64,000 nt of DNA from assembly GCA_018712945.1 (NCBI GenBank), contig DVFZ01000070.1, positions 1 to 64,000 on the forward strand, in the 5' to 3' direction. The stretch's first letter is position 1; each line of letters begins with the position of its first letter. Below the pieces are notes generated by a model, which was given only the letters and a program-made list of their open reading frames with translations, had not been told where the DNA came from and did not search any database. The stretch is from Candidatus Pullichristensenella stercorigallinarum. GTDB taxonomy: Bacteria; Bacillota; Clostridia; Christensenellales; Aristaeellaceae. This document shows positions 1 to 64,000 of this stretch, piece after piece. Made by a program: the position numbers and the translations under genes.

Positions 1-1
1 G

Positions 2-376
2 CAAGTGCTGCTGACGGCGGGCGACATAGAGGTCGTCATCACGTTGAACGATTCCCAGGCCGCCGCCGATTTTGCCGGAATGCTTCCCCTGGAACTGACG
101 CTGATTGAGCGCAGCAGCTTTGCCAAAGGCATGCGCCTGCCGCGCACCCTGTCTACCGACGAAGAAACGACGCGCGAATACAGCATCGGGGACTTTGGCT
201 ATTGGGATGTGGGCGCGGAACTGGCGATCTTTTACGACGATCTCCACGAGCAGACCGGCGTTCCGGTCATCCCTCTGGGCCGGGCGGAATCGGGCGCGGA
301 AACCCTGCGCGACGCCTCCGGGACGGCAAGGCTGGAACTGCTGCCGGTGCAGGACGTAGAAGGGCCGGACGTATAA
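2..376 (+). CDS. cyclophilin-like fold protein (5' end cut by window edge)
   Basis: The frame is open to the left edge, so the true start lies outside the window; a GTG at position 5 is only the first possible start inside it. The visible 123 residues resemble the small bacterial cyclophilin-like domain family: an 'LNDSQAAADFAGMLPLELTL' opening typical of these domains, followed by 'GDFGYWDVGAELAIFY' and 'PVIPLGRAESG'. In many Bacillota this domain is fused or adjacent to flavodoxin-like lipoproteins, and a flavodoxin lipoprotein follows here after 79 bases. No enzymatic activity can be assigned; peptidyl-prolyl isomerase activity is not implied by the fold. A lipoprotein signal may be in the missing part. 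Confidence 0.7.
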   Translation, partial: QVLLTAGDIEVVITLNDSQAAADFAGMLPLELTLIERSSFAKGMRLPRTLSTDEETTREYSIGDFGYWDVGAELAIFYDDLHEQTGVPVIPLGRAESGAETLRDASGTARLELLPVQDVEGPDV

Positions 377-384
377 ACTATCTG

Positions 385-401
385 CGGCGGGAATCCCGCC
401 G
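385..401 (+). terminator. short GC hairpin after the cyclophilin-like gene
   Basis: Seven-pair stem (CGGCGGG/CCCGCCG) with a three-base loop, nine bases after the stop codon. It lacks a T-run, so it could also be a leader hairpin of the next gene. The same CGGCGGGA motif recurs in hairpins at 5516-5538, 51527-51550 and 63401-63427. Confidence 0.4.
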
Positions 402-455
402 TCGGAAAAAGACAAACAGGAACGTGCATTGACAAAAAGCAAAGGAGCAGTTGAC

Positions 456-1208
456 ATGAAAAGATTCGCGGCATTTTTTCTTTCCGCCATCATGATTTTC
501 GCGCTGACCGGTTGCAGCGCCAACCAGCCGCAGGCGACCCAAGTGCCGGCTGCGACGCAAGCGCCCGCCGCCCCGGCGGCCACGGATGCAGGCAGTGCAG
601 AAGCCCCGGCAACTACGGAAGCGGGCAATGCCGAAGCCCCGGCCGGGGAAGCGGCCTCCGGCAGCGATATACTGATCGCCTATTTCTCCGTTCCGGAAAC
701 GGACGGTGTGGACACCGTGGGCGGCGCCAGCCGCGTCGCCGTGGACGGCGCGGTTCTGGGAAACAACCAGTACGTGGCCCAGCTCATCCAACAGGAGACC
801 GGCGGCGACCTGTTCCGCATTGAGACCGTGCAGGAATACCCGGGCAGCCATGACCCCCTCCTGGACTTTGCCTGGAACGAACGTGCGGACAACGCCCGGC
901 CAGAGCTTGCCACGCAGATTGAAGCCCTCGACCGTTACAATGTGATCTTCCTGGGCTATCCGAACTGGAACGCCGATTTGCCCATGCCGCTGTACACATT
1001 CCTGGAGGCGTATGATTTCAGCGGCAAAACCATCATTCCCTTCACCGTTCACGGCGGCAGCGGATTTTCCCGCACCATCCAGACCATTCAGGAGCTTCAG
1101 CCGGGCGCCACGGTTGTCACGGACGGCCTGTCTGTTTCCAGAAACAGCGTTGCCGGCGCACAGGGCGAAGTGTCCGCCTGGCTTGCCGGGCTGGACGCCA
1201 TTGCCTGA
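456..1208 (+). CDS. flavodoxin-like lipoprotein
   Basis: A 250-residue exported flavodoxin. The ATG at 456 is chosen because an AAGGAG site lies about 10 bases upstream and the product then starts with a lipoprotein signal 'MKRFAAFFLSAIMIFALTGC' whose lipobox cysteine is residue 20. A low-complexity Ala/Thr/Pro linker (about residues 22-65) tethers the domain to the membrane. The flavodoxin domain follows: 'ILIAYFSVPETDGVD' at its first strand, 'VIFLGYPNWNADLP' and 'IIPFTVHGGSGFSRT', as in the Flavodoxin_4 family. It should bind FMN outside the cell membrane and act as an electron carrier or quinone/NAD(P)H reductase partner; substrates are unknown. The preceding cyclophilin-like gene is a common companion. 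Confidence 0.85.
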   Translation: MKRFAAFFLSAIMIFALTGCSANQPQATQVPAATQAPAAPAATDAGSAEAPATTEAGNAEAPAGEAASGSDILIAYFSVPETDGVDTVGGASRVAVDGAVLGNNQYVAQLIQQETGGDLFRIETVQEYPGSHDPLLDFAWNERADNARPELATQIEALDRYNVIFLGYPNWNADLPMPLYTFLEAYDFSGKTIIPFTVHGGSGFSRTIQTIQELQPGATVVTDGLSVSRNSVAGAQGEVSAWLAGLDAIA

Positions 1209-1244
1209 CCCGGCCCCAAGACTTTTTTCCACGCTTTCCACCAT

Positions 1245-1272
1245 GGCCCGCGCTTTTGTTTGAGCGCGGGCC
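1245..1272 (+). terminator. hairpin terminator after the flavodoxin gene
   Basis: Perfect ten-pair stem GGCCCGCGCT/AGCGCGGGCC with an 8-base T-rich loop, 37 bases after the stop codon, followed by only a weakly T-rich tail. Confidence 0.6.
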
Positions 1273-1335
1273 TTCAATATGTCCCCGGCATGGCGGCGCG
1301 GGCTTGACCATTTTTGCAGATCTGAGAGGGGAAAC

Positions 1336-1363
1336 TTGTTTTTTTCTACATATGTGATATAAT
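1336..1363 (+). promoter_or_regulatory. sigma-A type promoter for the kinase gene
   Basis: TTGTTT, 16-base spacer, then TATAAT preceded by TGN (extended -10). It leaves a long leader of about 200 bases before the kinase start at 1569; no recognisable riboswitch was seen in that leader. Confidence 0.6.
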
Positions 1364-1568
1364 CATGGGAGTTGGCTTTTGCATGCCCCCGCCAGGTGGC
1401 AAGATGTTGTCCGGCATGCAGAAGGCCGAATTTTCTGCGCTTTCCGGCTGTTTTGCGCCCCGGCGGTCAATCCCGCGCAGAGGGTAGACCGGCCGCCGGA
1501 ATGCCTGGGGAGTTTGAGGGCCACGACGCCGTCCCCGTCTGTAAATATGTCTGGGAGGAATGCCGACC

Positions 1569-2666
1569 ATGTTTGATATCCTTGAACGGTTCTGCCTGGA
1601 TGGAAAGGCCGTTTCCTGCAAGCCCTATGGAAGCGGGCACATCAACCGCACCCATCTGGTGACGACCGAGCGCGGCCACGCCTACATATTGCAAAAGATC
1701 AACGACGACGTTTTCCAGGACGTGTCCGCCCTGATGCACAATATTTCCTCCGTCACACGCCATCTGCGCGCCGCCGGCCTGGACGAGCGCCATGTGCTCA
1801 CGCTGGTCCCCGCCGATGACGGCGCGGAGTATATCTTCTTTGACAATGGCGAGACGGAAAAGGCCGGTTATTACCGCGTGTATGAGTTCATCAGCGACGG
1901 CCTGAGCCTGGATCATCCTGAAAACGAATGGGTGTTCCGGCAGAGCGCCCTGGCCTTTGGCCGCTTCCAGATGCAGCTCAAGGACTTCCCCGCCGCCACG
2001 CTCGCGCAGACGATCCCGAAATTCCACGATACCATCGACCGCTACCGCCTCCTGCGCCGCGCCATTGACGCGGATGCGCTGGGCCGTGCCGCAGGCGTGG
2101 CCCGGGAGATTGATTTCGCGCTGGAGCGGGAGCGCTATGCGGGCTGCATGCTGCGCATGCTGGAATGCGGGGAACTGCCCCTGCGCGTGACGCACAATGA
2201 CACCAAGCTCAACAACGTCGTATTCGACGCCGCGACGCGCGAACCCCTGTGCGTGGTGGATTTGGATACGGTCATGCCCGGGCTGAGCGGCAACGACTTT
2301 GGCGATTCCATCCGCTTCGGCGCCAGCGGCGGGGCTGAGGATGAGCGTGACCTTGACAAAATCGGCCTGTGCCTGCCCCTGTTCCGCGCCTATGCAAACG
2401 GCTTTTTGAGCGCCTGCGGCGAAGCGCTTACGCCCGCAGAAATAGAAACGCTGCCGCTGGCCGCCCTGTTGATGACGCTGGAATGCGGCGTGCGCTTTCT
2501 CACCGACTATCTGGAAGGCGACGCCTATTTCCGCATCCACCGGCCAGAGCATAATCTGGATCGCGCGCGCACGCAGTTCAAGCTGGTGGCAGATCTGGAG
2601 CGCAAGCGGGACGCCATGCAATCAATCATCCGCGAGGAGGCGAAATGCGTCCGGCGCAAGGGATGA
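1569..2666 (+). CDS. phosphotransferase-family kinase, N-acetylhexosamine 1-kinase-like
   Basis: 365-residue protein with an aminoglycoside-phosphotransferase (choline/APH) fold. Visible motifs are 'YGSGHINRTHLV' in the N-terminal ATP-binding lobe, the catalytic Brenner-type 'VTHNDTKLNNVVF' with the base Asp, and the metal-binding 'VVDLDTVMPGLSGNDFGD'. This arrangement matches the NahK-like kinases that phosphorylate N-acetylhexosamines at C1 during mucin-sugar or lacto-N-biose use, but neighbouring sugar genes are absent, so the substrate is inferred only. The ATG at 1569 is preferred over 1560 because GGGAGG at 1553-1558 is too close to the upstream ATG. It stands alone with its own promoter and terminator. 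Confidence 0.75.
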   Translation: MFDILERFCLDGKAVSCKPYGSGHINRTHLVTTERGHAYILQKINDDVFQDVSALMHNISSVTRHLRAAGLDERHVLTLVPADDGAEYIFFDNGETEKAGYYRVYEFISDGLSLDHPENEWVFRQSALAFGRFQMQLKDFPAATLAQTIPKFHDTIDRYRLLRRAIDADALGRAAGVAREIDFALERERYAGCMLRMLECGELPLRVTHNDTKLNNVVFDAATREPLCVVDLDTVMPGLSGNDFGDSIRFGASGGAEDERDLDKIGLCLPLFRAYANGFLSACGEALTPAEIETLPLAALLMTLECGVRFLTDYLEGDAYFRIHRPEHNLDRARTQFKLVADLERKRDAMQSIIREEAKCVRRKG

Positions 2667-2692
2667 AATGGCGGTGCGCAGGGTTTTGCGCA

Positions 2693-2722
2693 AAACGGGT
2701 TTGCCTGACGGCAAACCCGTTT
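2693..2722 (+). terminator. strong hairpin after the kinase gene
   Basis: Perfect thirteen-pair stem (AAACGGGTTTGCC and its complement) with a TGAC loop, 26 bases after the stop codon. The A/T-ended stem can act in both directions. Confidence 0.7.
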
Positions 2723-2955
2723 GAACGTTATCTTGCCCCTATGGGCGGCGCTTGCAAAACCGAACAGCATTCCCCCTGACAAAGAGCAGGGCAGGCAAAC
2801 AGATTGCCGCTACACCCGGAGCATAACGATAGCGTTTTGCAAGGCTGCATAGGCTCAAAGGCAAACCCATGAACGATACCGGCCGTCTAAGCCCTACCGT
2901 CATTTCACGCCGAAAGACTGTCTGCCACTATGCAAGATCATAGAAGCTATCTCTG

Positions 2956-3021
2956 TCACGAGGGATCGCCGTGGAAATAAGCCGTCGCCGCCATCAGCAG
3001 CGCGTCGCGGCGGTCATCCAT
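2956..3021 (-). pseudogene. 21-codon stub with strong RBS, likely truncated N-terminus of an HD-domain protein
   Basis: AGGAGG precedes an ATG at 3021 by six bases; the frame reads MDDRRDALLMAATAYFHGDPS and then stops. The ending '..AYFHGDPS' is how many clostridial HD-type phosphohydrolases begin just before their 'RIQHF.KVH' metal-binding segment. I therefore read it as the left-over start of such a gene after a deletion. It sits 13 bases downstream of the zinc-ribbon gene on the same strand, as the next gene in an operon would. A genuine 21-residue peptide cannot be excluded. Confidence 0.4.
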
Positions 3022-3034
3022 GAAAATTCCTCCT

Positions 3035-3610
3035 TTACAGGGGCGTACCGGGTTCTATGGGCAGGGTAGGCGTGGCGCCGGGAGTATAGCCAAACTGCGT
3101 ATCGAGCAGATATCGCATTTCCCAGCCAATCTCCTGCAGCCGTTCCGTCACCACAAAGGCGCAGCGCATGAACAGCAACACCGAAGCGGCCAGCGCCGCA
3201 ATATTCAGGATTATTCCTAGCGCAGCGCCGCGGCCATCCTGCCCGCGGGCGATGGCGCTGAAAGCCAAGCCGATCAGGGAAAACGGCAGGGACAAAAGCA
3301 GCGCAATGGGCGACAGGCTGCAAACCGCCAGCGCCAGCACGCCCAACACCAGCCCCGCCGTCGCCAGGCCGCTTTTCTGCTTGCGCGCGGGCGGGGTTTG
3401 CGTCCATTCTTCCTCTGTGGAAGTCTCCGAACCCAGCCCCGCATCCGGCCCAGGTTCGGGCGCACAGGATTCCGCCGGATCGTCCGGCTCTGTCGCGGGC
3501 GGCAGATCTCCGCTCTCCGGTTCCGCCTGCCTATCCAGCGGCGCGCCACACTGGCCGCAGAATTTGTTCTCCTCGCCGCAATATGCGCCGCACGTTTCGC
3601 AATGGGGCAC
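3035..3610 (-). CDS. zinc-ribbon membrane protein with DUF4190-like region
   Basis: 191 residues. It opens with a zinc ribbon (CETC...CGQC, residues about 4-23), continues with an acidic Pro/Glu/Ala linker to about residue 75, then two hydrophobic segments ('GLVLGVLALAVCSLSPIALL' plus its continuation, and 'ALGIILNIAALAASVLLFMR') as in DUF4190 proteins, and ends with a short outside tail. The start is the GTG at 3610: GGAGGG lies seven bases upstream, whereas the longer frame would begin with a TTG that overlaps that ribosome binding site. Function unknown; family members are small membrane proteins of Bacillota. It is transcribed opposite to the neighbouring sigma-factor gene. Confidence 0.7.
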   Translation of the reverse strand: MPHCETCGAYCGEENKFCGQCGAPLDRQAEPESGDLPPATEPDDPAESCAPEPGPDAGLGSETSTEEEWTQTPPARKQKSGLATAGLVLGVLALAVCSLSPIALLLSLPFSLIGLAFSAIARGQDGRGAALGIILNIAALAASVLLFMRCAFVVTERLQEIGWEMRYLLDTQFGYTPGATPTLPIEPGTPL

Positions 3611-3750
3611 GTCCGTTCCCTCCAAGCATGTTTTTTATACTGTAACACAAAAAAATCTTTCCTGTCAATGCAAAAAGTACCGCTGCCAAAAACCCCTGCC
3701 CGTCCTCACCCGTCTAACAGGTGACCGGTCAAAAATTGGGAGGTGCGCGT

Positions 3751-4218
3751 ATGACGAGCGAACGCTTTGCGCAGGAGATTGTGGCGCTCACCGATACGCT
3801 GTATCGGGTGAGCTATTCCATCCTGCGCCAGAGGTGCGACCGCGAGGACGCGGTGCAAAACTGCCTGGAAAAGGCCTGGAAAAAGCGGAAATCGCTGCGC
3901 GACGAGCGCTATCTCAAAACCTGGCTGGTGCGCATACTTATCAACGAATGCTACGATATCCATCGCCGCCGCGGGCGCGAAACGCCGGGAGAAATCCCCG
4001 AGCGCGCCGCCCCGCCCGGCGCGGACAGAGAGCTGCACGACGCGCTGATGCGCCTGCCGGAGGAGGTACGCACACCCCTCGTCCTTCACTACATGGAGGG
4101 CTATTCCATTCAGGAAATCGCCTCGGCGCTGCGCCTTGCGCAAGGGACGGTCAAAACCCGCATGCGGCGCGGCCGGACGATGCTGAAACAACTGCTGTCT
4201 GAGGAGGGACTTTCGTGA
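3751..4218 (+). CDS. ECF-type RNA polymerase sigma factor
   Basis: 155 residues with sigma region 2 ('DTLYRVSYSILRQRCDREDA' with 'VQNCLEKAWKKR') and region 4 ('LPEEVRTPLVLHYMEGYSIQ' then 'EIASALRLAQGTVKTRMRRG', a helix-turn-helix for the -35 element). It directs RNA polymerase to a small regulon, usually in envelope stress. The ATG at 3751 has GGGAGG eight bases upstream and is preferred over a GTG at 3721. Its stop codon overlaps the GTG of the next gene (GTGA), a translational coupling typical of sigma/anti-sigma pairs, so the partner at 4215 is the likely regulator. Confidence 0.9.
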   Translation: MTSERFAQEIVALTDTLYRVSYSILRQRCDREDAVQNCLEKAWKKRKSLRDERYLKTWLVRILINECYDIHRRRGRETPGEIPERAAPPGADRELHDALMRLPEEVRTPLVLHYMEGYSIQEIASALRLAQGTVKTRMRRGRTMLKQLLSEEGLS

Positions 4219-5390
4219 ACAAACGGGACTTTTGCAAAGCCTTTGGAAAGCCGGACGCGGCGTTTGTCTCTACCGTGGAAAACACGCTCCGCAGACTGCG
4301 TGAGGAGGAGGAACGACCGGTGAAACGCAAACTGCGCCTGAGCGCGGCCATTGCCGTGGCCGCCTGCCTGATTCTCACGGCGGCAGCCTTTGCCGCCGCC
4401 ACCCACTGGGGATTGTTCGATTTTTTGAATCAGGGACAGGATGACGGCGTGCTGCCTGAAGCCGCAGAAATCGTCGTCACCGCCCCGCCGCAGGAGGGCG
4501 GCCAGGGCGATTTGGCCACATTCCGCCTGCGCGAGGCTGTGTACGACGGGGAATACGCCTACATGATCGTAGACGTAACGCCCCGGGAAGGGCTGTTGTT
4601 GTACGGCCCGTCCTACGGGCCGAACGACCCGATGAGCGACCTGACCGGGGATGATTCCATTCCCATGACCATCGGCGAATATGCCGAAAAGAACGACCTG
4701 CAAATGGCGTCCGTGGCCGTCTCCACCGCCTTGGATGCGTTGGGCGAGGAGTTTATAAGCTCCATCGACTGCCACATGGAAGCGGACGGCACATTGGTGC
4801 TGATGCTGACGTGCAAAATAGCTGGCAATGACGGCGCCGCGCTCGCGGACACGCTTCAATGCAGCGTATCTCCCCTGATTCCATCTGCGAGCGAGGAAGA
4901 CGCCATCACCTACGGCTATTTTGACGGGGACGGGGACGATCCCCTCTACGCATCCACCGGCTACACGCTGGATCAGGAAAACCGGCAGGAGACGGATCTT
5001 GCTTTTACGCTGACCGAAGCCGGAGGGCACGACGCGCTTGCCAGCGCCCAAAGCGCCGAATACCCCTCGTGCGGCGTGCGCGTGGATTCTGTAAGCTTTA
5101 CCGCTTCGCCCATGGCTCTGTACTACGAGGTTCACTTCACCATTACCGACGAGACCGCCTACGCGGCTACCGAGGACGGCGTATGGTTCGAGTTTCTGGA
5201 CGCAAACGGCGACGCGCTGTCGGGCGGCGTGACGAGAACCGGCGAAGTTACACGGCAGAAGGACGGTTCCCTTGTGCAAAGCGGTTCGCTGGCCGCGCAG
5301 AACGAACTTCCCGAAACCGTGACCCTGCGCGCCTATAACTGCTGGACGAAGGAACGCTATGAAACCAACGAACTGACGCTGAATCCCTGA
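4215..5390 (+). CDS. membrane-anchored probable anti-sigma factor with large extracellular domain
   Basis: 391 residues, GTG start inside the stop of the sigma gene. The N-terminal 38 residues are cytoplasmic, one transmembrane helix follows ('LSAAIAVAACLILTAAAFAA', about residues 42-61), and over 300 residues would lie outside. The N-terminus 'FCKAFGKPDAAFVSTVENTL' resembles the short sigma-binding part of DUF4179-type anti-sigma proteins. The extracellular part is acidic and beta-rich in appearance with no catalytic motif I recognise. The role as anti-sigma is inferred from gene order, overlap and topology rather than from a recognised domain. Confidence 0.65.
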   Translation: MNKRDFCKAFGKPDAAFVSTVENTLRRLREEEERPVKRKLRLSAAIAVAACLILTAAAFAAATHWGLFDFLNQGQDDGVLPEAAEIVVTAPPQEGGQGDLATFRLREAVYDGEYAYMIVDVTPREGLLLYGPSYGPNDPMSDLTGDDSIPMTIGEYAEKNDLQMASVAVSTALDALGEEFISSIDCHMEADGTLVLMLTCKIAGNDGAALADTLQCSVSPLIPSASEEDAITYGYFDGDGDDPLYASTGYTLDQENRQETDLAFTLTEAGGHDALASAQSAEYPSCGVRVDSVSFTASPMALYYEVHFTITDETAYAATEDGVWFEFLDANGDALSGGVTRTGEVTRQKDGSLVQSGSLAAQNELPETVTLRAYNCWTKERYETNELTLNP

Positions 5391-5515
5391 ACTTACGCAA
5401 TCCGAAGCGCTTCGATTTGGTGGGATATTCGCGCTGGGCAAGGCGCAAGTTTGCCTGGGCACGAACGGGCCGCCGATGACGCGCCGGAATGATTGTACGA
5501 CCCTAGAAACACTGT

Positions 5516-5538
5516 GCGGCGGGAGTCTTTCCCGCCGC
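5516..5538 (+). terminator. GC hairpin between the anti-sigma gene and the secreted-protein gene
   Basis: Nine-pair stem GCGGCGGGA/TCCCGCCGC with a five-base loop, 25 bases upstream of the next start codon. No T-run, so it may be a terminator for the sigma operon or a leader hairpin. Confidence 0.4.
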
Positions 5539-5562
5539 GCCAATCGAAAGGACATAAGCAAC

Positions 5563-6597
5563 ATGAACAGGACGATGAAAATACTTCTTTCTCTGACCCT
5601 TCTTTTTGCCATGGCGCTGAGCGCCCTGCCTGTCCACGCGGAGGAGGCGCTCATGCCGCTGGCCGATCAATTTATTTATGAGCCCGATGAGAGCGAGGAA
5701 AACGCCGAAGCCACCCGCGCCGCCAACGCCGCCTACCGGGAGAAGATTGCATCGCTGGTACAGGATTCGGATGTGGTTTGCACAAGCGAAACCCTGCGCT
5801 TTGAAGTCGGGCAGGTACTGGCCGTGGAGGACTTTACGGCGCTGACCTGGCGGGTGAGCAATCTGACGGACAAGACGGTTTTTATCGCCACAAGCGAGTT
5901 TTTCGCCACCTTCAGCGGCATTGAATACGATGTTTGCGGCGGTTTGCATTGGGGAAACCTCGTCCTGGCCCCGGGCGCAAGCGCAGACGCCCGCTTCCAC
6001 GGCGTACTGTGGTCGCACTTTGAGCCGGGTGAGGGGGCATTCTCCCTGGAAATGAAGGTATACGATATTTCGCAGGAGGCCGAAGAAGTTGCCGCGTTGG
6101 TGGACGGCGGCGGGGAATTCTATCCGGGGGAAAGCGGATGTCCGCTGTTGGAGGATGTGCGGCTGGCCGTGCCGGTGACGATGGAGGCGGGCGAAGTGCG
6201 CTCGGCGCTCCCGGACGGACAGCCTTTGGAATGGGAAATGGATGGCTACGTATTGCGCGTGACGCAGGCAGACATGAGCGACGTGGGCGCGCAGTTCGCG
6301 CTGGAGCGCATTTATGAAAGCAAGGACGCAGCGCTGGCCGATTCGCCGGTGGGCGACGACAGCTTCTGGAGTTACGAATTGTTGAGCGCCGACGGCGCGA
6401 AGTGGGTTTCCACGGCCTTTGGCAATATACCCGAGGAGCCGGTCGAGCTGGAGGACGGCCGCTGGGCCTGGCAGTATTCCACCCGTGTCTATTACATGGT
6501 TTCCCAACCGGATGCGGTCATCCTGCGGGCAAAGCGGTATGAAGGCAACGGATATGATGAAAGCGCGAATGAGGATGTAACGCTGAACTTTGCATAG
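5563..6597 (+). CDS. secreted protein of unknown function
   Basis: 344 residues. The ATG at 5563 follows AAAGGA and gives a clear Sec signal peptide ('MKILLSLTLLFAMALSALPV', cleavage expected near HAEE, about residue 24). The mature part is acidic. A section around residues 70-140 ('LAVEDFTALTWRVSNLTDKT' and 'VLAPGASADARFHGVLWSHF') reads like an immunoglobulin-like beta sandwich of the DUF4352 kind, which supports an extracellular binding role but no enzyme activity. It lies downstream of the sigma/anti-sigma pair and could be part of that regulon; that link is inference from position only. Confidence 0.65.
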   Translation: MNRTMKILLSLTLLFAMALSALPVHAEEALMPLADQFIYEPDESEENAEATRAANAAYREKIASLVQDSDVVCTSETLRFEVGQVLAVEDFTALTWRVSNLTDKTVFIATSEFFATFSGIEYDVCGGLHWGNLVLAPGASADARFHGVLWSHFEPGEGAFSLEMKVYDISQEAEEVAALVDGGGEFYPGESGCPLLEDVRLAVPVTMEAGEVRSALPDGQPLEWEMDGYVLRVTQADMSDVGAQFALERIYESKDAALADSPVGDDSFWSYELLSADGAKWVSTAFGNIPEEPVELEDGRWAWQYSTRVYYMVSQPDAVILRAKRYEGNGYDESANEDVTLNFA

Positions 6598-6601
6598 CCG
6601 G

Positions 6602-6628
6602 TCGCCCGGGAAGCGATTTCCCGGGCGA
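6602..6628 (+). terminator. terminator after the secreted-protein gene
   Basis: Perfect eleven-pair stem TCGCCCGGGAA/TTCCCGGGCGA with a five-base loop, four bases after the stop codon and followed by TTTGTGAT. Confidence 0.75.
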
Positions 6629-6631
6629 TTT

Positions 6632-6901
6632 GTGATATTGACAAAGTTGGCAGGCCGGCAAAGAATGAAAGGCCTGCGAGCCGTGGACGCAATGCCGCGA
6701 GTAGGGAGCTTGGCATGGACGCAAGCGGCTGCGGGCCGCAATTCCGGCTAAGAGGGAAACTTCACTGGCAGCGCGGTTTGCCGCTGCACAGCTGGAGTTG
6801 ACAACTCCCTATGGTCTGGCAAATGTATTGCAGCAAGCGAAAATTGCCTCTTCCCTTTTGAGAGAGGCAATTTTTGCGTTTTCTGGCTTTGCCAGCGCTC
6901 T
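6632..6901. repeat. dispersed structured repeat family A, diverged long copy
   Basis: Shares with the other three copies the left motif TTGACAAAG (6638-6646), the central A/T-rich inverted repeat GCGAAAATTGCCTCT/AGAGGCAATTTTTGC (about 6837-6877) and the right end GCCAGCGCTCTG (6890-6901). It is about 270 bases because of an extra stretch near 6750-6835. The arm GCAGGCC/GGCCTGC (6650-6656 and 6670-6676) replaces the equivalent stem of the other copies. Confidence 0.6.
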
Positions 6902-6904
6902 GGA

Positions 6905-7668
6905 CGTCCGGGCCGCGGTTTTGCGGGTTGTTCCATTGTATGGCGAAAGATTTTCGGACGGAGCGGAAGGGCTTTGGGCCATGCGGCAAGCGGCTGCTCT
7001 TCGGAGGGGAAACATGCCTGAGCGGGCGGCAGGGCATGCGAGAGGGATTACGCTGCAATGCACAATCACTTTCATCACAGCGGAGAGATGGAGCGCGAAA
7101 AGCGGTCTTGCCGAACGCGCTTTATGGAGGATAGCATTTTATGATGTCTTGTCCAATCGCCGGTTGCAGGCCCGGAAAACGCATTCATGGGCTGGGCAAG
7201 CGGTGTTGTTATGCTGGTTTTGGCAGAGTGGGGCTTGACGGATTGCGTTTGGGGCGCTGTGTGTATAGAGGGATTTCTTACGGCGCTGCTTGCCTGCGGC
7301 AAGGGCGCTGTGTGGGGGTGGAGCGGCGCTGCTTGCCCTTGGTTGGGCAAGGGCGCTTCGGGGGTGGCGCGCGCCTGATTTTGGGGTTCGTCATGGGAGA
7401 AGCGGGCGTTGCGGAGCAGGATTCAAGGTATCCAGCATTCAGGCGCGCGGGAATGGCAGGGCATGCTTCTTCTATCCCTTTCGGGCAGGTTTCCCAACCG
7501 GCGGAGCTACGGCGGACTCTGCCCGCACCCTCTCAAGGGACTTGTCCCTTGAGAATCCCATTGGCTGCCGCGCGCCTTCCCCATGTTGCAACGCAAGCTG
7601 GGCGGCTCCTGCACGTGAGCCGCCCGGCGTCTTATTCGTTTTCCCATTTCAATCAAAAACGCGACAAA
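6905..7668. other. gene-free stretch with hairpins and a short tandem duplication
   Basis: No open frame here has a ribosome binding site, plausible composition or recognisable motif on either strand. It holds a two-unit tandem duplication (7281-7369) and a ten-pair hairpin TCTCAAGGGA/TCCCTTGAGA (7531-7554). It lies between convergent genes, so no promoter is needed. Confidence 0.5.
7281..7369. repeat. two imperfect tandem units of about 43-46 bp
   Basis: Both units start CGGCGCTGCTTGCC and end GGCAAGGGCGCT...GGGGGTGG; each can fold its CTTGCC against GGCAAG. Unit 1 is 7281-7323, unit 2 is 7324-7369. Confidence 0.6.
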
Positions 7669-7702
7669 GCCCGCCCGCTCCCTGCTCGTGGGGCGGGCGG
7701 GC
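7669..7702 (-). terminator. terminator of the hydrogenase operon
   Basis: Ten-pair stem GCCCGCCCGC/GCGGGCGGGC with a 14-base loop, 39 bases past the hydrogenase stop; on the minus strand it is followed by TTTG and a later T-run. Confidence 0.75.
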
Positions 7703-7741
7703 GTCGCTCATCCGCGGCAGCTCTGGCCGAGCGCACTGCGC

Positions 7742-9163
7742 TCAGGGCGCGGAGTTGATGGTGTCAGAAATGCGCTTTTCCATGGCCTCCATGCCGTAGC
7801 GGTCGATTTCGCCCTTGTCCTTGGGACCATGGGTGAGGCAGCCCGCGCCGCCGATACAGCCGCCTGTGCAGGCCATGCCTTCGATGAAGTTGAAGTCCTT
7901 GGCGCCATGGCTCGCCTTGAGCAGCGCCATGCGGCAAGCCTCGATGCCATCGCAGGGCAGGGCCTTGACGGTGAAATTGAGGTTCTGCTCATAAACGGCT
8001 TCGGCCACGGCATCGCTGACGCCGCCGCTGCGGGCAAAGATGCGGCCATAATAGGACGCGTTGTCAAGCACATCTTCTTCGAGCTTGGAGATATCGATCC
8101 CCAAGCCGTCGATGAGCGCTTGCAATTCCTCAAAGGTAAGCGCGCAATCGACATACTGCTTGACGCGCTCCTTCTGCACCTCAGCTTTCTTGGCCGTGCA
8201 GGGGCCGACAAAGATGATCTTGCACGTGGGGTCGGAATCCTTGATATACTTGGCAATCATCGCCATGGGCGAAAGGTTGGTGGAAATGTGCTCCTTGAGC
8301 TTGGGGAACTCGGTTTCCACATAATGCACAAACGCCGGGCAGCACGAACTGGTCAGGAAACCCTTTTCGGCAAGCTCCTGCGCCTCATGCCAAGCCACCA
8401 TATCCGCGCCCATGGCGGCCTCGACCACGCTGAAGAAGCCCATCTTCTTCATGGCGCTAATCACCTGGCCCACCTTGGCATAGCGGAACTGGCTGATAAT
8501 CGAGGGCGCGACCACGCCATAGACGCGCGGGCCGCCATGTTCGGTACTGTCGCGCAACATGCGAATGGCGTCAAGGATGAACGACTTGTCCACCGGCGCG
8601 CCAAAGGGGCACATGTACACGCACGCGCCGCAGGAGGTGCACTTTTCTTCGTCAATTTTGGCAATCTTACGCTCGTCCATGTGAATGGCCTTGACCTTGC
8701 AGGCCACCTCGCAGGGGCGCTTGCGGCTGACGATGGCGTTGTATGGGCACACAGAGGCGCAACGGCCGCACTCGACGCACTTGGCGGGGTCGATGTGCGC
8801 CTTGAGCGTGCGGTCAAAGCTGATGGCCCCGCGCGGGCAGGCAGCCTCACAGCGATGCGCCAGGCAGCCGCGGCACATATCCGTCACCTGATAGGTGCTC
8901 ACCGGGCACTCGTCGCAGGCGATGTCTATGATCTTGATGATGTTCGGATCGCCCTTTTCCCCGCCCATCGCCAGCTTCACGCGCTCGGCGGCGATGGCGC
9001 GCTCCTTGTAGACGCAGCAGCGCATGGTCGGCTCCGGGCCGGGGGCAATCGTCTTGGGAATATCCAGATATGCCTCCTGCAAATTGTCCTGATAGGCATG
9101 GCGCACGACCTCGCGCAGGACTTCATACTTGAGCTTCTGGACGTTGGTGTCGAATATCCGCAT
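7742..9163 (-). CDS. [FeFe]-hydrogenase, monomeric group B type
   Basis: 473 residues. Three ferredoxin-type clusters come first ('CDECPVSTYQVTDMCRGCLA' then 'CEAACP'; 'CVECGRCASVCP'; 'CTSCGACVYMCP'), then the H-cluster domain with its three binding motifs: L1 'TSSCCPAF', L2 'VGPCTAKKAE', L3 'GMACTGGCIGG'. All H-cluster cysteines are present, so it should interconvert protons and H2 using ferredoxin. The L1/L2 wording (PAF, GPC) fits group B rather than the classical group A enzyme. It is the last gene of a four-gene operon; GAGGGAGG precedes the ATG. The cytoplasmic location and lack of other subunits suggest a stand-alone ferredoxin hydrogenase. Confidence 0.88.
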   Translation of the reverse strand: MRIFDTNVQKLKYEVLREVVRHAYQDNLQEAYLDIPKTIAPGPEPTMRCCVYKERAIAAERVKLAMGGEKGDPNIIKIIDIACDECPVSTYQVTDMCRGCLAHRCEAACPRGAISFDRTLKAHIDPAKCVECGRCASVCPYNAIVSRKRPCEVACKVKAIHMDERKIAKIDEEKCTSCGACVYMCPFGAPVDKSFILDAIRMLRDSTEHGGPRVYGVVAPSIISQFRYAKVGQVISAMKKMGFFSVVEAAMGADMVAWHEAQELAEKGFLTSSCCPAFVHYVETEFPKLKEHISTNLSPMAMIAKYIKDSDPTCKIIFVGPCTAKKAEVQKERVKQYVDCALTFEELQALIDGLGIDISKLEEDVLDNASYYGRIFARSGGVSDAVAEAVYEQNLNFTVKALPCDGIEACRMALLKASHGAKDFNFIEGMACTGGCIGGAGCLTHGPKDKGEIDRYGMEAMEKRISDTINSAP

Positions 9164-9182
9164 AGCTTCCTCCCTCAGTGCT

Positions 9183-10355
9183 TTAGAAGTAACTTACCTT
9201 GATGCGCTTGCCCATCTTTTCCAGGCACTTGGCCAGGTTCTCAATGAGCTGTATCTTGATGCCGAAGGTAATCGGCAAATCCGGGTTCTGGTGGGCCGGA
9301 TTGATGGCCTTACCCACAAAGAAGTTGATATCCGTGGCTTTTTCAAACAGCTTTTGGGCGATCAGCGAAGCGCCGTCCTTTTTGCTGGTCCAGTCGGCCG
9401 CGGTATCCTTGCCGGCCAGGAAGTCCTCGCCCAGCTTGAGCACCTTGGAAATCGTCACCACGCCCTCGGTGACCAGATCCACGCCCTGCAATTTGGAAAT
9501 GGGCGGCACCTCGGGGTCGAAGTAGTCCAGCGTGGGAATGAGCGGCTTGCCCAGATAGCGCGAGGCAATGTTCGAAGTCGTGCCGCCGCAGACGATCTTT
9601 TCGCCCTCCTTGGCAAAGAACAGGTTCATCATTTTGATGTCGTTCTTGGGATCAGCGGGCGGGCCGATGACCAGATTAACGCTCTGGCGGGCGCGCACGC
9701 GCACCACAGCCACGGTGGTATCGTCGCCCGGCTCGCCCTCGTAGAGGCGGTTGCACTCATCGACGATGTTGGCGGCAATGTACTTTGCCGAGTTATCCGG
9801 GTGGTAGTTGGCCTCGGCAAAGTCGATGATGTTGTCCCGCTGCCAGCCGTAGTTGAATTCTTTTCCAACGCCGGCGAAGGGCGCGCCGTCCGACATGGCG
9901 ATGATGACGTCGTTTTCCATCACCTCGAAGCGGCTTTCGTGAATCTGCTTGCCGCCCACCTCGCGGGTGGACACGGGGTAGTTGTAGCGCGTGCCATTGC
10001 GCAAAACGATCACGGCGGGGTTGTCGAACTGAATCAGCTCCGCAACGCGGTTTTCCACGATGCGAATCACCGTGAAGGTGGAATAAGCCACGCCGCGCAC
10101 CTTACACACCGGCAGGGTGCTGGCGATGGTATCAATGCATTCCTCAATGGGCATGCCGCCGGCCAGCATCGTGGAGATGATCTTGGACGTCAGCGTGGAA
10201 AGTATATTGGCCTTCACGCCGCTGCCCAGGCCATCGGCCAACACGAGGATGCTCTCGTTTTCCTTGTCGACGATCTCCACGCGGTCGCCGCAGAGCTGCT
10301 CGCCGACATGGTTGAGCGAGATATAGCCGGTTTCCGTGCAGAGATTATACGTCAT
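9183..10355 (-). CDS. SpoIIE-family protein serine phosphatase
   Basis: 390 residues. The first 230 form a PP2C/SpoIIE-like phosphatase domain: 'CGDRVEIV' and 'ILVLADGLGSGVKAN' carry the metal-binding aspartates, 'AMSDGAPFAG' and 'GDDTTVAVVRV' the later ones. The remaining 150 residues have no domain I recognise. The start codon overlaps the end of the sensory hydrogenase gene by 11 bases, so both are translationally coupled. In other Clostridia PAS-containing [FeFe]-hydrogenases sit beside such phosphatases, which fits a redox or H2 signal being turned into protein dephosphorylation. The target (for example an anti-sigma antagonist) is not visible in this window. Confidence 0.85.
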   Translation of the reverse strand: MTYNLCTETGYISLNHVGEQLCGDRVEIVDKENESILVLADGLGSGVKANILSTLTSKIISTMLAGGMPIEECIDTIASTLPVCKVRGVAYSTFTVIRIVENRVAELIQFDNPAVIVLRNGTRYNYPVSTREVGGKQIHESRFEVMENDVIIAMSDGAPFAGVGKEFNYGWQRDNIIDFAEANYHPDNSAKYIAANIVDECNRLYEGEPGDDTTVAVVRVRARQSVNLVIGPPADPKNDIKMMNLFFAKEGEKIVCGGTTSNIASRYLGKPLIPTLDYFDPEVPPISKLQGVDLVTEGVVTISKVLKLGEDFLAGKDTAADWTSKKDGASLIAQKLFEKATDINFFVGKAINPAHQNPDLPITFGIKIQLIENLAKCLEKMGKRIKVSYF

Positions 10356-12015
10356 GGCTCATCGCGTCCTTTAATTTGGTCAGGGCGACCTTGGTTTCGG
10401 CGGTGGTCTCGCCCAGCAGCGAGGCAATCTCCTGCACCACGCGCATCTGCTTTTCGATTACCTGGTCGGTCAATTCCACAGTGCTCTTTTTCAGCTCGCT
10501 TTGCTGCTTGCGCTCCTCCTCGCGGTCGGTGACGTCGCGCATGATGCTGATGAGGATCTTATACTGGCGGTCGTAAATGACCGTTTCATCCACAAACAGC
10601 TTGTATTCAGGCACATAATGGCACTTGCCGCTGAAACCATGGCCTTCGAGCACGGCTTTGAGGTAGTTGGAGGGATCGAGCAGCCGCACCACCGGCGCGC
10701 CGACGATGTCGCCCGCGCAGGAGAGCTTGAACAGCCGCACCGCCGCCTGGTTGATCTGCTTGACAACCAGATCTTCATCCATAACCAGGATGGCGTTGGG
10801 CGTATTCTGAATGATCTTGTCGGAGAAGGACTCGGCCTTTTCCTTGAGGTAGGGCAGGCACATCTCGATTTCAGCCTTGCCCTGACACACGGCGATGGCC
10901 TTGTCGTAGCAGGTGGGATAACCGCAGCAGCCGCAGTTGAACATCTTGTCCGGCGTGGTCTTGCCCATGCGGTTGAGCACCTGCTGGATGGCTTCGTTGC
11001 CGGGCATGACGCGCTTGAGGCCGCCGGGGGCGTAGCGCGTGCTCAGGTCGTTGGGCGCTTCCACCTCGAACAGGCCGTCGCCGGCATAGTTCTCCACTTT
11101 TGCCGCGCCGAGCATGCGCTTTTTCTTGTGCTCGCGCATGACCGGGCCGTTGATGCAGCTGCCCTCGCAGGCAGACATTTCAATAAAGACATGTTCAGAG
11201 GCATCCTCGCGCAGTTCTTCCAGCACGTTGCGGATATTGAGCATGCCATCCACGGCGATGCGCGTGCATTCGATTTCCTTATCCAGCGTGCTCAAAATGC
11301 CGCCGGTGGTGGGATAACGCCGCGACGCGGGCTTTTTATCCGCCTCGTGGGGATGGCGCACCGGGGCCACGCCCTCCTCGGCCATCCACGCCGTCAGCTC
11401 CTCAAACGTAAGGCAGGCATCCACACAGGTGGACTCGTCCGCCTCGCGCTTTTTGGCGATGCAGGGGCCAATGAATACGGTGAAAGCGTCTTTGTCGCGC
11501 TTTTTGAGCACGTCGCAATGGGCGATCATCGGCGTTTTCACCGGCAAAAGATGGGGGAGCAGGTCGGGATAGTATTTCTGAATCAGCGAGTTGACCGCCG
11601 GGCAACAGCTGGAGATCATCACGCCCGTATCCTTGCGCATGAACGGCTCGTAGGCCCGGGAGACCAGCTCCGCGCCCACGGCGGTTTCCTCAGCGTCGGC
11701 AAAGCCGAGTTTTTTGAGGGTATCGCGCATGTCTTCGATGGTATCGACTTCCATCGCCACCGGGAACGACGGCGCCACGCTGGCCACCACGCGCCTGCCC
11801 GCGCGGATGGCGTCGCGCACGGTGGGCACGTCTTCGCGGATGCGCTTGGCGTTCTGCGGGCAGGTGACATAGCAGTTGCCGCACAGCACGCACTCGTCAG
11901 CGATGATGTTGGCCTGGCTGTTTGCAAAGCCGATGGCCTTCACCGGGCAGGCGCGAATGCAGGCGTAGCAGTCCTTGCAACGCGCCTCGTTGAGTTTGAG
12001 GTATTCGTTGTTCAT
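10345..12015 (-). CDS. sensory-type [FeFe]-hydrogenase with PAS domain (group C-like)
   Basis: 556 residues in four parts: two ferredoxin clusters at the N-terminus ('CKDCYACIRACP', 'CVLCGNCYVTCP'); an H-cluster domain with 'ISSCCPAV', 'IGPCIAKKREA' and 'MSACEGSCINGP'; a further Fe-S motif 'CGCCGYPTCYDKAIAVCQGK' (about residues 360-385); and a C-terminal PAS domain ('IIQNTPNAILVMDEDLVVKQ' onward) with a coiled tail. This matches the putative H2- or redox-sensing group C hydrogenases. The L3 loop (ACEGSC rather than AC.GGC) also departs from catalytic enzymes. Start at 12015 follows AAAGGCGG and gives a clean ferredoxin N-terminus; the frame is open 13 codons further. The adjacent phosphatase is the probable output partner. 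Confidence 0.88.
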   Translation of the reverse strand: MNNEYLKLNEARCKDCYACIRACPVKAIGFANSQANIIADECVLCGNCYVTCPQNAKRIREDVPTVRDAIRAGRRVVASVAPSFPVAMEVDTIEDMRDTLKKLGFADAEETAVGAELVSRAYEPFMRKDTGVMISSCCPAVNSLIQKYYPDLLPHLLPVKTPMIAHCDVLKKRDKDAFTVFIGPCIAKKREADESTCVDACLTFEELTAWMAEEGVAPVRHPHEADKKPASRRYPTTGGILSTLDKEIECTRIAVDGMLNIRNVLEELREDASEHVFIEMSACEGSCINGPVMREHKKKRMLGAAKVENYAGDGLFEVEAPNDLSTRYAPGGLKRVMPGNEAIQQVLNRMGKTTPDKMFNCGCCGYPTCYDKAIAVCQGKAEIEMCLPYLKEKAESFSDKIIQNTPNAILVMDEDLVVKQINQAAVRLFKLSCAGDIVGAPVVRLLDPSNYLKAVLEGHGFSGKCHYVPEYKLFVDETVIYDRQYKILISIMRDVTDREEERKQQSELKKSTVELTDQVIEKQMRVVQEIASLLGETTAETKVALTKLKDAMSHDV

Positions 12016-12054
12016 GAAGGATAACCGCCTTTCGGTGGATGGAATCTGCGGCAA

Positions 12055-12261
12055 CGCCGCGCCAGCCGCCTACGCGATGGCGATCAGGCGCTCGGCGCAG
12101 GGATGCTCAAAGCGGGCGGCCTGACGCGATAGAGGCGTCCTTTCCCACAAGGGACGGGAAAAAACGCGCCGCGTCATGGCTGAAAACCGGCGCCCGCATG
12201 AAGGAACCGGCGGGGCTGCCGCGCAAGGGCCCGCGGCAATCATCCGCCCTAAGCTCCTTGA
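12055..12261. other. 207-bp gap inside the hydrogenase operon
   Basis: No open frame with a ribosome binding site. Related operons often carry an ATP-binding anti-sigma-like kinase at this place; none is detectable here, so it may have been lost. Contains TTTCCC/GGGAAA type short inverted repeats only. Confidence 0.35.
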
Positions 12262-12501
12262 TTAAACCTTGGCAAGAACTTCTTTCTCGAAGAACGTCTG
12301 CACGTCCTCGGGCTTGAGGGAGAATTTCTGGTCGTCCACCGTCAGGCAAACGCCGTTCTGGCAATCGCCCATGCAGAAGCGGCCGCCCATCTCCACCTTA
12401 TCCTCGAGGCCATGTTCCTTGACCAGCGCCTGCAGGCCCTCAACGATTTGGCGTGAACCCTTGAGATGGCAGGAGCTACCGATACAAATCGTGATTTTCA
12501 T
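12262..12501 (-). CDS. small thioredoxin-fold [2Fe-2S] ferredoxin (NuoE-like)
   Basis: 79 residues. The four cluster ligands C6, C11, C43 and C47 ('CIGSSC' and 'CMGDC') are spaced as in the NuoE/HydA-C thioredoxin-like ferredoxin domain, and the size is the bare domain without the helical extension of NuoE. It should pass single electrons to or from the hydrogenases encoded downstream. It is the first gene of the operon, starts with AGGAGG six bases upstream and has its own promoter. Confidence 0.85.
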   Translation of the reverse strand: MKITICIGSSCHLKGSRQIVEGLQALVKEHGLEDKVEMGGRFCMGDCQNGVCLTVDDQKFSLKPEDVQTFFEKEVLAKV

Positions 12502-12566
12502 GTGTTTTCCTCCTAATATCCTTTCGACCCCGAAGGGCCGGAATTCCCCACTCTTTTTACACCGTA

Positions 12567-12596
12567 ATTATAACACATAAACACTATAAACCGCAA
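12567..12596 (-). promoter_or_regulatory. promoter of the hydrogenase operon
   Basis: Reading the minus strand: TTGCGG, 18-base spacer, TATAAT. The start of transcription would be about 55-60 bases upstream of the first gene; a small CCGGCCC-TTCG-GGG hairpin lies in the leader. Confidence 0.55.
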
Positions 12597-12732
12597 GATA
12601 AATTGCAACATGTGGCTATACGGGAAATGATATGGAATTTAATGATTGCGCCGCCCTGCCGCGTGAATCACTCTTTCCCCAGGCCAGGAAAAGCAAGCGT
12701 TTTGCAGCGACATGACCAAGGCGCGACACAGA

Positions 12733-12975
12733 CCCCGTTTCGCAGGAAACGGGGTCAGGATGTTGACAAAGTCAACAGACTGCCAGAGGGATGCAAAAGC
12801 CTGCAAGACAGGGAAGCAAACTTGCAGGCAAGGGAGCGGGCGTAAGCGACCGCAGCCCGCGCATGCGGTTGACGCCGGAAGCAAAAATTGCCTCTGACTT
12901 CTCTCTTATCAGAGCGATTTTTGCGTTTGCGAGCCTTGTCAGCGCTCTGCGCCCCCGTTTCACAGGAAACGGGGG
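12733..12975. repeat. repeat family A, well-preserved copy with duplicated flanking hairpins
   Basis: Core 12758-12950: GTTGACAAAGTCAAC palindrome (12762-12776), stem GCCTGCAAG/CTTGCAGGC (about 12799-12827), stem GCAAAAATTGCCTCTGA/TCAGAGCGATTTTTGC, right end GTCAGCGCTCTG. On its left is the hairpin CCCCGTTTCGCAGGAAACGGGG (12733-12754) and on its right almost the same hairpin with CACAGG loop (12952-12975). It lies directly 3' of glgA. The rest of the 12600-12992 interval holds nothing else recognisable. Confidence 0.75.
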
Positions 12976-12992
12976 CCGACAAGTACCGCCGG

Positions 12993-14708
12993 TCAGCCTT
13001 CCGGCTCGCTCTTTTTGGCCCGGGTGCGGCGGGCGGGCTTGTCCTCTGCTTCGCTCTCGGCCTTGGGCTTGGCCGCGCGGCGGCGGGTGGGCTTTTTCTC
13101 CGCATCTTCTGCCGGGGCATCCTCGGCTTTGGCTGCTTTTTTGCGGGCGGCGGGTTTCTTTTCCGCTGCTTCTTCCGTCTTGGCAGCCTTTTTGCGGGCG
13201 GTGGGCTTTTTCCCGGCGCCTTCATCGGCCTTGGGCTTGGCGGCCTTTTTGCGGGCGGGCTTGTCCGGCTTGGGCGCAGTCAGCTCCTCGTAAAGCGCCA
13301 GATACTTCTTCGCGGACTCATCCCAGCCGTAGCTGCCCTGCATGGCGCGGCGGGCCAGCATGTTCCACACATCCTTCTTTTCGTGGTAAATGTTCACCGC
13401 GCGCTCGATGACGTGCAGCATGTCGTGGGCGTTGTAGTTGAGGAAGGTAAAGCCGTTGCCCTCGTCGGTGTATTCGTTGTAGGAAAGCACCGTATCGCGC
13501 AGGCCGCCGGTTTCGCGCACGATGGGCAGCGCGCCATAGCGCAGGGAAATGAGCTGGGAAAGGCCGCAGGGCTCGAACATGGAAGGCATGAGGTACAGAT
13601 CCGCGCCCGCGTAGATGCGGTGGGACAGCTCGGGGTTCATCTGGAAGGTGGCGGAAAGCTGGCCCGCGTACTTCCACTGCGCCCAGTTGAACAAATCCTC
13701 ATACTTGCTCTCGCCCATGCCCAGCACCACCATCTGCGCGCCGGTGGACATGATTTCGGCCAGCACGCGCTCGACCAGATCCAGTCCCTTCTGGGAATTG
13801 AGGCGGGTGACCATGGCGATGATGGGGGCGTCGGGGTTTTCATGCAGGCCGAGCTGGCGCTGCAGGGCGATCTTGTCGCCGGCCTTCTTCTCGTAGGTAT
13901 CGGCGGTATAATTGACGGCGATGGCCGGGTCGGTTTCAGGATTGTATTCGTCGGTGTCGATGCCGTTTAAGATGCCCGTAAGGGAACCGGCGCGGGCGCG
14001 GAGCAGGCCGTCGAGGCGCTCGCCGTAATAGGCTGTCTGAATTTCCTGGGCATAGGTGGGGCTGACGGTGGTGATGTGGTCGGCAAAAACGATGCCGCCC
14101 TTGATGAACGAACACATCCCGTAAAACTCCAGGCTGTCAGCGGTGTAAGCCAGCTCGCCCAGGGAAACCATTTCCTCGATATCGTCGATCTGGAACAGGC
14201 CCTGATACTTGAGATTGTGGATGGTAAAGACGGTCTTGACGTTTTTGTACAGCTCGAGCTTGCGGTACTGTATATCGAGCATGGGCGGGATCAGGCCGGT
14301 CTGCCAGTCGTGGCAGTGCAGCACATCCGGCACAAAGTCAATCAGCGGCAGGCTTTCGAGCACCGCACGGCAGAAATAGGCGAACCGCTCGCCCTCGTCC
14401 GCGCCATAGCCATAGATATAGTTGCGGCCGAAATACTGCTCGTTGTCGATGAAGTAGAAGGTAATCCCGTCGTAGACGAGCTTTTCAACGCCCACGTACT
14501 GCCTGCGCCAGCCGAGGTTGACGTAGAAAAACAGCACATGTTCCATCTGCTCGCGCCATTTGGGTTCGATGGCGGAGTACATGGGCAGCATCACGCGCAC
14601 GTCTACCCCCTGATCGCGCAGGCGCTTGGGCAGCGCGCCCACCACGTCCGCCAGACCGCCGGTCTTGACAAACGGTACGCATTCGCTCGCGGCAAACAAA
14701 ACCTTCAT
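12993..14708 (-). CDS. glgA: glycogen synthase with histone-H1-like tail
   Basis: 571 residues. Residues 1 to about 478 are a complete bacterial GT5 glycogen synthase: ADP-glucose motif 'KTGGLADVVGALPKRLRDQG', 'HCHDWQTGLIPPML', and the C-terminal 'MPSMFEPCGLSQLISLRYGA' donor-site block. It transfers glucose from ADP-glucose to the growing alpha-1,4 glucan. The last ~92 residues are a low-complexity tail of repeated 'ARKKAAK', 'KPTARKKAAK' units rich in Lys, Ala, Pro and Glu, absent from ordinary GlgA (about 480 residues). AAAGGGGG precedes the ATG. It is the last gene of glgC-glgD-glgA, 13 bases after glgD. Confidence 0.93.
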   Translation of the reverse strand: MKVLFAASECVPFVKTGGLADVVGALPKRLRDQGVDVRVMLPMYSAIEPKWREQMEHVLFFYVNLGWRRQYVGVEKLVYDGITFYFIDNEQYFGRNYIYGYGADEGERFAYFCRAVLESLPLIDFVPDVLHCHDWQTGLIPPMLDIQYRKLELYKNVKTVFTIHNLKYQGLFQIDDIEEMVSLGELAYTADSLEFYGMCSFIKGGIVFADHITTVSPTYAQEIQTAYYGERLDGLLRARAGSLTGILNGIDTDEYNPETDPAIAVNYTADTYEKKAGDKIALQRQLGLHENPDAPIIAMVTRLNSQKGLDLVERVLAEIMSTGAQMVVLGMGESKYEDLFNWAQWKYAGQLSATFQMNPELSHRIYAGADLYLMPSMFEPCGLSQLISLRYGALPIVRETGGLRDTVLSYNEYTDEGNGFTFLNYNAHDMLHVIERAVNIYHEKKDVWNMLARRAMQGSYGWDESAKKYLALYEELTAPKPDKPARKKAAKPKADEGAGKKPTARKKAAKTEEAAEKKPAARKKAAKAEDAPAEDAEKKPTRRRAAKPKAESEAEDKPARRTRAKKSEPEG

Positions 14709-14721
14709 TGGGAAACCCCCT

Positions 14722-15855
14722 TTACAGAGTGACGTTCTTTCCGATGACGATCGGATATTGCACCTGGCCGATGAGCCGGCCGTGAGCGCGAATGGTGACA
14801 TTCTTGTCGAGGATCACGTTTTCAAGCTCCACGGCGTCCTCCACCATGCTGTCCTGCATGATGATGGCGTTTTTCACCGAGGCATTGCGCCCGATATGCA
14901 CGCCGCGGAAAAGCACGCAGTTTTCCACGCTGCCCTCAATCACGCAGCCGTCGGCCACCAGCGAGTTTTTGACGCTGTTGCCGGCGCGGTAGACGGCGGG
15001 CACGTCGTCGCGGGTCTTGGTATAGACCGGGTTGGCCTTGAAAAGCTCGCGGCGCACGTTGTAATCGAGCAGATCCATATTGCAGCGGAAGTAGCTCTTG
15101 ATAGTTTCAATGCGGCGGTAGTACCCCTCAAACTCGTAGCCGTACACCTTGAGCGAGCCGGACTTGATGGCGGGCTGCAAAAGCTCGCGGTTGATATCGT
15201 GCGAGCCATGGGCGGCGGCGCCGTCCACCAGGTGCATCAGCAGCGTACGCTTGACCAGCAACACGTTCATATACATGGTATCGTAGCTGGCGGCGTTGGG
15301 ATTGACCTCCATATCGCTGATGCGGCCATCTTCTTCCACATGCAAAAAGGCGTGGGTATGCTTGCCGTCGGAGCCCAATTCCATATTGCGGCGCACCTTG
15401 GTATACAGCAGGGTGATGTCCGCGTCGGTTTCCTCGTGCTGGCGAATCATCGGTTCAAAGTTCATATTGAACACCATGTTGCTGTTGGTGAGGATGGCCA
15501 GCTTCTGCGTGGAACGGCGCAGATAATCAAAATTCGCCCGCAGCGCGTCCAGCACGCCCAGGTATTCGCCGCCGTTTTCCTGGGTGACAAACGGGGGCAG
15601 CAGGAACAGGCCGTTGTTGCGGGTATGCAAATCCCACTCCTTGCCCGCGCCGAGGTGATCCATCAGCGAGCGGTAGTTGCGCTGCATGATGACGCCCACG
15701 TTGCGCACGCCGGAGTTGACCATGCTGGAAAGGATGAAATCCACCACGCGGTAGCGGCCCGCGAGCGGCAGCGCCGCGACGGAGCGCTGGTTGGTCAGCT
15801 CGCGCAGGGAAAGGTCGTCCTTGTTGGTGTAAATGATGCCCATGACATTTTTCAT
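14722..15855 (-). CDS. glgD: glucose-1-phosphate adenylyltransferase, GlgD subunit
   Basis: 377 residues. It resembles GlgC ('[20 protein letters not shown]' and C-terminal left-handed beta-helix repeats) but its N-terminus '[20 protein letters not shown]' lacks the GGxGxRL pyrophosphorylase loop, the hallmark of the Bacillota GlgD subunit that modulates GlgC in a GlgCD heterotetramer. ATG overlaps the glgC stop by four bases (ATGA), so the two subunits are made in a coupled manner. Confidence 0.92.
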
Positions 15856-17054
15856 TTCGCGTCCGCCTCCCTCTTGGCAACTGCCTGCGCGTCCACCTGT
15901 TCGCCCGCGGCCACGGTAAAGCCCTCGGGCAGAGTGGTATCCTGGCCGACCAGGGCGATATCGCCGTCGGCCTCGCCGATGACACAGTTTTCACCAATCA
16001 CGCAGTTCTCCGCCACAATGGCGCGCCGGATGACCGCGCCGGAGCCGATGCGCGCATAGGGCATGATGACGCTGTCTTCCACCACGGCGTCTTTGGCGAT
16101 TTCCACGCCGTAGAACAGCACGCTGTTTTTCACCGTGCCGTCCACCTCGCAGCCCTCGGCGATCATGCTGCCCTCCACACAGGCATCGTCGCCGATGAAG
16201 TGCGGCGGCAGCACCGGGCTGCGCGCGTACACGGGCCAGCGGCTGTCGCTCAAATTGAACTCCGGCGGGATCTTGAGCAAATCCATATTCGCTTCCCAAA
16301 GACTGGCGATGGTACCCACGTCCTTCCAGTATCCCTGGAAAGCGTATGCCTTGAGATGGCGCTTGTCCTCCAACATGGCGGGGATGATGTTTTTGCCGAA
16401 GTCGTTTTTGGAGGCGGCGTTGGCGGCGTCCTTGCTCAGGTATTGCTTGAGCACCGACCAGGTGAATATGTATACGCCCATGCTGGCCAGGTTGCTCTTG
16501 GGGTTTTTCGGCTTTTCCTCGAATTCGACGATGCTGTTTTCCTCGTCCACGTTCATAATGCCGAACGAGGGGGCCACCTCCCAGGGCACAGGGCGCACGG
16601 CGATGGTGATATCGGCCTGTGAATCTATATGCGAGGCGAGCATCTTGTTGTAATCCATCTTGTAGATATGGTCGCCGGAGAGGATGAGCACATAATCCGG
16701 GTCATACTGCTCGATAAAGCTGACGTTCTGGTAAATGGCGTTGGCCGTGCCGCGGTACCATTCGCCGCTCTTGGCCTTCATATACGGCGGCAACACAAAC
16801 ACGCCGCCGTCGAGCAAGTCCAATCCCCACGGCTGGCCGGAGCCGATATAGCGGTTCAGCTCCAAAGGCTGATACTGCGTGAGCACGCCCACCACGTCAA
16901 TGCCGGAATTCGCGCAGTTGGAAAGGGGAAAGTCGATGATTCTGTATTTGCCACCGAAGGGAACCGCCGGTTTGGCGACCACCTTGGTGAGCAATCCCAG
17001 CCTGCTTCCCTGTCCGCCAGCGAGCAACATGGCGATGCACCGTTTCTTTCTCAT
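15852..17054 (-). CDS. glgC: glucose-1-phosphate adenylyltransferase, catalytic subunit
   Basis: 400 residues. '[15 protein letters not shown]' is the catalytic nucleotide loop, '[20 protein letters not shown]' the following conserved segment, and '[13 protein letters not shown]' the metal/sugar-phosphate site; the C-terminus forms hexapeptide repeats. It makes ADP-glucose, the committed step of glycogen synthesis. The ATG at 17054 has an AGGG nine bases upstream; an ATG three codons earlier (17063) with AAAGG is about equally good. A TATAAT at 17121-17126 on the minus strand is a likely -10, but I see no convincing -35. Confidence 0.93.
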
Positions 17055-17298
17055 GTCGTCCATCCCTGCCTTTATATGATGAAATATTGGAGAATAGAAG
17101 TGCAATAACTTACACATAACATTATAACGCAAAATCAAAACAAAAGCCATACGCGCAATGGAAAAAAATGTTGCGTTTTTTTGGATGAGTTGGAAAAAAT
17201 CCCGCGAGTTTTTCCTTTGTCACAAAAAAATTCCTCAAGGATATTTTCCAAGGGGTTTACCGGCCCGGCGGCATGTACGCGAAGCCGCACGGCATGCC

Positions 17299-17325
17299 AA
17301 AAAGGAGGAGCAATAACGCTCCTCC
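17299..17325 (-). terminator. intrinsic terminator of rsmA
   Basis: On the minus strand, directly after the rsmA stop: GGAGGAGC, six-base loop, GCTCCTCC, then TTTTT. A textbook Rho-independent terminator. Confidence 0.92.
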
Positions 17326-18177
17326 CTACGAAAAAGGCATCTCCCCCAGCGCATCGGACAGGCGCGCAAGGCCCTCCAGCGGCACCGCCTCGCCGCGCAC
17401 CTGAGCGGGAAGGCCGGCGCGCAAAAGGACTTCGCGGGCCGCGTCCGCATCCAGGGAAAAGGCGGCGCGCAGGTTGTTTGCAAGCGTCTTGCGGCGCATA
17501 GCAAAGGCGGCGGCAAGCACGCGCAAAAACAGCGCTTCGTCGCGCGGGCGCACAGGCCGCTCCTCATACATGTCGATGCGCAGAAATGTGCTTGTGACGT
17601 GCGGGCTGGGCTCAAATGCCTCGGGGGGGATTTCTTCCAATATATGCGGCTCGCCAAAGTAGCGTACCACAGCGGCCAGATGGCACCATTGCTTTTGCCC
17701 TGGCAGGCTGGATATGCGCTCGGCGGCCTCTTTTTGCACCATTACGGCAATGCTCGCAAAGCCCGGCCCGCGCAAAAGCAGGCGGGAAATCACATCCGCG
17801 GTGATATAATAGGGCAGATTGGCCACCACGCGCGCGCCGGGGGCGGCCAATGCGCTCAAGTCAGCCTTGAGTGCGTCGGCAAAGACCACGCGCGTATTTT
17901 CGCAGCCCTCCAGCAAGCCGGAAAGCACCGGCTCCAGCCGCTTGTCTACCTCCACGGCAGTGACGGAATGAGCACGCCGCGAAAGCAGATAGGTCATCAC
18001 GCCCGGGCCGGGGCCAATCTCCAGCACGCCGTCCTCCATCGTGACGCCGGATAAATCAATCAAGTGGGAAAGCAAGCTTTCATCCATCAGGAAGTTCTGG
18101 CCAAGCGCGTGCGCGGCCTGGAAGCCGTGTTTCTGCAAAAGCACCCGCGCGCGCAGGCCGGGAGAGAGGTCGTTCAC
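17326..18177 (-). CDS. rsmA: 16S rRNA dimethyladenosine transferase (KsgA)
   Basis: 283 residues with 'LGQNFLMDESLL', SAM-binding 'VLEIGPGPGVMTYLLSRRAH' and the catalytic 'NLPYYITADVIS' motif. It dimethylates two adjacent adenosines in the 3' end of 16S rRNA during 30S maturation. The GTG at 18177 is chosen because GGGAGG lies seven bases upstream and the start overlaps the stop of the acetyltransferase gene (GTGA); an in-frame ATG at 18192 sits upstream of that ribosome binding site. Confidence 0.93.
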   Translation of the reverse strand: MNDLSPGLRARVLLQKHGFQAAHALGQNFLMDESLLSHLIDLSGVTMEDGVLEIGPGPGVMTYLLSRRAHSVTAVEVDKRLEPVLSGLLEGCENTRVVFADALKADLSALAAPGARVVANLPYYITADVISRLLLRGPGFASIAVMVQKEAAERISSLPGQKQWCHLAAVVRYFGEPHILEEIPPEAFEPSPHVTSTFLRIDMYEERPVRPRDEALFLRVLAAAFAMRRKTLANNLRAAFSLDADAAREVLLRAGLPAQVRGEAVPLEGLARLSDALGEMPFS

Positions 18178-18734
18178 TGCATCGCCTCCCATTCATCGCG
18201 CAGGATGCTGTATACCACCGAATCGACAAAACGCCCCTTGATCAGAGAGGACTGCCGCAACATGCCCTCGCGCGTCATGCCCGCCTTTTGCATTACCCGG
18301 CCGGAGGCGGGATTGTTGGGATCGTGTACGGCGGCCACGCGGTGGAACCCCACCTGGCCAAACAGGAAATCAATGAGCGCGCGCAGCGCTTCGGTGGCAA
18401 TGCCGCGTCCCCACCAGCGCCTGCCCAGGCAGTAGCCCGCCTCGCAGCTTAAGTCGGCTTCGGCCATGCGCGGCACGCCGATGCTGCCGACGAGCGTCCC
18501 TTCAAAGATAATTCCCCAATCGTAGTGATTCGGCTGCGCATAGCCGGAAATGGTGCCTTCCAGATAGACGCGCGAGTCCGCCTCGCTTTGATGCACCTCC
18601 CAGCTCATATAGCGGGCCACTTCCGGGTCGCTCGTCCAGTTGTGAAACATATCCGCCGCGTCTGTAAGGCGCATGGGGCGCAACAAAAGGCGGGGCGTTT
18701 CAAGCGGAACTGTGCCCCGGTGGGTAAGCTGCAT
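18174..18734 (-). CDS. GNAT acetyltransferase, RimJ/RimL type
   Basis: 186 residues. 'LETPRLLLRPMRLTDAADMF' is the standard opening of ribosomal-protein-type N-acetyltransferases, 'GYCLGRRWWGRGIATEALRA' the acetyl-CoA pyrophosphate loop, and 'HDPNNPASGRVMQKAGM' the C-terminal conserved block. The acceptor (protein N-terminus or a small amine) cannot be told. AAGGAG precedes the ATG at 18734. It is followed by rsmA with a four-base overlap, and the membrane-protein frame upstream runs about 130 bases into it in another frame. Confidence 0.85.
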   Translation of the reverse strand: MQLTHRGTVPLETPRLLLRPMRLTDAADMFHNWTSDPEVARYMSWEVHQSEADSRVYLEGTISGYAQPNHYDWGIIFEGTLVGSIGVPRMAEADLSCEAGYCLGRRWWGRGIATEALRALIDFLFGQVGFHRVAAVHDPNNPASGRVMQKAGMTREGMLRQSSLIKGRFVDSVVYSILRDEWEAMQ

Positions 18735-19138
18735 ATCTTTCTCCTTTCGACGGGGAGAGCCGGCGCGCGGCCGGCTCCCTGCATAGGCCATTCGTCGTCG
18801 ATCTGCATTGAACGGCGGGAGAGCTTGCCGGCGATGCGGCGCACGTTCTCCGCCATATCCAGGTAGACGTTCATCGAAGCCAGGAAAATCACGGCAATAA
18901 CCGTCATAAACACCATTACCGCAATGCCTGCCCCTTCGCCCGTCAGCGTAAAATAGACAATCGTATTGCCGGACTGGGCCTGGCCGATTCGCCCCAGGTC
19001 CGCCTGGGTAAGCTCCGGCGCGTTCATCGCGGCAATACCGATGGCCACGCCGCCCACAAACATAATCACCGCCAATACCCATACGATGACGCGCATCAGA
19101 CGGATCCAGCCCTTGCCCTTCGCCCCTCTTCTTGCCAT
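18605..19138 (-). CDS. small membrane protein, 3' end runs into the acetyltransferase gene
   Basis: 177 codons from the ATG at 19138 (GGAAGGGAG upstream). The first ~105 residues look real: basic start 'MARRGAKGKGWIRLMRVIVW', a first membrane helix ('VLAVIMFVGGVAIGIAAM'), a second ('AGIAVMVFMTVIAVIFLASM') and an amphipathic 'LDMAENVRRIAGKLSRRSMQ' ending. From about residue 118 the frame crosses a GC hairpin (18757-18777) and then reads out of frame through the start of the next gene, with Arg/Cys-rich composition unlike the front. The natural stop was probably lost by mutation, or the true end is near 18760. Function unknown. Confidence 0.55.
   Translation of the reverse strand: MARRGAKGKGWIRLMRVIVWVLAVIMFVGGVAIGIAAMNAPELTQADLGRIGQAQSGNTIVYFTLTGEGAGIAVMVFMTVIAVIFLASMNVYLDMAENVRRIAGKLSRRSMQIDDEWPMQGAGRAPALPVERRKICSLPTGAQFRLKRPAFCCAPCALQTRRICFTTGRATRKWPAI
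18757..18777. terminator. GC hairpin inside the tail of the membrane-protein frame
   Basis: Seven-pair stem GAGCCGG/CCGGCTC with a seven-base loop, 23 bases upstream of the acetyltransferase ATG, placed where a terminator or processing hairpin after the membrane-protein gene would be expected. Confidence 0.4.
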
Positions 19139-19179
19139 ATGCGTTCTCCCTTCCAAAGACACGCCCGGTGTGGAGCAGC

Positions 19180-19809
19180 CTATTTGGTGCCGAACAGCCG
19201 GTCGCCGGCGTCACCCAGGCCGGGAACGATGTACTTGTGCTCGTTGAGATGGTCGTCAATGGCGGCGATGTAAAGGTCAACGTCCGGATGGGCTTTTTGC
19301 AGGGCCTCCACGCCCTCGGGACAACCCACCAGGCATACCAGCTTGATGGAATTACAGCCGTGCTTTTTGAGGATATCAATGGCGGCGATTGAGGAACCGC
19401 CGGTGGCCAACATCGGGTCGAGTACCAGCAGTTCGCGTTCATTTACATCCGGGGGCAGTTTGCAATAGTATTCCACGGGCAGGTGCGTTTCCGGGTCGCG
19501 GTAGAGGCCGATATGGCCGACCTTGGCCGCGGGCACGAGGTTGGTCACGCCGTTCACCATGCCCAGGCCGGCGCGCAGGATGGGCACTACGCCCAGCTTC
19601 TTGCCCGCCAGCACATGGGTTTTGCACTTTGCCACCGGGGTTTCGATTTCGATTTCCCGCAGCGGCAGTTCGCGCGTGACCTCGTAGGCCATCAACATGC
19701 CGATCTCCTCCAGGAGCTGGCGGAAGTCCTTTGTGCCGCATCGTTTGTCGCGCATTAAAGAGAGTTTGTGCTGTACCAGCGGATGATCCACTACGACTAC
19801 TTTGCCCAT
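19180..19809 (-). CDS. upp: uracil phosphoribosyltransferase
   Basis: 209 residues, the normal family length. '[20 protein letters not shown]' is the typical opening, '[11 protein letters not shown]' and the PRPP loop '[20 protein letters not shown]' and the uracil-binding '[17 protein letters not shown]' end are all present. It salvages uracil to UMP. GAGGAGG precedes the ATG at 19809. The gene has its own strong promoter, and a terminator-like hairpin lies between that promoter and the start codon. Confidence 0.95.
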
Positions 19810-19843
19810 CTGTGTATCCTCCTCATCGCGTTTGCACAGAAAA

Positions 19844-19876
19844 GCGGCGGGGCAAGCGTTTGCCGCGCCCCGCCGC
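19844..19876 (-). terminator. terminator-like hairpin in the upp leader (possible attenuator)
   Basis: Perfect ten-pair stem GCGGCGGGGC/GCCCCGCCGC, 13-base loop; on the minus strand the second arm is followed by TTTTC. It lies downstream of the upp promoter and about 35 bases before the start codon. Confidence 0.5.
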
Positions 19877-19898
19877 ATCCGGCCCGCCTATTTTCCCT

Positions 19899-19927
19899 AT
19901 TATACCTGATTTTCACAGATTTGACAA
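19899..19927 (-). promoter_or_regulatory. promoter of upp
   Basis: Minus strand TTGTCA, 17-base spacer, TATAAT: one mismatch to the sigma-A consensus. Confidence 0.8.
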
Positions 19928-19960
19928 TAGAAAAGCCGGAAAATTCCCTGGATTCTCCTT

Positions 19961-20962
19961 TTATACCCCCGGATCGCGCAGAAATTCCGCCAGCACCTTC
20001 GCCGCACCTTCGCAATCGGCCAGCGAAACCGTCTCACAGGCAGAGTGGACGTAGCGGCAGGCGATGGAGATGGTGCCCGCCAGCACGCCAGCGCGCGTGG
20101 TCTGGATGGCGCCGGCGTCGTTGCCGCCGGCGGAAAGCACCTCGCGCTGGGTTTTGACGCCCGCGCGCGCGGCGGCCTTTTCCAGCCCCGCTACCACGCG
20201 GGGCGCGCAGACGAGGGAACTGTCCCGCACCTTGACGCAGGGGCCCTCCCCGGCCTTGACCGCAATCTTCGGGCCCTTGGGGGTGTCGCCGCAGAGGGTG
20301 ACGTCCAGCGCCACGCCGATTTGCGGATCGACGGCGTAGGCGGCCGTGCGCGCGCCGCGCAGCCCCAGTTCCTCCTGCACGCTGAACACAAAGGCAACCT
20401 CGTTTGCGCACGTTCCCAGCGCCTTCATCGCCTCCAGGGCGATGGCGCAGCCGACGCGGTCGTCCATGGCAGGGGCGGCGACCATGCCGTTGGCCAATTC
20501 GAAAGCATCCGGCGCGTACACGGCCACATCGCCCAGGGAAACCATGGAAAGCGCGTCCTCGCGGTCCTTCGCACCGATATCGATAAACAGATTGCTCATC
20601 TTGCCGTCATCGGCAGAAAAGGACTCCGTTTCATTGGACACCACGCCGTTTACGCCGTTGGCAAAGACCACATGGCGGTTGATGGAGGCGCGCTTGCTAA
20701 TGCCGCCGGCGTTGTGCACGCGCAAAAAGCCGTGCTTGTCCGCGTCGAGCACCACAAAGCCGATGTGATCCATGTGCGCAGAAACCATGATGCGCCTGCC
20801 GCCCTCCCCGGCGGCGCGGCGGATGCAAATCAGGTTGCCCAGCGCGTCCGTGCGCATTTCGTCGCAATACGGCCTGGCCATTTCCGCAATGGTTTCGCGG
20901 ATGGCGTCCTCGCGGCCAGTGCCGCCATAGGTATTCAAAAGACTGAAAAGCGTCTGCTTCAT
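19961..20962 (-). CDS. M42-family aminopeptidase (third of a tandem set)
   Basis: 333 residues. Metal ligands and catalytic residues of the M42 dinuclear peptidases are visible: 'VSAHMDHIGFVVLDADKHGF', 'APAMDDRVGCAIALEAMKAL', 'SVQEELGLRGARTAAYAVDP' and 'GGNDAGAIQTTRAGVLAG'. M42 enzymes form large tetrahedral dodecamers that trim peptides in the cytoplasm. It follows its paralogue after six bases, and all three copies form one operon that probably starts upstream of 23022. Confidence 0.88.
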   Translation of the reverse strand: MKQTLFSLLNTYGGTGREDAIRETIAEMARPYCDEMRTDALGNLICIRRAAGEGGRRIMVSAHMDHIGFVVLDADKHGFLRVHNAGGISKRASINRHVVFANGVNGVVSNETESFSADDGKMSNLFIDIGAKDREDALSMVSLGDVAVYAPDAFELANGMVAAPAMDDRVGCAIALEAMKALGTCANEVAFVFSVQEELGLRGARTAAYAVDPQIGVALDVTLCGDTPKGPKIAVKAGEGPCVKVRDSSLVCAPRVVAGLEKAAARAGVKTQREVLSAGGNDAGAIQTTRAGVLAGTISIACRYVHSACETVSLADCEGAAKVLAEFLRDPGV

Positions 20963-20968
20963 ATTCCT

Positions 20969-21973
20969 CTACTGCCTCCTCAGATAGCTGTCGGCAAGGC
21001 GGTACTGCGCCTCGATGTCGGAAAAGGCGGCCACGCTGGAGCCGGAATGGATGTTGCGGCAGGGCACGCTCAAAACGCCCGTAGGCACGCCATCGCGCGC
21101 GAGCTGGATTTCGCCGGCGTCGTTGCCGCCGCTGACGGACTGCTTGAACTGCCAGGGGATGTCCTCCTCCACGGCCACATCGCGCAGCTTCTGCCACACG
21201 GGACGGCTGGAGACGCTGGCCCTGTCCATGAAGGAAACGGCCACGCCCTGCCCCACGCGGCATACGCGCAGGTGGGAGGGCACGTCGCCCAGGTCGTTGG
21301 CGGTGGTGCCCTCGAGAATGAGCGCCTCGTCCGCCGCCACGCTGTGGCCCACGCAGGCCGCCCCGCGCAGGCCGATTTCCTCCTGTACGGTGAAGGCGCA
21401 GGTGATATCGCAGGCATAGTCGTTTTCCAGCAGGCTCATCAGCGTCATGCAACCCACGCGGTCGTCCAGGGCCTTGGCCTTGACGAGCCCTTCGCCGAAT
21501 TCATGCCAGTCGGAGCGGAAGGACACGTAGTCGCCCGGCTTGACCAGCTTTTCGGCTTCTTCCTTTGTGGAAGCGCCGATATCAATATATAAATCGGAAT
21601 GCTTGAGCACCTTTTCAAACTCGGCGCGGCTTTGCAGGTGGATGGCCTTGGCGCCGATCACGCCGGGCGCTTCCCCATCGCCCACCAGCACCGGCTTGGA
21701 TACGACCACGCGCGCGTCGATGCCGCCCACGGGTTCGTAGCTCAGAAGGCCGTTGTCGTTGACGCCAAGCACCATGAAGCCCACTTCGTCCATATGGGCG
21801 GCGAGCAGCACATGCCGTTTCCCCTCCGTGCCTTTTTTGAAGGCCAGCAGGTTGCCGATGGGGTCTGTCCACACGCGCGTGGCGTGCTTTTCGACGCGCT
21901 CACGGATAAAATCGCGCACGCGGCCCTCGTCGCCGCTGACGCCGCGCAGCAGGCAAAGTTCCTTTAAAACCAC
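20969..21973 (-). CDS. M42-family aminopeptidase (second of a tandem set)
   Basis: 334 residues with 'LLAAHMDEVGFMVLGVNDNG', 'AKALDDRVGCMTLMSLLEND', 'TVQEEIGLRGAACVGHSVAA' and 'GGNDAGEIQLARDGVPTGVL'. GTG at 21973 is chosen since GGGAGG is six bases upstream; it overlaps the stop of the preceding gene by ten bases. It lacks close identity to the neighbours outside the motifs, so the three copies are old paralogues likely with different peptide preferences, as is known for M42 sets in archaea and Thermotoga. Confidence 0.88.
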   Translation of the reverse strand: MVLKELCLLRGVSGDEGRVRDFIRERVEKHATRVWTDPIGNLLAFKKGTEGKRHVLLAAHMDEVGFMVLGVNDNGLLSYEPVGGIDARVVVSKPVLVGDGEAPGVIGAKAIHLQSRAEFEKVLKHSDLYIDIGASTKEEAEKLVKPGDYVSFRSDWHEFGEGLVKAKALDDRVGCMTLMSLLENDYACDITCAFTVQEEIGLRGAACVGHSVAADEALILEGTTANDLGDVPSHLRVCRVGQGVAVSFMDRASVSSRPVWQKLRDVAVEEDIPWQFKQSVSGGNDAGEIQLARDGVPTGVLSVPCRNIHSGSSVAAFSDIEAQYRLADSYLRRQ

Positions 21974-23022
21974 GCAAATCCCTCCCATTCCCGGGCGATC
22001 CTTTCAATCACCAGCGCGATGAGGCGGCCCGTTTCCCGCACGGTATCCAGGCTGAGCAGTTCCACCGTGGTGTGCATGTACTTCAGCGGGATGGACAGAA
22101 GCAGCGTCGGCACGCCGCCGCGCGCGGTCTGCGTTTCGGAAGCGTCGGTGGCGGTCACGCCGGTGCAGATTTCCAGCGTATAGTCCACGCCATTTTCCTT
22201 CGCCGTTTCCACAGCAATCTTTTCCAGCCTCGGGTGGATATTCGGGCCATGGCCGACCACCACCTTGTCCACCGGAAATGCCTCCCACTTGCCCGTGCCC
22301 GGGCCTTCGCCGTGGGTGACGTCGATGACAATGGCCAGATCGGGCTTAAGGCGGAATGTCGCCGTCCTTGCGCCCTTGGAGCCGATTTCCTCCTGCGTGG
22401 TGGAGACAAAATAAGCCTGCGCCGGCACATTGCGCCCCGAAAGCGCTTCCGCCGCAGCGAGCATGGCGGCGACGCTGGCGCGGTCGTCCATGGTCTTGCC
22501 AGCCATGCGGCCATTTGCCAGGCGCAGCGAGGGCGCGCGCATGACCACCATATCGCCCACGCGCACGCGGCGGCGCACCTCGCCGGCTGGATAACCCACG
22601 TCCACGTACAGATCGTCCAGCTTGAGCGCCTTTTCGCGGTCTTTCTCGGTGAGCAGTTGCGGCGGCTTGGCGCCGACCACGCCGTAGAGAGGGCCGGAGG
22701 CCGTCTGCACGCTGACCTCCATGCCGGGCAGTATGCGCGGGTCTACGCCGCCATTTTTGAAAATGCGCAGGCAGCCGTCGTCCTCGATTTTGCTGACCAC
22801 CAGGCCAATCTCATCCTGATGGGCGCAGACGATGATCTTCGGGCCGGCGCTCTCCCCCGCGCCCACCAGGGCGTAGAGGTTTTCCAGACCGTCGGTGAAC
22901 ACATCGCGGGCATAGGGGCGGAACCAATCCGCAATGCCGCCGTTCACGCCCGCCTCGTAGCCCGGCACGCCGGGGAGCGCCGTAGTTTCGGCGATGAATT
23001 GGGCGATTCTTTCAATATCCAA
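21964..23022 (-). CDS. M42-family aminopeptidase (first of a tandem set)
   Basis: 352 residues, TTG start at 23022 with AAAGGAGG six bases upstream. Motifs: 'VCAHQDEIGLVVSKIEDDGC' (Gln replaces the Met found in the other two after the metal His), 'GKTMDDRASVAAMLAAAEAL', 'STTQEEIGSKGARTATFRLK' and 'DASETQTARGGVPTLLLSIP'. The second motif has DDRAS instead of DDRVG and the late motif lacks GGND, so this is the most divergent member. Repeat family B lies just upstream (23051-23191). Confidence 0.85.
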   Translation of the reverse strand: MDIERIAQFIAETTALPGVPGYEAGVNGGIADWFRPYARDVFTDGLENLYALVGAGESAGPKIIVCAHQDEIGLVVSKIEDDGCLRIFKNGGVDPRILPGMEVSVQTASGPLYGVVGAKPPQLLTEKDREKALKLDDLYVDVGYPAGEVRRRVRVGDMVVMRAPSLRLANGRMAGKTMDDRASVAAMLAAAEALSGRNVPAQAYFVSTTQEEIGSKGARTATFRLKPDLAIVIDVTHGEGPGTGKWEAFPVDKVVVGHGPNIHPRLEKIAVETAKENGVDYTLEICTGVTATDASETQTARGGVPTLLLSIPLKYMHTTVELLSLDTVRETGRLIALVIERIAREWEGFAWF

Positions 23023-23050
23023 GTCGTTTCCTCCTTTGCGCTCAGGGCGC

Positions 23051-23191
23051 CTGCACAAGTTAAATCAGTGGAATTTGCGGGGATTTTTATGCCTGGCATG
23101 ACAGAGGGAAAGCGCGAACGCGCTACGCCAACCGGCGGCAACGAGCCAGGCGCGAAAAGGCCGCAAAAACCACCCGTGGGCGCTCGTGCAG
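23051..23191. repeat. repeat family B, copy 1 (MITE-like, with terminal inverted repeats)
   Basis: 141 bp beginning CTGCACAAG and ending CTCGTGCAG (inverted ends). Shares with the copy at 58620-58766 the blocks GGGGATTTTTATGCC, CCGGCGGCA and CAGGCGCGAAAAGGCC in the same order. Located between purR and the first M42 gene, 16 bases 3' of purR. Confidence 0.65.
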
Positions 23192-23206
23192 GCAAGCCCT
23201 GGTATT

Positions 23207-24025
23207 TTACAGCGCGTATGCGTCGGCTGGGCGCACCACGGCCGCACCGCGCTCCCTGTCAAACTTTTCCAGAATCAAAAGCGACCGCGCGCCCTCCACC
23301 AGCTTCTGCTCCGGCGCGCGGGTGGCAATCATCACGCCCACGCCGGCAACCTCGGCCTGGAATTCGCGCATCATATCCACCATGCCCTGCAAGGTGCCGC
23401 CGCCCTTCATAAAGTCGTCGATAATCAACGCCCGCTGGCCGGGATGTACGGCGCGACGCGCCAGCGCCATGGTTTCAATGCGGTCGCCGCCGCCGACGTA
23501 GTTGATTTTCACCGCCGAGCCTTCATAGGCGCGGCTGTCACGCCGGGCGATCACCAGCGGCACGCCCAGGGCGCGCGCCGTCATCAGGGCGATGGGGATG
23601 CCCTTGGTTTCCATGGTGAGCACCAGGTCGGGCTGGCGGTCGTAGTACTGTTGGGCGAGGATTTCGCCGATGAGCTGGGCGGTGTCCGGCTCGCTGGTGA
23701 CATCCGAAGTATACAAAAAGCCGCCCGGCAGCATCCTGCCCGGTTCCTCCAGCCGCTTGGCCAGCGCCGCAAGCGCCTGCACGGCGCGCTCCCGGCTCAC
23801 CGTGGGGCGAAAGCGCGCCCCACCGGCAGCCCCGGCTACGGTTTCCAGCGTACCGAGGTCAAAGCGGCGGAAAGCCTCGGCCACCAGGTCGATGTCCTCG
23901 CTGACGGTGGATTTGGCGGCGTCAAACAGCTCGCAGAACTCTCCCAGCGTGTGTATGCGGTTGGGCGCGTCGGCCAGCATGCGCGCAATGGCGCTCAGGC
24001 GCTCGTTTCGCTTGATCTTGTCCAC
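23207..24025 (-). CDS. purR: purine operon repressor
   Basis: 272 residues. The N-terminal winged helix ('VDKIKRNERLSAIARMLADA' ... 'FDAAKSTVSEDIDLVAEAFR') is followed by a phosphoribosyltransferase-like effector domain with the PRPP loop 'RALIIDDFMKGGGTLQGMVD'. In B. subtilis this protein represses purine genes and PRPP releases it. GTG at 24025 has AGGAGGG six bases upstream. Divergent from murC, the usual clostridial arrangement. A PurBox-like sequence overlaps its own -10 element. Confidence 0.93.
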   Translation of the reverse strand: MDKIKRNERLSAIARMLADAPNRIHTLGEFCELFDAAKSTVSEDIDLVAEAFRRFDLGTLETVAGAAGGARFRPTVSRERAVQALAALAKRLEEPGRMLPGGFLYTSDVTSEPDTAQLIGEILAQQYYDRQPDLVLTMETKGIPIALMTARALGVPLVIARRDSRAYEGSAVKINYVGGGDRIETMALARRAVHPGQRALIIDDFMKGGGTLQGMVDMMREFQAEVAGVGVMIATRAPEQKLVEGARSLLILEKFDRERGAAVVRPADAYAL

Positions 24026-24065
24026 GGGGAGCCCTCCTGTCCCGAAGATTTTTGCACTGCTCTCC

Positions 24066-24094
24066 ATTATAATTCGGTTTTCAGGGATTTTCTA
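24066..24094 (-). promoter_or_regulatory. promoter of purR with a PurBox-like element
   Basis: Minus strand TAGAAA, 17 bases, TATAAT. The overlapping minus-strand stretch at 24081-24069 reads AAAACCGAATTAT, one mismatch from the B. subtilis PurBox core (AWWWCCGAACWWT). Only one box in the right orientation was found, so autoregulation is tentative. Confidence 0.5.
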
Positions 24095-24136
24095 TCATTT
24101 TCGGGCCGCTTTGCCCGCGATTCCAAAATTTTAACT

Positions 24137-24164
24137 TTGCTCCGGCGGTATTTTGGACTATAAT
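24137..24164 (+). promoter_or_regulatory. promoter of murC
   Basis: TTGCTC, 16-base spacer, TATAAT, about 35 bases upstream of the murC ribosome binding site. Confidence 0.55.
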
Positions 24165-24203
24165 GGATAAACGAAGCCCTTTGCGGGCGGGGAGGTGGCC
24201 ACA

Positions 24204-25583
24204 GTGACAGATATCCGAAGCGTCCGGCGCGTGCATATGATTGGCGTGGGCGGAAGCTCCATGTCCGGCCTGGCCGGGCTTTTGAAGGACGAGGGCTATG
24301 AAGTGACCGGCTCCGACCGCACGCGCTCGCACAAAACCGAGGCGCTGGAAGCGCGCGGCGTAAAGGTGCTCATCGGCCATCAGGCGGAAAACGTGCATGG
24401 CGCGCAGCTGGTGATCTACTCCGCCGCCATCGCCGCGGACAACCCCGAGCGCGCCGAGGCGGAGCGCCTGGGCATCCCGCAAATGGAGCGCTGCGACCTG
24501 ATCGGGCAGTTGATGAAGGGCAGCGAATGCGCCATCGCCGTCAGCGGCACGCACGGCAAGACCACCACCACTTCCATGCTGGCGCAGGCGTTTCTGACCG
24601 CCGGGCACGACCCAAGCGTGCACATCGGCGGCGAGCTGGACTTTCTGGGCGGTTCCACACGGCGCGGCAAGGATGAATTTATCCTTGAAGCCTGCGAATA
24701 CAACCGCAGCTTTTTGCATTTTTACCCCACCATGGCGGTCATCCTCAACATTGACGAGGATCATCTGGACTGCTATAAGGATATAGACGACATCGAACAC
24801 GCCTTTTTGCAGTTTGCCCGCCTGTCCAAATACATTGTCGGCTGGGGCGACGATATGCGCGTTTTGCGCGTAATCCGCGAAAGCGGCCTGCCCCATACCA
24901 CTTACGGCCTGGGCGAGGGAAACACACTGCGCCCTGAAGGGCTTTCCTTTGACGAGCGCGGCCGCGCCAGCTTCACCGCCGTTTGGGAGGGCGAACCCCT
25001 TGGCGCGTTCGCGCTGGGCGTTCCCGGACAGGCCAATCTGCTGGACGCGCTGGCCACCATCGCGGTGGCGCATCTGCGCGGCCTTTCCATGGACGCGGTT
25101 GCGGAAGCCCTTTCCCAGTTCCGCGGCGCGCACCGGCGCAACGAGCTGACCAGCGTTACCGACGGCGTAAAGGTATTTACCGACTATGGCCACAACCCCG
25201 CTGAGATCAAATCGGCGCTGGAAATCGCCGCGCTGGAGCCGCACAAGACCCTCTGGGCCGTGTGGCAGCCGCACACCTATTCGCGCACCAAGGCGCTGTT
25301 TGACCAGTTTTTGACCACCTTTGACAAGGCGGACAAGGTGCTGGTGACGGATATCTGTGCCGCGCGCGAGAAAGACCCGGGCGACATCCGCTCGGAAATG
25401 CTCATCGAACCCTTGCGCGCCCATGGCGTGGACGCAGTGCTTACTCCCACCTTTGACGACGCGGAAGCCTATCTGCGCGCGCACTGGCAGGAGGGCGACG
25501 TGGTCATCACCCATGGCTGCGGAGACATTGACCTTCTCAACGAGCAAATCGCTCTGCATGGAGATACAAAGCCGGGAAAATAA
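24204..25583 (+). CDS. murC: UDP-N-acetylmuramate--L-alanine ligase
   Basis: 459 residues. 'VHMIGVGGSSMSGLAGLLKD' is the MurC-type N-terminal Rossmann loop, 'SGTHGKTTTTSMLAQAFL' the ATP P-loop, 'LNIDEDHLDCYKDIDDIEHA' the central-domain metal site and 'TDYGHNPAEIKSALEIAALE' the C-terminal domain entry. It adds L-Ala to UDP-MurNAc in the cytoplasm, the first peptide step of peptidoglycan. GTG at 24204 is preferred to the GTG at 24195 because the latter overlaps the GGGGAGG ribosome binding site. Confidence 0.95.
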   Translation: MTDIRSVRRVHMIGVGGSSMSGLAGLLKDEGYEVTGSDRTRSHKTEALEARGVKVLIGHQAENVHGAQLVIYSAAIAADNPERAEAERLGIPQMERCDLIGQLMKGSECAIAVSGTHGKTTTTSMLAQAFLTAGHDPSVHIGGELDFLGGSTRRGKDEFILEACEYNRSFLHFYPTMAVILNIDEDHLDCYKDIDDIEHAFLQFARLSKYIVGWGDDMRVLRVIRESGLPHTTYGLGEGNTLRPEGLSFDERGRASFTAVWEGEPLGAFALGVPGQANLLDALATIAVAHLRGLSMDAVAEALSQFRGAHRRNELTSVTDGVKVFTDYGHNPAEIKSALEIAALEPHKTLWAVWQPHTYSRTKALFDQFLTTFDKADKVLVTDICAAREKDPGDIRSEMLIEPLRAHGVDAVLTPTFDDAEAYLRAHWQEGDVVITHGCGDIDLLNEQIALHGDTKPGK

Positions 25584-25593
25584 TCTCCCCCGG

Positions 25594-25614
25594 CGGGCGC
25601 GGCCAAAGCGCCCG
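25594..25614 (+). terminator. hairpin after murC
   Basis: Seven-pair stem CGGGCGC/GCGCCCG with a seven-base loop, ten bases after the stop; a TTTT follows a few bases later. Confidence 0.5.
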
Positions 25615-25656
25615 GGCAGTTTTGGGCCTGCGTCCTCTGCCCACGGTGTTTGCGTC

Positions 25657-25685
25657 TTGCGCGGATTTCCCGCGGGACATATAAC
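25657..25685 (+). promoter_or_regulatory. promoter of the XRE-cupin/acyl-CoA synthetase operon
   Basis: TTGCGC, 17-base spacer, TATAAC, followed about 40 bases later by AAAGGAGG. Confidence 0.6.
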
Positions 25686-25738
25686 GCCATTCGCCGCCCG
25701 CCATGCGGACGGCAGAACAGACAAAGGAGGAATTCCCC

Positions 25739-26293
25739 ATGAATGAGAACATTAAAGCCATCGCCATACGAATATGCGACCTGCGTGAGATTATGGGCTA
25801 CACCCAGCAGGAGGTCGCCGAGCGCTCGGGCGTTCCGCTCGAGGACTACGTTGCTTACGAGGCGGGCGAAAGGGACTTCTCCTTCAGCCACTTGTTCAAC
25901 ATCGCTTCGACGCTGGGTGTAGATATCTCTGACCTCCTCACCGGCGAAAGCCCGAAGCTCAAGGGCTACATCCTTACCCGCGCGGGCAAGGGGCTGGCGT
26001 TTGACCGCCGCAAAGCCTACCACTACGAGCATCTGGCTTACAACTTCCGCGATAAAAAGGCGGAGCCGTTCATCGTCACCGTGGAATACGACCCCACGGG
26101 CGCGCCCAAGACCGCGCACGACCATGAAGGGCAGGAGTTTGACTACGTGCTCACCGGGCACATGAAAATCGTGCTGGCGGGCAACGAAGTCTATCTCGGC
26201 CCGGGCGATTCGATTTACTACGATTCGTCCATCCCCCACGCCATGTACGCGGTGGAAACCGACTGCCGCTTCATCGCTGTGGTCATCAAATAA
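25739..26293 (+). CDS. XRE-family regulator with C-terminal cupin domain
   Basis: 184 residues. Residues about 8-65 are a helix-turn-helix ('DLREIMGYTQQEVAERSGVP', 'FNIASTLGVDISDLLTG'); residues 105-184 form a cupin ('DHEGQEFDYVLTGHMKIVLA', 'LGPGDSIYYDSSIPHAMYAV') that probably binds a small ligand. The gene is 24 bases upstream of an acyl-CoA synthetase, and this two-gene pair is common in anaerobic Clostridia, so it likely senses the acid or acyl product of that enzyme. ATG at 25739 has AAAGGAGG eight bases upstream. Confidence 0.88.
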   Translation: MNENIKAIAIRICDLREIMGYTQQEVAERSGVPLEDYVAYEAGERDFSFSHLFNIASTLGVDISDLLTGESPKLKGYILTRAGKGLAFDRRKAYHYEHLAYNFRDKKAEPFIVTVEYDPTGAPKTAHDHEGQEFDYVLTGHMKIVLAGNEVYLGPGDSIYYDSSIPHAMYAVETDCRFIAVVIK

Positions 26294-26317
26294 CCGGAAC
26301 CGGAGGTCTGCAATATT

Positions 26318-27985
26318 ATGGCGCTCTACCAACGCTTTTTGAGAAAGCCTGAATTTGGCTCTTATGAAGATTTTCTGCACAATTTCCGCATCAACGTACC
26401 CGAAAACTTCAACTTCGCCTACGACGTGCTGGATGTAATCGCCCAGGAGGAGCCCGACAAGCGGGCGCTGCAATGGGTGCACATGGACGGCCGCGAACGC
26501 GCCTTCACCTTCGCGGAAATCGCCCGCCTTTCCCACCAGGCCGCCAATCTGTTCGCCCGCCTGGGCATCCGCAAAGGCGACAAGGTGATGCTGGTTTTGC
26601 GCCGGCATTACACCTTCTGGATCGCCATCATGGCCCTGTGCCGCATTGGGGCGGTGACCGTGCCCGCCACGCACCTGCTCACCAAGAAGGACATCGTCTA
26701 TCGCGCCAACAGCGCCGAGATCAAGATGGTGGTCACCTCGGCCGAGGGCTGCTTTGCCCAGAGCTGCGAGGATGCCATGCCCGAGTGCCCCACCGTGGAA
26801 AAGCTGCTGATTGTGGACGGCCAGCGCGAGGGTTGGCTGGACTTCGAGGCCCTGCTTGCGCAGGAGCCGGACGTGTATCCCCGCCCGCAGGAGCCGCTCA
26901 AGCACGACGATATCATGCTTTTGTACTTCACCTCCGGCACCTCCGGATTGCCCAAGATGGTCGGCCATAACTTCGATTATCCTCTGGGGCATATCCAGAC
27001 GGCTGTATTCTGGCATCAGTGCATCGATGGCGGTCTGCATCTCACGGTCTCGGAGACCGGTTGGATGAAGTCCGTCTGGGGCAAGCTGTACGGTCAGTGG
27101 CTGGCGGGTTCGGCCATCATGGTGTACGATTTTGAAAAATTCGTACCCAAAGACCTGCTCGCAGTGCTAGAGAAGTACAGGATAGATACCTTCTGTGCGC
27201 CGCCGACCATCTACCGCTTTATGATCTTGGAGGATGTGTCGAAATACGATCTGTCTTCCCTCAAGCACTGCACCACGGCGGGAGAACCCCTTAACCCCGA
27301 AGTCTACGAAAAGTGGAAGGAGCTTACCGGCCACGAATTGCGCGAGATCTTCGGTCAGACTGAGCTGTGCGTCACCGTCGGTACCTTCCCGTGGATGAAG
27401 GTCTGCCCCGGCTCGATGGGCAAGCCCTCGCCGCAGTTTGATGTGGACATCGTGGACGAGGACGACAAGAGCTGCCCCGCCGGTCAGGTGGGCGAAATCG
27501 TGGTGCGTACGCAGTACGAAACTCCCGTGGGCATGTTTCTGGGCTACTACCACGATGAGGAGGGCACAAAGGCTGTCTGGCACGACGGCATATACCACAC
27601 GCGCGACCTCGCCTGGCGCGATGAGTGGGGCTACTACTGGTACGTGGGCCGCGCCGACGACGTCATCAAGTCCTCCGGCTACCGCATCGGGCCCTTCGAG
27701 GTGGAGAGCGCCCTGATGGAGCACGACGCCGTGGTGGAAACCGCCATCACCGGCGTGCCCGACCCGGTGCGCGGCCAGATCGTCAAGGCTACCATCGTTC
27801 TCAAGGCTGGCTATGAGCCCACCGATGCGCTCAAAAAGGAGCTGCAAAACCACGTCAAGAAGCTGACTGCGCCCTACAAGTACCCGCGCATCATCGAATT
27901 CGTGGACGAGCTGCCCAAGACCATCTCCGGCAAGATCCGCCGCGTGGAACTGCGCGAGCGCGACAGCCAGAAGGCCGATCAATAA
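26318..27985 (+). CDS. AMP-forming acyl-CoA synthetase
   Basis: 555 residues with the full ANL-superfamily motif set: 'LYFTSGTSGLPKMVGHN' (ATP loop), 'REIFGQTELCVTVG' (adenine-binding), 'YYWYVGRADDVIKSSGYRIG' (hinge) and the catalytic lysine in 'KTISGKIRRVELRERD'. The N-terminus and 'SETGWMKSVWGKLYGQWLAG' resemble medium-chain or acetyl/benzoate-type synthetases of fermenters. It activates a carboxylic acid to its CoA thioester in the cytoplasm; the acid is unknown. CGGAGG lies 11 bases before the ATG. Expressed with the XRE-cupin regulator. Confidence 0.88.
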   Translation: MALYQRFLRKPEFGSYEDFLHNFRINVPENFNFAYDVLDVIAQEEPDKRALQWVHMDGRERAFTFAEIARLSHQAANLFARLGIRKGDKVMLVLRRHYTFWIAIMALCRIGAVTVPATHLLTKKDIVYRANSAEIKMVVTSAEGCFAQSCEDAMPECPTVEKLLIVDGQREGWLDFEALLAQEPDVYPRPQEPLKHDDIMLLYFTSGTSGLPKMVGHNFDYPLGHIQTAVFWHQCIDGGLHLTVSETGWMKSVWGKLYGQWLAGSAIMVYDFEKFVPKDLLAVLEKYRIDTFCAPPTIYRFMILEDVSKYDLSSLKHCTTAGEPLNPEVYEKWKELTGHELREIFGQTELCVTVGTFPWMKVCPGSMGKPSPQFDVDIVDEDDKSCPAGQVGEIVVRTQYETPVGMFLGYYHDEEGTKAVWHDGIYHTRDLAWRDEWGYYWYVGRADDVIKSSGYRIGPFEVESALMEHDAVVETAITGVPDPVRGQIVKATIVLKAGYEPTDALKKELQNHVKKLTAPYKYPRIIEFVDELPKTISGKIRRVELRERDSQKADQ

Positions 27986-27994
27986 AAATCCCTC

Positions 27995-28032
27995 CGCGCC
28001 CCGTCCGGCCACGCTCGGGCGGGGCGCGTTTT
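27995..28032 (+). terminator. terminator after the acyl-CoA synthetase
   Basis: Nine-pair stem CGCGCCCCG/CGGGGCGCG with inner CCGG/CGGG pairing possible, followed by TTTT; ten bases after the stop codon. Confidence 0.85.
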
Positions 28033-28048
28033 GCAAAGGAGCATGAGC

Positions 28049-29215
28049 ATGGACTGGCGGTTTTCCCAGCGCGCGTTGCGCTTTCAACCCAACATATTCA
28101 ACGTCCTCAAAGACCTCAAGGGAGAGCGCCTGACGCGTGGCGAATGGGTGTGCGACCTTTCGGTGGGCACGCCGGACTTTCCCGTGGCAGAGCACATCCG
28201 TAAGGCCGCCGCGCAGGCGGCACTGGATGCGGAAAGCTACAAGTACGCGCTGGGCGACCTGCCGGAACTGACGCAGGCCGTGCAGGGCTGGTACGCGCGG
28301 CGCTACGGCGTGTCGCTTGCGGAAAGCGAAATTATGGGCGTGTACGGCTCGCAGGAGGGCATTGCCCACATTGCCCTGACGCTGTGCGACCCCGGCGACG
28401 TGGTGCTCGTGCCCAACCCCTGCTATCCCATCTTTGAATACGGCCCGTATCTGAACGGCGCGGAAATCGCCTATTATCCGCTGGACGAACAGAGCGGCTA
28501 TCTGCCCGACCTTGCCGCCATCGACGAGGAGACGGCGCGGCGGGCAAAGATGATGATCGTCTCCTTCCCCGCCAATCCCGTGGGCGCGGTGGCCCCGCGC
28601 GCGTTTTACGACGACCTGGTGGCCTTCGCGCGCCGGCATGAAATTTGCATCGTCCATGACAACGCCTATTCCGAAATTATCTTTGACGGCGCGGAGGGCA
28701 TCTCGTTTTTGAGCGTGCCCGGGGCGATGGAGGTAGGCGTGGAGTTTAACTCCCTTTCCAAGACCTACAACCTCACCGGCGCGCGATTGTCGTTTTTGCT
28801 GGGCAACCGCGCCATCATCGAGCGCTTTCGCGCCCTGCGCACGCAAATTGACTACGGCCTGTTCCTGGTGGCGCAGCGCGCCGCCATCGCCGCGCTCAAC
28901 GGCCCGCAGGAAGGCGTGCAGGCGCAGCGCGCCGAATACCAGCGCCGCCGCGACGCGCTCTGCCACGGCCTCACCGCCGCCGGTTGGGACGTGCCCGACG
29001 CCAAGGGTACGATGTTCGTATGGGCCAGGACGCCGCATGGCTGGGAGGATGACGAAGCCTTCGTGCAGGAGTTGTTTGCGCGCACGGGCGTTTTGTGCAC
29101 ACCGGGCAGCGCCTTTGCCTCGCTGGGGCGCGGCCATGTGCGCTTCGCGCTGGTGCGCCCGGCGGAGGACCTGGCCGCATGCGTGGAGCGCGTGCAAAAA
29201 AGCGGCCTGATTTGA
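28049..29215 (+). CDS. PLP-dependent class I/II aminotransferase
   Basis: 388 residues. The PLP lysine lies in 'FNSLSKTYNLTGARLSFLLG', with 'DNAYSEIIF' (ring-stacking Asp/Tyr) and 'SFPANPVGAVAPRAFYDDLV' upstream and 'VRFALVRPAEDL' (carboxylate-binding Arg) near the end. It resembles LL-diaminopimelate/alanine-type aminotransferases; the amino donor and acceptor cannot be set from sequence alone. The ATG at 28049 is seven bases after AAAGGAG; an ATG at 28043 is too close. Confidence 0.85.
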   Translation: MDWRFSQRALRFQPNIFNVLKDLKGERLTRGEWVCDLSVGTPDFPVAEHIRKAAAQAALDAESYKYALGDLPELTQAVQGWYARRYGVSLAESEIMGVYGSQEGIAHIALTLCDPGDVVLVPNPCYPIFEYGPYLNGAEIAYYPLDEQSGYLPDLAAIDEETARRAKMMIVSFPANPVGAVAPRAFYDDLVAFARRHEICIVHDNAYSEIIFDGAEGISFLSVPGAMEVGVEFNSLSKTYNLTGARLSFLLGNRAIIERFRALRTQIDYGLFLVAQRAAIAALNGPQEGVQAQRAEYQRRRDALCHGLTAAGWDVPDAKGTMFVWARTPHGWEDDEAFVQELFARTGVLCTPGSAFASLGRGHVRFALVRPAEDLAACVERVQKSGLI

Positions 29216-29240
29216 CGTATAGCCCAAAAGATGATAAAAT
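29212..29240 (+). promoter_or_regulatory. promoter overlapping the aminotransferase stop codon
   Basis: TTGACG, 17-base spacer, TAAAAT. A hairpin at 29260-29285 lies between it and the next gene. Confidence 0.75.
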
Positions 29241-29259
29241 ACTTCCATAGGTTGAAACC

Positions 29260-29285
29260 GGCGCGGCCTGCCTGTAGGCCGCGCC
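29260..29285 (+). terminator. ten-pair hairpin in the leader of the secreted-protein gene
   Basis: GGCGCGGCCT/AGGCCGCGCC with a six-base loop, no T-run. Could terminate the aminotransferase transcript or shape the leader of the next message. Confidence 0.45.
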
Positions 29286-29310
29286 ACGATATGGGAGGAA
29301 CCGTACCTTG

Positions 29311-29904
29311 ATGAAACGCTTCTGGATGGCGCTGCTGGCGCTGGCGCTGCTTCTGGGCGGCGCGCAGGCGCAGGAGGACATATTCGCAATCACGCCCACA
29401 CCTACGGCAGCGGTGGGCTCCATTGGCCTGTCGATCTCTGAATACACCTACGCGGTGTTGACCAACGACACGCTGGGCGTGCGCTTTTCCTATCCCTCGC
29501 ACTGGATCCAGACCCCGGGCCGCCGCACCATCAGCTATGAGGAACCCGTGGCTGAGGGCGATATCCCCGCGCGCATGGCCGTATCGGTCAAACAGCTCGA
29601 CGACCGCGCCGACGAGGATGAGATGACCAGCCAGCTTTCTTCGTTTGTGAGCGCCATTTTTACGCAGTTCGACAGCTATGAAATCGGCAACCTCATCACC
29701 GACGTATCCTTCATGGGCAAAACCGCTTATTCCACCATCTACCGTGGCTACAAGGGCGACCAGGTGATTCAGGGCACGGCGATCATGACCTGCGTTGGCA
29801 CAAAGATTTACGCCTACCACTTCTCCTGTGACGCCAATGATTACGACGCCATGACCACCGTAATGGAATACATGCGCAACCATGTGGAGGCCAACAACAG
29901 CTAA
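29311..29904 (+). CDS. secreted protein of unknown function
   Basis: 197 residues. Signal peptide 'MKRFWMALLALALLLGGAQA' with cleavage after AQA, then a short Thr/Pro segment and a 150-residue domain beginning 'GVRFSYPSHWIQTPGRRTIS'. This 'SYPSHW' opening, with predicted alternating beta strands and an amphipathic C-terminal helix ('AMTTVMEYMRNHVEANNS'), recalls PsbP/Mog1-like lipoprotein domains that are common in extracytoplasmic proteins of Bacillota; no activity can be assigned. The ATG at 29311 is used, following GGGAGG; a TTG one codon earlier is possible. Confidence 0.7.
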   Translation: MKRFWMALLALALLLGGAQAQEDIFAITPTPTAAVGSIGLSISEYTYAVLTNDTLGVRFSYPSHWIQTPGRRTISYEEPVAEGDIPARMAVSVKQLDDRADEDEMTSQLSSFVSAIFTQFDSYEIGNLITDVSFMGKTAYSTIYRGYKGDQVIQGTAIMTCVGTKIYAYHFSCDANDYDAMTTVMEYMRNHVEANNS

Positions 29905-29923
29905 TCCCAATTGCAGTAGCAAG

Positions 29924-29956
29924 GCCCGCTTCCGGTCATCGCCGGAGGCGGGCTTT
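29924..29956 (+). terminator. terminator after the secreted-protein gene
   Basis: Twelve-pair stem GCCCGCTTCCGG/CCGGAGGCGGGC (one T-G pair) with a six-base loop, followed by TTTG; 19 bases after the stop. Confidence 0.85.
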
Positions 29957-30206
29957 GCTTTGCAATAAAGGGCTGCCCTCTCGCGGGCGGCAAAAGTGGA
30001 ACAGGCGTTTCGCGGGCAGCGGGCTTTCCCCTCTCGTCCCCTCCACCGCGCGCCTTCTCCCGCGTCCGCGCCTGTTCCCGCCGGTTGCCCGGCAAGCATA
30101 AGTATATCCATTTTTGCAGCGTGGGCAAGGGAAAAGCGCTGAATTATGCTTTTTTGCCTTCCAACTGTCGGCTGGGTATTTCCAAAAACACAGGCGGTTT
30201 CTATCC

Positions 30207-30351
30207 GGCCTCAGGGGATTAACAAAGTTCGCAGACTGTCAGCGTGATGAGAAAGCCCACAAATTTGCTGGCACAGTATGCAAAAATTGCTTCCCCATTC
30301 CTCTTTAGGAAGCAATTTTCGCGTTGCGGGCTTTGTCAGCGCTCTGAGGCC
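30207..30351. repeat. repeat family A, short copy
   Basis: Left motif AACAAAGTTCGCAGACTGTCAG, central stem GCAAAAATTGCTTCC/GGAAGCAATTTTCGC (with base changes on both arms relative to other copies), right end TTTGTCAGCGCTCTG. The mid-part is deleted. Its borders GGCCTCAG (30207-30214) and CTGAGGCC (30344-30351) are complementary. Directly 3' of the minus-strand gene at 30357. The remainder of 29957-30206 shows no gene. Confidence 0.7.
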
Positions 30352-30356
30352 AGGCT

Positions 30357-30899
30357 TTAATAAGCAGCTGCCCTGGCCTTCTTGGCGGCCTGCAATGCCT
30401 GCAACTCCCGCTGGCGCTTGAGCAGGATGACCAGGCGCGGGCGGTTGTAGCGCTGGATGAGAATAAAGGGCAAGTTGCCGAAAAGGTCGTACAGCAACAT
30501 GCAAATCCAGTTCCATCCCTTGGGCAGCAGCACCAGAAACACGGGGCTCAATACAATCAGCACCACATGCACAAGCTCGGCCACGCAGGTTTCGCGGATC
30601 AGCCCCTCCACGTGTTCAGGGCTGCGCATCACGCCGATCTTTTTGCGGAAAGTGTGCGGTATATAGCGGCTCATATCCGGCACTTTGTCCTTCCAGCGGT
30701 TGATCCCAAGCTTCAAATAAATATCGCCGTTTTTTTCCCATGCGTAGGAAGCATAGGGAAAAGCGCTATAATCAAAGTTCTTGCGCGGCATCATTTCACC
30801 GATGAAAAAACACAAAATCCCCATCACCAGGCAAATTACGCCGAAGCGCAAAATCAGGCCAAAAAACGCGGGAATCTGCGACAGTAAACGGGAAAACAT
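30357..30899 (-). CDS. CrtO-like membrane acyltransferase
   Basis: 180 residues with three to four hydrophobic segments ('FFGLILRFGVICLVMGILCF', 'LVHVVLIVLSPVFLVLLPKG'). 'INRWKDKVPDMSRYIP' and 'GNLPFILIQRYNRPRLVILL' are the two signature blocks of the glycosyl-4,4'-diaponeurosporenoate acyltransferase (CrtO) family. No carotenoid genes are nearby, so the acceptor here is probably a different glycolipid; only the family is supported. ATG at 30899 has GAGGAGGGG upstream; an upstream in-frame extension lacks any ribosome binding site. Own promoter at 30919-30947. Confidence 0.75.
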   Translation of the reverse strand: MFSRLLSQIPAFFGLILRFGVICLVMGILCFFIGEMMPRKNFDYSAFPYASYAWEKNGDIYLKLGINRWKDKVPDMSRYIPHTFRKKIGVMRSPEHVEGLIRETCVAELVHVVLIVLSPVFLVLLPKGWNWICMLLYDLFGNLPFILIQRYNRPRLVILLKRQRELQALQAAKKARAAAY

Positions 30900-30918
30900 T
30901 GCACCCCTCCTCACTGGC

Positions 30919-30947
30919 ATTATAGCAAGACACGGCGAGGATTTCAA
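30919..30947 (-). promoter_or_regulatory. promoter of the CrtO-like gene
   Basis: Minus strand TTGAAA, 17-base spacer, TATAAT, about 20 bases upstream of the start codon region. Confidence 0.75.
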
Positions 30948-31388
30948 CGGAAAATTGCGCTTTTGCGGATTAAATTGTGGTTTGCTCCCCACGGGCTGAA
31001 GCAGGCCGCATGCGGCCGGGAAGCAGAACGGGTACGGCCTTCCAATGCGCCAGGACGGTGTGGGAGAATGCCACGGCTATGTTGACCGCTATCAACGCGT
31101 GCGATGCAAAAAGAGCCGTACAGATCTCCGCGCGCCCGTGCGGAGGCGTGAAAATCCATGACATTGCGCATGCTCGCAAACGCGGTTGATGAACGTCAGC
31201 AACGCTGAGTGGAATGCAAACATCATTTGCGGGCCGCGCGCAGCCTTCTCAATGACAGATCGTGCAGTTCAGATGCGCATTGCGCAATGGACTTCCGGCA
31301 AATCCTGTGAAACTTTTCCATAGTAGAATCATGCCGCCTCGATACTTTCGCATGGCCGCTGTGCGCCCGCCCGCTCCAGAGATGCAAC
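30948..31388. other. gene-free stretch between two minus-strand genes
   Basis: No open frame with ribosome binding site or family motif on either strand. It holds a 14-bp perfect palindrome GGCCGCATGCGGCC (31004-31017) and scattered short inverted repeats. Possibly decayed coding sequence; nothing more can be supported. Confidence 0.4.
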
Positions 31389-31419
31389 GCGCCCGGCTTG
31401 CGATAAGCAGGCCGGGCGC
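31389..31419 (-). terminator. terminator of the Hdr-Flx-fumarate reductase operon
   Basis: Nine-pair stem GCGCCCGGC/GCCGGGCGC with a 13-base loop (inner GCTT/AAGC pairs possible), 16 bases after the flavoprotein stop; a T-run precedes it on the minus strand. Confidence 0.6.
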
Positions 31420-31435
31420 TTGAAAAAACGATGGA

Positions 31436-33037
31436 TTACTGGTCGCCGGTGCGCGCGTAATGCGGCAGCAGCTTCGGGGATTCCTCGGTGGGTTCCACAC
31501 CGGCAGCCTTCATCTCGGCCATGAACTTGTCCACGTGCGCGAGGGTGGGCTTGCCAAGCTGCACATCCTTGCTGGCCTTGGCGGCGGAGATGCCGGCCTG
31601 ACGGCCAAAGACGATCACGTCCAGCAGGGAGTTGCCCATCAGGCGGTTGCGGCCGTGGATGCCGCCCACAGCTTCACCAGCCACGAACAGGCCGGGCACG
31701 CAGCTTTCGCACTGATCGTTGACGCGCAGGCCGCCGTTCTGGTAGTGCAGGGTCGGATAGACGAGGATCGGCACTTCGCGCATGTCGATGCCATACTTGA
31801 GGAACATGCGCAGCATGGCGGGCAGGCGCTTTTCCAGCGTGCCCTTGCCGTGAATCATGTCGATCATCGGCGTATCGAGCCACACGGCCTGGCCTTCGGG
31901 CGTGGTTACGCCCTTGCCGCGCGCCTTGCACTCGCGGATGATGGAGGCGGCGGACACGTCGCGCGTCTCCAGCGGATGCATGAAGGCTTCGCCTTCGGCG
32001 TTGATGAGCATCGCGCCCATGGAGCGCACTTTCTCCGTGACCAGCGCGCCGTAAATCTGCAACGGATAGGCCGCGCCGGTGGGATGGTATTGCAGCGTAT
32101 CGGCGTACAGAAGCGGCACGCCCGCGCGGTAACCAAGGATCAGGCCGTCGGCCGTGGCGCCGTAGTGGTTGGAGGTCGGGAAGCCCTGGTAATGCAGCCG
32201 TCCCGCGCCGCCGGTGGAAATGATGACGGTTTTGGCGCGCGCGATCAGGTGCTTGCCGGTTTCCATGTTGAGCAGCACCGCGCCGGCGGCGTGGCCGTTT
32301 TCATCGAGAATCAGCTCGATGGCGGCGGTGAAGTCCACCACCGGGATTTCGCGGTTCCACACCTCGTCGCGCAGCGTGCGCATGATTTCCGCGCCGGAGT
32401 AGTCCGCCGCCGCGTGCATGCGCTTGCGGGAGGTGCCGCCGCCGTGGGTGGTAATCATGGTGCCGTCCTCGGCCTTGTCAAATTCCACGCCCAGCTCGTT
32501 GAGCCACTTCACGGCGCCGGGGCCGTCCATGACCAGCTTGCGCAGAAGCTCAGGCACGGCCGCGTAGTGGCCGCCGCCGAAAGCGTCCAGATAGTGCTGA
32601 GCCGGGGAGTCGTTGGCCTTGTCCGCGGCCTGGATGCCGCCTTCGGCCATCATGGTGTTGGCGTCGCCAATGCGCAGCTTGGTGACGATCATTACATTCG
32701 CGCCGTTCTCGTGCGCCATGACCGCCGCCGAGGAACCCGCGCCGCCGCCGCCGATGACGAGCACGTCCACATCGTAGTCGGGGTGCTCAAGATCCAGCTT
32801 GAGGCCGGATACGCGGCTCTTGCCCTCCAGCAGGGCGCGCAGCTCCACGGGCACCTTGTCGCCCTTGTTCACGCCCACGCGCAGGGTGTCAAAGCCCACG
32901 TCGCGGTAGTCAGGATGGAATTCCTTCAAAAGCGCGTCTTTTTCCTCCGCGCTCATGCGGCGCGGCTCCACCCCAATGCGCGAAGCGCGGGTGGCCTCCA
33001 CCTTCTTAATGGATGCGAGCATGTCCTGAGAATACAT
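31436..33037 (-). CDS. fumarate reductase/succinate dehydrogenase-type flavoprotein subunit
   Basis: 533 residues. After an unusual ~85-residue N-terminal extension comes the FAD fold 'DVDVLVIGGGGAGSSAAVMA', 'MAEGGIQAA', the substrate-domain 'LQYHPTG', 'ETRDVSAASIIRE' and the C-terminal 'VGGIHGRNRLMGNSLLDVIV', all as in FrdA/SdhA (HG.NRL.GNSLLD). It should reduce fumarate to succinate (or the reverse). It is the last gene of an 11-gene operon with its iron-sulfur partner and Hdr/Flx electron carriers; no cytochrome b or membrane-anchor gene is present, so the complex is probably soluble. L-aspartate oxidase is a remote alternative, disfavoured by context. Confidence 0.85.
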   Translation of the reverse strand: MYSQDMLASIKKVEATRASRIGVEPRRMSAEEKDALLKEFHPDYRDVGFDTLRVGVNKGDKVPVELRALLEGKSRVSGLKLDLEHPDYDVDVLVIGGGGAGSSAAVMAHENGANVMIVTKLRIGDANTMMAEGGIQAADKANDSPAQHYLDAFGGGHYAAVPELLRKLVMDGPGAVKWLNELGVEFDKAEDGTMITTHGGGTSRKRMHAAADYSGAEIMRTLRDEVWNREIPVVDFTAAIELILDENGHAAGAVLLNMETGKHLIARAKTVIISTGGAGRLHYQGFPTSNHYGATADGLILGYRAGVPLLYADTLQYHPTGAAYPLQIYGALVTEKVRSMGAMLINAEGEAFMHPLETRDVSAASIIRECKARGKGVTTPEGQAVWLDTPMIDMIHGKGTLEKRLPAMLRMFLKYGIDMREVPILVYPTLHYQNGGLRVNDQCESCVPGLFVAGEAVGGIHGRNRLMGNSLLDVIVFGRQAGISAAKASKDVQLGKPTLAHVDKFMAEMKAAGVEPTEESPKLLPHYARTGDQ

Positions 33038-33050
33038 TGGTCAAGCCCCC

Positions 33051-33728
33051 TTACTTCTCGATATCGCGGTGGTTGTAAAGCTCCTTGATTTCATCAATGG
33101 GCTTTTGCATGATGTCCTCGATCAGGGCGTTGAACTCGCCCTCCTCGATGGCCTTTACGCGCTCGGTGAGGTGCTTTGCCTCGGGCGCGATGTACTTGCC
33201 GTTCAGGCGGCGGGCCAGCAGGGCCACCTGCGGGTGGGAAATGCCGGCCGGGCAGCGCGCGGAGCAGATGCCGCACATCACGCAGTCAAACGACTCCTCG
33301 GCGCACTTTTTGAACTCGCCGCGCTGCGCGTAGGCGATGTATTGCATCACGTTTAGGCCCTGCGGGCAGGCCTTGGTGCAGGCGTTGCAGCCGATGCAGC
33401 TGTAAATTTCCGGATAGAGCTGCATCATGATCTGCTCCTGCGGGCGGATCTTCTCGATATCGTACACCTGCTTGACCAGCGGGAAGTAGGGCAGCGTGGC
33501 CACATACATGTTTTCCTCAACCTTGGTAGAGCAGGCCAGGCACATCTTCAGCTCGGTAGAGCCCTTGACGCGGTAGATCGTAGCGCAGGCGCCGCAGAAA
33601 CCGTTGCGGCAGCCGCAGCCGCGCTTGAGCTCGTAGCCGGCGTATTCCAGAGCGCCCATGATGGTCAGGCTCTCCGGAACCTCGTATTTCTTGCCCATCA
33701 AATAGACCGTTATCATCTTATCAGCCAT
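33051..33728 (-). CDS. fumarate reductase-type iron-sulfur subunit
   Basis: 225 residues. N-terminal [2Fe-2S] domain ('GCGCRNGFCGACATIYRV', 'CLACS') followed by two ferredoxin-type clusters ('CIGCNACTKACP', 'CVMCGICSARCP'), the FrdB/SdhB layout; the C-terminal cluster motifs are the all-cysteine [4Fe-4S] kind rather than the [3Fe-4S] kind used by quinone-reactive enzymes. That fits electron delivery from soluble proteins instead of quinol. No HdrB-like CCG domain is fused, unlike TfrB of methanogens; a separate HdrB is encoded upstream. 13 bases before the flavoprotein gene. Confidence 0.87.
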   Translation of the reverse strand: MADKMITVYLMGKKYEVPESLTIMGALEYAGYELKRGCGCRNGFCGACATIYRVKGSTELKMCLACSTKVEENMYVATLPYFPLVKQVYDIEKIRPQEQIMMQLYPEIYSCIGCNACTKACPQGLNVMQYIAYAQRGEFKKCAEESFDCVMCGICSARCPAGISHPQVALLARRLNGKYIAPEAKHLTERVKAIEEGEFNALIEDIMQKPIDEIKELYNHRDIEK

Positions 33729-33742
33729 CGTTCAGCCCTCCA

Positions 33743-34576
33743 TCAGTATTCGTCCGGCAGCTCGTCGAGCTGGTCAAAGCGGAACACGGGGCCGTCCTTG
33801 CAGACGTACTTGGTGCCGATGTTGCACCGGCCACACTTGCCCACGCCGCACTTCATGCGAAGCTCCATCGTGGTATAGACCTGCGTCTTTTCAAAGCCCA
33901 GTTCTCCCAGCGCCTGCAGGGTGAACTTGATCATAATCGGCGGGCCGCAGACCAGCACCGTCTTGTTCGGGTCGAAGCCCAGCTCGGTGACATAGGCGGG
34001 CACAAAGCCCACATGCCCGTCCCAATCGTCCTGCGGGCGGTCGATGGTCAGGTGCACGTCCACATCCGGGGCCTTCATCCACTGATCGCGGATGATGTCG
34101 ATGTCCACCAGGTCCTCCTTGGAGCGGGAGCCGTAGACGATGTCGATATGGCCGTAGTCCGCGCGGTTGGCCAGCATGTATTCAATCACGCTGCGCAGCG
34201 GCGCCAAGCCAATGCCGCCGGCGATGAAGACAAGATCCTTGCCCTTGAGCTCGGTGTTCACCGGGAAGCCGTTTCCGTAGGGGCCGCGCACGGTAATCTG
34301 CTGGCCCACGTCCATCTGGTGAAGCCACGAGGTCAGGCAGCCGCACTTTTTGATGGAGAACTCCATGTGGTCGGTGCAGGTCGGCGAGGAGGTGATGGAA
34401 AACATCGCCTCGCCCACGCCGGGGATGGACAGCATCGCGCACTGGCCGGGCATGTGCTTAAAGCACACGCCTGTGCCCGTATCCGCGCGCACGACCGTGA
34501 AGGTCTTTACGTCCGGCGTATCGCGGCGGATGGCCTTGACCACGCCGATGGTGGGGATCAAAGCGTTGTTGTTCAT
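33743..34576 (-). CDS. flxA: FlxA-like FAD/NAD(P)H-binding oxidoreductase
   Basis: 277 residues of the ferredoxin-reductase type: FAD-binding barrel ('GQCAMLSIPGVGEAMFSITS'), NAD-binding 'VFIAGGIGLAPLRSVIEYML', 'VLVCGPPIMIKFTLQALGEL' and a C-terminal [2Fe-2S] cluster 'MKCGVGKCGRCNIG'. This is the NADH-input subunit of the FlxABCD module known from Desulfovibrio and other anaerobes and is related to sulfite reductase AsrB. Start overlaps the flxB stop by four bases (ATGA). Confidence 0.88.
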   Translation of the reverse strand: MNNNALIPTIGVVKAIRRDTPDVKTFTVVRADTGTGVCFKHMPGQCAMLSIPGVGEAMFSITSSPTCTDHMEFSIKKCGCLTSWLHQMDVGQQITVRGPYGNGFPVNTELKGKDLVFIAGGIGLAPLRSVIEYMLANRADYGHIDIVYGSRSKEDLVDIDIIRDQWMKAPDVDVHLTIDRPQDDWDGHVGFVPAYVTELGFDPNKTVLVCGPPIMIKFTLQALGELGFEKTQVYTTMELRMKCGVGKCGRCNIGTKYVCKDGPVFRFDQLDELPDEY

Positions 34577-35598
34577 TGTTTCTTCCCTCCCAACGCGCGA
34601 ATCACCTTGGCGATGTGCAGGTGCATCGGGCACTTGCTGACGCAGCGGCCGCAGCCCACGCAGGAATACATGCCCTCGTTGTTGGCGGGGAAGTATACCA
34701 GCTTGTGCATAAAGCGCTGACGGAAGCGTTCCATCTGCGTTTTGCGGTTGGTGCCCGCCGCCATCATCGTAAAGTCGGAATACATGCAGCTGTCCCAGCA
34801 GCGATAGCGCTGGATGCCGTGCCCGGTATCAAAATCGCGGATATCGTAGCACTGGCAAGTGGGGCAGACGAACGTGCAGGTGCCGCAGCCCAGGCAGGCC
34901 TGATAGAGCTTCTTCCACTCGGGGGCGTTGAATTTCTCCATCATGTGCTCGCCGTCAAAGCCGGTCAGGTCGAGGTCGGCAAGCGGGTTTTTCGCCATCT
35001 TCGCGCGGGCCTCGTCCTTGGCGGCGGCCAGGGGCGCGCCGTCGGTCTCTTCGCACAGGTCTTTCACCATCTCGAGCACTTTTTCGCCCTTTTCGGTGGC
35101 GGCATTCAGATACATCTCGTCGCCGAGAATCCACACCTGCGCGTCGCCCTGCGGCTCGGCAAGGTCGATGCCGAACACCGAGCAGAAGCAGCTCTCGCGC
35201 AGCGGGGACAGGCAGGCCAGCGACACCACGGTGCCGTTGTTGCGCCGCGCCTGGTAGTAATTGTCCACGGGGTCGGAGAGGAACACGCGGTCGAGCACGT
35301 CAAAGCTGCGCACGTCGCAGGCGCGCACGCCGAACAGGACGTAGGGCTCGGTGGGCAGTTCCGGGTTTTCCACCTCGATGCTCTTGCCCGACACGCGGAA
35401 CTCCATCAGGTGCTCGCTCTGCGGGAAGAACAAATCCTTGGGGGATTTGACGGTCATTTCATCCAGCGTCACTTCGCAGCCGCTTTCCCAGAGGTCGTAA
35501 TTGACCTGGCCGGCCTTCTTCACCGGCAGGTACAGCTTCGCGGAATCGCTGATGCGGGCGTACAGGGCGTCCGCGTTGGCAGTTTTCAGCTTCAGCAT
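34573..35598 (-). CDS. flxB: FlxB-like iron-sulfur protein (AsrA-related)
   Basis: 341 residues. The C-terminal half carries two [4Fe-4S] motifs ('CLGCGTCTFVCPTCQCYDIR' and 'CVGCGRCVSKCP'); the N-terminal half ('FGVRACDVRSFDVLDRVFLS', 'CLSPLRESCFC') matches the anaerobic sulfite reductase subunit A / hydrogenase subunit family. It should pass electrons between FlxA and FlxC/D. Two bases after the flxC stop. Confidence 0.86.
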   Translation of the reverse strand: MLKLKTANADALYARISDSAKLYLPVKKAGQVNYDLWESGCEVTLDEMTVKSPKDLFFPQSEHLMEFRVSGKSIEVENPELPTEPYVLFGVRACDVRSFDVLDRVFLSDPVDNYYQARRNNGTVVSLACLSPLRESCFCSVFGIDLAEPQGDAQVWILGDEMYLNAATEKGEKVLEMVKDLCEETDGAPLAAAKDEARAKMAKNPLADLDLTGFDGEHMMEKFNAPEWKKLYQACLGCGTCTFVCPTCQCYDIRDFDTGHGIQRYRCWDSCMYSDFTMMAAGTNRKTQMERFRQRFMHKLVYFPANNEGMYSCVGCGRCVSKCPMHLHIAKVIRALGGKKQ

Positions 35599-35599
35599 G

Positions 35600-36472
35600 C
35601 TATTCCCCCCTGTTCAGGATGACGGAAGGCTCCGCGTCGGCCTTGGTGAAGTTGATCAGCGGATGGCGGCCTTCCGAATTCTCGCCGGCCTGGTAATCGC
35701 CATAGAGCGTATCCATATCCTTGATGAACTTGCGGTTCAAAAGGTGCAGCGGAATGCCCTGCGGGCACACGCGCGAGCACTCGCCGCAGTCCGTGCAGCG
35801 GCCGGCCACATGGAAGGCGCGAATGATGTGGAACTGGTTCTCCTCAAAGGTATCGGTGTTGGCCTTGGAGGATACGCCGGAATCCGGGTTGTCAAACACG
35901 CACTTGACGCACGTGCACGCCGGGCAGACGTTGCGGCAGGCGTTGCAGCGGATGCACTTGGAAAGCTCGCTGCGCCAGAAGGCGAAGCGCTCCTCGGGCG
36001 TCTTTTCCTCCAGCGCGCGCACCTCGGCGAAGCGGTCGCTTTCAGGCACCTCATGGCAGGACTCGTCGTCGATCACTTCATCGGCGATGGCAAAATCCTT
36101 GCCCTTGCAGAATTCGCACTTCATGCACAGGCCGTCCTTGCCCTCCATGCCCTTGCAGCCCACGCCCAGCACGTACACATTTTCGCGCTTGACGCGGTGC
36201 TCGCACAGAAGCTGGTTCAGGCTCAGGGAATCGCAGGGCTTGATCAGCGCCAGCGTCTTGCCCTCCAGTTTGGAGGCCTCGACCAGCTTTTTGGATAGGT
36301 TGGCCGCGCAGAATTTGTCGTAGACCAGGTTGTCTATATCATCCTTTTCAAACAGGGCCGGGGTGCGCTCGTAATCGAACTCGCCCTTTTCCCAGCCCAG
36401 CACGCGTTGAACCTCGCCGGAGGCGAGCAGCTCTTTTACGCGCGCAAGAACTTTTTCAGCTATTGCTTGCAT
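35600..36472 (-). CDS. flxC: FlxC-like iron-sulfur protein
   Basis: 290 residues. The front part ('LIKPCDSLSLNQLLCEHRVK', 'GVGCKGMEGKDGLCMKCEFC') is rich in cysteines and resembles FrhB/HdrA-associated 4Fe-4S dicluster proteins; two ferredoxin motifs follow ('CIRCNACRNVCPACTCVKC' and 'CTDCGECSRVCP'). Family, size and order fit FlxC. The ATG at 36472 has GGAGG six bases upstream and overlaps the end of the mvhD-like gene by 13 bases; the frame is open a further 68 codons upstream but with shadow composition. Confidence 0.85.
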   Translation of the reverse strand: MQAIAEKVLARVKELLASGEVQRVLGWEKGEFDYERTPALFEKDDIDNLVYDKFCAANLSKKLVEASKLEGKTLALIKPCDSLSLNQLLCEHRVKRENVYVLGVGCKGMEGKDGLCMKCEFCKGKDFAIADEVIDDESCHEVPESDRFAEVRALEEKTPEERFAFWRSELSKCIRCNACRNVCPACTCVKCVFDNPDSGVSSKANTDTFEENQFHIIRAFHVAGRCTDCGECSRVCPQGIPLHLLNRKFIKDMDTLYGDYQAGENSEGRHPLINFTKADAEPSVILNRGE

Positions 36473-36900
36473 CTCAAATCCTCCAGCTTCACATTCTCGC
36501 CCAGCTCGTGGATGGTGGCGGCGAAGTCGTTCATGACGTTTGCGAAGCGCGCGCCCTCGGCGGCGGAAACCCACTCCACGCGCACGCGGCGGCGGTCCAC
36601 GCCCAGGTAATCCAGCATGCTGAACAGAAGCGTCATGCGGCGGCGGGCGTAGTAGTTGCCGGTGGTGTAGTGGCAATCGCCGGGATGGCAGCCGCAGAGG
36701 ATCACGCCGTCCGCGCCGCGCTGGAACGCGCGCAGGATGAACAGCGGGTTCACGCGGCAGGAGCAGGGCACGCGGATGATTTTCACATCCGCCGGGTAGC
36801 TCAGGCGGCTGGAGCCGGCCAGGTCAGCGCCGGCATAGCTGCACCAGTTGCAGCAGAAAGCCACGATGAGGGGCTTGAACTCCTTTACTGTGCTTTGCAT
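36460..36900 (-). CDS. flxD: MvhD/FlxD-like [2Fe-2S] electron-transfer protein
   Basis: 146 residues, single MvhD domain: 'IVAFCCNWCSYAGADLAGSS', 'RVPCSCRVNPLFILRAFQRG' and 'LCGCHPGDCHYTTGNYYARR' contain the conserved cysteines. MvhD proteins connect HdrA to its electron donor. Overlaps the end of hdrA by 16 bases, a further sign that HdrA and FlxD are made together. Confidence 0.92.
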   Translation of the reverse strand: MQSTVKEFKPLIVAFCCNWCSYAGADLAGSSRLSYPADVKIIRVPCSCRVNPLFILRAFQRGADGVILCGCHPGDCHYTTGNYYARRRMTLLFSMLDYLGVDRRRVRVEWVSAAEGARFANVMNDFAATIHELGENVKLEDLRCKQ

Positions 36901-38882
36901 ATCGCGTCCACCTCCGCCATAATCTGTCGGTTGGCAAAGCCCTTCAAATCCATCGCGCCGGACGGGCAGGTAACGGTACAGGCGCCGCAGCCCTGGCAGA
37001 CGGCCTCGTTGACCTGGGCAATGCGGCGAACCTCGCGCACGCCGGGGCCACGCACTTCCTTCTCAATGTAGGAAATGGCGCCGTAGGGGCAGACCTTTTC
37101 GCACTGAGAACAGCCGTTGCACAGAAGCTCGTTGGAGTGGGCCACGCAGGGGTTGGTGACCAGGTGATCCTTGGCCAGCAGGCCAATGACCTTGGAGGCC
37201 GCCGCGCCCGCCTGGGCCACGGTTTCAGGAATATCCTTGGGGCCCTGGCACACGCCGGAGAGGAACACGCCCGCCGTCGGGCTTTCCACGGGGCGCAGCT
37301 TGGGATGCGCCTCGGTGAAGAAGTCGTTGGTATCCATGGAGGCGGTGAGCATGGTGGCCAGATCGCGCGCGCCGGGGTTGGGCTCGATGGCCGTGGCCAG
37401 CACCACCATGTCGGCGGGGATGGTGAGCTGTTCGTTGTTGAGCAGGTCGCTGCCCTGCACCATCAGCTTGCCATCCTGCTCCCACACCTTGCCGACCATG
37501 CCCTTGATATAGTCCACGCCGTACTGCTCCACCGCGCGGCGGTAGAACTCGTCGAAGTTCTTGCCGGGGGTGCGCACGTCTATATAGAATACGTGGACGT
37601 TGACATCCGGGTATTTGTCGCGCACGAGCATGGCGTGCTTGGCGGTGTACATGCAGCAGATCTTCGAGCAGTAGGGCTTGCCCTTGTCCGCGTCCTCGGA
37701 GCAACGGGAGCCGACGCACTGGATAAACACGATCTCATGCGGGTGCTTGCCGTCGGAGGGGCGCACGAGCTGGCCCTTGGTTGGGCCGGCGGCGTTCATG
37801 ATGCGCTCGAACTCCAGGGAGGTGACCACGTCCTTGCAGGTATTGTAGCCATACTCGTCAAAGCCGTTCAGGTCGATGGGCTTAAAGCCGGTGGCGGCGA
37901 CGATGGCGCCGTACTGGCGCTCGATGATCTCATCTTCCTGCTGGTAGTTGATCGCGCCCGCGGAGCAGACCTTTTCGCACAGGCCGCACTTGCCGGTCTT
38001 GAGCTTGATGCACTGCTCGGGGTCGATGCAGGCGACGTTGGGAATGGCCTGCGCGAACGGGATATAGATAGCCGTGCGCGTATTCAGACCCATGTTGAAT
38101 TCATTCTTGCCCTTGCGGGAGGGGCACTTTTCCATGCACGCGCCGCAACCGGTGCACTTGGTGATATCCACATAGCGCGCCTTTTTGCGGATGGTGACGG
38201 TGAAATTGCCCACAAAGCCGGAAACCTTTTCGACCTCGGCGTAGGAGATGATGTCGATCTTCTCGCTCTGGGAGGCGTCCACCATCTTCGGGGTGAGGAT
38301 GCAGGCCGCGCAGTCCAGGGTCGGGAAGGTCTTGTCCAGCTGCGCCATGCGGCCGCCGATGGTGGGCGATTTTTCGACGATGTCCACCTCGTAGCCGGCG
38401 TCGGCGATATCCAGAGCGGTCTGGATGCCGGCGATGCCGCCGCCGATGACCAGGGCGCGCTTGATGACCGGGCTGGTGCCGGCGGTGAGGGGCGCGTTTT
38501 TGAGCACCTTGGCCACCGCGGCCTTGGCCAGCGTGATGGCTTTCTCAGTGCCCACTTCCTTATCCTTGTGAATCCAGGAGCACTGCTCGCGGATGTTGGC
38601 GATTTCCACCATATAGGGGTTCAGGCCGGCCTTTTCCGCAGTCTTGCGGAAGGTGGCCTCGTGCATGCGCGGCGAGCAGGAGCACACCACCACGCCGGTC
38701 AGGCCGTATTCCGCGATTGCGTCGCGGATTTTCTGCTGGCCGACCTCAGAGCACATATACTGATAATCCGTGGCGTATACGACGCCCGGAACGTTCTTCA
38801 TGGCCTCAGCAACCGCATGCACGTCCACCGTGCCGGCGATGTTGCTTCCGCACCAGCAAACAAAGACGCCGATTTTCTGCAT
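36885..38882 (-). CDS. hdrA: heterodisulfide reductase subunit A (bifurcating flavoprotein)
   Basis: 665 residues, normal HdrA length. Order: N-terminal Fe-S segment ('VFVCWCGSNIAGTVDV', 'VVVCSCSPRMHEATFRKTAE'), FAD domain ('ALVIGGGIAGIQTALDIADA'), HdrA-specific 'LDCAACILTPKM', inserted ferredoxin motifs ('CTGCGACMEKCP', 'CGLCEKVCSAGA') and C-terminal pair ('CNGCSQCEKVCP', 'CQGCGACTVTCP'). In methanogens this flavin splits electrons between ferredoxin and heterodisulfide. Preceded by AAGGAG and located between hdrC and flxD. Confidence 0.93.
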   Translation of the reverse strand: MQKIGVFVCWCGSNIAGTVDVHAVAEAMKNVPGVVYATDYQYMCSEVGQQKIRDAIAEYGLTGVVVCSCSPRMHEATFRKTAEKAGLNPYMVEIANIREQCSWIHKDKEVGTEKAITLAKAAVAKVLKNAPLTAGTSPVIKRALVIGGGIAGIQTALDIADAGYEVDIVEKSPTIGGRMAQLDKTFPTLDCAACILTPKMVDASQSEKIDIISYAEVEKVSGFVGNFTVTIRKKARYVDITKCTGCGACMEKCPSRKGKNEFNMGLNTRTAIYIPFAQAIPNVACIDPEQCIKLKTGKCGLCEKVCSAGAINYQQEDEIIERQYGAIVAATGFKPIDLNGFDEYGYNTCKDVVTSLEFERIMNAAGPTKGQLVRPSDGKHPHEIVFIQCVGSRCSEDADKGKPYCSKICCMYTAKHAMLVRDKYPDVNVHVFYIDVRTPGKNFDEFYRRAVEQYGVDYIKGMVGKVWEQDGKLMVQGSDLLNNEQLTIPADMVVLATAIEPNPGARDLATMLTASMDTNDFFTEAHPKLRPVESPTAGVFLSGVCQGPKDIPETVAQAGAAASKVIGLLAKDHLVTNPCVAHSNELLCNGCSQCEKVCPYGAISYIEKEVRGPGVREVRRIAQVNEAVCQGCGACTVTCPSGAMDLKGFANRQIMAEVDAICKAQ

Positions 38883-38896
38883 AGTCGTATCTCTCC

Positions 38897-39286
38897 TTAT
38901 TTGCCGTACTTGCGCATGGCCGCGACGATGGCCTGCTGGGGAAGCTCGGGATCGAGCTTGGCGGGAATTTCATCGCTGGTCATGTGGTTGAGTCCCTGCT
39001 GGCGGATGACGAGCAGGCGCACGGCCTCGACCAGTTTGGCCGGCTCCACATTGCGCGGGCAGCGCTCCACGCACGCCATGCAAGCCAGGCAGCGGTACAA
39101 AGACGGCGAAGCCATCAGCTTTTCGATCTCGCCCTTGTCCACCATGGCCACGAACTGGTGCGGATGGTACTCCATCTCGCCATAGGCCGGGCAGGTTCCC
39201 GAGCACTTGCCGCACTTCATGCACTTGCGCGGGTTGACGCCGCTGATTTCAAGCACGGTTTCTTTCAGGTTCGTATGTCCGCTCAT
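38897..39286 (-). CDS. hdrC: heterodisulfide reductase subunit C
   Basis: 129 residues with two [4Fe-4S] motifs ('CMKCGKCSGTCPAYGEME' and 'CLACMACVERCP'), the standard HdrC arrangement, and a C-terminal helical tail. It relays electrons from HdrA to HdrB. AAAGGAGG precedes the ATG at 39286, which overlaps the hdrB stop by four bases. Confidence 0.92.
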   Translation of the reverse strand: MSGHTNLKETVLEISGVNPRKCMKCGKCSGTCPAYGEMEYHPHQFVAMVDKGEIEKLMASPSLYRCLACMACVERCPRNVEPAKLVEAVRLLVIRQQGLNHMTSDEIPAKLDPELPQQAIVAAMRKYGK

Positions 39287-40077
39287 GCCTGAACCTCCTT
39301 TACGCCCAGGGCCTCGGCGAGAAGCTCGGTAAAGTATTTGACCGGCACAGCGCCTTCGGGCGCGTTGGCCGTCAGGTTGTACATGCACAGCGGGCAAGCG
39401 GTAACGATCATCTCCGCGCCCGCGGCTTTGGCGGAATCGAGGATGCGCGCGGCGCTCTTCTGAGCCTGCGATTTATCCTCCAGCGTCACATAAGCGCCGC
39501 AGCACTCGTTGCGCTGGCCGTAGATCACCGGCGTCGCGCCGATGGACTGAATGAAATCCTCGATTACAGTGGGGTTTTCCGGGTCGTCGAAGGCCATGAC
39601 CTTGCCAGGGCGAAGCAGCAGGCAGCCGTAGTAGGCGGCAATCTTTTTGCCCTTGAAGGAATTGACGACCTTGGCCTTGACCTGGTCAAAGCCCACCTCG
39701 TCACGAAGCATCTCCAGATAGTGGATGACCTTCGCCTCCCCCTCGTAAGGGCGCTCGGGGGCGAGGTAATTGTTGACCTTGAGGCGGAAGTTTTCGTCCG
39801 CCTTGATATCCTCGTTGGCGCGCTTGAGGACGTTGTGGCAGGCCGAGCATACGGTGATGAGCGTATTGTCCAAATCGCGGGCGGCCATCAGGGCGCGCAC
39901 GGCGGACAGGCGCGTGGCGATCTCATCCTTTGCCATGGGATACACCGCGCCGCAGCACTGCCATTCCGGCAACTCCTCAAGCTCCGCGCCCAGGGCGGCG
40001 GCGGACAGGCGCGCGTACCTGTCCAGATCCTTGGCCCGGGTCTTCAGCGTGCATCCGGGGTAGTAAGAATAGCGCAT
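39283..40077 (-). CDS. hdrB: heterodisulfide reductase subunit B
   Basis: 264 residues with two CCG domains: 'PGCTLK' ... 'WQCCGAVY' ... 'CSACHN', and 'YYGCLLLRP' ... 'NECCGAYV' ... 'CPLCMYN'. These cysteines build the paired noncubane [4Fe-4S] clusters that cleave heterodisulfide in methanogens. Since this bacterium should lack CoM-S-S-CoB, the acceptor must be another disulfide, a thiol cofactor or the fumarate reductase itself. The ATG at 40077 has AAAGGAG about nine bases upstream. Confidence 0.92.
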   Translation of the reverse strand: MRYSYYPGCTLKTRAKDLDRYARLSAAALGAELEELPEWQCCGAVYPMAKDEIATRLSAVRALMAARDLDNTLITVCSACHNVLKRANEDIKADENFRLKVNNYLAPERPYEGEAKVIHYLEMLRDEVGFDQVKAKVVNSFKGKKIAAYYGCLLLRPGKVMAFDDPENPTVIEDFIQSIGATPVIYGQRNECCGAYVTLEDKSQAQKSAARILDSAKAAGAEMIVTACPLCMYNLTANAPEGAVPVKYFTELLAEALGVKEVQA

Positions 40078-40188
40078 GAGGCATGCTCCTTTTGCGTGGT
40101 ATTTGACGCGCGGACGCGAAAAACGGTTCCGCGCAAATTGCCATGGACCCCGGCGGGCAAGGGCGCGCGCCGGAATCCACCGGCCGGG

Positions 40189-40204
40189 CGGAGGGGTTCC
40201 TCCG
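40189..40204 (-). terminator. small hairpin just after fumC
   Basis: CGGAGG/CCTCCG with a four-base loop immediately after the fumarase stop codon, inside the operon. No T-run: more likely an RNA-processing or stability element than a full terminator. Confidence 0.35.
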
Positions 40205-41575
<1,371 letters not shown>

Positions 41576-41679
41576 GCGCGTACTCCTTCCGTCGTCAGTT
41601 TGGGGAGGTTTCCCATGTTCTGTAAAGCGCGGAAAGACCGGCGGTGCCGTTTGGCGCCGCCGATCCTGCGCGAATCGGA

Positions 41680-42630
41680 TTAGATATCCAGCGTGGCGAT
41701 GACGCTCTTGAGGGCGTTCGCGCTGGCGTGCAGCTTCTCCAGCTCCACATCGGTGAGCTTGGGCAGGATGCGGCCGCGGATCTCGCCGTCGGCGATGAGG
41801 ATGGGCAGGCTCAGGCACACATCGTCGATGCCATATTCGCCGTTGAGCATTGAGGAAACCGTGGCCACGGCGTTGACCGAGCCGAACAGGCAATCGCAGA
41901 TGCCGCACACGGACATGGCGATGGCGTAGTAGGTCGCGCCCTTGCGCTTGATGATCTTGGCGCCGGAGGAGCGCATGTACTTTTCGATCTCGTCAAAGTC
42001 GAGGTCGGTGAGGATGCCGGTGCGCAGCTTGATCAAATCCTTATACTCAAGCAGGCTGATGGTGCTGACCTGGGCGATGGACCAGGGGATGAACGAAGTT
42101 TCGCCATGCTCGCCGAACACATAGGCGTGCACGTTCTTTTCGCTCACGTTCAGGTACTCGGCCAGGCGGGCGCGCAGGCGGGCGGTATCCAGCAACGTGC
42201 CGGAGCCGATGATGCGCTCATGCGGGATATTGGTCACCTTGTGGAACACATAGGTGAGGATATCCACCGGGTTGGAGACGATGATATAGGTAGCGTCCGG
42301 GCAGTACTTGGTGATCTGCGGGGCGATGGCCTTGATGACATTTACGTTGGTCTGGGCCAAATCCATGCGGGTCTGCCCCTCCTTGCGGGGGACGCCGGAG
42401 GTGATGATGACGATGTCCGAACCGGCGGCGCTCTCATAGGTGCCCGCATAGACAGACACGGGGGACGCAGTCAGCGGCGTGCCCTGACGGATGTCCATAG
42501 CCTCGCCGAGCGCCTTTTCCTCGTTGATGTCTACAATAACGACCTCGTCCGCGGTGTGCTGGACAGACATCATGAAGGCGATGGTGGAGCCGACGTTACC
42601 CGCTCCGATCACAGTAATCTTGTTCTTCAT
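41680..42630 (-). CDS. mdh: malate dehydrogenase of the LDH-like family
   Basis: 316 residues. NAD fold '[20 protein letters not shown]', catalytic His in '[14 protein letters not shown]', Asp/Arg pair in '[13 protein letters not shown]'. In the substrate loop ('[18 protein letters not shown]') the specificity position that is Gln in lactate dehydrogenases is Arg, as in malate dehydrogenases, so oxaloacetate is the predicted substrate although automatic annotation may say L-lactate dehydrogenase. First gene of the fumarate-reductase operon, which fits oxaloacetate to malate to fumarate to succinate. Confidence 0.85.
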
Positions 42631-42729
42631 TGCAGCTTTCCTTTCTTCGAGCGCATGGCTCCTGGTCTGTGTGTTTGTTCCCGCTATTTATCATAGTAGG
42701 AACCCGCCGGTTCGTGAAGATGGCAATCC

Positions 42730-42745
42730 GGCATGTTGTTATGCC
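42730..42745 (-). promoter_or_regulatory. palindrome at the start of the mdh transcript (operator candidate)
   Basis: GGCAT-GTTGTT-ATGCC (5-bp arms, 6-bp spacer), at about +3 to +18 of the promoter at 42755-42784, where a repressor would block RNA polymerase. Confidence 0.4.
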
Positions 42746-42754
42746 ATTACCTAT

Positions 42755-42784
42755 ATTGTATTTCAAACTTTCATTTGTGGTCAA
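42755..42784 (-). promoter_or_regulatory. promoter of the mdh-fumC-hdr-flx-frd operon
   Basis: Minus strand TTGACC, 18-base spacer, TACAAT, in an A/T-rich region. A TTGTTAA half-site of the Rex type lies just upstream of the -35 (near 42806-42812), but the second half is not conserved. Confidence 0.65.
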
Positions 42785-42935
42785 GGGGAAATTGAGTAAA
42801 TTAACAAGGGAATTTGCCCCGTTTCTGGGCCTGCGGCGGCCTGGCGGCCACAGGTATATAAATTTTCGGCATATAGGTATATATAATCCCATATATTCGC
42901 ATAAACATTTTACATTACGTTAGATTTTACTAATA

Positions 42936-42964
42936 TTTACGTCTCACAAACGCGATGTTATAAT
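42936..42964 (+). promoter_or_regulatory. promoter of the SRAP gene
   Basis: TTTACG, 17-base spacer, TATAAT, about 27 bases upstream of the GTG start. Confidence 0.7.
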
Positions 42965-42991
42965 CATACAAAAGGAAAGGGGGAATCGCAT

Positions 42992-43546
42992 GTGTGCGGG
43001 CGCTATTTCCTGGCGCGGGAAGTTTCCGATGAAGCCCTTTTGCGCATTTTGGAAACGCTTGAGGCGCGGGAGGAAGAATGTAAGCGAAGCGGGGATATCT
43101 TTCCCACAGACGCGGCCCCGGCATTGGCGCTGGGGCGCATACTGACCATGCGCTGGGGCTTTCCCCGGCCCGGCGGCGGGCAGGTGGTCATCAATGCCCG
43201 CAGCGAAACGGCAACGGAAAAGCCTCTGTTCCGCGGCGCGCTCCGCTGCCTTTTGCCAGCCAGCGGTTATTACGAGTGGGACGGGGCAAAGCGCAGGTTC
43301 GCTTTCACCCGCCCGGGCGGGGCTGTGTATATGGCCGGGCTGTGGCGGCCCGGCGCGGACGGCGTAAAGCGCTTTGTCATCCTCACCCGCGAAGCCCCGG
43401 CCCCGGCGCGGCGCATCCACACGCGCATGCCCGTGCTGTTTGAGGGCGGCATGCGCCGCGCCTGGCTGGATGCCAAAAATTCCCTGCCCGACCTTCTGCG
43501 CGCGGCGGTGGACGATGTGGACTGCGCGGAGGCGCAGCAGGGATAA
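42992..43546 (+). CDS. SRAP (HMCES/YedK) abasic-site processing protein
   Basis: 184 residues. Translation from the GTG at 42992 gives 'MCGRYF', placing the catalytic Cys at position 2 as the family requires; an ATG two bases earlier reads another frame and is rejected. Other active-site blocks are 'VINARSET', 'LPASGYYEWDG' and 'ARRIHTRMPVLF'. The protein crosslinks to abasic sites in single-stranded DNA and protects them. AAAGGAAAGGGGG lies upstream. It is slightly short for the family, mainly in the region between Cys2 and NARSET. Confidence 0.9.
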   Translation: MCGRYFLAREVSDEALLRILETLEAREEECKRSGDIFPTDAAPALALGRILTMRWGFPRPGGGQVVINARSETATEKPLFRGALRCLLPASGYYEWDGAKRRFAFTRPGGAVYMAGLWRPGADGVKRFVILTREAPAPARRIHTRMPVLFEGGMRRAWLDAKNSLPDLLRAAVDDVDCAEAQQG

Positions 43547-43563
43547 AATGCGCGCTCTGGCGG

Positions 43564-44364
43564 TTACTCTATGGCGCTGAAATCGTCCATCACGGCTGTG
43601 GGAGCGGCAGTTTCCACGGCAATCTGGCCCGGCTCCTCCATTTGCGGCGGTTCGAGCAGGATCATCAAAAGCCAAAACAGGGCGGCCAGGAACAACGCCA
43701 GCAGCACCGCCAGCACGCTGAATACCCAGCGCGAAACGCGGCGGCCGGGCGCGCCGGTCTCCATCAGTTCCGCCTCCAGGCTGCGGTAGACCGAGCCGGG
43801 ATCGGGCACGCCGTCGCTCTGGCGCTCCAGCCAGGCGCGGGCGCTGCGGACAATGCGGCTTTCGGCCCTGGCGCGTTCGCGCGGCGGCAGGCGGCGCTTT
43901 ACGCGGCTTTCAAAGCGCGACAGCACGCCCGTGACCTGCGATGCCGGTATGCCGGTAAGATGGGCAATATCGCGTGTGCGCAGGCCGCAGCCGTAACGCA
44001 ACATCAGCACCCTGCGCCCGTCCACGCTTTCCTGAGAGGCGGCCTGCAGGATGATATCGCCCTGCGCGCCGTCGATGGCGTCCTCGCGGAAGCCGTCCCA
44101 GGTCAGCTCGGCATCGTCGATGATGTTGGTCTGCTCCAGCGCCCGCGCCCGCGTCTGGGCGCGCAGGTTCTCGTGCAGCCCGGCGCGGCTGCGCAGCCCG
44201 CCCTGACGGAAACATTCGAGAATGGCGCTCTGCACGGCGTATTCCGCCAGCTCATAATTGCCGCAGATGGCATGCGCCATGTTGAACAGTTCGCGGTAAT
44301 AAGGCTTGGCGCGGGTAAAAAAGGCGCGCAGGTCGTCCGCCTGTGTGGTTACGACAGTGGACAT
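43564..44364 (-). CDS. sigma-factor-like protein with C-terminal membrane anchor
   Basis: 266 residues. The N-terminal part resembles sigma-70 regions 2 and 4 ('PYYRELFNMAHAICGNYELA' with 'EYAVQSAILECFRQ'; 'RVLMLRYGCGLRTRDIAHLT' with 'GIPASQVTGVLSRFESRVKR'). It then has an Arg-rich stretch and a transmembrane helix near residues 209-234 ('WVFSVLAVLLALFLAALFWL') with a short outside tail. A sigma-like DNA-binding half fused to its own membrane anchor is unusual; it might be a tethered sigma factor, a fused sigma/anti-sigma, or a membrane-bound regulator. Two bases separate it from the FGGY kinase gene upstream, with which it is co-transcribed. Confidence 0.65.
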   Translation of the reverse strand: MSTVVTTQADDLRAFFTRAKPYYRELFNMAHAICGNYELAEYAVQSAILECFRQGGLRSRAGLHENLRAQTRARALEQTNIIDDAELTWDGFREDAIDGAQGDIILQAASQESVDGRRVLMLRYGCGLRTRDIAHLTGIPASQVTGVLSRFESRVKRRLPPRERARAESRIVRSARAWLERQSDGVPDPGSVYRSLEAELMETGAPGRRVSRWVFSVLAVLLALFLAALFWLLMILLEPPQMEEPGQIAVETAAPTAVMDDFSAIE

Positions 44365-44366
44365 TT

Positions 44367-45893
44367 TCAGCCCCCCAGCGTGGCAAGCCGGTCGGTGATC
44401 GGACGCATGCGCTCGTAAATCATTGCGTACAGCGGGTACATCTGCGCGTATTTTTCCCGCCAGGCCGGGTTGACCGCGTGGCTGGAGCGCGCCTGCACCA
44501 TCTGCGCCGCCTGTTCATAGCTTTCAAACAGGCCCACGCCCACGCCGGCGGCGATGGCCGCGCCCAGCGATGTGGTTTCCCCGGGGGTCTTGTGCACGCG
44601 CACATTCTGGCCGTACACCGCCGCGAGCATGTCCGGCCACAGGCCGCTGCGCGCGCCGCCGCCGGTAAACATCATGTCCTTAAGCGAGCCTACGCACTCG
44701 GCGATGATCTCCCGGCAGGAATTGAGCGCGTAGGCCACGCCTTCATAGACGGCGCGGGCGATATGCCGCCGGTCGTGATAAAGCGTAAAGCCCATCAGCA
44801 CGCCGCGGGTATTGGGATCCCAATAGGGCGTGCGCCACCCCATTAAAGTGGGCAGGAACATGACGCCCTCCGCGCCGGGCGGCGACTGGCGGGCCATGTT
44901 TTCAATGCGGGAGATATCAAGTATATCCTTATCGCCCGCGCCGCCGAACAGGTTGGCGCGCGCCCAATCGAACGCCGCCGCGCCGCACTGCACGGTGCCC
45001 AGCACATGGCAATTTTGCCCATCCATGTCCAGGAAGTTAAAAATGCGCATCTGCGGATCAAGCACAGGACGGCGGGCCATTTGCGAAACCCAGGCCGACG
45101 AGCCGATGTATGTATAGCTCGACCCCGCCTCGCACAGCCCGGCGCCGCGCCCTGTACAGGCGCCGTCACCGCCGCCGATGGCCACGGGCGTACCGGCGAT
45201 GAGGCCGGTTTTGCGGTATACGTCGCGCGTAATCTTGCCGCGCACATCGTGCCCGGGCAGGATGCGCGGCATTTTTTCCAGCGGCAGATGCAGGCTTCTG
45301 AGCAGTTCTTCCGCCCAGGCGCCACGGCCTATATCCATGGCGATGGTCAGGGAAGCGTCAGAAAAGTCAGTCTGCCCGAAACGGCCGGTAAGATGGCCGT
45401 AGATATAGTCCTTGGTATTGAGCCACCAGCGCGTTTTGCGGTATACGTCGGGAAGGTTTTCCTTCACCCACAGCATCTTCGGCAGCGTGTAGTGTGCGTC
45501 CAGGCGGTTGCCGGTGAGCCGGTAAAACTCCGCCGGGCTTATGACGCGGGCAATTTCCTCCACCTGCCTTTCCGCGCGCGAATCGGCATGGATGATATTG
45601 GGCGCAAGGGCGCGGCCCGCCTCATCCACGGGGATACAGCCGTTCATATGGCCGGAAAGGCCCACGCAGGCCACGCGCCGGGCGCTGACCTGCTCAAGCA
45701 GCTCGCGGATGCCGGAGTATACATTTTCGATGATGACGTCGGAATCCTGCTGCGCCCAGTTGTGGCGCGGATATTCGGTCGAGTAGGCGCGGCGCACTGT
45801 GCGCACGGCCTCGCCCCGGGTGTTGAACAGGCTGCACTTCAGGCCCGTCGTACCCGCGTCGCAGGTGAGAATCAGATCCCTCTCTTGCTCCAT
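44367..45893 (-). CDS. FGGY-family carbohydrate kinase, xylulokinase-like
   Basis: 508 residues with 'LTCDAGTTGLKCSLFNTRGE' (phosphate loop), 'GLSGHMNGCIPVDEAGRALA', 'AIGGGDGACTGRGAGLCEAG' and 'MFTGGGARSGLWPDMLAAVY' (adenosine loop). Xylulokinase-type enzymes phosphorylate a ketopentose with ATP; the exact sugar cannot be fixed without neighbours of a pathway, and none is present. ATG at 45893 with GGAGGGA about four bases upstream, nearly touching the stop of the preceding membrane gene. Confidence 0.85.
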   Translation of the reverse strand: MEQERDLILTCDAGTTGLKCSLFNTRGEAVRTVRRAYSTEYPRHNWAQQDSDVIIENVYSGIRELLEQVSARRVACVGLSGHMNGCIPVDEAGRALAPNIIHADSRAERQVEEIARVISPAEFYRLTGNRLDAHYTLPKMLWVKENLPDVYRKTRWWLNTKDYIYGHLTGRFGQTDFSDASLTIAMDIGRGAWAEELLRSLHLPLEKMPRILPGHDVRGKITRDVYRKTGLIAGTPVAIGGGDGACTGRGAGLCEAGSSYTYIGSSAWVSQMARRPVLDPQMRIFNFLDMDGQNCHVLGTVQCGAAAFDWARANLFGGAGDKDILDISRIENMARQSPPGAEGVMFLPTLMGWRTPYWDPNTRGVLMGFTLYHDRRHIARAVYEGVAYALNSCREIIAECVGSLKDMMFTGGGARSGLWPDMLAAVYGQNVRVHKTPGETTSLGAAIAAGVGVGLFESYEQAAQMVQARSSHAVNPAWREKYAQMYPLYAMIYERMRPITDRLATLGG

Positions 45894-45894
45894 G

Positions 45895-46245
45895 CTATCC
45901 CTCCGCTTCGTTTTTGCGTTCGTTGCGCACATAACCTGCCGCCGCGCCCACAATGGCCAGCAACGCCGTAAGCAGCGTTGGCCCGGCGCTGGTCGGCGTA
46001 TAACCGGTGACGATATAATGGGCGAAAAACACCCCCAGAGGCGGCGCGAGCCAGGCAATATAGTTGTTTACCCCCCGCCGCGTGGCCCAGTATGCCGACG
46101 CCGCGCCCAACAGGGGCATGGCCGCCCAGGCCGCAAGCTCGTACCACGGCCCGGTCAGCCAGATCAGCAGGGTGAGCAACACAAACGCCAGCAGCGTCAG
46201 CCCCGCCTGCAAAAGCCAGATCAACAATCCTTTTAACATTCGCAC
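45895..46245 (-). CDS. small four-helix membrane protein
   Basis: 116 residues, four hydrophobic segments ('LLIWLLQAGLTLLAFVLLTL', 'AAWAAMPLLGAASAYW', 'IAWLAPPLGVFFAHYIVTGY', 'LLTALLAIVGAAAGYV') and a charged C-terminus. The GTG at 46245 is seven bases after GGAGGG; ATG at 46239 is also possible. Function not recognised. First gene of the small operon with the FGGY kinase and the sigma-like membrane protein. Confidence 0.6.
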   Translation of the reverse strand: MRMLKGLLIWLLQAGLTLLAFVLLTLLIWLTGPWYELAAWAAMPLLGAASAYWATRRGVNNYIAWLAPPLGVFFAHYIVTGYTPTSAGPTLLTALLAIVGAAAGYVRNERKNEAEG

Positions 46246-46351
46246 GGCATAGCCCTCCATACTGCCTATTATACCATCAAGGCGGCGTTTTTGACAATAA
46301 GCAATGCTTGGCGCCGCAAAGACGATTTCATGAAGAAACCCCGCAGCGTTA

Positions 46352-46376
46352 AATTCTGACGAAATCAGTCAGAATT
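46352..46376 (+). promoter_or_regulatory. perfect 9-bp inverted repeat upstream of the Rrf2 promoter
   Basis: AATTCTGAC-GAAATCA-GTCAGAATT, ending two bases before the -35 element. The TCTGAC/GTCAGA arms look like a site for an Rrf2/IscR regulator, so autoregulation is likely. Confidence 0.65.
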
Positions 46377-46378
46377 GA

Positions 46379-46407
46379 TTGACGGCGCGTGCCGGCGGTG
46401 ATATAGT
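46379..46407 (+). promoter_or_regulatory. promoter of the Rrf2-nifS-nifU operon
   Basis: TTGACG, 17-base spacer, TATAGT; one mismatch in each hexamer. Confidence 0.8.
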
Positions 46408-46448
46408 AAATACGACCGAAAAGGTCAGGATTCAACGGAGGCAACGCC

Positions 46449-46859
46449 ATGAAACTGTCCACACGCGCCCGTTACGGCATACACGCCATGTACGACCTGG
46501 CGCAAAACTACGGCGCGCAGCCGCGCCCGCTCAAGGCCGTGGCCGAAGCGCAGGCCATTCCGGAGGCGTATCTGGAGCAGCTTCTGTGCACGCTGCGGCG
46601 CGCTGGGCTGGTTTCAAGCGCCCGCGGCGCGCAGGGCGGGTACATGCTTTCGCGCCCGCCGGGGGAAATTACCGTGGGGCAGGTCTTGCGCGCGCTGGAA
46701 GGCGGGCTGAACCTGCTGGAATGCCTGAGCGAGGAGGACGCCTGCGGCAAGAGCTGCGACTGTCCCTCCCGCAAGGTATGGAAGCGCCTGCGCGACGGGC
46801 TGAATGAAATTGTAGACGGCATTACGCTGGAAGATATGTTACGGAGGGACGAGGAATGA
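46449..46859 (+). CDS. Rrf2/IscR-type iron-sulfur cluster regulator
   Basis: 136 residues. 'MKLSTRARYGIHAMYDLAQN' and 'IPEAYLEQLLCTLRRAGLVS' with 'GGYMLSRPPGEITVGQVLRA' form the winged helix; the cluster-binding region reads 'EEDACGKSCDCPSRKVWKRL' with three cysteines, as in IscR-like proteins. It should sense Fe-S status and control its own operon through the palindrome at 46352. The stop overlaps the nifS ATG (ATGA). Confidence 0.92.
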   Translation: MKLSTRARYGIHAMYDLAQNYGAQPRPLKAVAEAQAIPEAYLEQLLCTLRRAGLVSSARGAQGGYMLSRPPGEITVGQVLRALEGGLNLLECLSEEDACGKSCDCPSRKVWKRLRDGLNEIVDGITLEDMLRRDEE

Positions 46860-48034
46860 GAATATACATGGACAACGCGGCCACGACCCGGGTGACCGAG
46901 CCGGTATTCGAGGCCATGAAGCCCTATCTCTGCGAAATTTACGGCAACCCCTCGAGCGTACACGCCTTTGGCCGCGAGGCGCTCACGGCGCTGGACCGGG
47001 CGCGCGCGCAGGTGGCCGGGGCGCTGGGCGCTTCCCCGGCGGAAATCTATTTCACCGGCTGCGGCACCGAGAGCGACAACTGGGCCATCCGCGGGGCGGC
47101 CTACGCCCGCAAGCGCAAGGGCAACCACATCATCACCACCCAAATCGAGCATCACGCCGCCTTGCACACCTGCCAACAGCTGGAAAAAGAGGGCTTTGAG
47201 GTTACCTACCTGCCGGTGGACGAATATGGCCTGGTGCATCCGGAAGAACTGGAAAAGGCGCTGCGCCCGGAGACGACCGTCGTCTCCATCATGTTTGCCA
47301 ACAACGAAATCGGCACCATCGAGCCGGTTGCCGAATTGTGCAAAATCGCCAAGGCGCACGGGGCGCTGTTCCACACCGACGCGGTGCAGGCCGTTGGGCA
47401 TGTGCCCATCGACGTAAAGACGCTGGATGTGGACATGCTCTCCCTTTCCGGCCACAAGCTGCACGCCCCCAAGGGCGTGGGTGCGCTCTACATCCGCAAC
47501 GGCGTGCGCATCCAGCGCTTTATGGAGGGCGGCGCCCAGGAGCGCACGCAGCGCGCCGGTACGGAGAATATGGCCTCCATCGTCGCCCTGGGCGCGGCCA
47601 TCGAGTTGGCGGTTGGCAAGCTCGATGAAAACGTGGCCAAAATCGCCGCCATGCGCGACCGCCTGATCGAGCGCATTCTCGGCGAAATCCCCTATGCGCG
47701 CCTGAATGGCCATCCGGAAAAACGGCTCCCGGGCAACGTGAACGTCTGCTTCCGCTTTATCGAGGGTGAGGCGCTGCTTCTGTCGCTGGATTTGAAGGGC
47801 GTGGCCGGTTCGTCCGGTTCGGCCTGCACCTCCGGCTCTCTCGATCCTTCGCATGTGCTGCTGGCCATCGGCCTGCCGCACGAGATTGCCCACGGCTCTT
47901 TGCGCCTGACGCTCTCGGAGGAAAATACCATGGAGGAAGTGGACTACGCGGTGGACGCGCTCAAAGAAATCGTCCAGCGCCTGCGCGCCATGTCCCCGCT
48001 TTACGACGAATTTCTCAAATCACAGGAGGATTAA
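46856..48034 (+). CDS. nifS: cysteine desulfurase (IscS/NifS)
   Basis: 392 residues. 'MDNAATTRVTEPVFEAMKPY' opening, 'TTQIEHHAAL' histidine, 'DMLSLSGHKLHAPKGVGALY' with the PLP lysine, and the sulfur-carrying cysteine in 'SGSACTSGSLDPSHVL' are all present. It takes sulfur from cysteine for Fe-S assembly on the scaffold encoded next. It belongs to the regulator-desulfurase-scaffold operon typical of Clostridia, needed here for the many Fe-S enzymes in this window. Confidence 0.95.
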   Translation: MRIYMDNAATTRVTEPVFEAMKPYLCEIYGNPSSVHAFGREALTALDRARAQVAGALGASPAEIYFTGCGTESDNWAIRGAAYARKRKGNHIITTQIEHHAALHTCQQLEKEGFEVTYLPVDEYGLVHPEELEKALRPETTVVSIMFANNEIGTIEPVAELCKIAKAHGALFHTDAVQAVGHVPIDVKTLDVDMLSLSGHKLHAPKGVGALYIRNGVRIQRFMEGGAQERTQRAGTENMASIVALGAAIELAVGKLDENVAKIAAMRDRLIERILGEIPYARLNGHPEKRLPGNVNVCFRFIEGEALLLSLDLKGVAGSSGSACTSGSLDPSHVLLAIGLPHEIAHGSLRLTLSEENTMEEVDYAVDALKEIVQRLRAMSPLYDEFLKSQED

Positions 48035-48037
48035 GCG

Positions 48038-48418
48038 ATGATGTATTCCGAAAAGGTCATGGACCACTTCATGAACCCCCGCAACGTGGGCGAAATTGAG
48101 GATGCCAGCGGCGTCGGCGAGGTCGGCAACGCCAAGTGCGGCGACATCATGAAAATCTATATCAAAGTGGACGAAAACGACGTCATCACCGACGTGAAGT
48201 TCAAAACCTTCGGTTGCGGCGCGGCCATCGCCACCTCCAGCCGGGCCACGGAAATGGTCATGGGCAAGACTGTGGACGAAGCGCTGAAAATCACCAACGA
48301 GATGGTCACCGAATCCCTGGGCGGGCTGCCGCCGGTGAAGCTGCACTGCTCCGTGCTGGCCGAGGAAGCCCTGCACGCGGCCATTGAGGACTACCGCAAA
48401 AACCACCCCAAGGCGTAA
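48038..48418 (+). CDS. nifU: Fe-S cluster scaffold protein (IscU/NifU N-terminal type)
   Basis: 126 residues with the three scaffold cysteines in 'GNAKCGDIMKIYIKV', 'FKTFGCGAAIATSSRATEMV' and 'KLHCSVLAEEALHAAI', plus the Asp in 'CGD'. It accepts sulfur from the desulfurase and iron to build new clusters. Three bases after nifS, with AGGAGG upstream of the ATG at 48038. Confidence 0.95.
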   Translation: MMYSEKVMDHFMNPRNVGEIEDASGVGEVGNAKCGDIMKIYIKVDENDVITDVKFKTFGCGAAIATSSRATEMVMGKTVDEALKITNEMVTESLGGLPPVKLHCSVLAEEALHAAIEDYRKNHPKA

Positions 48419-48428
48419 GGCCGCGCGG

Positions 48429-48470
48429 CCCCGCGCGGAGGCGAACAACTTCGTCCCCGTGCGGGGTTTT
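48429..48470 (+). terminator. terminator after nifU
   Basis: Ten-pair stem CCCCGCGCGG/CCGTGCGGGG (one G-T pair) with an 18-base loop, followed by TTTT. Confidence 0.8.
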
Positions 48471-48490
48471 CGCGCCGGATTGGAGGCAAA

Positions 48491-50248
48491 ATGATTCACG
48501 GCAATTTGGAAGGCATTCGCCAGAGCATACTGGATGAGCTGGAAAAGCTCTACGACGCGCAGTTCGCGCGCGACGAATACCTGCCCGACCGGCTCTTGAA
48601 CGCGCTGGTGCGCTTCACCATGCAGTTAAACCGCGAATTGCTGGTCTATCTCGACCGCAACGGCGTGGTGCTGGAAATCGCCATCGGCTCCATTTCCAGC
48701 ATTTCCCTGCCGGAGTTGCACCTGCGCCGCAACCTCGACCGGCTTTCCGGCTACCGCTGCATCCACACCCATCCGGGCGGGGACGCGCGGCTTTCGGATG
48801 TCGATTTGCAGGCGCTGCGGCTTTTGCGCTTTGACTCCATGTGCTCGGTGGGCGTGGCGGAAAACCGCGCCACGGGCATCATGGCCGCGTTTCTGGGCGA
48901 GGCGGAGTACGACCGCCTTTCCATTGTCACCTTTGGCCCGGTCAAGCCCGGACGCATCCCGCAAAACCTGTGGATGCGGGAAATCGAGGCCGCCGAGGAG
49001 CGCGTCAAGCGCGCCATCGAGCGCGGGGGGCTTACCGAAACCGCCGAGCGCGCCATGCTCATCTCCACCGATTCCGAGGAATCGCTGGATGAACTGGCGG
49101 CGCTGGCCGAAACCGCCGGGGCGCTGGTGGTGAGCCGCGTTTTGCAAAAGCGGCAGCGGCCCGACCCGGGCATGTTCATCGGCTCGGGCAAGGCGGCGGA
49201 ACTGGCGCTTTCCTGTCAGGCGTTGGAGGTGGACTTGGCCATCCTCGACGACGAGCTGACCGGCGCGCAGCAGCGCAACCTGGAGGGCGCGCTGGGCGTG
49301 CGCGTCATCGACCGCACAGCGCTGATTTTGGACATCTTCGCCGGCCGCGCCCAGTCCGCGGAAGGCAAATTGCAGGTGGAGCTGGCGCAGATGAAGTACC
49401 GCCTGCCGCGGTTGGTGGGCCTGGGGCAGTCGCTTTCCCGTCTGGGCGGCGGCATCGGCACGCGCGGCCCCGGCGAAACGCGCCTGGAGGTGGACCGCCG
49501 CCGCGTGCGCCGCAGAATCGACGATCTGGAAAACCAGCTTGCCGAGCTCAAGCGCCAGCGTGACATGCGCCGCGCCCGCCGCGAAAAACAGGATAAAACC
49601 GTGGTGGCGCTGGTGGGCTACACCAACGCCGGAAAGTCCACGCTGCTCAATGCACTCTCCGGGGCGGACGTATTGGTGGAGGACAAGCTGTTTGCCACCC
49701 TCGACCCGGTGATGCGCGCCGTTTCCCTGCCGGAAAACCGCGAATGCCTGCTGGTGGATACGGTTGGCTTCATCCGCAAGCTGCCCCATCAGCTGGTGGA
49801 AGCGTTCCACTCCACGCTGGAGGAGGCGCTGTGCGCCGACCTGATCGTGGTGGTCAGCGACCTTTCCAGCCCCTTTTACCGCCAGCAGCGCGAGACGGTG
49901 TTTGAAGTCCTGAACCAGCTCGGCGCGCAGGACAAGCCCGTGCTGGAGGCTTTGAACAAGGCGGACAAGGCGCACGTGGAAGGTATCATCGAGCCGGCGG
50001 ACGCGGTGCTGATTTCCGCGCGCACCGGCCAGGGGCTTGACCGCCTGCTGGAAGAAATTTCCCGCCGCGTCGCCGCCCTGCGCCATCCGGTGGAACTGCT
50101 GGTGCCATACGAAAAGGGCGCGGCGCTTTCGCTGATTCACGAAAGAGGGCAGGTACTTTCCGAGGAATACGGGGAAAGCGGCACAAAGGTGACCTGCCTA
50201 CTGGACAGCGCCCTGCACCGCCGGGTGCTCAAATTGCTGGAGAGCTGA
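48491..50248 (+). CDS. hflX: long-form HflX GTPase with JAMM-like N-terminal domain
   Basis: 585 residues, against about 430 for E. coli HflX. Residues from about 190 onward are standard: 'SGKAAELALSCQALEVDLAI', 'GRAQSAEGKLQVELAQMKYR', 'GGIGTRGPGETRLEVDRRRV' and the G domain ('LVGYTNAGKSTLLNALSG', 'LLVDTVGFIRKLPHQLVEAF', 'LNKAD'). It splits or rescues ribosomes. The extra N-terminal ~160 residues contain 'RCIHTHPGGDARLSDVDLQA' (about residues 89-108), an HxHx10D pattern with Ser three before the Asp, like JAMM/MPN+ metal sites. ATG at 48491 with GGAGG upstream. Such long forms are typical of Clostridia. Confidence 0.92.
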   Translation: MIHGNLEGIRQSILDELEKLYDAQFARDEYLPDRLLNALVRFTMQLNRELLVYLDRNGVVLEIAIGSISSISLPELHLRRNLDRLSGYRCIHTHPGGDARLSDVDLQALRLLRFDSMCSVGVAENRATGIMAAFLGEAEYDRLSIVTFGPVKPGRIPQNLWMREIEAAEERVKRAIERGGLTETAERAMLISTDSEESLDELAALAETAGALVVSRVLQKRQRPDPGMFIGSGKAAELALSCQALEVDLAILDDELTGAQQRNLEGALGVRVIDRTALILDIFAGRAQSAEGKLQVELAQMKYRLPRLVGLGQSLSRLGGGIGTRGPGETRLEVDRRRVRRRIDDLENQLAELKRQRDMRRARREKQDKTVVALVGYTNAGKSTLLNALSGADVLVEDKLFATLDPVMRAVSLPENRECLLVDTVGFIRKLPHQLVEAFHSTLEEALCADLIVVVSDLSSPFYRQQRETVFEVLNQLGAQDKPVLEALNKADKAHVEGIIEPADAVLISARTGQGLDRLLEEISRRVAALRHPVELLVPYEKGAALSLIHERGQVLSEEYGESGTKVTCLLDSALHRRVLKLLES

Positions 50249-50309
50249 CGGACGCACAATGAAAGCAGCGCATCCCCGGCATAAATTCTGGATGCGCTCA
50301 AAGTATTTC

Positions 50310-50335
50310 AAAACGGACGCGCATACGTCCGTTTT
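50310..50335. terminator. bidirectional terminator between hflX and the LysR gene
   Basis: Ten-pair stem AAAACGGACG/CGTCCGTTTT with a six-base loop between convergent genes; A-run on one side and T-run on the other let it work both ways. The rest of 50249-50463 shows no gene. Confidence 0.85.
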
Positions 50336-50463
50336 GGCATTTTTCGGGAGCAGACGCCCGCATTTGCAGGGAACACTACATATCCGCCCGGTGGCCGCAC
50401 GGAAAAACGGAGAGCAGCGCTTTGAACCTCTCCGATGCGGAAGGTTGCAAACGCGCCGTTGCA

Positions 50464-51348
50464 TCACGCCCCGGCAAAAGCCTGCCGGGCGCGGCGCAGG
50501 AAGATCTCGGCGGCGGGCGAAAAAATCTGGTATTTTTTCCACACCAAGCTCAAATTCTCCTCCAGGCGCGGCTTGAGCGGGCGGAAACACAGACCGTTGC
50601 CCGCCATGGTGTCCACCAGCTTATCCAGCGTCAGCGCGCAGCCCATGCCCTGTTCCACCATGATGGCGGCGTTGAACACCAGGTTGTAGGTAGCGGCGAT
50701 GTTCAAATCCTCCAGATTCCGGCCCAGCCGCCGGGAAAGGTCGCCCGCGGTCATGGACTGGCGGGAAAGCAGCAGCGGCACGCCCGCAAGGTCCGCTGCC
50801 TCCACCGTCTCCTTTTGCGCGAGCGGATGCTCCGCGCGCATCAGCAGCCCCCATACGTCGCAGCCGGGCAGCTGTAAAAACTCGTACTTCTGCACCGGCG
50901 CAGGGCCGATGAGCAATCCAAAGTCCAACAGCCCCTTGTCCAGCCGCTCGATGACATCATCGGCGTTGCCGCTGTGCAGGTGGTAGCGCACGCCGGGGTA
51001 TTCCTCGCGCACGGCGATGGCAATGCGGGCGATTTCGCGCATCAGATGCGTCTCGCCGCCGCCGATGTACACATCGCCGCTGATCTCATCTTCCAAATCC
51101 ACAAATTCCTCGCGCGTCTTGTCCACCAGGTCTACGATTTCCTGCGCCCGCCTGCGCAGGCGCATGCCCTCGCGGGTGAGGGTGACATTGCGGCTGCCCC
51201 GCACAAACAGCGGCGCGCCCAGTTCCTCCTCCAATTCCTGAATCTCCCGGGAAATCGAAGGCTGGCTCAAATAGAGCGATTTGGCGGCGCGGGAAAAGCT
51301 CTCTTCGCGGGCCACAGCCAAAAAATAGCGCAGTACGCGCACGTCCAT
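50464..51348 (-). CDS. LysR-family transcriptional regulator
   Basis: 294 residues. 'MDVRVLRYFLAVAREESFSR' with 'AAKSLYLSQPSISREIQELE' and 'LFVRGSRNVTLTREGMRLRR' is the classic LysR winged helix; the rest is a periplasmic-binding-like effector domain ('GPAPVQKYEFLQLPGCDVWG', 'LVFNAAIMVEQGMGCALTLD'). Effector unknown. It may control the divergent sugar isomerase/mutarotase genes 200-1000 bases away or an unlinked target. Confidence 0.9.
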   Translation of the reverse strand: MDVRVLRYFLAVAREESFSRAAKSLYLSQPSISREIQELEEELGAPLFVRGSRNVTLTREGMRLRRRAQEIVDLVDKTREEFVDLEDEISGDVYIGGGETHLMREIARIAIAVREEYPGVRYHLHSGNADDVIERLDKGLLDFGLLIGPAPVQKYEFLQLPGCDVWGLLMRAEHPLAQKETVEAADLAGVPLLLSRQSMTAGDLSRRLGRNLEDLNIAATYNLVFNAAIMVEQGMGCALTLDKLVDTMAGNGLCFRPLKPRLEENLSLVWKKYQIFSPAAEIFLRRARQAFAGA

Positions 51349-51526
51349 GCAAAACCCTCCCCTGTGCTTGCTGCATTCAGCATATCACAAGCAAGTTATA
51401 CCTGTAAAGCATGGATTGCTGCAAATAAGGGGAATTTGACATAATCTCCATATCGGCATACGCTTCCCAAACAGGGAGCGCCATGCAAGGGCCAAATGGC
51501 AAAACGCGCCTGCTTGCAAACGAAAG

Positions 51527-51550
51527 GCGGCGGGAAGATCTTCCCGCCGC
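51527..51550. terminator. perfect 24-bp palindrome 3' of the sugar isomerase gene
   Basis: GCGGCGGGAA-GATC-TTCCCGCCGC, eight bases from the isomerase stop codon; acts as the terminator of that minus-strand gene. Confidence 0.7.
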
Positions 51551-51558
51551 TCAAAGCG

Positions 51559-52155
51559 CTATTGATCGCCGCGAAGCTGGAAGCGCACGTCGTCCTTGTT
51601 CTCCAGCGAAAGCGGGTAATCGCCCAGGTGCTTGACCTTGAAGCCGTTTTTCTTGTATTCCTCGTAGTCAAAGGCCTCCAGTTCGTCGATGGCCAGTTTA
51701 TGGAATTCATAGAAGTTATGCCACCACTCGTAGCCTGTGCCCAACCCGGCGTTCAAATAGGCGTCGGCGATATCGCAGCCCATCTGCGGGGCGACGTAGA
51801 AGGCGCCCATGGCCAACACGTTCACGCCGTTGCCGGTGATGGCGCGCAGGGCGGCGGGCACCGATTCCACCACGCCCGCGTGTACGTGCGGGCACTTGCT
51901 GGCGGCAATGTGGATGCCCATGCCCGTGCCGCAGAAAATCAGGGCGCGCTCAAATTCGCGTTCGGCAATCAGGCTGCCCACGCGCAGGCCGATGCGGTGG
52001 AACATCAGCTCCGTGTCCTCCACGTTGGGGTCGGTCACGCCCACGTCTGTAATCTCCCAGCCCTTTTTGCGCAAATGCGCGCACACAGCTTCCTTGAGCG
52101 GATAGCCCGCGAAATCCGCTCCCACCAGCAGTTGCTTATCCTTGATCGTCTTCAT
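51559..52155 (-). CDS. RpiB/LacAB-family sugar-phosphate isomerase
   Basis: 198 residues. 'LLVGADFAGYPLKEAVCAHL', 'ALIFCGTGMGIHIAASKCPH' and 'GNGVNVLAMGAFYVAPQMGC' are the RpiB fold motifs. The catalytic Cys of RpiB (CGTG) is present. It has a ~45-residue C-terminal extension beyond usual RpiB (~150), starting 'WWHNFYEFHKLAIDELEAFD', as in a subgroup linked to unusual sugars. Divergent from a FucU/RbsD-type gene, so both likely act on one sugar. ATG at 52155 with AAGGAGG upstream. Confidence 0.82.
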   Translation of the reverse strand: MKTIKDKQLLVGADFAGYPLKEAVCAHLRKKGWEITDVGVTDPNVEDTELMFHRIGLRVGSLIAEREFERALIFCGTGMGIHIAASKCPHVHAGVVESVPAALRAITGNGVNVLAMGAFYVAPQMGCDIADAYLNAGLGTGYEWWHNFYEFHKLAIDELEAFDYEEYKKNGFKVKHLGDYPLSLENKDDVRFQLRGDQ

Positions 52156-52250
52156 GAAGCCTTCCTCCTTTGCAGATTCAATCCGTTCCCCCATTGTAAC
52201 ACATATTTTTCAAAAAATCCAGCAAAATATACGAAATCATTCCATATTGA

Positions 52251-52279
52251 TTGCAAAATAAATGGAAATCATGTAGAAT
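52251..52279 (+). promoter_or_regulatory. promoter of the FucU/RbsD-like gene
   Basis: TTGCAA, 17-base spacer, TAGAAT. The flanking TTCCAT (52241-52246) and ATGGAA (52262-52267) form an inverted pair across the -35/spacer, a possible operator shared with the divergent isomerase gene. Confidence 0.6.
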
Positions 52280-52325
52280 ACATGTGCGGCACAGAATGCC
52301 AATATAGTATAAAGGAGCGATGGAT

Positions 52326-52775
52326 ATGCTCAAGGGCGTCCCGACGATCCTCTGTCCCGAATTGCTCAAAACGTTGGACGAAATGGGCCACAACGACGTA
52401 TTGGTGCTGGGCGACGGCAACTTCCCCGGCAGCGGCATTGCCCGTGCCGGCGGCGCGAAGCTCATCCGCGCGGACGGCATTGGCGCGGCGGAAATGCTGG
52501 AAGCGATTTTGCAGGTCATGCCCCTGGACGAATATGTGGAAACGCCCGTAGTGCTGATCGAAAAAGAGGCGCTGGACAAGGATCTGCCCACGCCAATCTG
52601 GGACAAATTCGCCGAAATCGTATCCCGCCACGACCCGCGCGGCGCAAAGGCCATCGGCCGCATCGCCCGCTATGATTTCTACGAGCAGGCCAAGGGCGCA
52701 TATTGCGTGGTGCAGACCACAGAAAGCGCGCTCTACGGCTGCGCCATGATTCGCAAAGGCGTCATTCGGCCATAG
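52326..52775 (+). CDS. FucU/RbsD-family sugar mutarotase
   Basis: 149 residues. 'MGHNDVLVLGDGNFPGSGIA' is the family signature with the catalytic His, and 'EKEALDKDLPTPIWDKFAEI' and 'FYEQAKGAYCVVQTTESALY' with C-terminal Tyr/Gly complete it. These enzymes interconvert anomers of fucose or ribose before a kinase. The ATG at 52326 has AAGGAG eight bases upstream, better than the ATG at 52320. Divergent from the RpiB-like isomerase; the sugar is unknown. Confidence 0.87.
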   Translation: MLKGVPTILCPELLKTLDEMGHNDVLVLGDGNFPGSGIARAGGAKLIRADGIGAAEMLEAILQVMPLDEYVETPVVLIEKEALDKDLPTPIWDKFAEIVSRHDPRGAKAIGRIARYDFYEQAKGAYCVVQTTESALYGCAMIRKGVIRP

Positions 52776-52790
52776 CGCCGCCGGAATCGC

Positions 52791-52830
52791 AAAGGCTCTC
52801 CCCGCACACATGTGCAAAGGGAGAGCCTTT
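52791..52830. terminator. bidirectional terminator between FucU-like gene and gpsA
   Basis: Twelve-pair stem AAAGGCTCTCCC/GGGAGAGCCTTT with a 16-base loop between convergent genes. Confidence 0.9.
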
Positions 52831-52833
52831 GGG

Positions 52834-53841
52834 TTACATCCAGTTTTCCGGCTTGCGCTCGCGCCGCATAAGGTTGCCCACTACTTCGCGCGGCGGCGCG
52901 CCGCGATGGACAATCTGCTCCACACTCTCGATGATGGGCAGTTCCACCGCGTATTTCTTGCCCAGCGCCAGCGCCGCGGGCAGGGCGTTCAAACCCTCCA
53001 CCACCATGCCTACTTCGCGCACGGCGTCGGCCGCAGCCATGCCCTGGCCGATGAGCATGCCGCAGCGGTTGTTGCGGCTGTGCATGCTCGTGCAGGTGAC
53101 CACCAGGTCGCCCAGCCCGGTCAGGCCGCTGAACGTCTCCCGCGCGCAGCCCATGGCCGCGCCCAGGCGCGCCATTTCCGCGATGCCCCGGGTGATGATG
53201 GCGGCGCGGGCGTTGTCGCCATAGCCGAGGCCGCCAGCGATGCCCGCCGCCAGGGCGATGACGTTTTTCAGCGCCCCAGCCACTTCCACGCCGCGAATAT
53301 CCTCGTTTGTATATACGCGCAGGCAATCGCTCATGAAGGCGTCCTGCACCAGCGCCGCGGCCTGCAGGTCCGGGCTGGCGGAGACAATGGTGGTGGGCAA
53401 ATCGCGCGCCACTTCTTCCGCGTGGGTAGGGCCGGAGAGCGCCACCAGCCGGGGCGCTTTGCCGGCGGCGGCCATTTCCTCACCGATCACTTCGGTGAGA
53501 GTCAAAAGCGTGCCGGCCTCCATGCCCTTGGCCACGTCCACGATCACCTGCGCATCTGCCACAAAGGGCGCGGCGGCGCGGGCGGTGGCGCGCACGTAGA
53601 CCGAAGGCACGGCAAAGACTACGATATCCTTTTGCGCGCAGGCGGCGGCGATATCGCCGGTAAACGCCACCGCGTCAGGGATTACCATATCCCCCAGCTT
53701 GGGATGCCGGCGCGTTTGACGCAGCGTTTCCACCTCCTGGGCGATGGCCGACCACGCCGTGACATCGTGGCCATTGCCCGCCAACAGGCGCGCCAACGCC
53801 GTTCCCCAAGTGCCGGTTCCGAGAATGCCGATTTTCTGCAT
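52834..53841 (-). CDS. gpsA: glycerol-3-phosphate dehydrogenase [NAD(P)+]
   Basis: 335 residues, standard length. 'IGILGTGTWGTALARLLAGN' (NAD fold), 'VALSGPTHAEEVARDLPTTI', catalytic lysine in 'VAGALKNVIALAAGIAGGLG' and 'GDNARAAIITRGIAEMARLG'. It makes sn-glycerol-3-phosphate from DHAP for phospholipids. Normally gpsA follows der/plsY; here it stands alone between a terminator and repeat family A. Confidence 0.95.
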   Translation of the reverse strand: MQKIGILGTGTWGTALARLLAGNGHDVTAWSAIAQEVETLRQTRRHPKLGDMVIPDAVAFTGDIAAACAQKDIVVFAVPSVYVRATARAAAPFVADAQVIVDVAKGMEAGTLLTLTEVIGEEMAAAGKAPRLVALSGPTHAEEVARDLPTTIVSASPDLQAAALVQDAFMSDCLRVYTNEDIRGVEVAGALKNVIALAAGIAGGLGYGDNARAAIITRGIAEMARLGAAMGCARETFSGLTGLGDLVVTCTSMHSRNNRCGMLIGQGMAAADAVREVGMVVEGLNALPAALALGKKYAVELPIIESVEQIVHRGAPPREVVGNLMRRERKPENWM

Positions 53842-53959
53842 AGATTTCCCCCGCCTGTATTATTTTCCACACCATTGTACCGCCGGCGGCCCGGAAAAGC
53901 AAGGGCGGCGGCAGGATTTCCACGCAAAACGCGGTTTTCCGCCGCAGATATGACAAAAA

Positions 53960-54221
53960 CGCCGGGTGCGAAGTAAATTCGCACCCGGCGCCAGGATGTT
54001 GACAAAGTCAACAGACTGCCAGAGTGATGAGAAAGCCCGCAAGGCAAGGAAGCAAACTTGCGGGCAAGGGAGCTTACATGGACGTAAGTGACCGCAGACG
54101 GCAAGTACGGCTGACGCAGGAAGCAAAAATTGCCTCTGATTTCTCTTTGATCAGGGCAATTTTTGCGTTTGCGGGATTTGTCAGCGCTCTGACGCCGGGT
54201 GCGAAGTATTCGCACCCGGCG
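53960..54221. repeat. repeat family A, well-preserved copy with duplicated flanking hairpins
   Basis: Core 53991-54192 with GTTGACAAAGTCAAC, stem GCCCGCAAG/CTTGCGGGC, small stem CTTAC/GTAAG, stem GCAAAAATTGCC/GGCAATTTTTGC and right end TTTGTCAGCGCTCTG. Flanked by hairpins with identical 13-bp arms CGCCGGGTGCGAA/TTCGCACCCGGCG at 53960-53990 (loop GTAAA) and 54193-54221 (loop GTA). 21 bases 3' of potD. Nothing else is seen in the gpsA-potD gap. Confidence 0.75.
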
Positions 54222-54242
54222 CGGTTGCTTGTGCAGGCGGGA

Positions 54243-55859
54243 TTAGTTCGCCGTGCGCACGTCCATCCAGATTTCTTCGTAGAGGTCCATATGGTCGGAC
54301 ACATCGAGGAAGAACTCGCAGCGATCTACCACATCCTGCGGAGGATTGAGTACCTCGTTGGCGGCCTCTTCTTCGCTCATGCCGTCCACGACGGCCTGGA
54401 TCGGGGTGGAGTAGTAGATGTAGTCCATATTCATGCGGGCGATGTCAGGGCGGCACATGAAGTCGATGAAGCACTCGGCCGCTTCCTTGTTCTGGCTGGC
54501 GGCGGGCACGCACATGGCGTCCACCCAGATGTTGGAGCCTTCTTCGGGCACGCAGTAGGCCAAATCTTCATTTTTCTCCATGGCATAGAGGGCGTCGCCA
54601 GACCACACCAGGCCGATGGTGGCCTCGCCCGCGACCATCTTATCCTTGATCTCATCGACGAGGTAGCCGGCGCACACGCCGCTGCGCTTCTGCTCAATGA
54701 GCTTATCGCGCGCCTCTTCCAGCTCGGAGCGTTCGACGCTGTTCATGGAATAACCCAGGGACTTGAGGGCCACGCCCAGCGTATCGCGCACGCTGTTCAT
54801 CATCAGCACTTCGCCGACAAATTCCTCAGAGAACATGTCGTCCCAGCTGGTCAACTCACGATCGACCATGGTGGTGTTGTACAGATAACCGACGGTGCCC
54901 CACATGTAGGCCACGGAATGCGTGCCGCCCTCGTCGTAATCGGGGGTCTTGAGCCACTCCATCAGGCCGGCGGCGTTGGGCATGTTATCGTAATTCAGCT
55001 CGGCGAGCATGCCGTCGTTGACAAGGCGCTCGATGATATAGTCCGAGGGGAAGATTACATCGTAGGCGCCCGGAGTGGCCTCGAGCTTGGTGTACATTTC
55101 CTCATTGGTGGTGAAGTTGACGTACTCCACGGTGATGCCAGTTTCTTCCTCAAACAGGTCGATAACGGCCGGGTCGATATAGTCGTACCAGTTGTATACC
55201 GTCAGCGTAGTGCCGGCGTAGGGCTGTTCGGCGGGTTCTTCGGTGACCGCGGCAGTCTCAGCGGCGGCGTCTTCCTCGGCGGGCTCCTCGGTCGCTTCCT
55301 CGGCGGGCTCCTCGGTCGCTTCCTCGGTGGGCTCCTCAGTCGCTTCCTCGGCGGGTTCCTCGGTTACTTCCTCGGTGGGCTCCTCAGTCGCTTCCTCGGT
55401 GGGTTCCTCGGTTACTTCCTCGGTGGGCTCCTCAGTTGCTTCCTCGGCGGGCTCCTCGGTCGCTTCCTCAGCGGGTTCCTCGGTTGCTTCCTCAGCGGGT
55501 TCCTCGGTCGCTTCCTCAGCGGGTTCCTCAACGGAGCGCGCAGCAACGGCGGGAGCGGCTTCCTCAGCAGAGGCTTCGGCCGGTTCTTCCGTCGCTTCCT
55601 CAGCGGGCGCTTCCGCCGGCTCCTCCGTGGGCGCCTCGGTCGCTTCCTCCGTGGGCGCCTCGGTGGGCGCTTCGGTCACTTCCTCCGTCGGGGCTTCCGT
55701 CGCTTCTTCTGTCGGTCCCTCCGTCGGCTCCTCCGTAGCCTCAACGGTGGGCGCCTCCGTCGCGGCGGGCTCGCTCTGGTTGGAGCAGCCAGTGGCAAAC
55801 GCGGCAACCAGCAGCGACAGCACAAGCAGGGCGATCAAAGCCAGTCGGGTCTTTTTCAT
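54243..55859 (-). CDS. potD: polyamine ABC transporter substrate-binding lipoprotein with long acidic repeat linker
   Basis: 538 residues. Lipoprotein signal with lipobox 'FATGC' (Cys25), then about 185 residues of degenerate 8-residue repeats of the type EEPAEEAT/EEPTEEVT, then a complete PotD-type binding domain from 'LTVYNWYDYIDPAVIDLFEE' with 'DVIFPSDYIIERLVNDGMLA' and 'VWSGDALYAMEKNEDLAYCV'. The solute-binding part has normal PotD length; the linker is extra and would hold the domain away from the membrane, across the cell wall. It binds spermidine or putrescine for the PotABC transporter; last gene of that operon. Confidence 0.92.
   Translation of the reverse strand: MKKTRLALIALLVLSLLVAAFATGCSNQSEPAATEAPTVEATEEPTEGPTEEATEAPTEEVTEAPTEAPTEEATEAPTEEPAEAPAEEATEEPAEASAEEAAPAVAARSVEEPAEEATEEPAEEATEEPAEEATEEPAEEATEEPTEEVTEEPTEEATEEPTEEVTEEPAEEATEEPTEEATEEPAEEATEEPAEEDAAAETAAVTEEPAEQPYAGTTLTVYNWYDYIDPAVIDLFEEETGITVEYVNFTTNEEMYTKLEATPGAYDVIFPSDYIIERLVNDGMLAELNYDNMPNAAGLMEWLKTPDYDEGGTHSVAYMWGTVGYLYNTTMVDRELTSWDDMFSEEFVGEVLMMNSVRDTLGVALKSLGYSMNSVERSELEEARDKLIEQKRSGVCAGYLVDEIKDKMVAGEATIGLVWSGDALYAMEKNEDLAYCVPEEGSNIWVDAMCVPAASQNKEAAECFIDFMCRPDIARMNMDYIYYSTPIQAVVDGMSEEEAANEVLNPPQDVVDRCEFFLDVSDHMDLYEEIWMDVRTAN
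55217..55760 (-). repeat. 24-bp-period coding tandem repeats in potD
   Basis: On the plus strand the unit reads like GCTTCCTCGGCGGGCTCCTCGG with variants; about twenty units, coding mainly for Glu/Pro/Ala/Thr. Regular units at 55260-55540, more degenerate ones to 55760. Confidence 0.85.
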
Positions 55860-55880
55860 CGAATCCTTCCTCCTGTAGCG

Positions 55881-56684
55881 TCAGATTTCTTCCAGTTTGG
55901 AGCGTCGGTTTATGATCAATAGCAGCGCTAGGATCACCAGGAACATCAGCGTCGAGAGCGCGTACATGGTCGGCTCCACGCCCAGTTTGGCGGCAGAATA
56001 GACGATCATGGACAGGTTCTGGTCGGTATTGGAAGTGAAGTAGGAAATTACAAAATCGTCCAGCGACATGGTAAAAGCCAGCAGGCTGCCAGTGATCACG
56101 CCGGGCATGATTTCGGGCAGAATCACCTTAAACAGCGCCCTTGTCGGCTTGCAGCCCAGATCCAGCGCCGCTTCATAGAGGTTGGGGTTCATCTGGCGCA
56201 AGCGGGGCAGCACGGAAAAGAGCACGTATGGGGTATCGAACGCCACATGCGCGCAGAGCATCGTCCACTTCGAAAGCGGCCACTGCACGAATACAAACAT
56301 CAGCATCAGGCTGACGCCGGTGACAATATCCGGGGTAGTCATGGGAAGGTAGGCCACGTTGGTCAGCAAATTCGACCAGCCCTGTTTCATCGAGTGCATG
56401 CCAATGGCCGCCAGCGTGCCGATGACCGTGGAAATCACCGTGGCCATCACCGCCACGGAAATCGTCACCTGCAAAGCCGACATAATGCGTGAATCGTTAA
56501 ACAGGCGGCCATACCAGTCCAGCGTAAAGCCCGTCCACTGGGCGCGCGATTCGGAGGCGTTGAACGACAGGCCGATCATCACCAGGATGGGCAGATAAAG
56601 AAACACCAGCAATACGATGATATACGTCAGTTTCAGCCGGTGCGCGCGGCGGCGCGGCGCGCGCCGGGCGACAGAAGTTACCAT
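55881..56684 (-). CDS. potC: polyamine ABC transporter permease PotC
   Basis: 267 residues with six hydrophobic segments and the binding-protein-dependent permease loop 'EAALDLGCKPTRALFKVILP' (EAA motif) followed by 'GSLLAFTMSLDDFVISYFTS', the PotC-specific MSLDDFV block. Its start overlaps the end of potB by seven bases. N-terminus is Arg-rich (cytoplasmic). Confidence 0.93.
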   Translation of the reverse strand: MVTSVARRAPRRRAHRLKLTYIIVLLVFLYLPILVMIGLSFNASESRAQWTGFTLDWYGRLFNDSRIMSALQVTISVAVMATVISTVIGTLAAIGMHSMKQGWSNLLTNVAYLPMTTPDIVTGVSLMLMFVFVQWPLSKWTMLCAHVAFDTPYVLFSVLPRLRQMNPNLYEAALDLGCKPTRALFKVILPEIMPGVITGSLLAFTMSLDDFVISYFTSNTDQNLSMIVYSAAKLGVEPTMYALSTLMFLVILALLLIINRRSKLEEI

Positions 56685-57493
56685 AGCGCGCCCCCCTCTC
56701 CCTTCGGGTCGGCCTTGCGCAGAAGGCCGATGGAAATGACGATCAGCACCATCAACACCAGCGACAGGGCGCTGCCCACGTTGCGGTTGCTGAAGTTGAT
56801 GAAGTAGTCCTCAATGGTATCGCCGATTAAGTAGATCATGCCGCTGCCGAGCATGCGCGAGATGGCAAACGTGGTCACCGCCGGCATAAACACCATGGTA
56901 ATGCCCGAAACCACGCCCGGCACCGACAGGGGGATTACCACGCGGGAAAATACCTTCATCGGCGGCGCGCCCAAATCCTCGGCGGCCTCGATGACGCGGT
57001 GGTCCATCTTTTTAAGCACCGTATAGATCGGCAGGATCATAAACGGCAGGTAGTTGTAGACCATGCCCAGGAGCACCGCGCCTTCCGTGCCGATCAAACT
57101 TTGCGGCGGCAGGCCCAGCGCCTCCAGCAGCGTGTTGATCACGCCGTTGCGCTCCAGCAGCGTCATCATCGCGTAAGTGCGCAAAAGGAAGTTCATCCAC
57201 ATCGGCAAAAGAATCAGCACCACGATGGCCCGGCCGCGCGAAAAATCACGCGAGGCCAGAAAATAGGCCGCCGGATAGCCCAGCAACAGGCAAATCGCCG
57301 TGCAGAAAAAAGCCAGGCGGAAGCTGTCGAACACCACCGGCAGGTTGCCGGGGCGGAAGAACTTGCCAAAGTTTTCCACCGTGAAGGCCCCATCGCGGGT
57401 TGTAAAGGCGAAATACACCACAAACAGGAGCGGTACGATGGTAAAAATCAGCATCCACAGGGCGTAAGGGGTGGCAAACCATCTCCGTTTCAC
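56678..57493 (-). CDS. potB: polyamine ABC transporter permease PotB
   Basis: 271 residues; EAA motif '[20 protein letters not shown]', '[20 protein letters not shown]' and '[20 protein letters not shown]' are characteristic of PotB. GTG start overlaps the potA stop by four bases (GTGA). Forms the membrane channel with PotC. Confidence 0.93.
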
Positions 57494-58569
57494 ACCTGCC
57501 CGCCCCCTTCCGCGGGGATGGCGACGGCCTCCCTGCGCATGATGTGTATGTTGAACGGCACAATGGACAATCCCACGCGCGAGCCAACCGGCTGCATGGT
57601 GGTGGAATGCACCTTCCAGCGCGTTTCGCCGGTGGCCACCATCATTTCATAGTGGACGCCCTTAAACAGCACGCTTTCCACCACGCCTTCGAGCATGCCC
57701 ACATCGGTGCCCACAACCATGATATCCTCGGGGCGGACGACTACATCCACCACCTCGTTTTTCTCAAAGCCCTCGTCCACGCAGGGGAACTCCTTGCCCG
57801 CCATCATTACCAGCTCGTCTGCCAGCATCACGCCGGTGAGCAGGTTGCTCTGGCCGATAAAATCGGCCACGAAAGCGTTTTTCGGCTCATCGTAGATGCG
57901 CTTGGGGTCGCCAATCTGCTGGATGCGGCCGCCCTTCATCACCACGATGGTATCGGACATGGTCAGCGCTTCCTCCTGATCGTGGGTGACATAGAGGAAG
58001 GTGATGCCCAGCTCCTGCTGCATGCTTTTCAGCTCCAGCTGCATCTCCTGGCGCAGTTTGAGATCCAGCGCGCCCAGCGGCTCGTCCAGAAGCAGCACCT
58101 CCGGTTCGTTGACCAGGGCGCGGGCGATGGCGATGCGCTGCTGCTGGCCGCCGGAAAGCGATTCCACCGAACGCTTTTCATAGCCTTCCATCTTTACAAG
58201 GCGGAGCATGCGGTCCACGCGCTCCTTGATTTCCGCCTTGGGCAGCTTGCGCAGCTTCAGGCCGAAGGCGATGTTGTCAAACACATTCAGATGAGAAAAC
58301 AGGGCGTATTTCTGAAATACAGTATTGACCCGGCGGCGGTAGGGCGGCACGTCGGTAATATCCTTGTCTTCAAAAAGGACGCTGCCCTCGGTGGGCATTT
58401 CAAAGCCGCCGATGATGCGCAGCATGGTGGTTTTGCCGCAGCCGGAGGGGCCGAGCAGGGTAACGAATTCCCGCTTGCGGATGTAAAGGTCGATATTATG
58501 AAGAACCTGCGTGTCGCCAAAGCTCTTGGACACGCCGCGAAGCTCAATCAGGCGCTGCTCATCATACAT
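57490..58569 (-). CDS. potA: polyamine ABC transporter ATPase PotA
   Basis: 359 residues. Walker A '[20 protein letters not shown]', signature '[20 protein letters not shown]', Walker B '[20 protein letters not shown]', His switch '[14 protein letters not shown]', then a C-terminal TOBE domain ('[20 protein letters not shown]'). It powers import of spermidine/putrescine by PotBCD. GGAGG upstream of the ATG at 58569; repeat family B lies between it and the regulator gene. Confidence 0.95.
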
Positions 58570-58619
58570 GGCGCGATTCCTCCATGGTAGAATTCAGTTC
58601 GCTGACTTCCGGAGTGTGT

Positions 58620-58766
58620 CTGCACGAATCGAATTGTGGGATTTGCGAGGGGGATTTTTGTGCCCGGCAGGGCCGGAAAAGAGCGGACGCGGCAGGCTGC
58701 GTCCACCGGAGGCAGCGCAGTCAGGCGCGAAAAGGCCCGCCGGGCCGCCGGCGAGCGCTTGTGCAG
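58620..58766. repeat. repeat family B, copy 2 (MITE-like, with terminal inverted repeats)
   Basis: 147 bp from CTGCACGAA to TTGTGCAG. Blocks GGGGGATTTTTGTGCCCGGCA, ACGCGG, CACCGGAGGCA and CAGGCGCGAAAAGGCC match copy 1 (23051-23191) in order and orientation. It sits inside the pot operon between the regulator gene and potA. Confidence 0.65.
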
Positions 58767-58773
58767 ACGCGCT

Positions 58774-59316
58774 CTAAAACGAAGGCGGCGTGGATACCCA
58801 CAAGACCCGGCAGGACGACTTGCCCGCGTTGACCAGTTTGTGGGGGGCGGTGGGCTTGAAATAAAAGCTCTCGTCCTTGCGGGCGCGCTCCACGCGGTCG
58901 CCGATGACGATGCGCACCGAGCCGGAGAGCACATAGCCGAATTCCTCGCCCTCGTGGGGGTCGTCCTCATCCGTCTCCCCGCCGGGGCCAAGCTCGAGCA
59001 GAATCGGCTCCATGCGGTTTTTCTGCGCCGATGGCACCAGCCAGCGGATGCAGCCCTTCAGCCCCTCGGCGTCCTCCTTGACGGAGACGTCCTTTTCGCC
59101 AAAGACCAGCTTTTCATCGCCCGATTCGCCAAAGAAGGTCTTTAAGTCCGTACCCAGGGATTCGAGTACGTCCACCAGCGTGGCGATGGAGGGCGATGTA
59201 AGATCCCGCTCCAGAAGCGAAATAAAGCCCTTGGAAAGCTCGCAGCGGTCGGCAAGCTCCTCCTGGGTCAGCCCGCGTTGCAGGCGCAGGCGGCGGATGC
59301 GGTTTCCAATTTCCAT
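58774..59316 (-). CDS. XRE-cupin regulator of the polyamine transport operon
   Basis: 180 residues. Helix-turn-helix at residues 5-60 ('IRRLRLQRGLTQEELADRCE', 'LERDLTSPSIATLVDVLESL') and cupin at 105-175 ('ELGPGGETDEDDPHEGEEFG', 'YFKPTAPHKLVNAGKSSCRV'). Same layout as PuuR, which senses polyamines. First gene of the potABCD operon, so it probably represses it when polyamines are plentiful. Confidence 0.9.
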   Translation of the reverse strand: MEIGNRIRRLRLQRGLTQEELADRCELSKGFISLLERDLTSPSIATLVDVLESLGTDLKTFFGESGDEKLVFGEKDVSVKEDAEGLKGCIRWLVPSAQKNRMEPILLELGPGGETDEDDPHEGEEFGYVLSGSVRIVIGDRVERARKDESFYFKPTAPHKLVNAGKSSCRVLWVSTPPSF

Positions 59317-59340
59317 AAAGGCCCTCCCCCATGCGCGTCG

Positions 59341-59357
59341 GTTTAAAATTACTAAAC
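59341..59357. promoter_or_regulatory. inverted repeat in the pot-operon leader (operator candidate)
   Basis: GTTTA-AAATTAC-TAAAC, between the transcription start and the regulator's start codon. Its TTACTAAAC (59349-59357) recurs inverted as GTTTAGTAA at 59441-59449, so the two copies bracket the promoter. Confidence 0.45.
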
Positions 59358-59372
59358 TGCAAAGCGACTTAT

Positions 59373-59401
59373 ATTAAACCACTATGGAAGCCTCTTGTCA
59401 A
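59373..59401 (-). promoter_or_regulatory. promoter of the XRE-cupin-potABCD operon
   Basis: Minus strand TTGACA (consensus), 17-base spacer, TTTAAT (one mismatch). Confidence 0.85.
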
Positions 59402-59460
59402 TATACGCAGCGTTAATTTTCTATAATCATGCGTCCAAAAGTTTAGTAAGACAAAACAAA

Positions 59461-59484
59461 CCTCCCGCTGCTTCGTGCGGGAGG
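59461..59484 (-). terminator. terminator of the DtxR-type regulator gene
   Basis: Eight-pair stem CCTCCCGC/GCGGGAGG with an eight-base loop; on the minus strand it is followed by TTTGTTTTG. Confidence 0.85.
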
Positions 59485-59505
59485 AAAAACGGGCGGCGCG
59501 CAGCC

Positions 59506-59865
59506 CTATTTTACGTATTTTGTAATGGCCTCGAAGGTGGCGTCGGAAATGTCATGCTCAATCTTGCAGGCGTCCTCGCGCGCGGTCGCCTCATCCACGC
59601 CGATCTGCAAAAAGAAGCGGGTGAGCACCCTGTGACGTGCGTAAATGCGCCGGGCGATCTCGCCGCCCGATTCCGTCAGGTGAATGAAATTATCCTTGTC
59701 CATGGTGATATAGCCGTTTTCGCGCAGTTGTTTCATGGCATAACTGACCGACGGCTTGCTCACCGACAGCCCCGCGGCAATATCAATGGAGCGCGCATAC
59801 CCCTTCTGCTCCGTGAGCATGAGGATCATTTCCAAATAATCCTCGGCAGATTTATGAATCTTCAT
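59506..59865 (-). CDS. DtxR/MntR-family metal-dependent repressor
   Basis: 119 residues. 'MKIHKSAEDYLEMILMLTEQ', 'RSIDIAAGLSVSKPSVSYAM' and 'ITMDKDNFIHLTESGGEIAR' form the winged helix; 'RHRVLTRFFLQIGVDEATAR' with 'EDACKIEHDIS' supplies the metal ligands (Glu/Cys/His). There is no SH3 domain, as in MntR. It is divergent from feoAAB, whose promoter holds DtxR-type palindromes, so iron (or manganese) control of Feo is likely. ATG at 59865 has AAGGAG upstream. Confidence 0.9.
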   Translation of the reverse strand: MKIHKSAEDYLEMILMLTEQKGYARSIDIAAGLSVSKPSVSYAMKQLRENGYITMDKDNFIHLTESGGEIARRIYARHRVLTRFFLQIGVDEATAREDACKIEHDISDATFEAITKYVK

Positions 59866-60055
59866 GACCACTCTCCTTTCCACAACCTATACGAACCGGG
59901 GAAGATCTCCCCCACTGCAGCTCCCTGCCGCAGAATCGGTTCGCGGCGTTTCGCAGCGCAAACCGGTTTCGCAGAGCCGTTTTCCAGCACGGAAACCTGC
60001 CTGTGCTTCCGCCGCGCATGTCTCCGGAATCGAATTATGGATCTATATATACCCC

Positions 60056-60084
60056 ATATTAGCATTTTCTAACCGCTTTTGCAA
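60056..60084 (-). promoter_or_regulatory. promoter of the DtxR-type regulator, with an overlapping TTAG..CTAA site
   Basis: Minus strand TTGCAA, 17-base spacer, TAATAT. The spacer and -10 contain GGTTAGAAAATGCTAATA, a TTAG/CTAA pair like the sites in front of feoA. Confidence 0.6.
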
Positions 60085-60145
60085 GCCCCCGGCATTCCTC
60101 CCCGGCAGCGCCGGGAATTTCCTGTGTAATTTTTTGATGAAACGC

Positions 60146-60179
60146 TTGACACATATAGTTAGTAGTGCTAAACTAACTC
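60146..60179 (+). promoter_or_regulatory. feo promoter overlapped by a DtxR-type operator
   Basis: TTGACA (60146-60151), 17-base spacer, TAAACT (60169-60174). The palindrome AGTTAG-TAGTGCTAAA-CTAACT (60158-60179) covers the spacer and -10, the expected position for iron-dependent repression. Confidence 0.7.
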
Positions 60180-60184
60180 TGGTT

Positions 60185-60208
60185 GGTGGTTAAGGTTTTC
60201 TAACCACC
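60185..60208 (+). promoter_or_regulatory. inverted repeat in the feo leader
   Basis: GGTGGTTA-AGGTTTTC-TAACCACC, eight-base arms, just downstream of the promoter; either a second operator or a leader hairpin. Confidence 0.45.
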
Positions 60209-60221
60209 GCTTTTCCGCCAG

Positions 60222-60240
60222 TTTAGTTAGGCTAAGCTAA
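60222..60240 (+). promoter_or_regulatory. DtxR/IdeR-like box before feoA
   Basis: TTTAGTTAGGCTAAGCTAA differs by a few bases from the iron-box consensus TTAGGTTAGGCTAACCTAA. Located 21 bases before the first feoA start. Confidence 0.6.
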
Positions 60241-60261
60241 TGTTCTGGAAGGGGGAAGAAT

Positions 60262-60474
60262 ATGATGCCTCTGGGAATGGCGAGCGTTGGGGATACCAAC
60301 ACCATTCGCAAAATCACCGGCCGTGACGAGGTGCGGCAGCATCTGGCGGAGCTGGGCTTTGTCGTCGGCGCAGAGGTGACGGTTGTCAGCGAGATGGGCG
60401 GCAATATGATCCTTTCCATTAAGGACAGCCGCATCGCGCTGGACAAGACCATGGCCATGCGCATCATGGTTTGA
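60262..60474 (+). CDS. feoA: FeoA-domain protein (first copy)
   Basis: 70 residues, an SH3-like FeoA domain: 'VGDTNTIRKITGRDEVRQHL', 'AELGFVVGAEVTVVSEMGGN', 'MILSIKDSRIALDKTMAMRI'. FeoA supports FeoB ferrous iron uptake at the cytoplasmic side. GAAGGGGGAAG precedes the ATG at 60262; ATG at 60265 is possible. Confidence 0.92.
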   Translation: MMPLGMASVGDTNTIRKITGRDEVRQHLAELGFVVGAEVTVVSEMGGNMILSIKDSRIALDKTMAMRIMV

Positions 60475-60518
60475 ACCCGGCAAGACGCCGAACAAACAAA
60501 AAAGGAAGGGAACGCTGC

Positions 60519-60740
60519 ATGAAGACACTCAGGGATGTCAAAATTGGTCAGACGGCCGTCATCAAGCGGCTCCACGGCGAAGGCGCGCTCAAACGCCGCA
60601 TCATGGACATGGGGCTGACGAAGGGAACAGAGGTGTACGTGCGCAAGGTAGCCCCGCTGGGCGACCCGTTGGAACTGACGGTGCGCGGCTATGAACTGAG
60701 CGTGCGCAAGGCCGACGCCGAGCTGATCGAGGTGGAGTAA
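60519..60740 (+). CDS. feoA: FeoA-domain protein (second copy)
   Basis: 73 residues: 'LRDVKIGQTAVIKRLHGEGA', 'LKRRIMDMGLTKGTEVYVRK', 'GDPLELTVRGYELSVRKADA'. It keeps the RRxxDMG block typical of FeoA, which the first copy has as 'RQHLAELG'. Tandem divergent FeoA genes ahead of feoB are common in Clostridia. AAGGAAGGG precedes the ATG at 60519. Confidence 0.93.
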   Translation: MKTLRDVKIGQTAVIKRLHGEGALKRRIMDMGLTKGTEVYVRKVAPLGDPLELTVRGYELSVRKADAELIEVE

Positions 60741-60765
60741 CGCCCGCCTTTGATTTTGCCCGAAA

Positions 60766-60781
60766 GTTAGATATCGCTAAC
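60766..60781 (+). promoter_or_regulatory. DtxR-like inverted repeat directly before feoB
   Basis: GTTAG-ATATCG-CTAAC, in the 61-base gap between the second feoA and feoB. No promoter hexamers were seen next to it. Confidence 0.45.
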
Positions 60782-60801
60782 ATTTGAAGGAGGAACCGGG
60801 A

Positions 60802-63201
60802 ATGGCGATCAGAATTGCCCTGGCGGGCAACCCGAACTGTGGCAAAACAACCATGTTCAACGATCTCACCGGCCTGAACCAGTATGTGGGCAACTGGCCG
60901 GGCGTCACCGTTGAAAAGAAGGAAGGACGTTTGAAGGGCGCGGACGACGTCATCATCCAGGACTTGCCGGGCATTTACAGCCTCTCCCCCTATACGCTGG
61001 AAGAAGTTGTGGCCCGCGGCTACCTGGTCAACGAAAAGCCGGACGCGATTTTGAACATCGTGGACGCCACCAACATCGAGCGCAACCTCTACCTGACCAC
61101 GCAGCTTGCCGAACTGGGCATCCCCATGGTGATTGCGCTGAACATGATCGACGTCACCCGCAAAAACGGCGACGTAATCCAGCTGAAAAAGCTGGGCGAG
61201 GCGCTGGGCTGCGAAGTGGTGGAAACTTCGGCCCTGAAGGGCATGGGCAGCCAGGAGGTGGCCAAAAAGGCGGCGGAGCTGGGGCGCAAGGGCGGTCATC
61301 GCGAAGCGCCGCATGTGTTTGCCGGCAGCGTGGAGCACGCGCTGGCGCACATCGAGGACCTCATCACCCACAAAGACGGCCAGGAGCCGGAGCACCACCA
61401 CCATGCCGACGGCAGCAAACACGCCGGTTCCATCGTCGAGCCGCATCTGGCCCGCTGGTATGCCATCAAGCTGTTTGAGCGCGATGAAAAGGTGCAGCAG
61501 GAACTGAATCTCCCCAAGGGCATTCAGGACGCCATTGAGGAGACCATCAGGAGCTGCGAAAACGAGATGGACGACGACGCCGAATCCATCATCACCAACC
61601 AGCGCTACGCTTACATCAACAAGCTGGTCAATACCTGCGTGAAGAAGGGCAGGCCCAAGGGCTCGCTGACCACCTCGGACAAAATCGACCGCATCGTCAC
61701 CAACCGCTGGCTGGGTCTGCCGATTTTCGTGGTGATTATGTGGTTTGTGTACTGGGTGTCCATCCAGACCATCGGCGATATCGTCACCGGCTTTACCAAC
61801 GACGTGTTCGTGGGCGAATGGATTCAGGCGCCGGTGATGGCGTGGCTCGAGAGCATCGGCACCGCCGGCTGGCTGGTGGGGCTGATTGGCGACGGCATCA
61901 TCGGCGGCGTCGGCGCGGTCATCGGCTTTGTGCCGCAGATGCTGATATTGTTTATCATGCTGGGCATTCTGGAGGACGTCGGCTACATGGCCCGCGTCGC
62001 CTTCATCATGGACCGCATCTTCCGCAAGTTCGGCCTTTCGGGCAAGAGCTTCATCCCGATGCTGATCGGCTCGGGCTGCGGCGTGCCCGGCGTGATGGCC
62101 TCCCGTACCATCGAGCAGGACCGTGACCGCAAGATGACCATCATGACCACCACCTTCATCCCCTGCGGCGCGAAAATGCCCATCGTCGGCCTGATTGCGG
62201 GCGCTCTGTTCGGCAACTCCGGCTGGGTGTCCACGGGCGCGTACTTCATCGGCGTGGCGGCGGTCATCATCAGCGGCATCATGCTCAAAAAGACGAAGAT
62301 GTTTGCCGGCGACCCGGCCCCGTTCGTCATGGAGCTGCCGGCCTATCACGCTCCGGTGGCGGGCAACGTTTTGCGCAGCATGTGGGAGCGCGGCTGGTCG
62401 TTTATCAAGCGCGCCGGCACTGTGATTCTCATCTCCAGCATACTGATCTGGTTTACCTCCAGCTACGGCTGGGCGCCCGCCGCGGTGGAAACCGCCGGGG
62501 CTGAGCCGGCCGTGACCGAAACCGAGGTGGCCGATGCGGCCGCGGCCGATCCTGAAGCGGCGGCCGAAGAAGCGGCGCAGGCTGAAGGCCCCGTGGTGTT
62601 CGGCGCGGTGGAAAACTCCGACGATTCCATTCTCGGCAAGGTGGGCAGCGCTGTGGCCCCTATCTTTGACCCGCTGGGCTTCGGCAACTGGCAATCCACT
62701 GTGGCCACGGTGATGGGCCTGGTGGCCAAGGAAGAAGTGGTCGGCGTGTTCGGCGTACTCTACGGCGTCACCGACGAAGAAGGCGAGGACGCGGCCATGG
62801 GCATCATCGAAGACGAGAATATGAGCAACGAGGAAAAGAGCGATGCGCTCTCCCCCATCGCCCAGAGCTTTGACGAATCCAGCGGCGGCCACGGCCAGCT
62901 GGCGGCCTTCGCCTTCCTGGTTTTCAACCTGCTGTGCGCGCCGTGCTTCGCGGCCATGGGCGCGATCAAGCGTGAGATGAACAACGGCAAGTGGACGGCG
63001 TTCGCCATCGCCTACCAGTGCGTGTTCGCCTATGCCGTCGCCCTGATCGTCTACCAGCTCGGCCTGCTGTTCACCGGCGGCGGCTTCGGCGTCGGCACGG
63101 CGGTCGCCATCGTACTGCTTGCGTTCATCGTCTACATGCTGGTGCGCAAGAACCGCTATGACGAGAGCCACTTCACGCAGAAGGTCAAAGTGGGCGCGTA
63201 A
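60802..63201 (+). CDS. feoB: ferrous iron transporter FeoB
   Basis: 799 residues. N-terminal G domain with 'LAGNPNCGKTTMFNDLTGLN', 'NWPGVTVEKKEGRL', 'DLPGIYSLSPYTLEEVVARG' and 'NMIDVTRK'; a His/Glu-rich linker ('GQEPEHHHHADGSKHAGSIV'); then the polytopic core with two Gate motifs ('GSGCGVPGVMASRTIEQDRD' and 'NLLCAPCFAAMGAIKREMNN'). A 40-residue Ala/Glu-rich insertion ('TEVADAAAADPEAAAEEAAQ') lies in the outer loop before the last helices. It imports Fe2+, here needed for the many Fe-S enzymes. ATG at 60802 after GGAGG. Confidence 0.95.
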   Translation: MAIRIALAGNPNCGKTTMFNDLTGLNQYVGNWPGVTVEKKEGRLKGADDVIIQDLPGIYSLSPYTLEEVVARGYLVNEKPDAILNIVDATNIERNLYLTTQLAELGIPMVIALNMIDVTRKNGDVIQLKKLGEALGCEVVETSALKGMGSQEVAKKAAELGRKGGHREAPHVFAGSVEHALAHIEDLITHKDGQEPEHHHHADGSKHAGSIVEPHLARWYAIKLFERDEKVQQELNLPKGIQDAIEETIRSCENEMDDDAESIITNQRYAYINKLVNTCVKKGRPKGSLTTSDKIDRIVTNRWLGLPIFVVIMWFVYWVSIQTIGDIVTGFTNDVFVGEWIQAPVMAWLESIGTAGWLVGLIGDGIIGGVGAVIGFVPQMLILFIMLGILEDVGYMARVAFIMDRIFRKFGLSGKSFIPMLIGSGCGVPGVMASRTIEQDRDRKMTIMTTTFIPCGAKMPIVGLIAGALFGNSGWVSTGAYFIGVAAVIISGIMLKKTKMFAGDPAPFVMELPAYHAPVAGNVLRSMWERGWSFIKRAGTVILISSILIWFTSSYGWAPAAVETAGAEPAVTETEVADAAAADPEAAAEEAAQAEGPVVFGAVENSDDSILGKVGSAVAPIFDPLGFGNWQSTVATVMGLVAKEEVVGVFGVLYGVTDEEGEDAAMGIIEDENMSNEEKSDALSPIAQSFDESSGGHGQLAAFAFLVFNLLCAPCFAAMGAIKREMNNGKWTAFAIAYQCVFAYAVALIVYQLGLLFTGGGFGVGTAVAIVLLAFIVYMLVRKNRYDESHFTQKVKVGA

Positions 63202-63231
63202 GAACATTCAATACCCGAGGAGGTGCGCAAT

Positions 63232-63381
63232 ATGGCAACGTGGTTAGTCGGCGGCGCATTGGCCGTAATCGTCGGCGCGGTTGTTTTCAAAATGATCCGG
63301 GATAAGCGCGCAGGCAAGGGCGGCTGCAGCTGCAACTGCGCCGGCTGCTCCGGGTGCCACCATCATACGGCGGCAAAGTAA
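63232..63381 (+). CDS. FeoB-associated Cys-rich membrane peptide
   Basis: 49 residues starting MATWLVGGALAVIVGAVVFK (one membrane helix), then a basic stretch and a Cys/His-rich tail with five Cys followed by three His (residues 32-45). It matches the FeoB-associated cysteine-rich family placed right after feoB in many Bacillota, probably a metal-handling accessory. GAGGAGG precedes the ATG at 63232, 30 bases after feoB. Confidence 0.85.
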   Translation: MATWLVGGALAVIVGAVVFKMIRDKRAGKGGCSCNCAGCSGCHHHTAAK

Positions 63382-63400
63382 CCAACCAACGAACTCATAC

Positions 63401-63427
63401 GGCGGGAGGCGCGAAGCGCTTCCCGCC
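63401..63427 (+). terminator. strong hairpin between the Cys-rich peptide and the second regulator
   Basis: Twelve-pair stem GGCGGGAGGCGC/GCGCTTCCCGCC (one G-T pair) with a GAA loop, no T-run; 20 bases after the stop. Confidence 0.55.
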
Positions 63428-63450
63428 TTCCAGAAACGGAGGGTTTGCCC

Positions 63451-63822
63451 ATGCGTTTGACAGACGCGCAGATTCGCTGCCTGCTGGCGCTTTTGTCGCT
63501 GACGCGCTGCGGGGAGGAAATCGCCTCCAAAGACGTTTCCAAGGTACTGGGCGTTTCCCGCCCGTCGGTGCACCGCATGCTGGAAATTCTTGGCAAAACA
63601 GGGCTGACGGAGAAAAAGCCCTACGGCGCAGTGCGCTTGACGCCGGAGGGCATGGGCCTGGCCGAAGCGCTCGAGGCCCGGCGCGACCGGCTGCTTTTGC
63701 TGTTCGTGCGCCGCTTCGGCCTTTCCATGGATCAGGGTGCCCTGGCCGCCACGCTGCTGATCAGCGGCCTGGAGGAAGAAAGCCTCAACCGGCTGGAAGC
63801 GGCGGCGCAGGAAACGACATAG
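63451..63822 (+). CDS. winged-helix metal-dependent-type regulator
   Basis: 123 residues. 'MRLTDAQIRCLLALLSLTRC', 'IASKDVSKVLGVSRPSVHRM' and 'LEILGKTGLTEKKPYGAVRL' form a DtxR/MarR-like winged helix; a short second helical part follows ('GLAEALEARRDRLLLLFVRR'). It lacks most DtxR metal ligands (no ExxCxxEH segment), so it may be a co-regulator rather than a metal sensor. Last gene of the feo locus; ATG at 63451 is about eight bases after GGAGG. Confidence 0.7.
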   Translation: MRLTDAQIRCLLALLSLTRCGEEIASKDVSKVLGVSRPSVHRMLEILGKTGLTEKKPYGAVRLTPEGMGLAEALEARRDRLLLLFVRRFGLSMDQGALAATLLISGLEEESLNRLEAAAQETT

Positions 63823-63844
63823 CGCGCAAATTGCAACTTTTTTG

Positions 63845-63873
63845 CGGCCCGGATGCAGCTCCGGGCCGTTTTT
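63845..63873 (+). terminator. terminator of the feo locus
   Basis: CGGCCCGG/CCGGGCCG with an eight-base loop, followed by TTTTT; 22 bases after the last stop. Confidence 0.92.
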
Positions 63874-63907
63874 GGACGGCGTTTTTTGTTAAATTGCAGG
63901 GAATCAC

Positions 63908-63936
63908 TTGACAGCGCCGCTTTTCGCGCGTATGAT
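63908..63936 (+). promoter_or_regulatory. strong promoter at the right edge
   Basis: TTGACA, 17-base spacer, TATGAT (one mismatch). Confidence 0.8.
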
Positions 63937-63942
63937 AAAGGC

Positions 63943-64000
63943 ACGGCTCGCAGGAGCCGGACGCAATTAGAGGCGCGGCTGTTCATCAGTCACGCGGGGG
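63943..64000 (+). ncRNA. probable lysine riboswitch, 5' part only
   Basis: Starting right after the promoter, the stretch contains TTAGAGGCGCGGCTG then TTCATCAGTCACGCG. The order 'AGAGGCGCG' then 'CATCAGT' fits the 5' side of the lysine (L-box) riboswitch core. The window ends before the other conserved parts, so this rests on a short match. Confidence 0.45.

Follow-up and report, generated by a model that had tools for sequence, protein, structure and literature searches.

A likely MITE-like, IS1182-type element carrying an ERIC-like module between duplicated terminator hairpins in gut Clostridia

The window, that is, the whole stretch of 64,000 nucleotides that was analyzed, contains at 53992-54191 (+) a complete copy of a 200-bp element with IS1182-type ends around an ERIC-like module, and neither a transposase nor any gene was found in it. 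Two copies of a terminator hairpin flank this element. The left hairpin (53960-53991, no strand assigned; CGCCGGGTGCGAAGTAAATTCGCACCCGGCG) is repeated after the right end and, read in the direction of the upstream gene, bears a T-run on its outer side, and the right one (54192-54221, no strand assigned) terminates a solute-binding-protein gene located at 54243-55859 (-). Within the element, the left end (53992-54018, +) contains the terminal repeat CAGGATGTTGACAAAGTC inside the terminal hairpin CAGGATGTTGACAAAGTCAACAGACTG. This is followed by the ERIC-like core, composed of the P1 stem and its GGGAGCTTACnnnnnnGTAAGTGACCG tip (54041-54122, +), for which the covariance model R1 gave a match with E = 1.8e-20; by the P2 hairpin GCAAAAATTGCC...GGCAATTTTTGC (54124-54168, +), which shows compensatory changes; and by the right end (54174-54191, +), a terminal repeat with the reverse complement CAGAGCGCTGACAAATCC. 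A second, nearly complete copy was located at 12756-12949 (+), with hairpins of 26 bp and 4 mismatches at either side (12730-12755 and 12950-12975). An old degenerate copy at 6633-6902 (+) gave a covariance-model match of only E = 0.047, and an internally deleted copy at about 30212-30346 (+) has lost the core, or P1 domain.

BLAST analysis of the own genome, an assembly of 2.96 Mb in 130 contigs, found at least 40 copies with 84-100% identity, and 48 right ends were detected within one mismatch, against 0 for the reversed control pattern. Many contigs of this genome end inside element copies (e.g., C19, C58, C60, C72, and C113), and because of these breaks the copy number is a lower bound. 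The element was present in 5 of the 7 genomes of the genus and in another genus of the family with up to 92% identity, with two more at 70-79%; the named relatives, among them Candidatus Pullichristensenella and Candidatus Faecivicinus, are gut Clostridia (Christensenellales), in which the element is common. All the Clostridial genomes used are apparently metagenome or draft assemblies. The whole element gave no BLAST match in plasmids and phages, and nine hits of the exact left-end pattern in viral contigs were judged to be chance, the sequence beyond the 18-bp match being unlike the element. The sequence-only reading had proposed four related places, all in the same orientation, with the feature under study spanning 53960-54221, and had named the absence of further copies as a refutation. 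The four places were indeed related and all in the + orientation, and further copies were abundant. The shared orientation is restricted to the window, as both strands are about equally used genome-wide (21 and 27), and the range held only in part: the outer hairpins are target-site duplications and lie outside the element.

Nearly every complete copy had the layout hairpin - CAGGAT...CTCTG - hairpin, where the hairpin differed from place to place and was identical on both sides of a given copy. When the flanks were compared in the 87 copies with both sides available, left and right matched in 69 (score >=15), and shuffled pairs of the pooled set gave 0 matches. A direct repeat of 19-40 bp touching both ends was found in 63 copies; it was usually exactly the hairpin, and in most of these copies the outermost base of the repeat was already part of the stem. 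The outer foot of the hairpin was enriched in T- or A-tracts (22/63 and 28/63, against 8/91 and 4/91), indicating that many targets are intrinsic terminators. No bias was observed in the orientation of insertion relative to the terminator (10:16, p = 0.33). The 54-kb site was empty in two congeners, G003 and G006, where the same gene and a single terminator were found with no element. What is duplicated around the copy is a whole hairpin, as an exact target-site duplication, and this hairpin is usually an intrinsic terminator.

Departures from this layout were also observed. The hairpins were mutually inverted in 8 of 78 copies, and about nine further copies had unlike hairpins. One insertion site was common to two species (L032 in the own genome and L049 in G006, 92% identity over 2.1 kb), and only one of them had a flipped loop in the left hairpin of this site, so loop flips are at least partly later events. 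Two copies of the own genome (L016 and L027) had one hairpin in common, which lay on the left of one copy and on the right of the other, as if the flanks had been swapped by homologous recombination or misassembly.

The terminal inverted repeats of the element are short (CAG...TTGACAAA) and like those of IS1182-family insertion sequences (IS) in the same bacteria. In RUG-type copies, the right end CAGACCGCTGACAAAGC was identical in 17/17 positions to one end of IS L239. At two copies, one hairpin is common to the copy and an adjacent element that starts with CAGACCATTGACAAACCCC and encodes a transposase, and the four such transposases checked all belonged to the IS1182 family, with 409-467 bits for a cut-off of 270. 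Moreover, in 300 genomes of the family, intact IS1182-family IS with ends of the same type showed perfect hairpin duplications of 31, 22, 32, 20, 25, and 25 bp; family membership was checked for three of these six. The asymmetry of the element was also found in IS L236: in both, one end has the terminal repeat inside the terminal hairpin, and the other has the terminal repeat and then a separate hairpin. A degenerate IS1182 remnant (L219:700-1330) had an end region fused to the right part or interior of the element. The MITE criterion of ends matching an autonomous IS was met by the CAGNNNNYTGACAAAG ends common to the element and the IS1182-family IS, and that of the same target duplication by the hairpins of the 63 element copies and the six IS. 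The remaining MITE criterion was met by the absence of a transposase, the about 48 right ends, and the insertion polymorphism (empty in G003 and G006).

The element and the IS1182 elements have their ends and layout in common, with no long shared stretch, and the IS1182-like copies of G030 had other ends. An IS1182 transposase was undetected in the element-rich genomes G001, G002, G003 (100%-complete), G021, and G025; therefore, the partner was lost, is unassembled, or is different there. One candidate for the autonomous partner, L123, was rejected: it proved to be the remnant of an IS1182 element next to an isolated end hairpin. Because IS1182-family IS duplicate hairpins and the empty 54-kb sites contain one hairpin, the 200-bp element is likely to be of the IS1182 type, non-autonomous and MITE-like, with terminators as its targets and an ERIC-like module inside; its mobilization in trans is an inference. 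In this model, an IS1182-family transposase would act in trans on the element ends, the element would insert in a terminator hairpin, and the whole hairpin would be copied to its other side.

The interior of the element folds into a stem that closes it, P0, a second stem, P1, and the hairpin P2. P1 has up to 15-16 bp of variable sequence and the tip AAGGGAGYTTACn6GTAARTGACCG. In the alignment of 80 copies, 116 double-change cells were counted against a shuffled mean of 22, and when the structure was slid out of register the paired cells fell to 42% or less. A set of 23 diverse modules, including copies of another family, gave 64 double-change cells against 17 upon shuffling, and the 55 distinct matches gave 341 against 105, in an alignment fitted to the model. 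One G.U pair was kept in 50 of these 55 sequences, pointing to one functional strand. Like this pair, a symmetric GA/GA internal loop exists on one strand only, and among the single changes G.U outnumbered A.C (107:53). Collectively, this analysis showed that the interior is a folded ERIC-like module kept by compensatory changes. That the module functions as one strand, either RNA or single-stranded DNA, is inferred, and the level of selection is unproven. A plain MITE with a meaningless interior was rejected, since the interior is conserved and covaries across genera and families.

These alignments bear on the central claim of the sequence-only reading, namely that the repeats are a dispersed element that is structured, codes for no protein, and shows compensatory changes under selection. 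The claim was supported, and the covariation was real in both the 80-copy and the 23-module alignments when compared to shuffles. The example of paired arms given there, GCCCGCAAG/CTTGCGGGC, was right only locally; across relatives, the pairing of these letters is divided between the helices P0 and P1. That reading had missed the mobility with IS1182-type ends, the ERIC-like module at the core, and the nature of the outer-edge 'stems', which are the duplicated terminator hairpins. The mobility and the relationship with ERIC are thus new with respect to it.

The module was also found beyond the transposon ends. The model R1 is a covariance model of the core built from Clostridia only. Of the 396 genomes of the order, 122 contained full-length matches to it, spread over 43 of 142 genera, and the modules often formed tandem arrays of roughly 140-280 bp spacing. 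In other families, P0 closes directly round the module (median duplex energy of -19.2, against -11.8 for swapped partners), and IS1182-type ends were absent from most of the copies inspected. In another family of the order, the same module was found inside different IS1182-like ends (L367:1047-1390; CAGCCTGTCGA...), suggesting possible repeated capture of modules. The 3' side of the module adjoined the 3' end of an opposite-strand gene in about 21 of 29 loci, a count made by eye that rests on a simple ORF heuristic. We infer that the module predates the transposon ends, and that an ERIC-like element of much greater age acquired the IS1182-type ends or had them built around it. Tandem modules were observed beside tRNA genes with repeated tRNA 3' fragments at two loci (L284 and L285). 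Outside these families, an ERIC-like module lies between replication and primase-like genes (L369:4546-4626) on a contig that also has relaxase-like genes and that we take to be, probably, a Bacteroidota mobilizable element, the protein sequences being judged by eye. R1 matched nowhere in 202 kb of other DNA, and the exact pattern of the core was absent from 397 other genomes of the phylum.

A scan of viral contigs with the tip pattern found contigs with CAAGGCGGC...GGGAGCTTACAT..GTAAGTGACCG...CAACGCAG, and one such sequence was present by BLAST in 5376 of 5426 complete E. coli genomes, at a median of 11 places. By comparison with the ERIC core and primer sequences, we take this sequence of viral contigs and E. 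coli to be ERIC/IRU; the size, family, and distribution of ERIC were obtained from published reviews. The E. coli copies of this gamma-proteobacterial homologue were intergenic in both loci inspected. R1 matched Pantoea ERIC across all 82 positions (1-82), with E = 6.4e-6, and in two E. coli loci only the 25-27-nt core scored, with E about 0.01. In alignment A5, with 13 modules across phyla, the tip was conserved, as were portions of the flanking blocks. Because the Clostridial core model also matches enterobacterial ERIC, we regard the core as an ERIC-like module outside gamma-proteobacteria. Of the ERIC/IRU criteria, an imperfect palindrome of about 127 bp that contains a conserved central core and flanking blocks was fulfilled (R1 and alignment A5). 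The 7-bp terminal repeats with TA termini and TA duplication were not, with CAG-repeat ends and hairpin duplication found instead, and because these ERIC ends are unmet the element is called ERIC-like and not ERIC proper. A new, order-specific RNA class had been considered and was abandoned once the viral contigs and E. coli showed ERIC.

The alternative that survives best is that a transcribed structured RNA, either a small RNA or an mRNA-stability element, is the functional unit, with selection acting on the RNA fold and transposition being incidental. The strong compensatory change, the one-strand-only G.U pair (50/55) and GA/GA loop, and the 107:53 ratio of G.U to A.C are in its favor, as is the report that ERIC in Yersinia alters mRNA stability (PMC2229807). 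However, the orientation relative to the terminator is unbiased, a fixed upstream gene is absent for most copies, and single-stranded DNA would give an equal strand bias. In the absence of expression data, we find this alternative possible, but clearly less likely than the mobile-element reading. A second alternative is that the resemblance between the core and ERIC reflects convergence on a common hairpin and not common descent. The restriction of the E. coli scores to the 25-27-nt core and the lack of the exact core pattern in the 397 other phylum genomes speak for it; nevertheless, the Pantoea match spans the complete model, unpaired conserved blocks outside the core (CAAGGCGGC and CAACGCAG) are common to phyla, and the P0-P1 layout is the same with a similar length, so convergence is unlikely. 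Movement by IS30-type transposition is very unlikely. The targeting and duplication of inverted repeats has been described for IS1630 (according to a title cited in PMC3317919), but only one broken IS30-family fragment was present in the own genome, nine relatives had none, the distribution of the family does not follow that of the element, and the element ends match IS1182-family IS instead. The criterion of an IS30 transposase with the same ends was not met, and an IS30 (IS1630) derivative was rejected. A broken IS30-family transposase (L069:1200-2357) lies next to long GC-rich repeats.

For the preferred reading, a MITE-like IS1182-type element around an older ERIC-like module, the consequences are as follows. 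ERIC repeats became known in 1990-91 and serve as typing markers. The literature reviewed, which places ERIC in enterobacteria and vibrios, names no transposase that moves them. With a Clostridial module between recognizable IS1182-type ends and clean target duplications, ERIC-like movement becomes testable. A bolder reading is possible, in which the ERIC-like elements of Clostridia, a Bacteroidota-type mobilizable element, and gamma-proteobacteria all belong to a single ancient family of structured mobile DNA, with hairpin-duplicating IS1182-type transposition among its means of spread. If this were true, the missing mover would be supplied for part of the ERIC family.

The element can be compared to several known systems. 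Like the IS1182 family (IS1272 and TnSha1), a family of DDE transposases, it uses hairpin or terminator targets without sequence preference. IS1272, the best-known hairpin-targeting member, deletes the hairpin and leaves no duplication (PMC5678879, PMC4923244), whereas the present element duplicates the whole hairpin. Duplication of the whole stem-loop has been drawn as a possible alternative, 'pathway b' (PMC5678879), and dozens of natural insertions display here this counterpart of the hairpin-deleting mode. IS1630, of the IS30 family, has a different transposase family and was not found here. The window element had no Rfam family above the gathering threshold. In viral contigs, V_AS5 (RF02818) overlaps the ERIC-like module with sub-gathering scores (39.5 and 31.4, against 96), and CssrA (RF02798) adjoins one of these overlapping modules. 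In published descriptions, ERIC has 7-bp ends and TA termini and occurs in Enterobacteriaceae and Vibrionaceae (PMC10969869, PMC2229807). ERIC/IRU and the Clostridial element share a core of about 82 nt, CAAGGCGGC - P1 - GGAGCTTACAT..GTAAGTGACYGG - P1' - CAACGCAG, and the closing stem P0, and both are intergenic, multicopy, and non-coding. In contrast to ERIC/IRU, the Clostridial element is enclosed by IS1182-type CAG ends with hairpin duplication, has the extra P2 hairpin, and resides in Clostridia.
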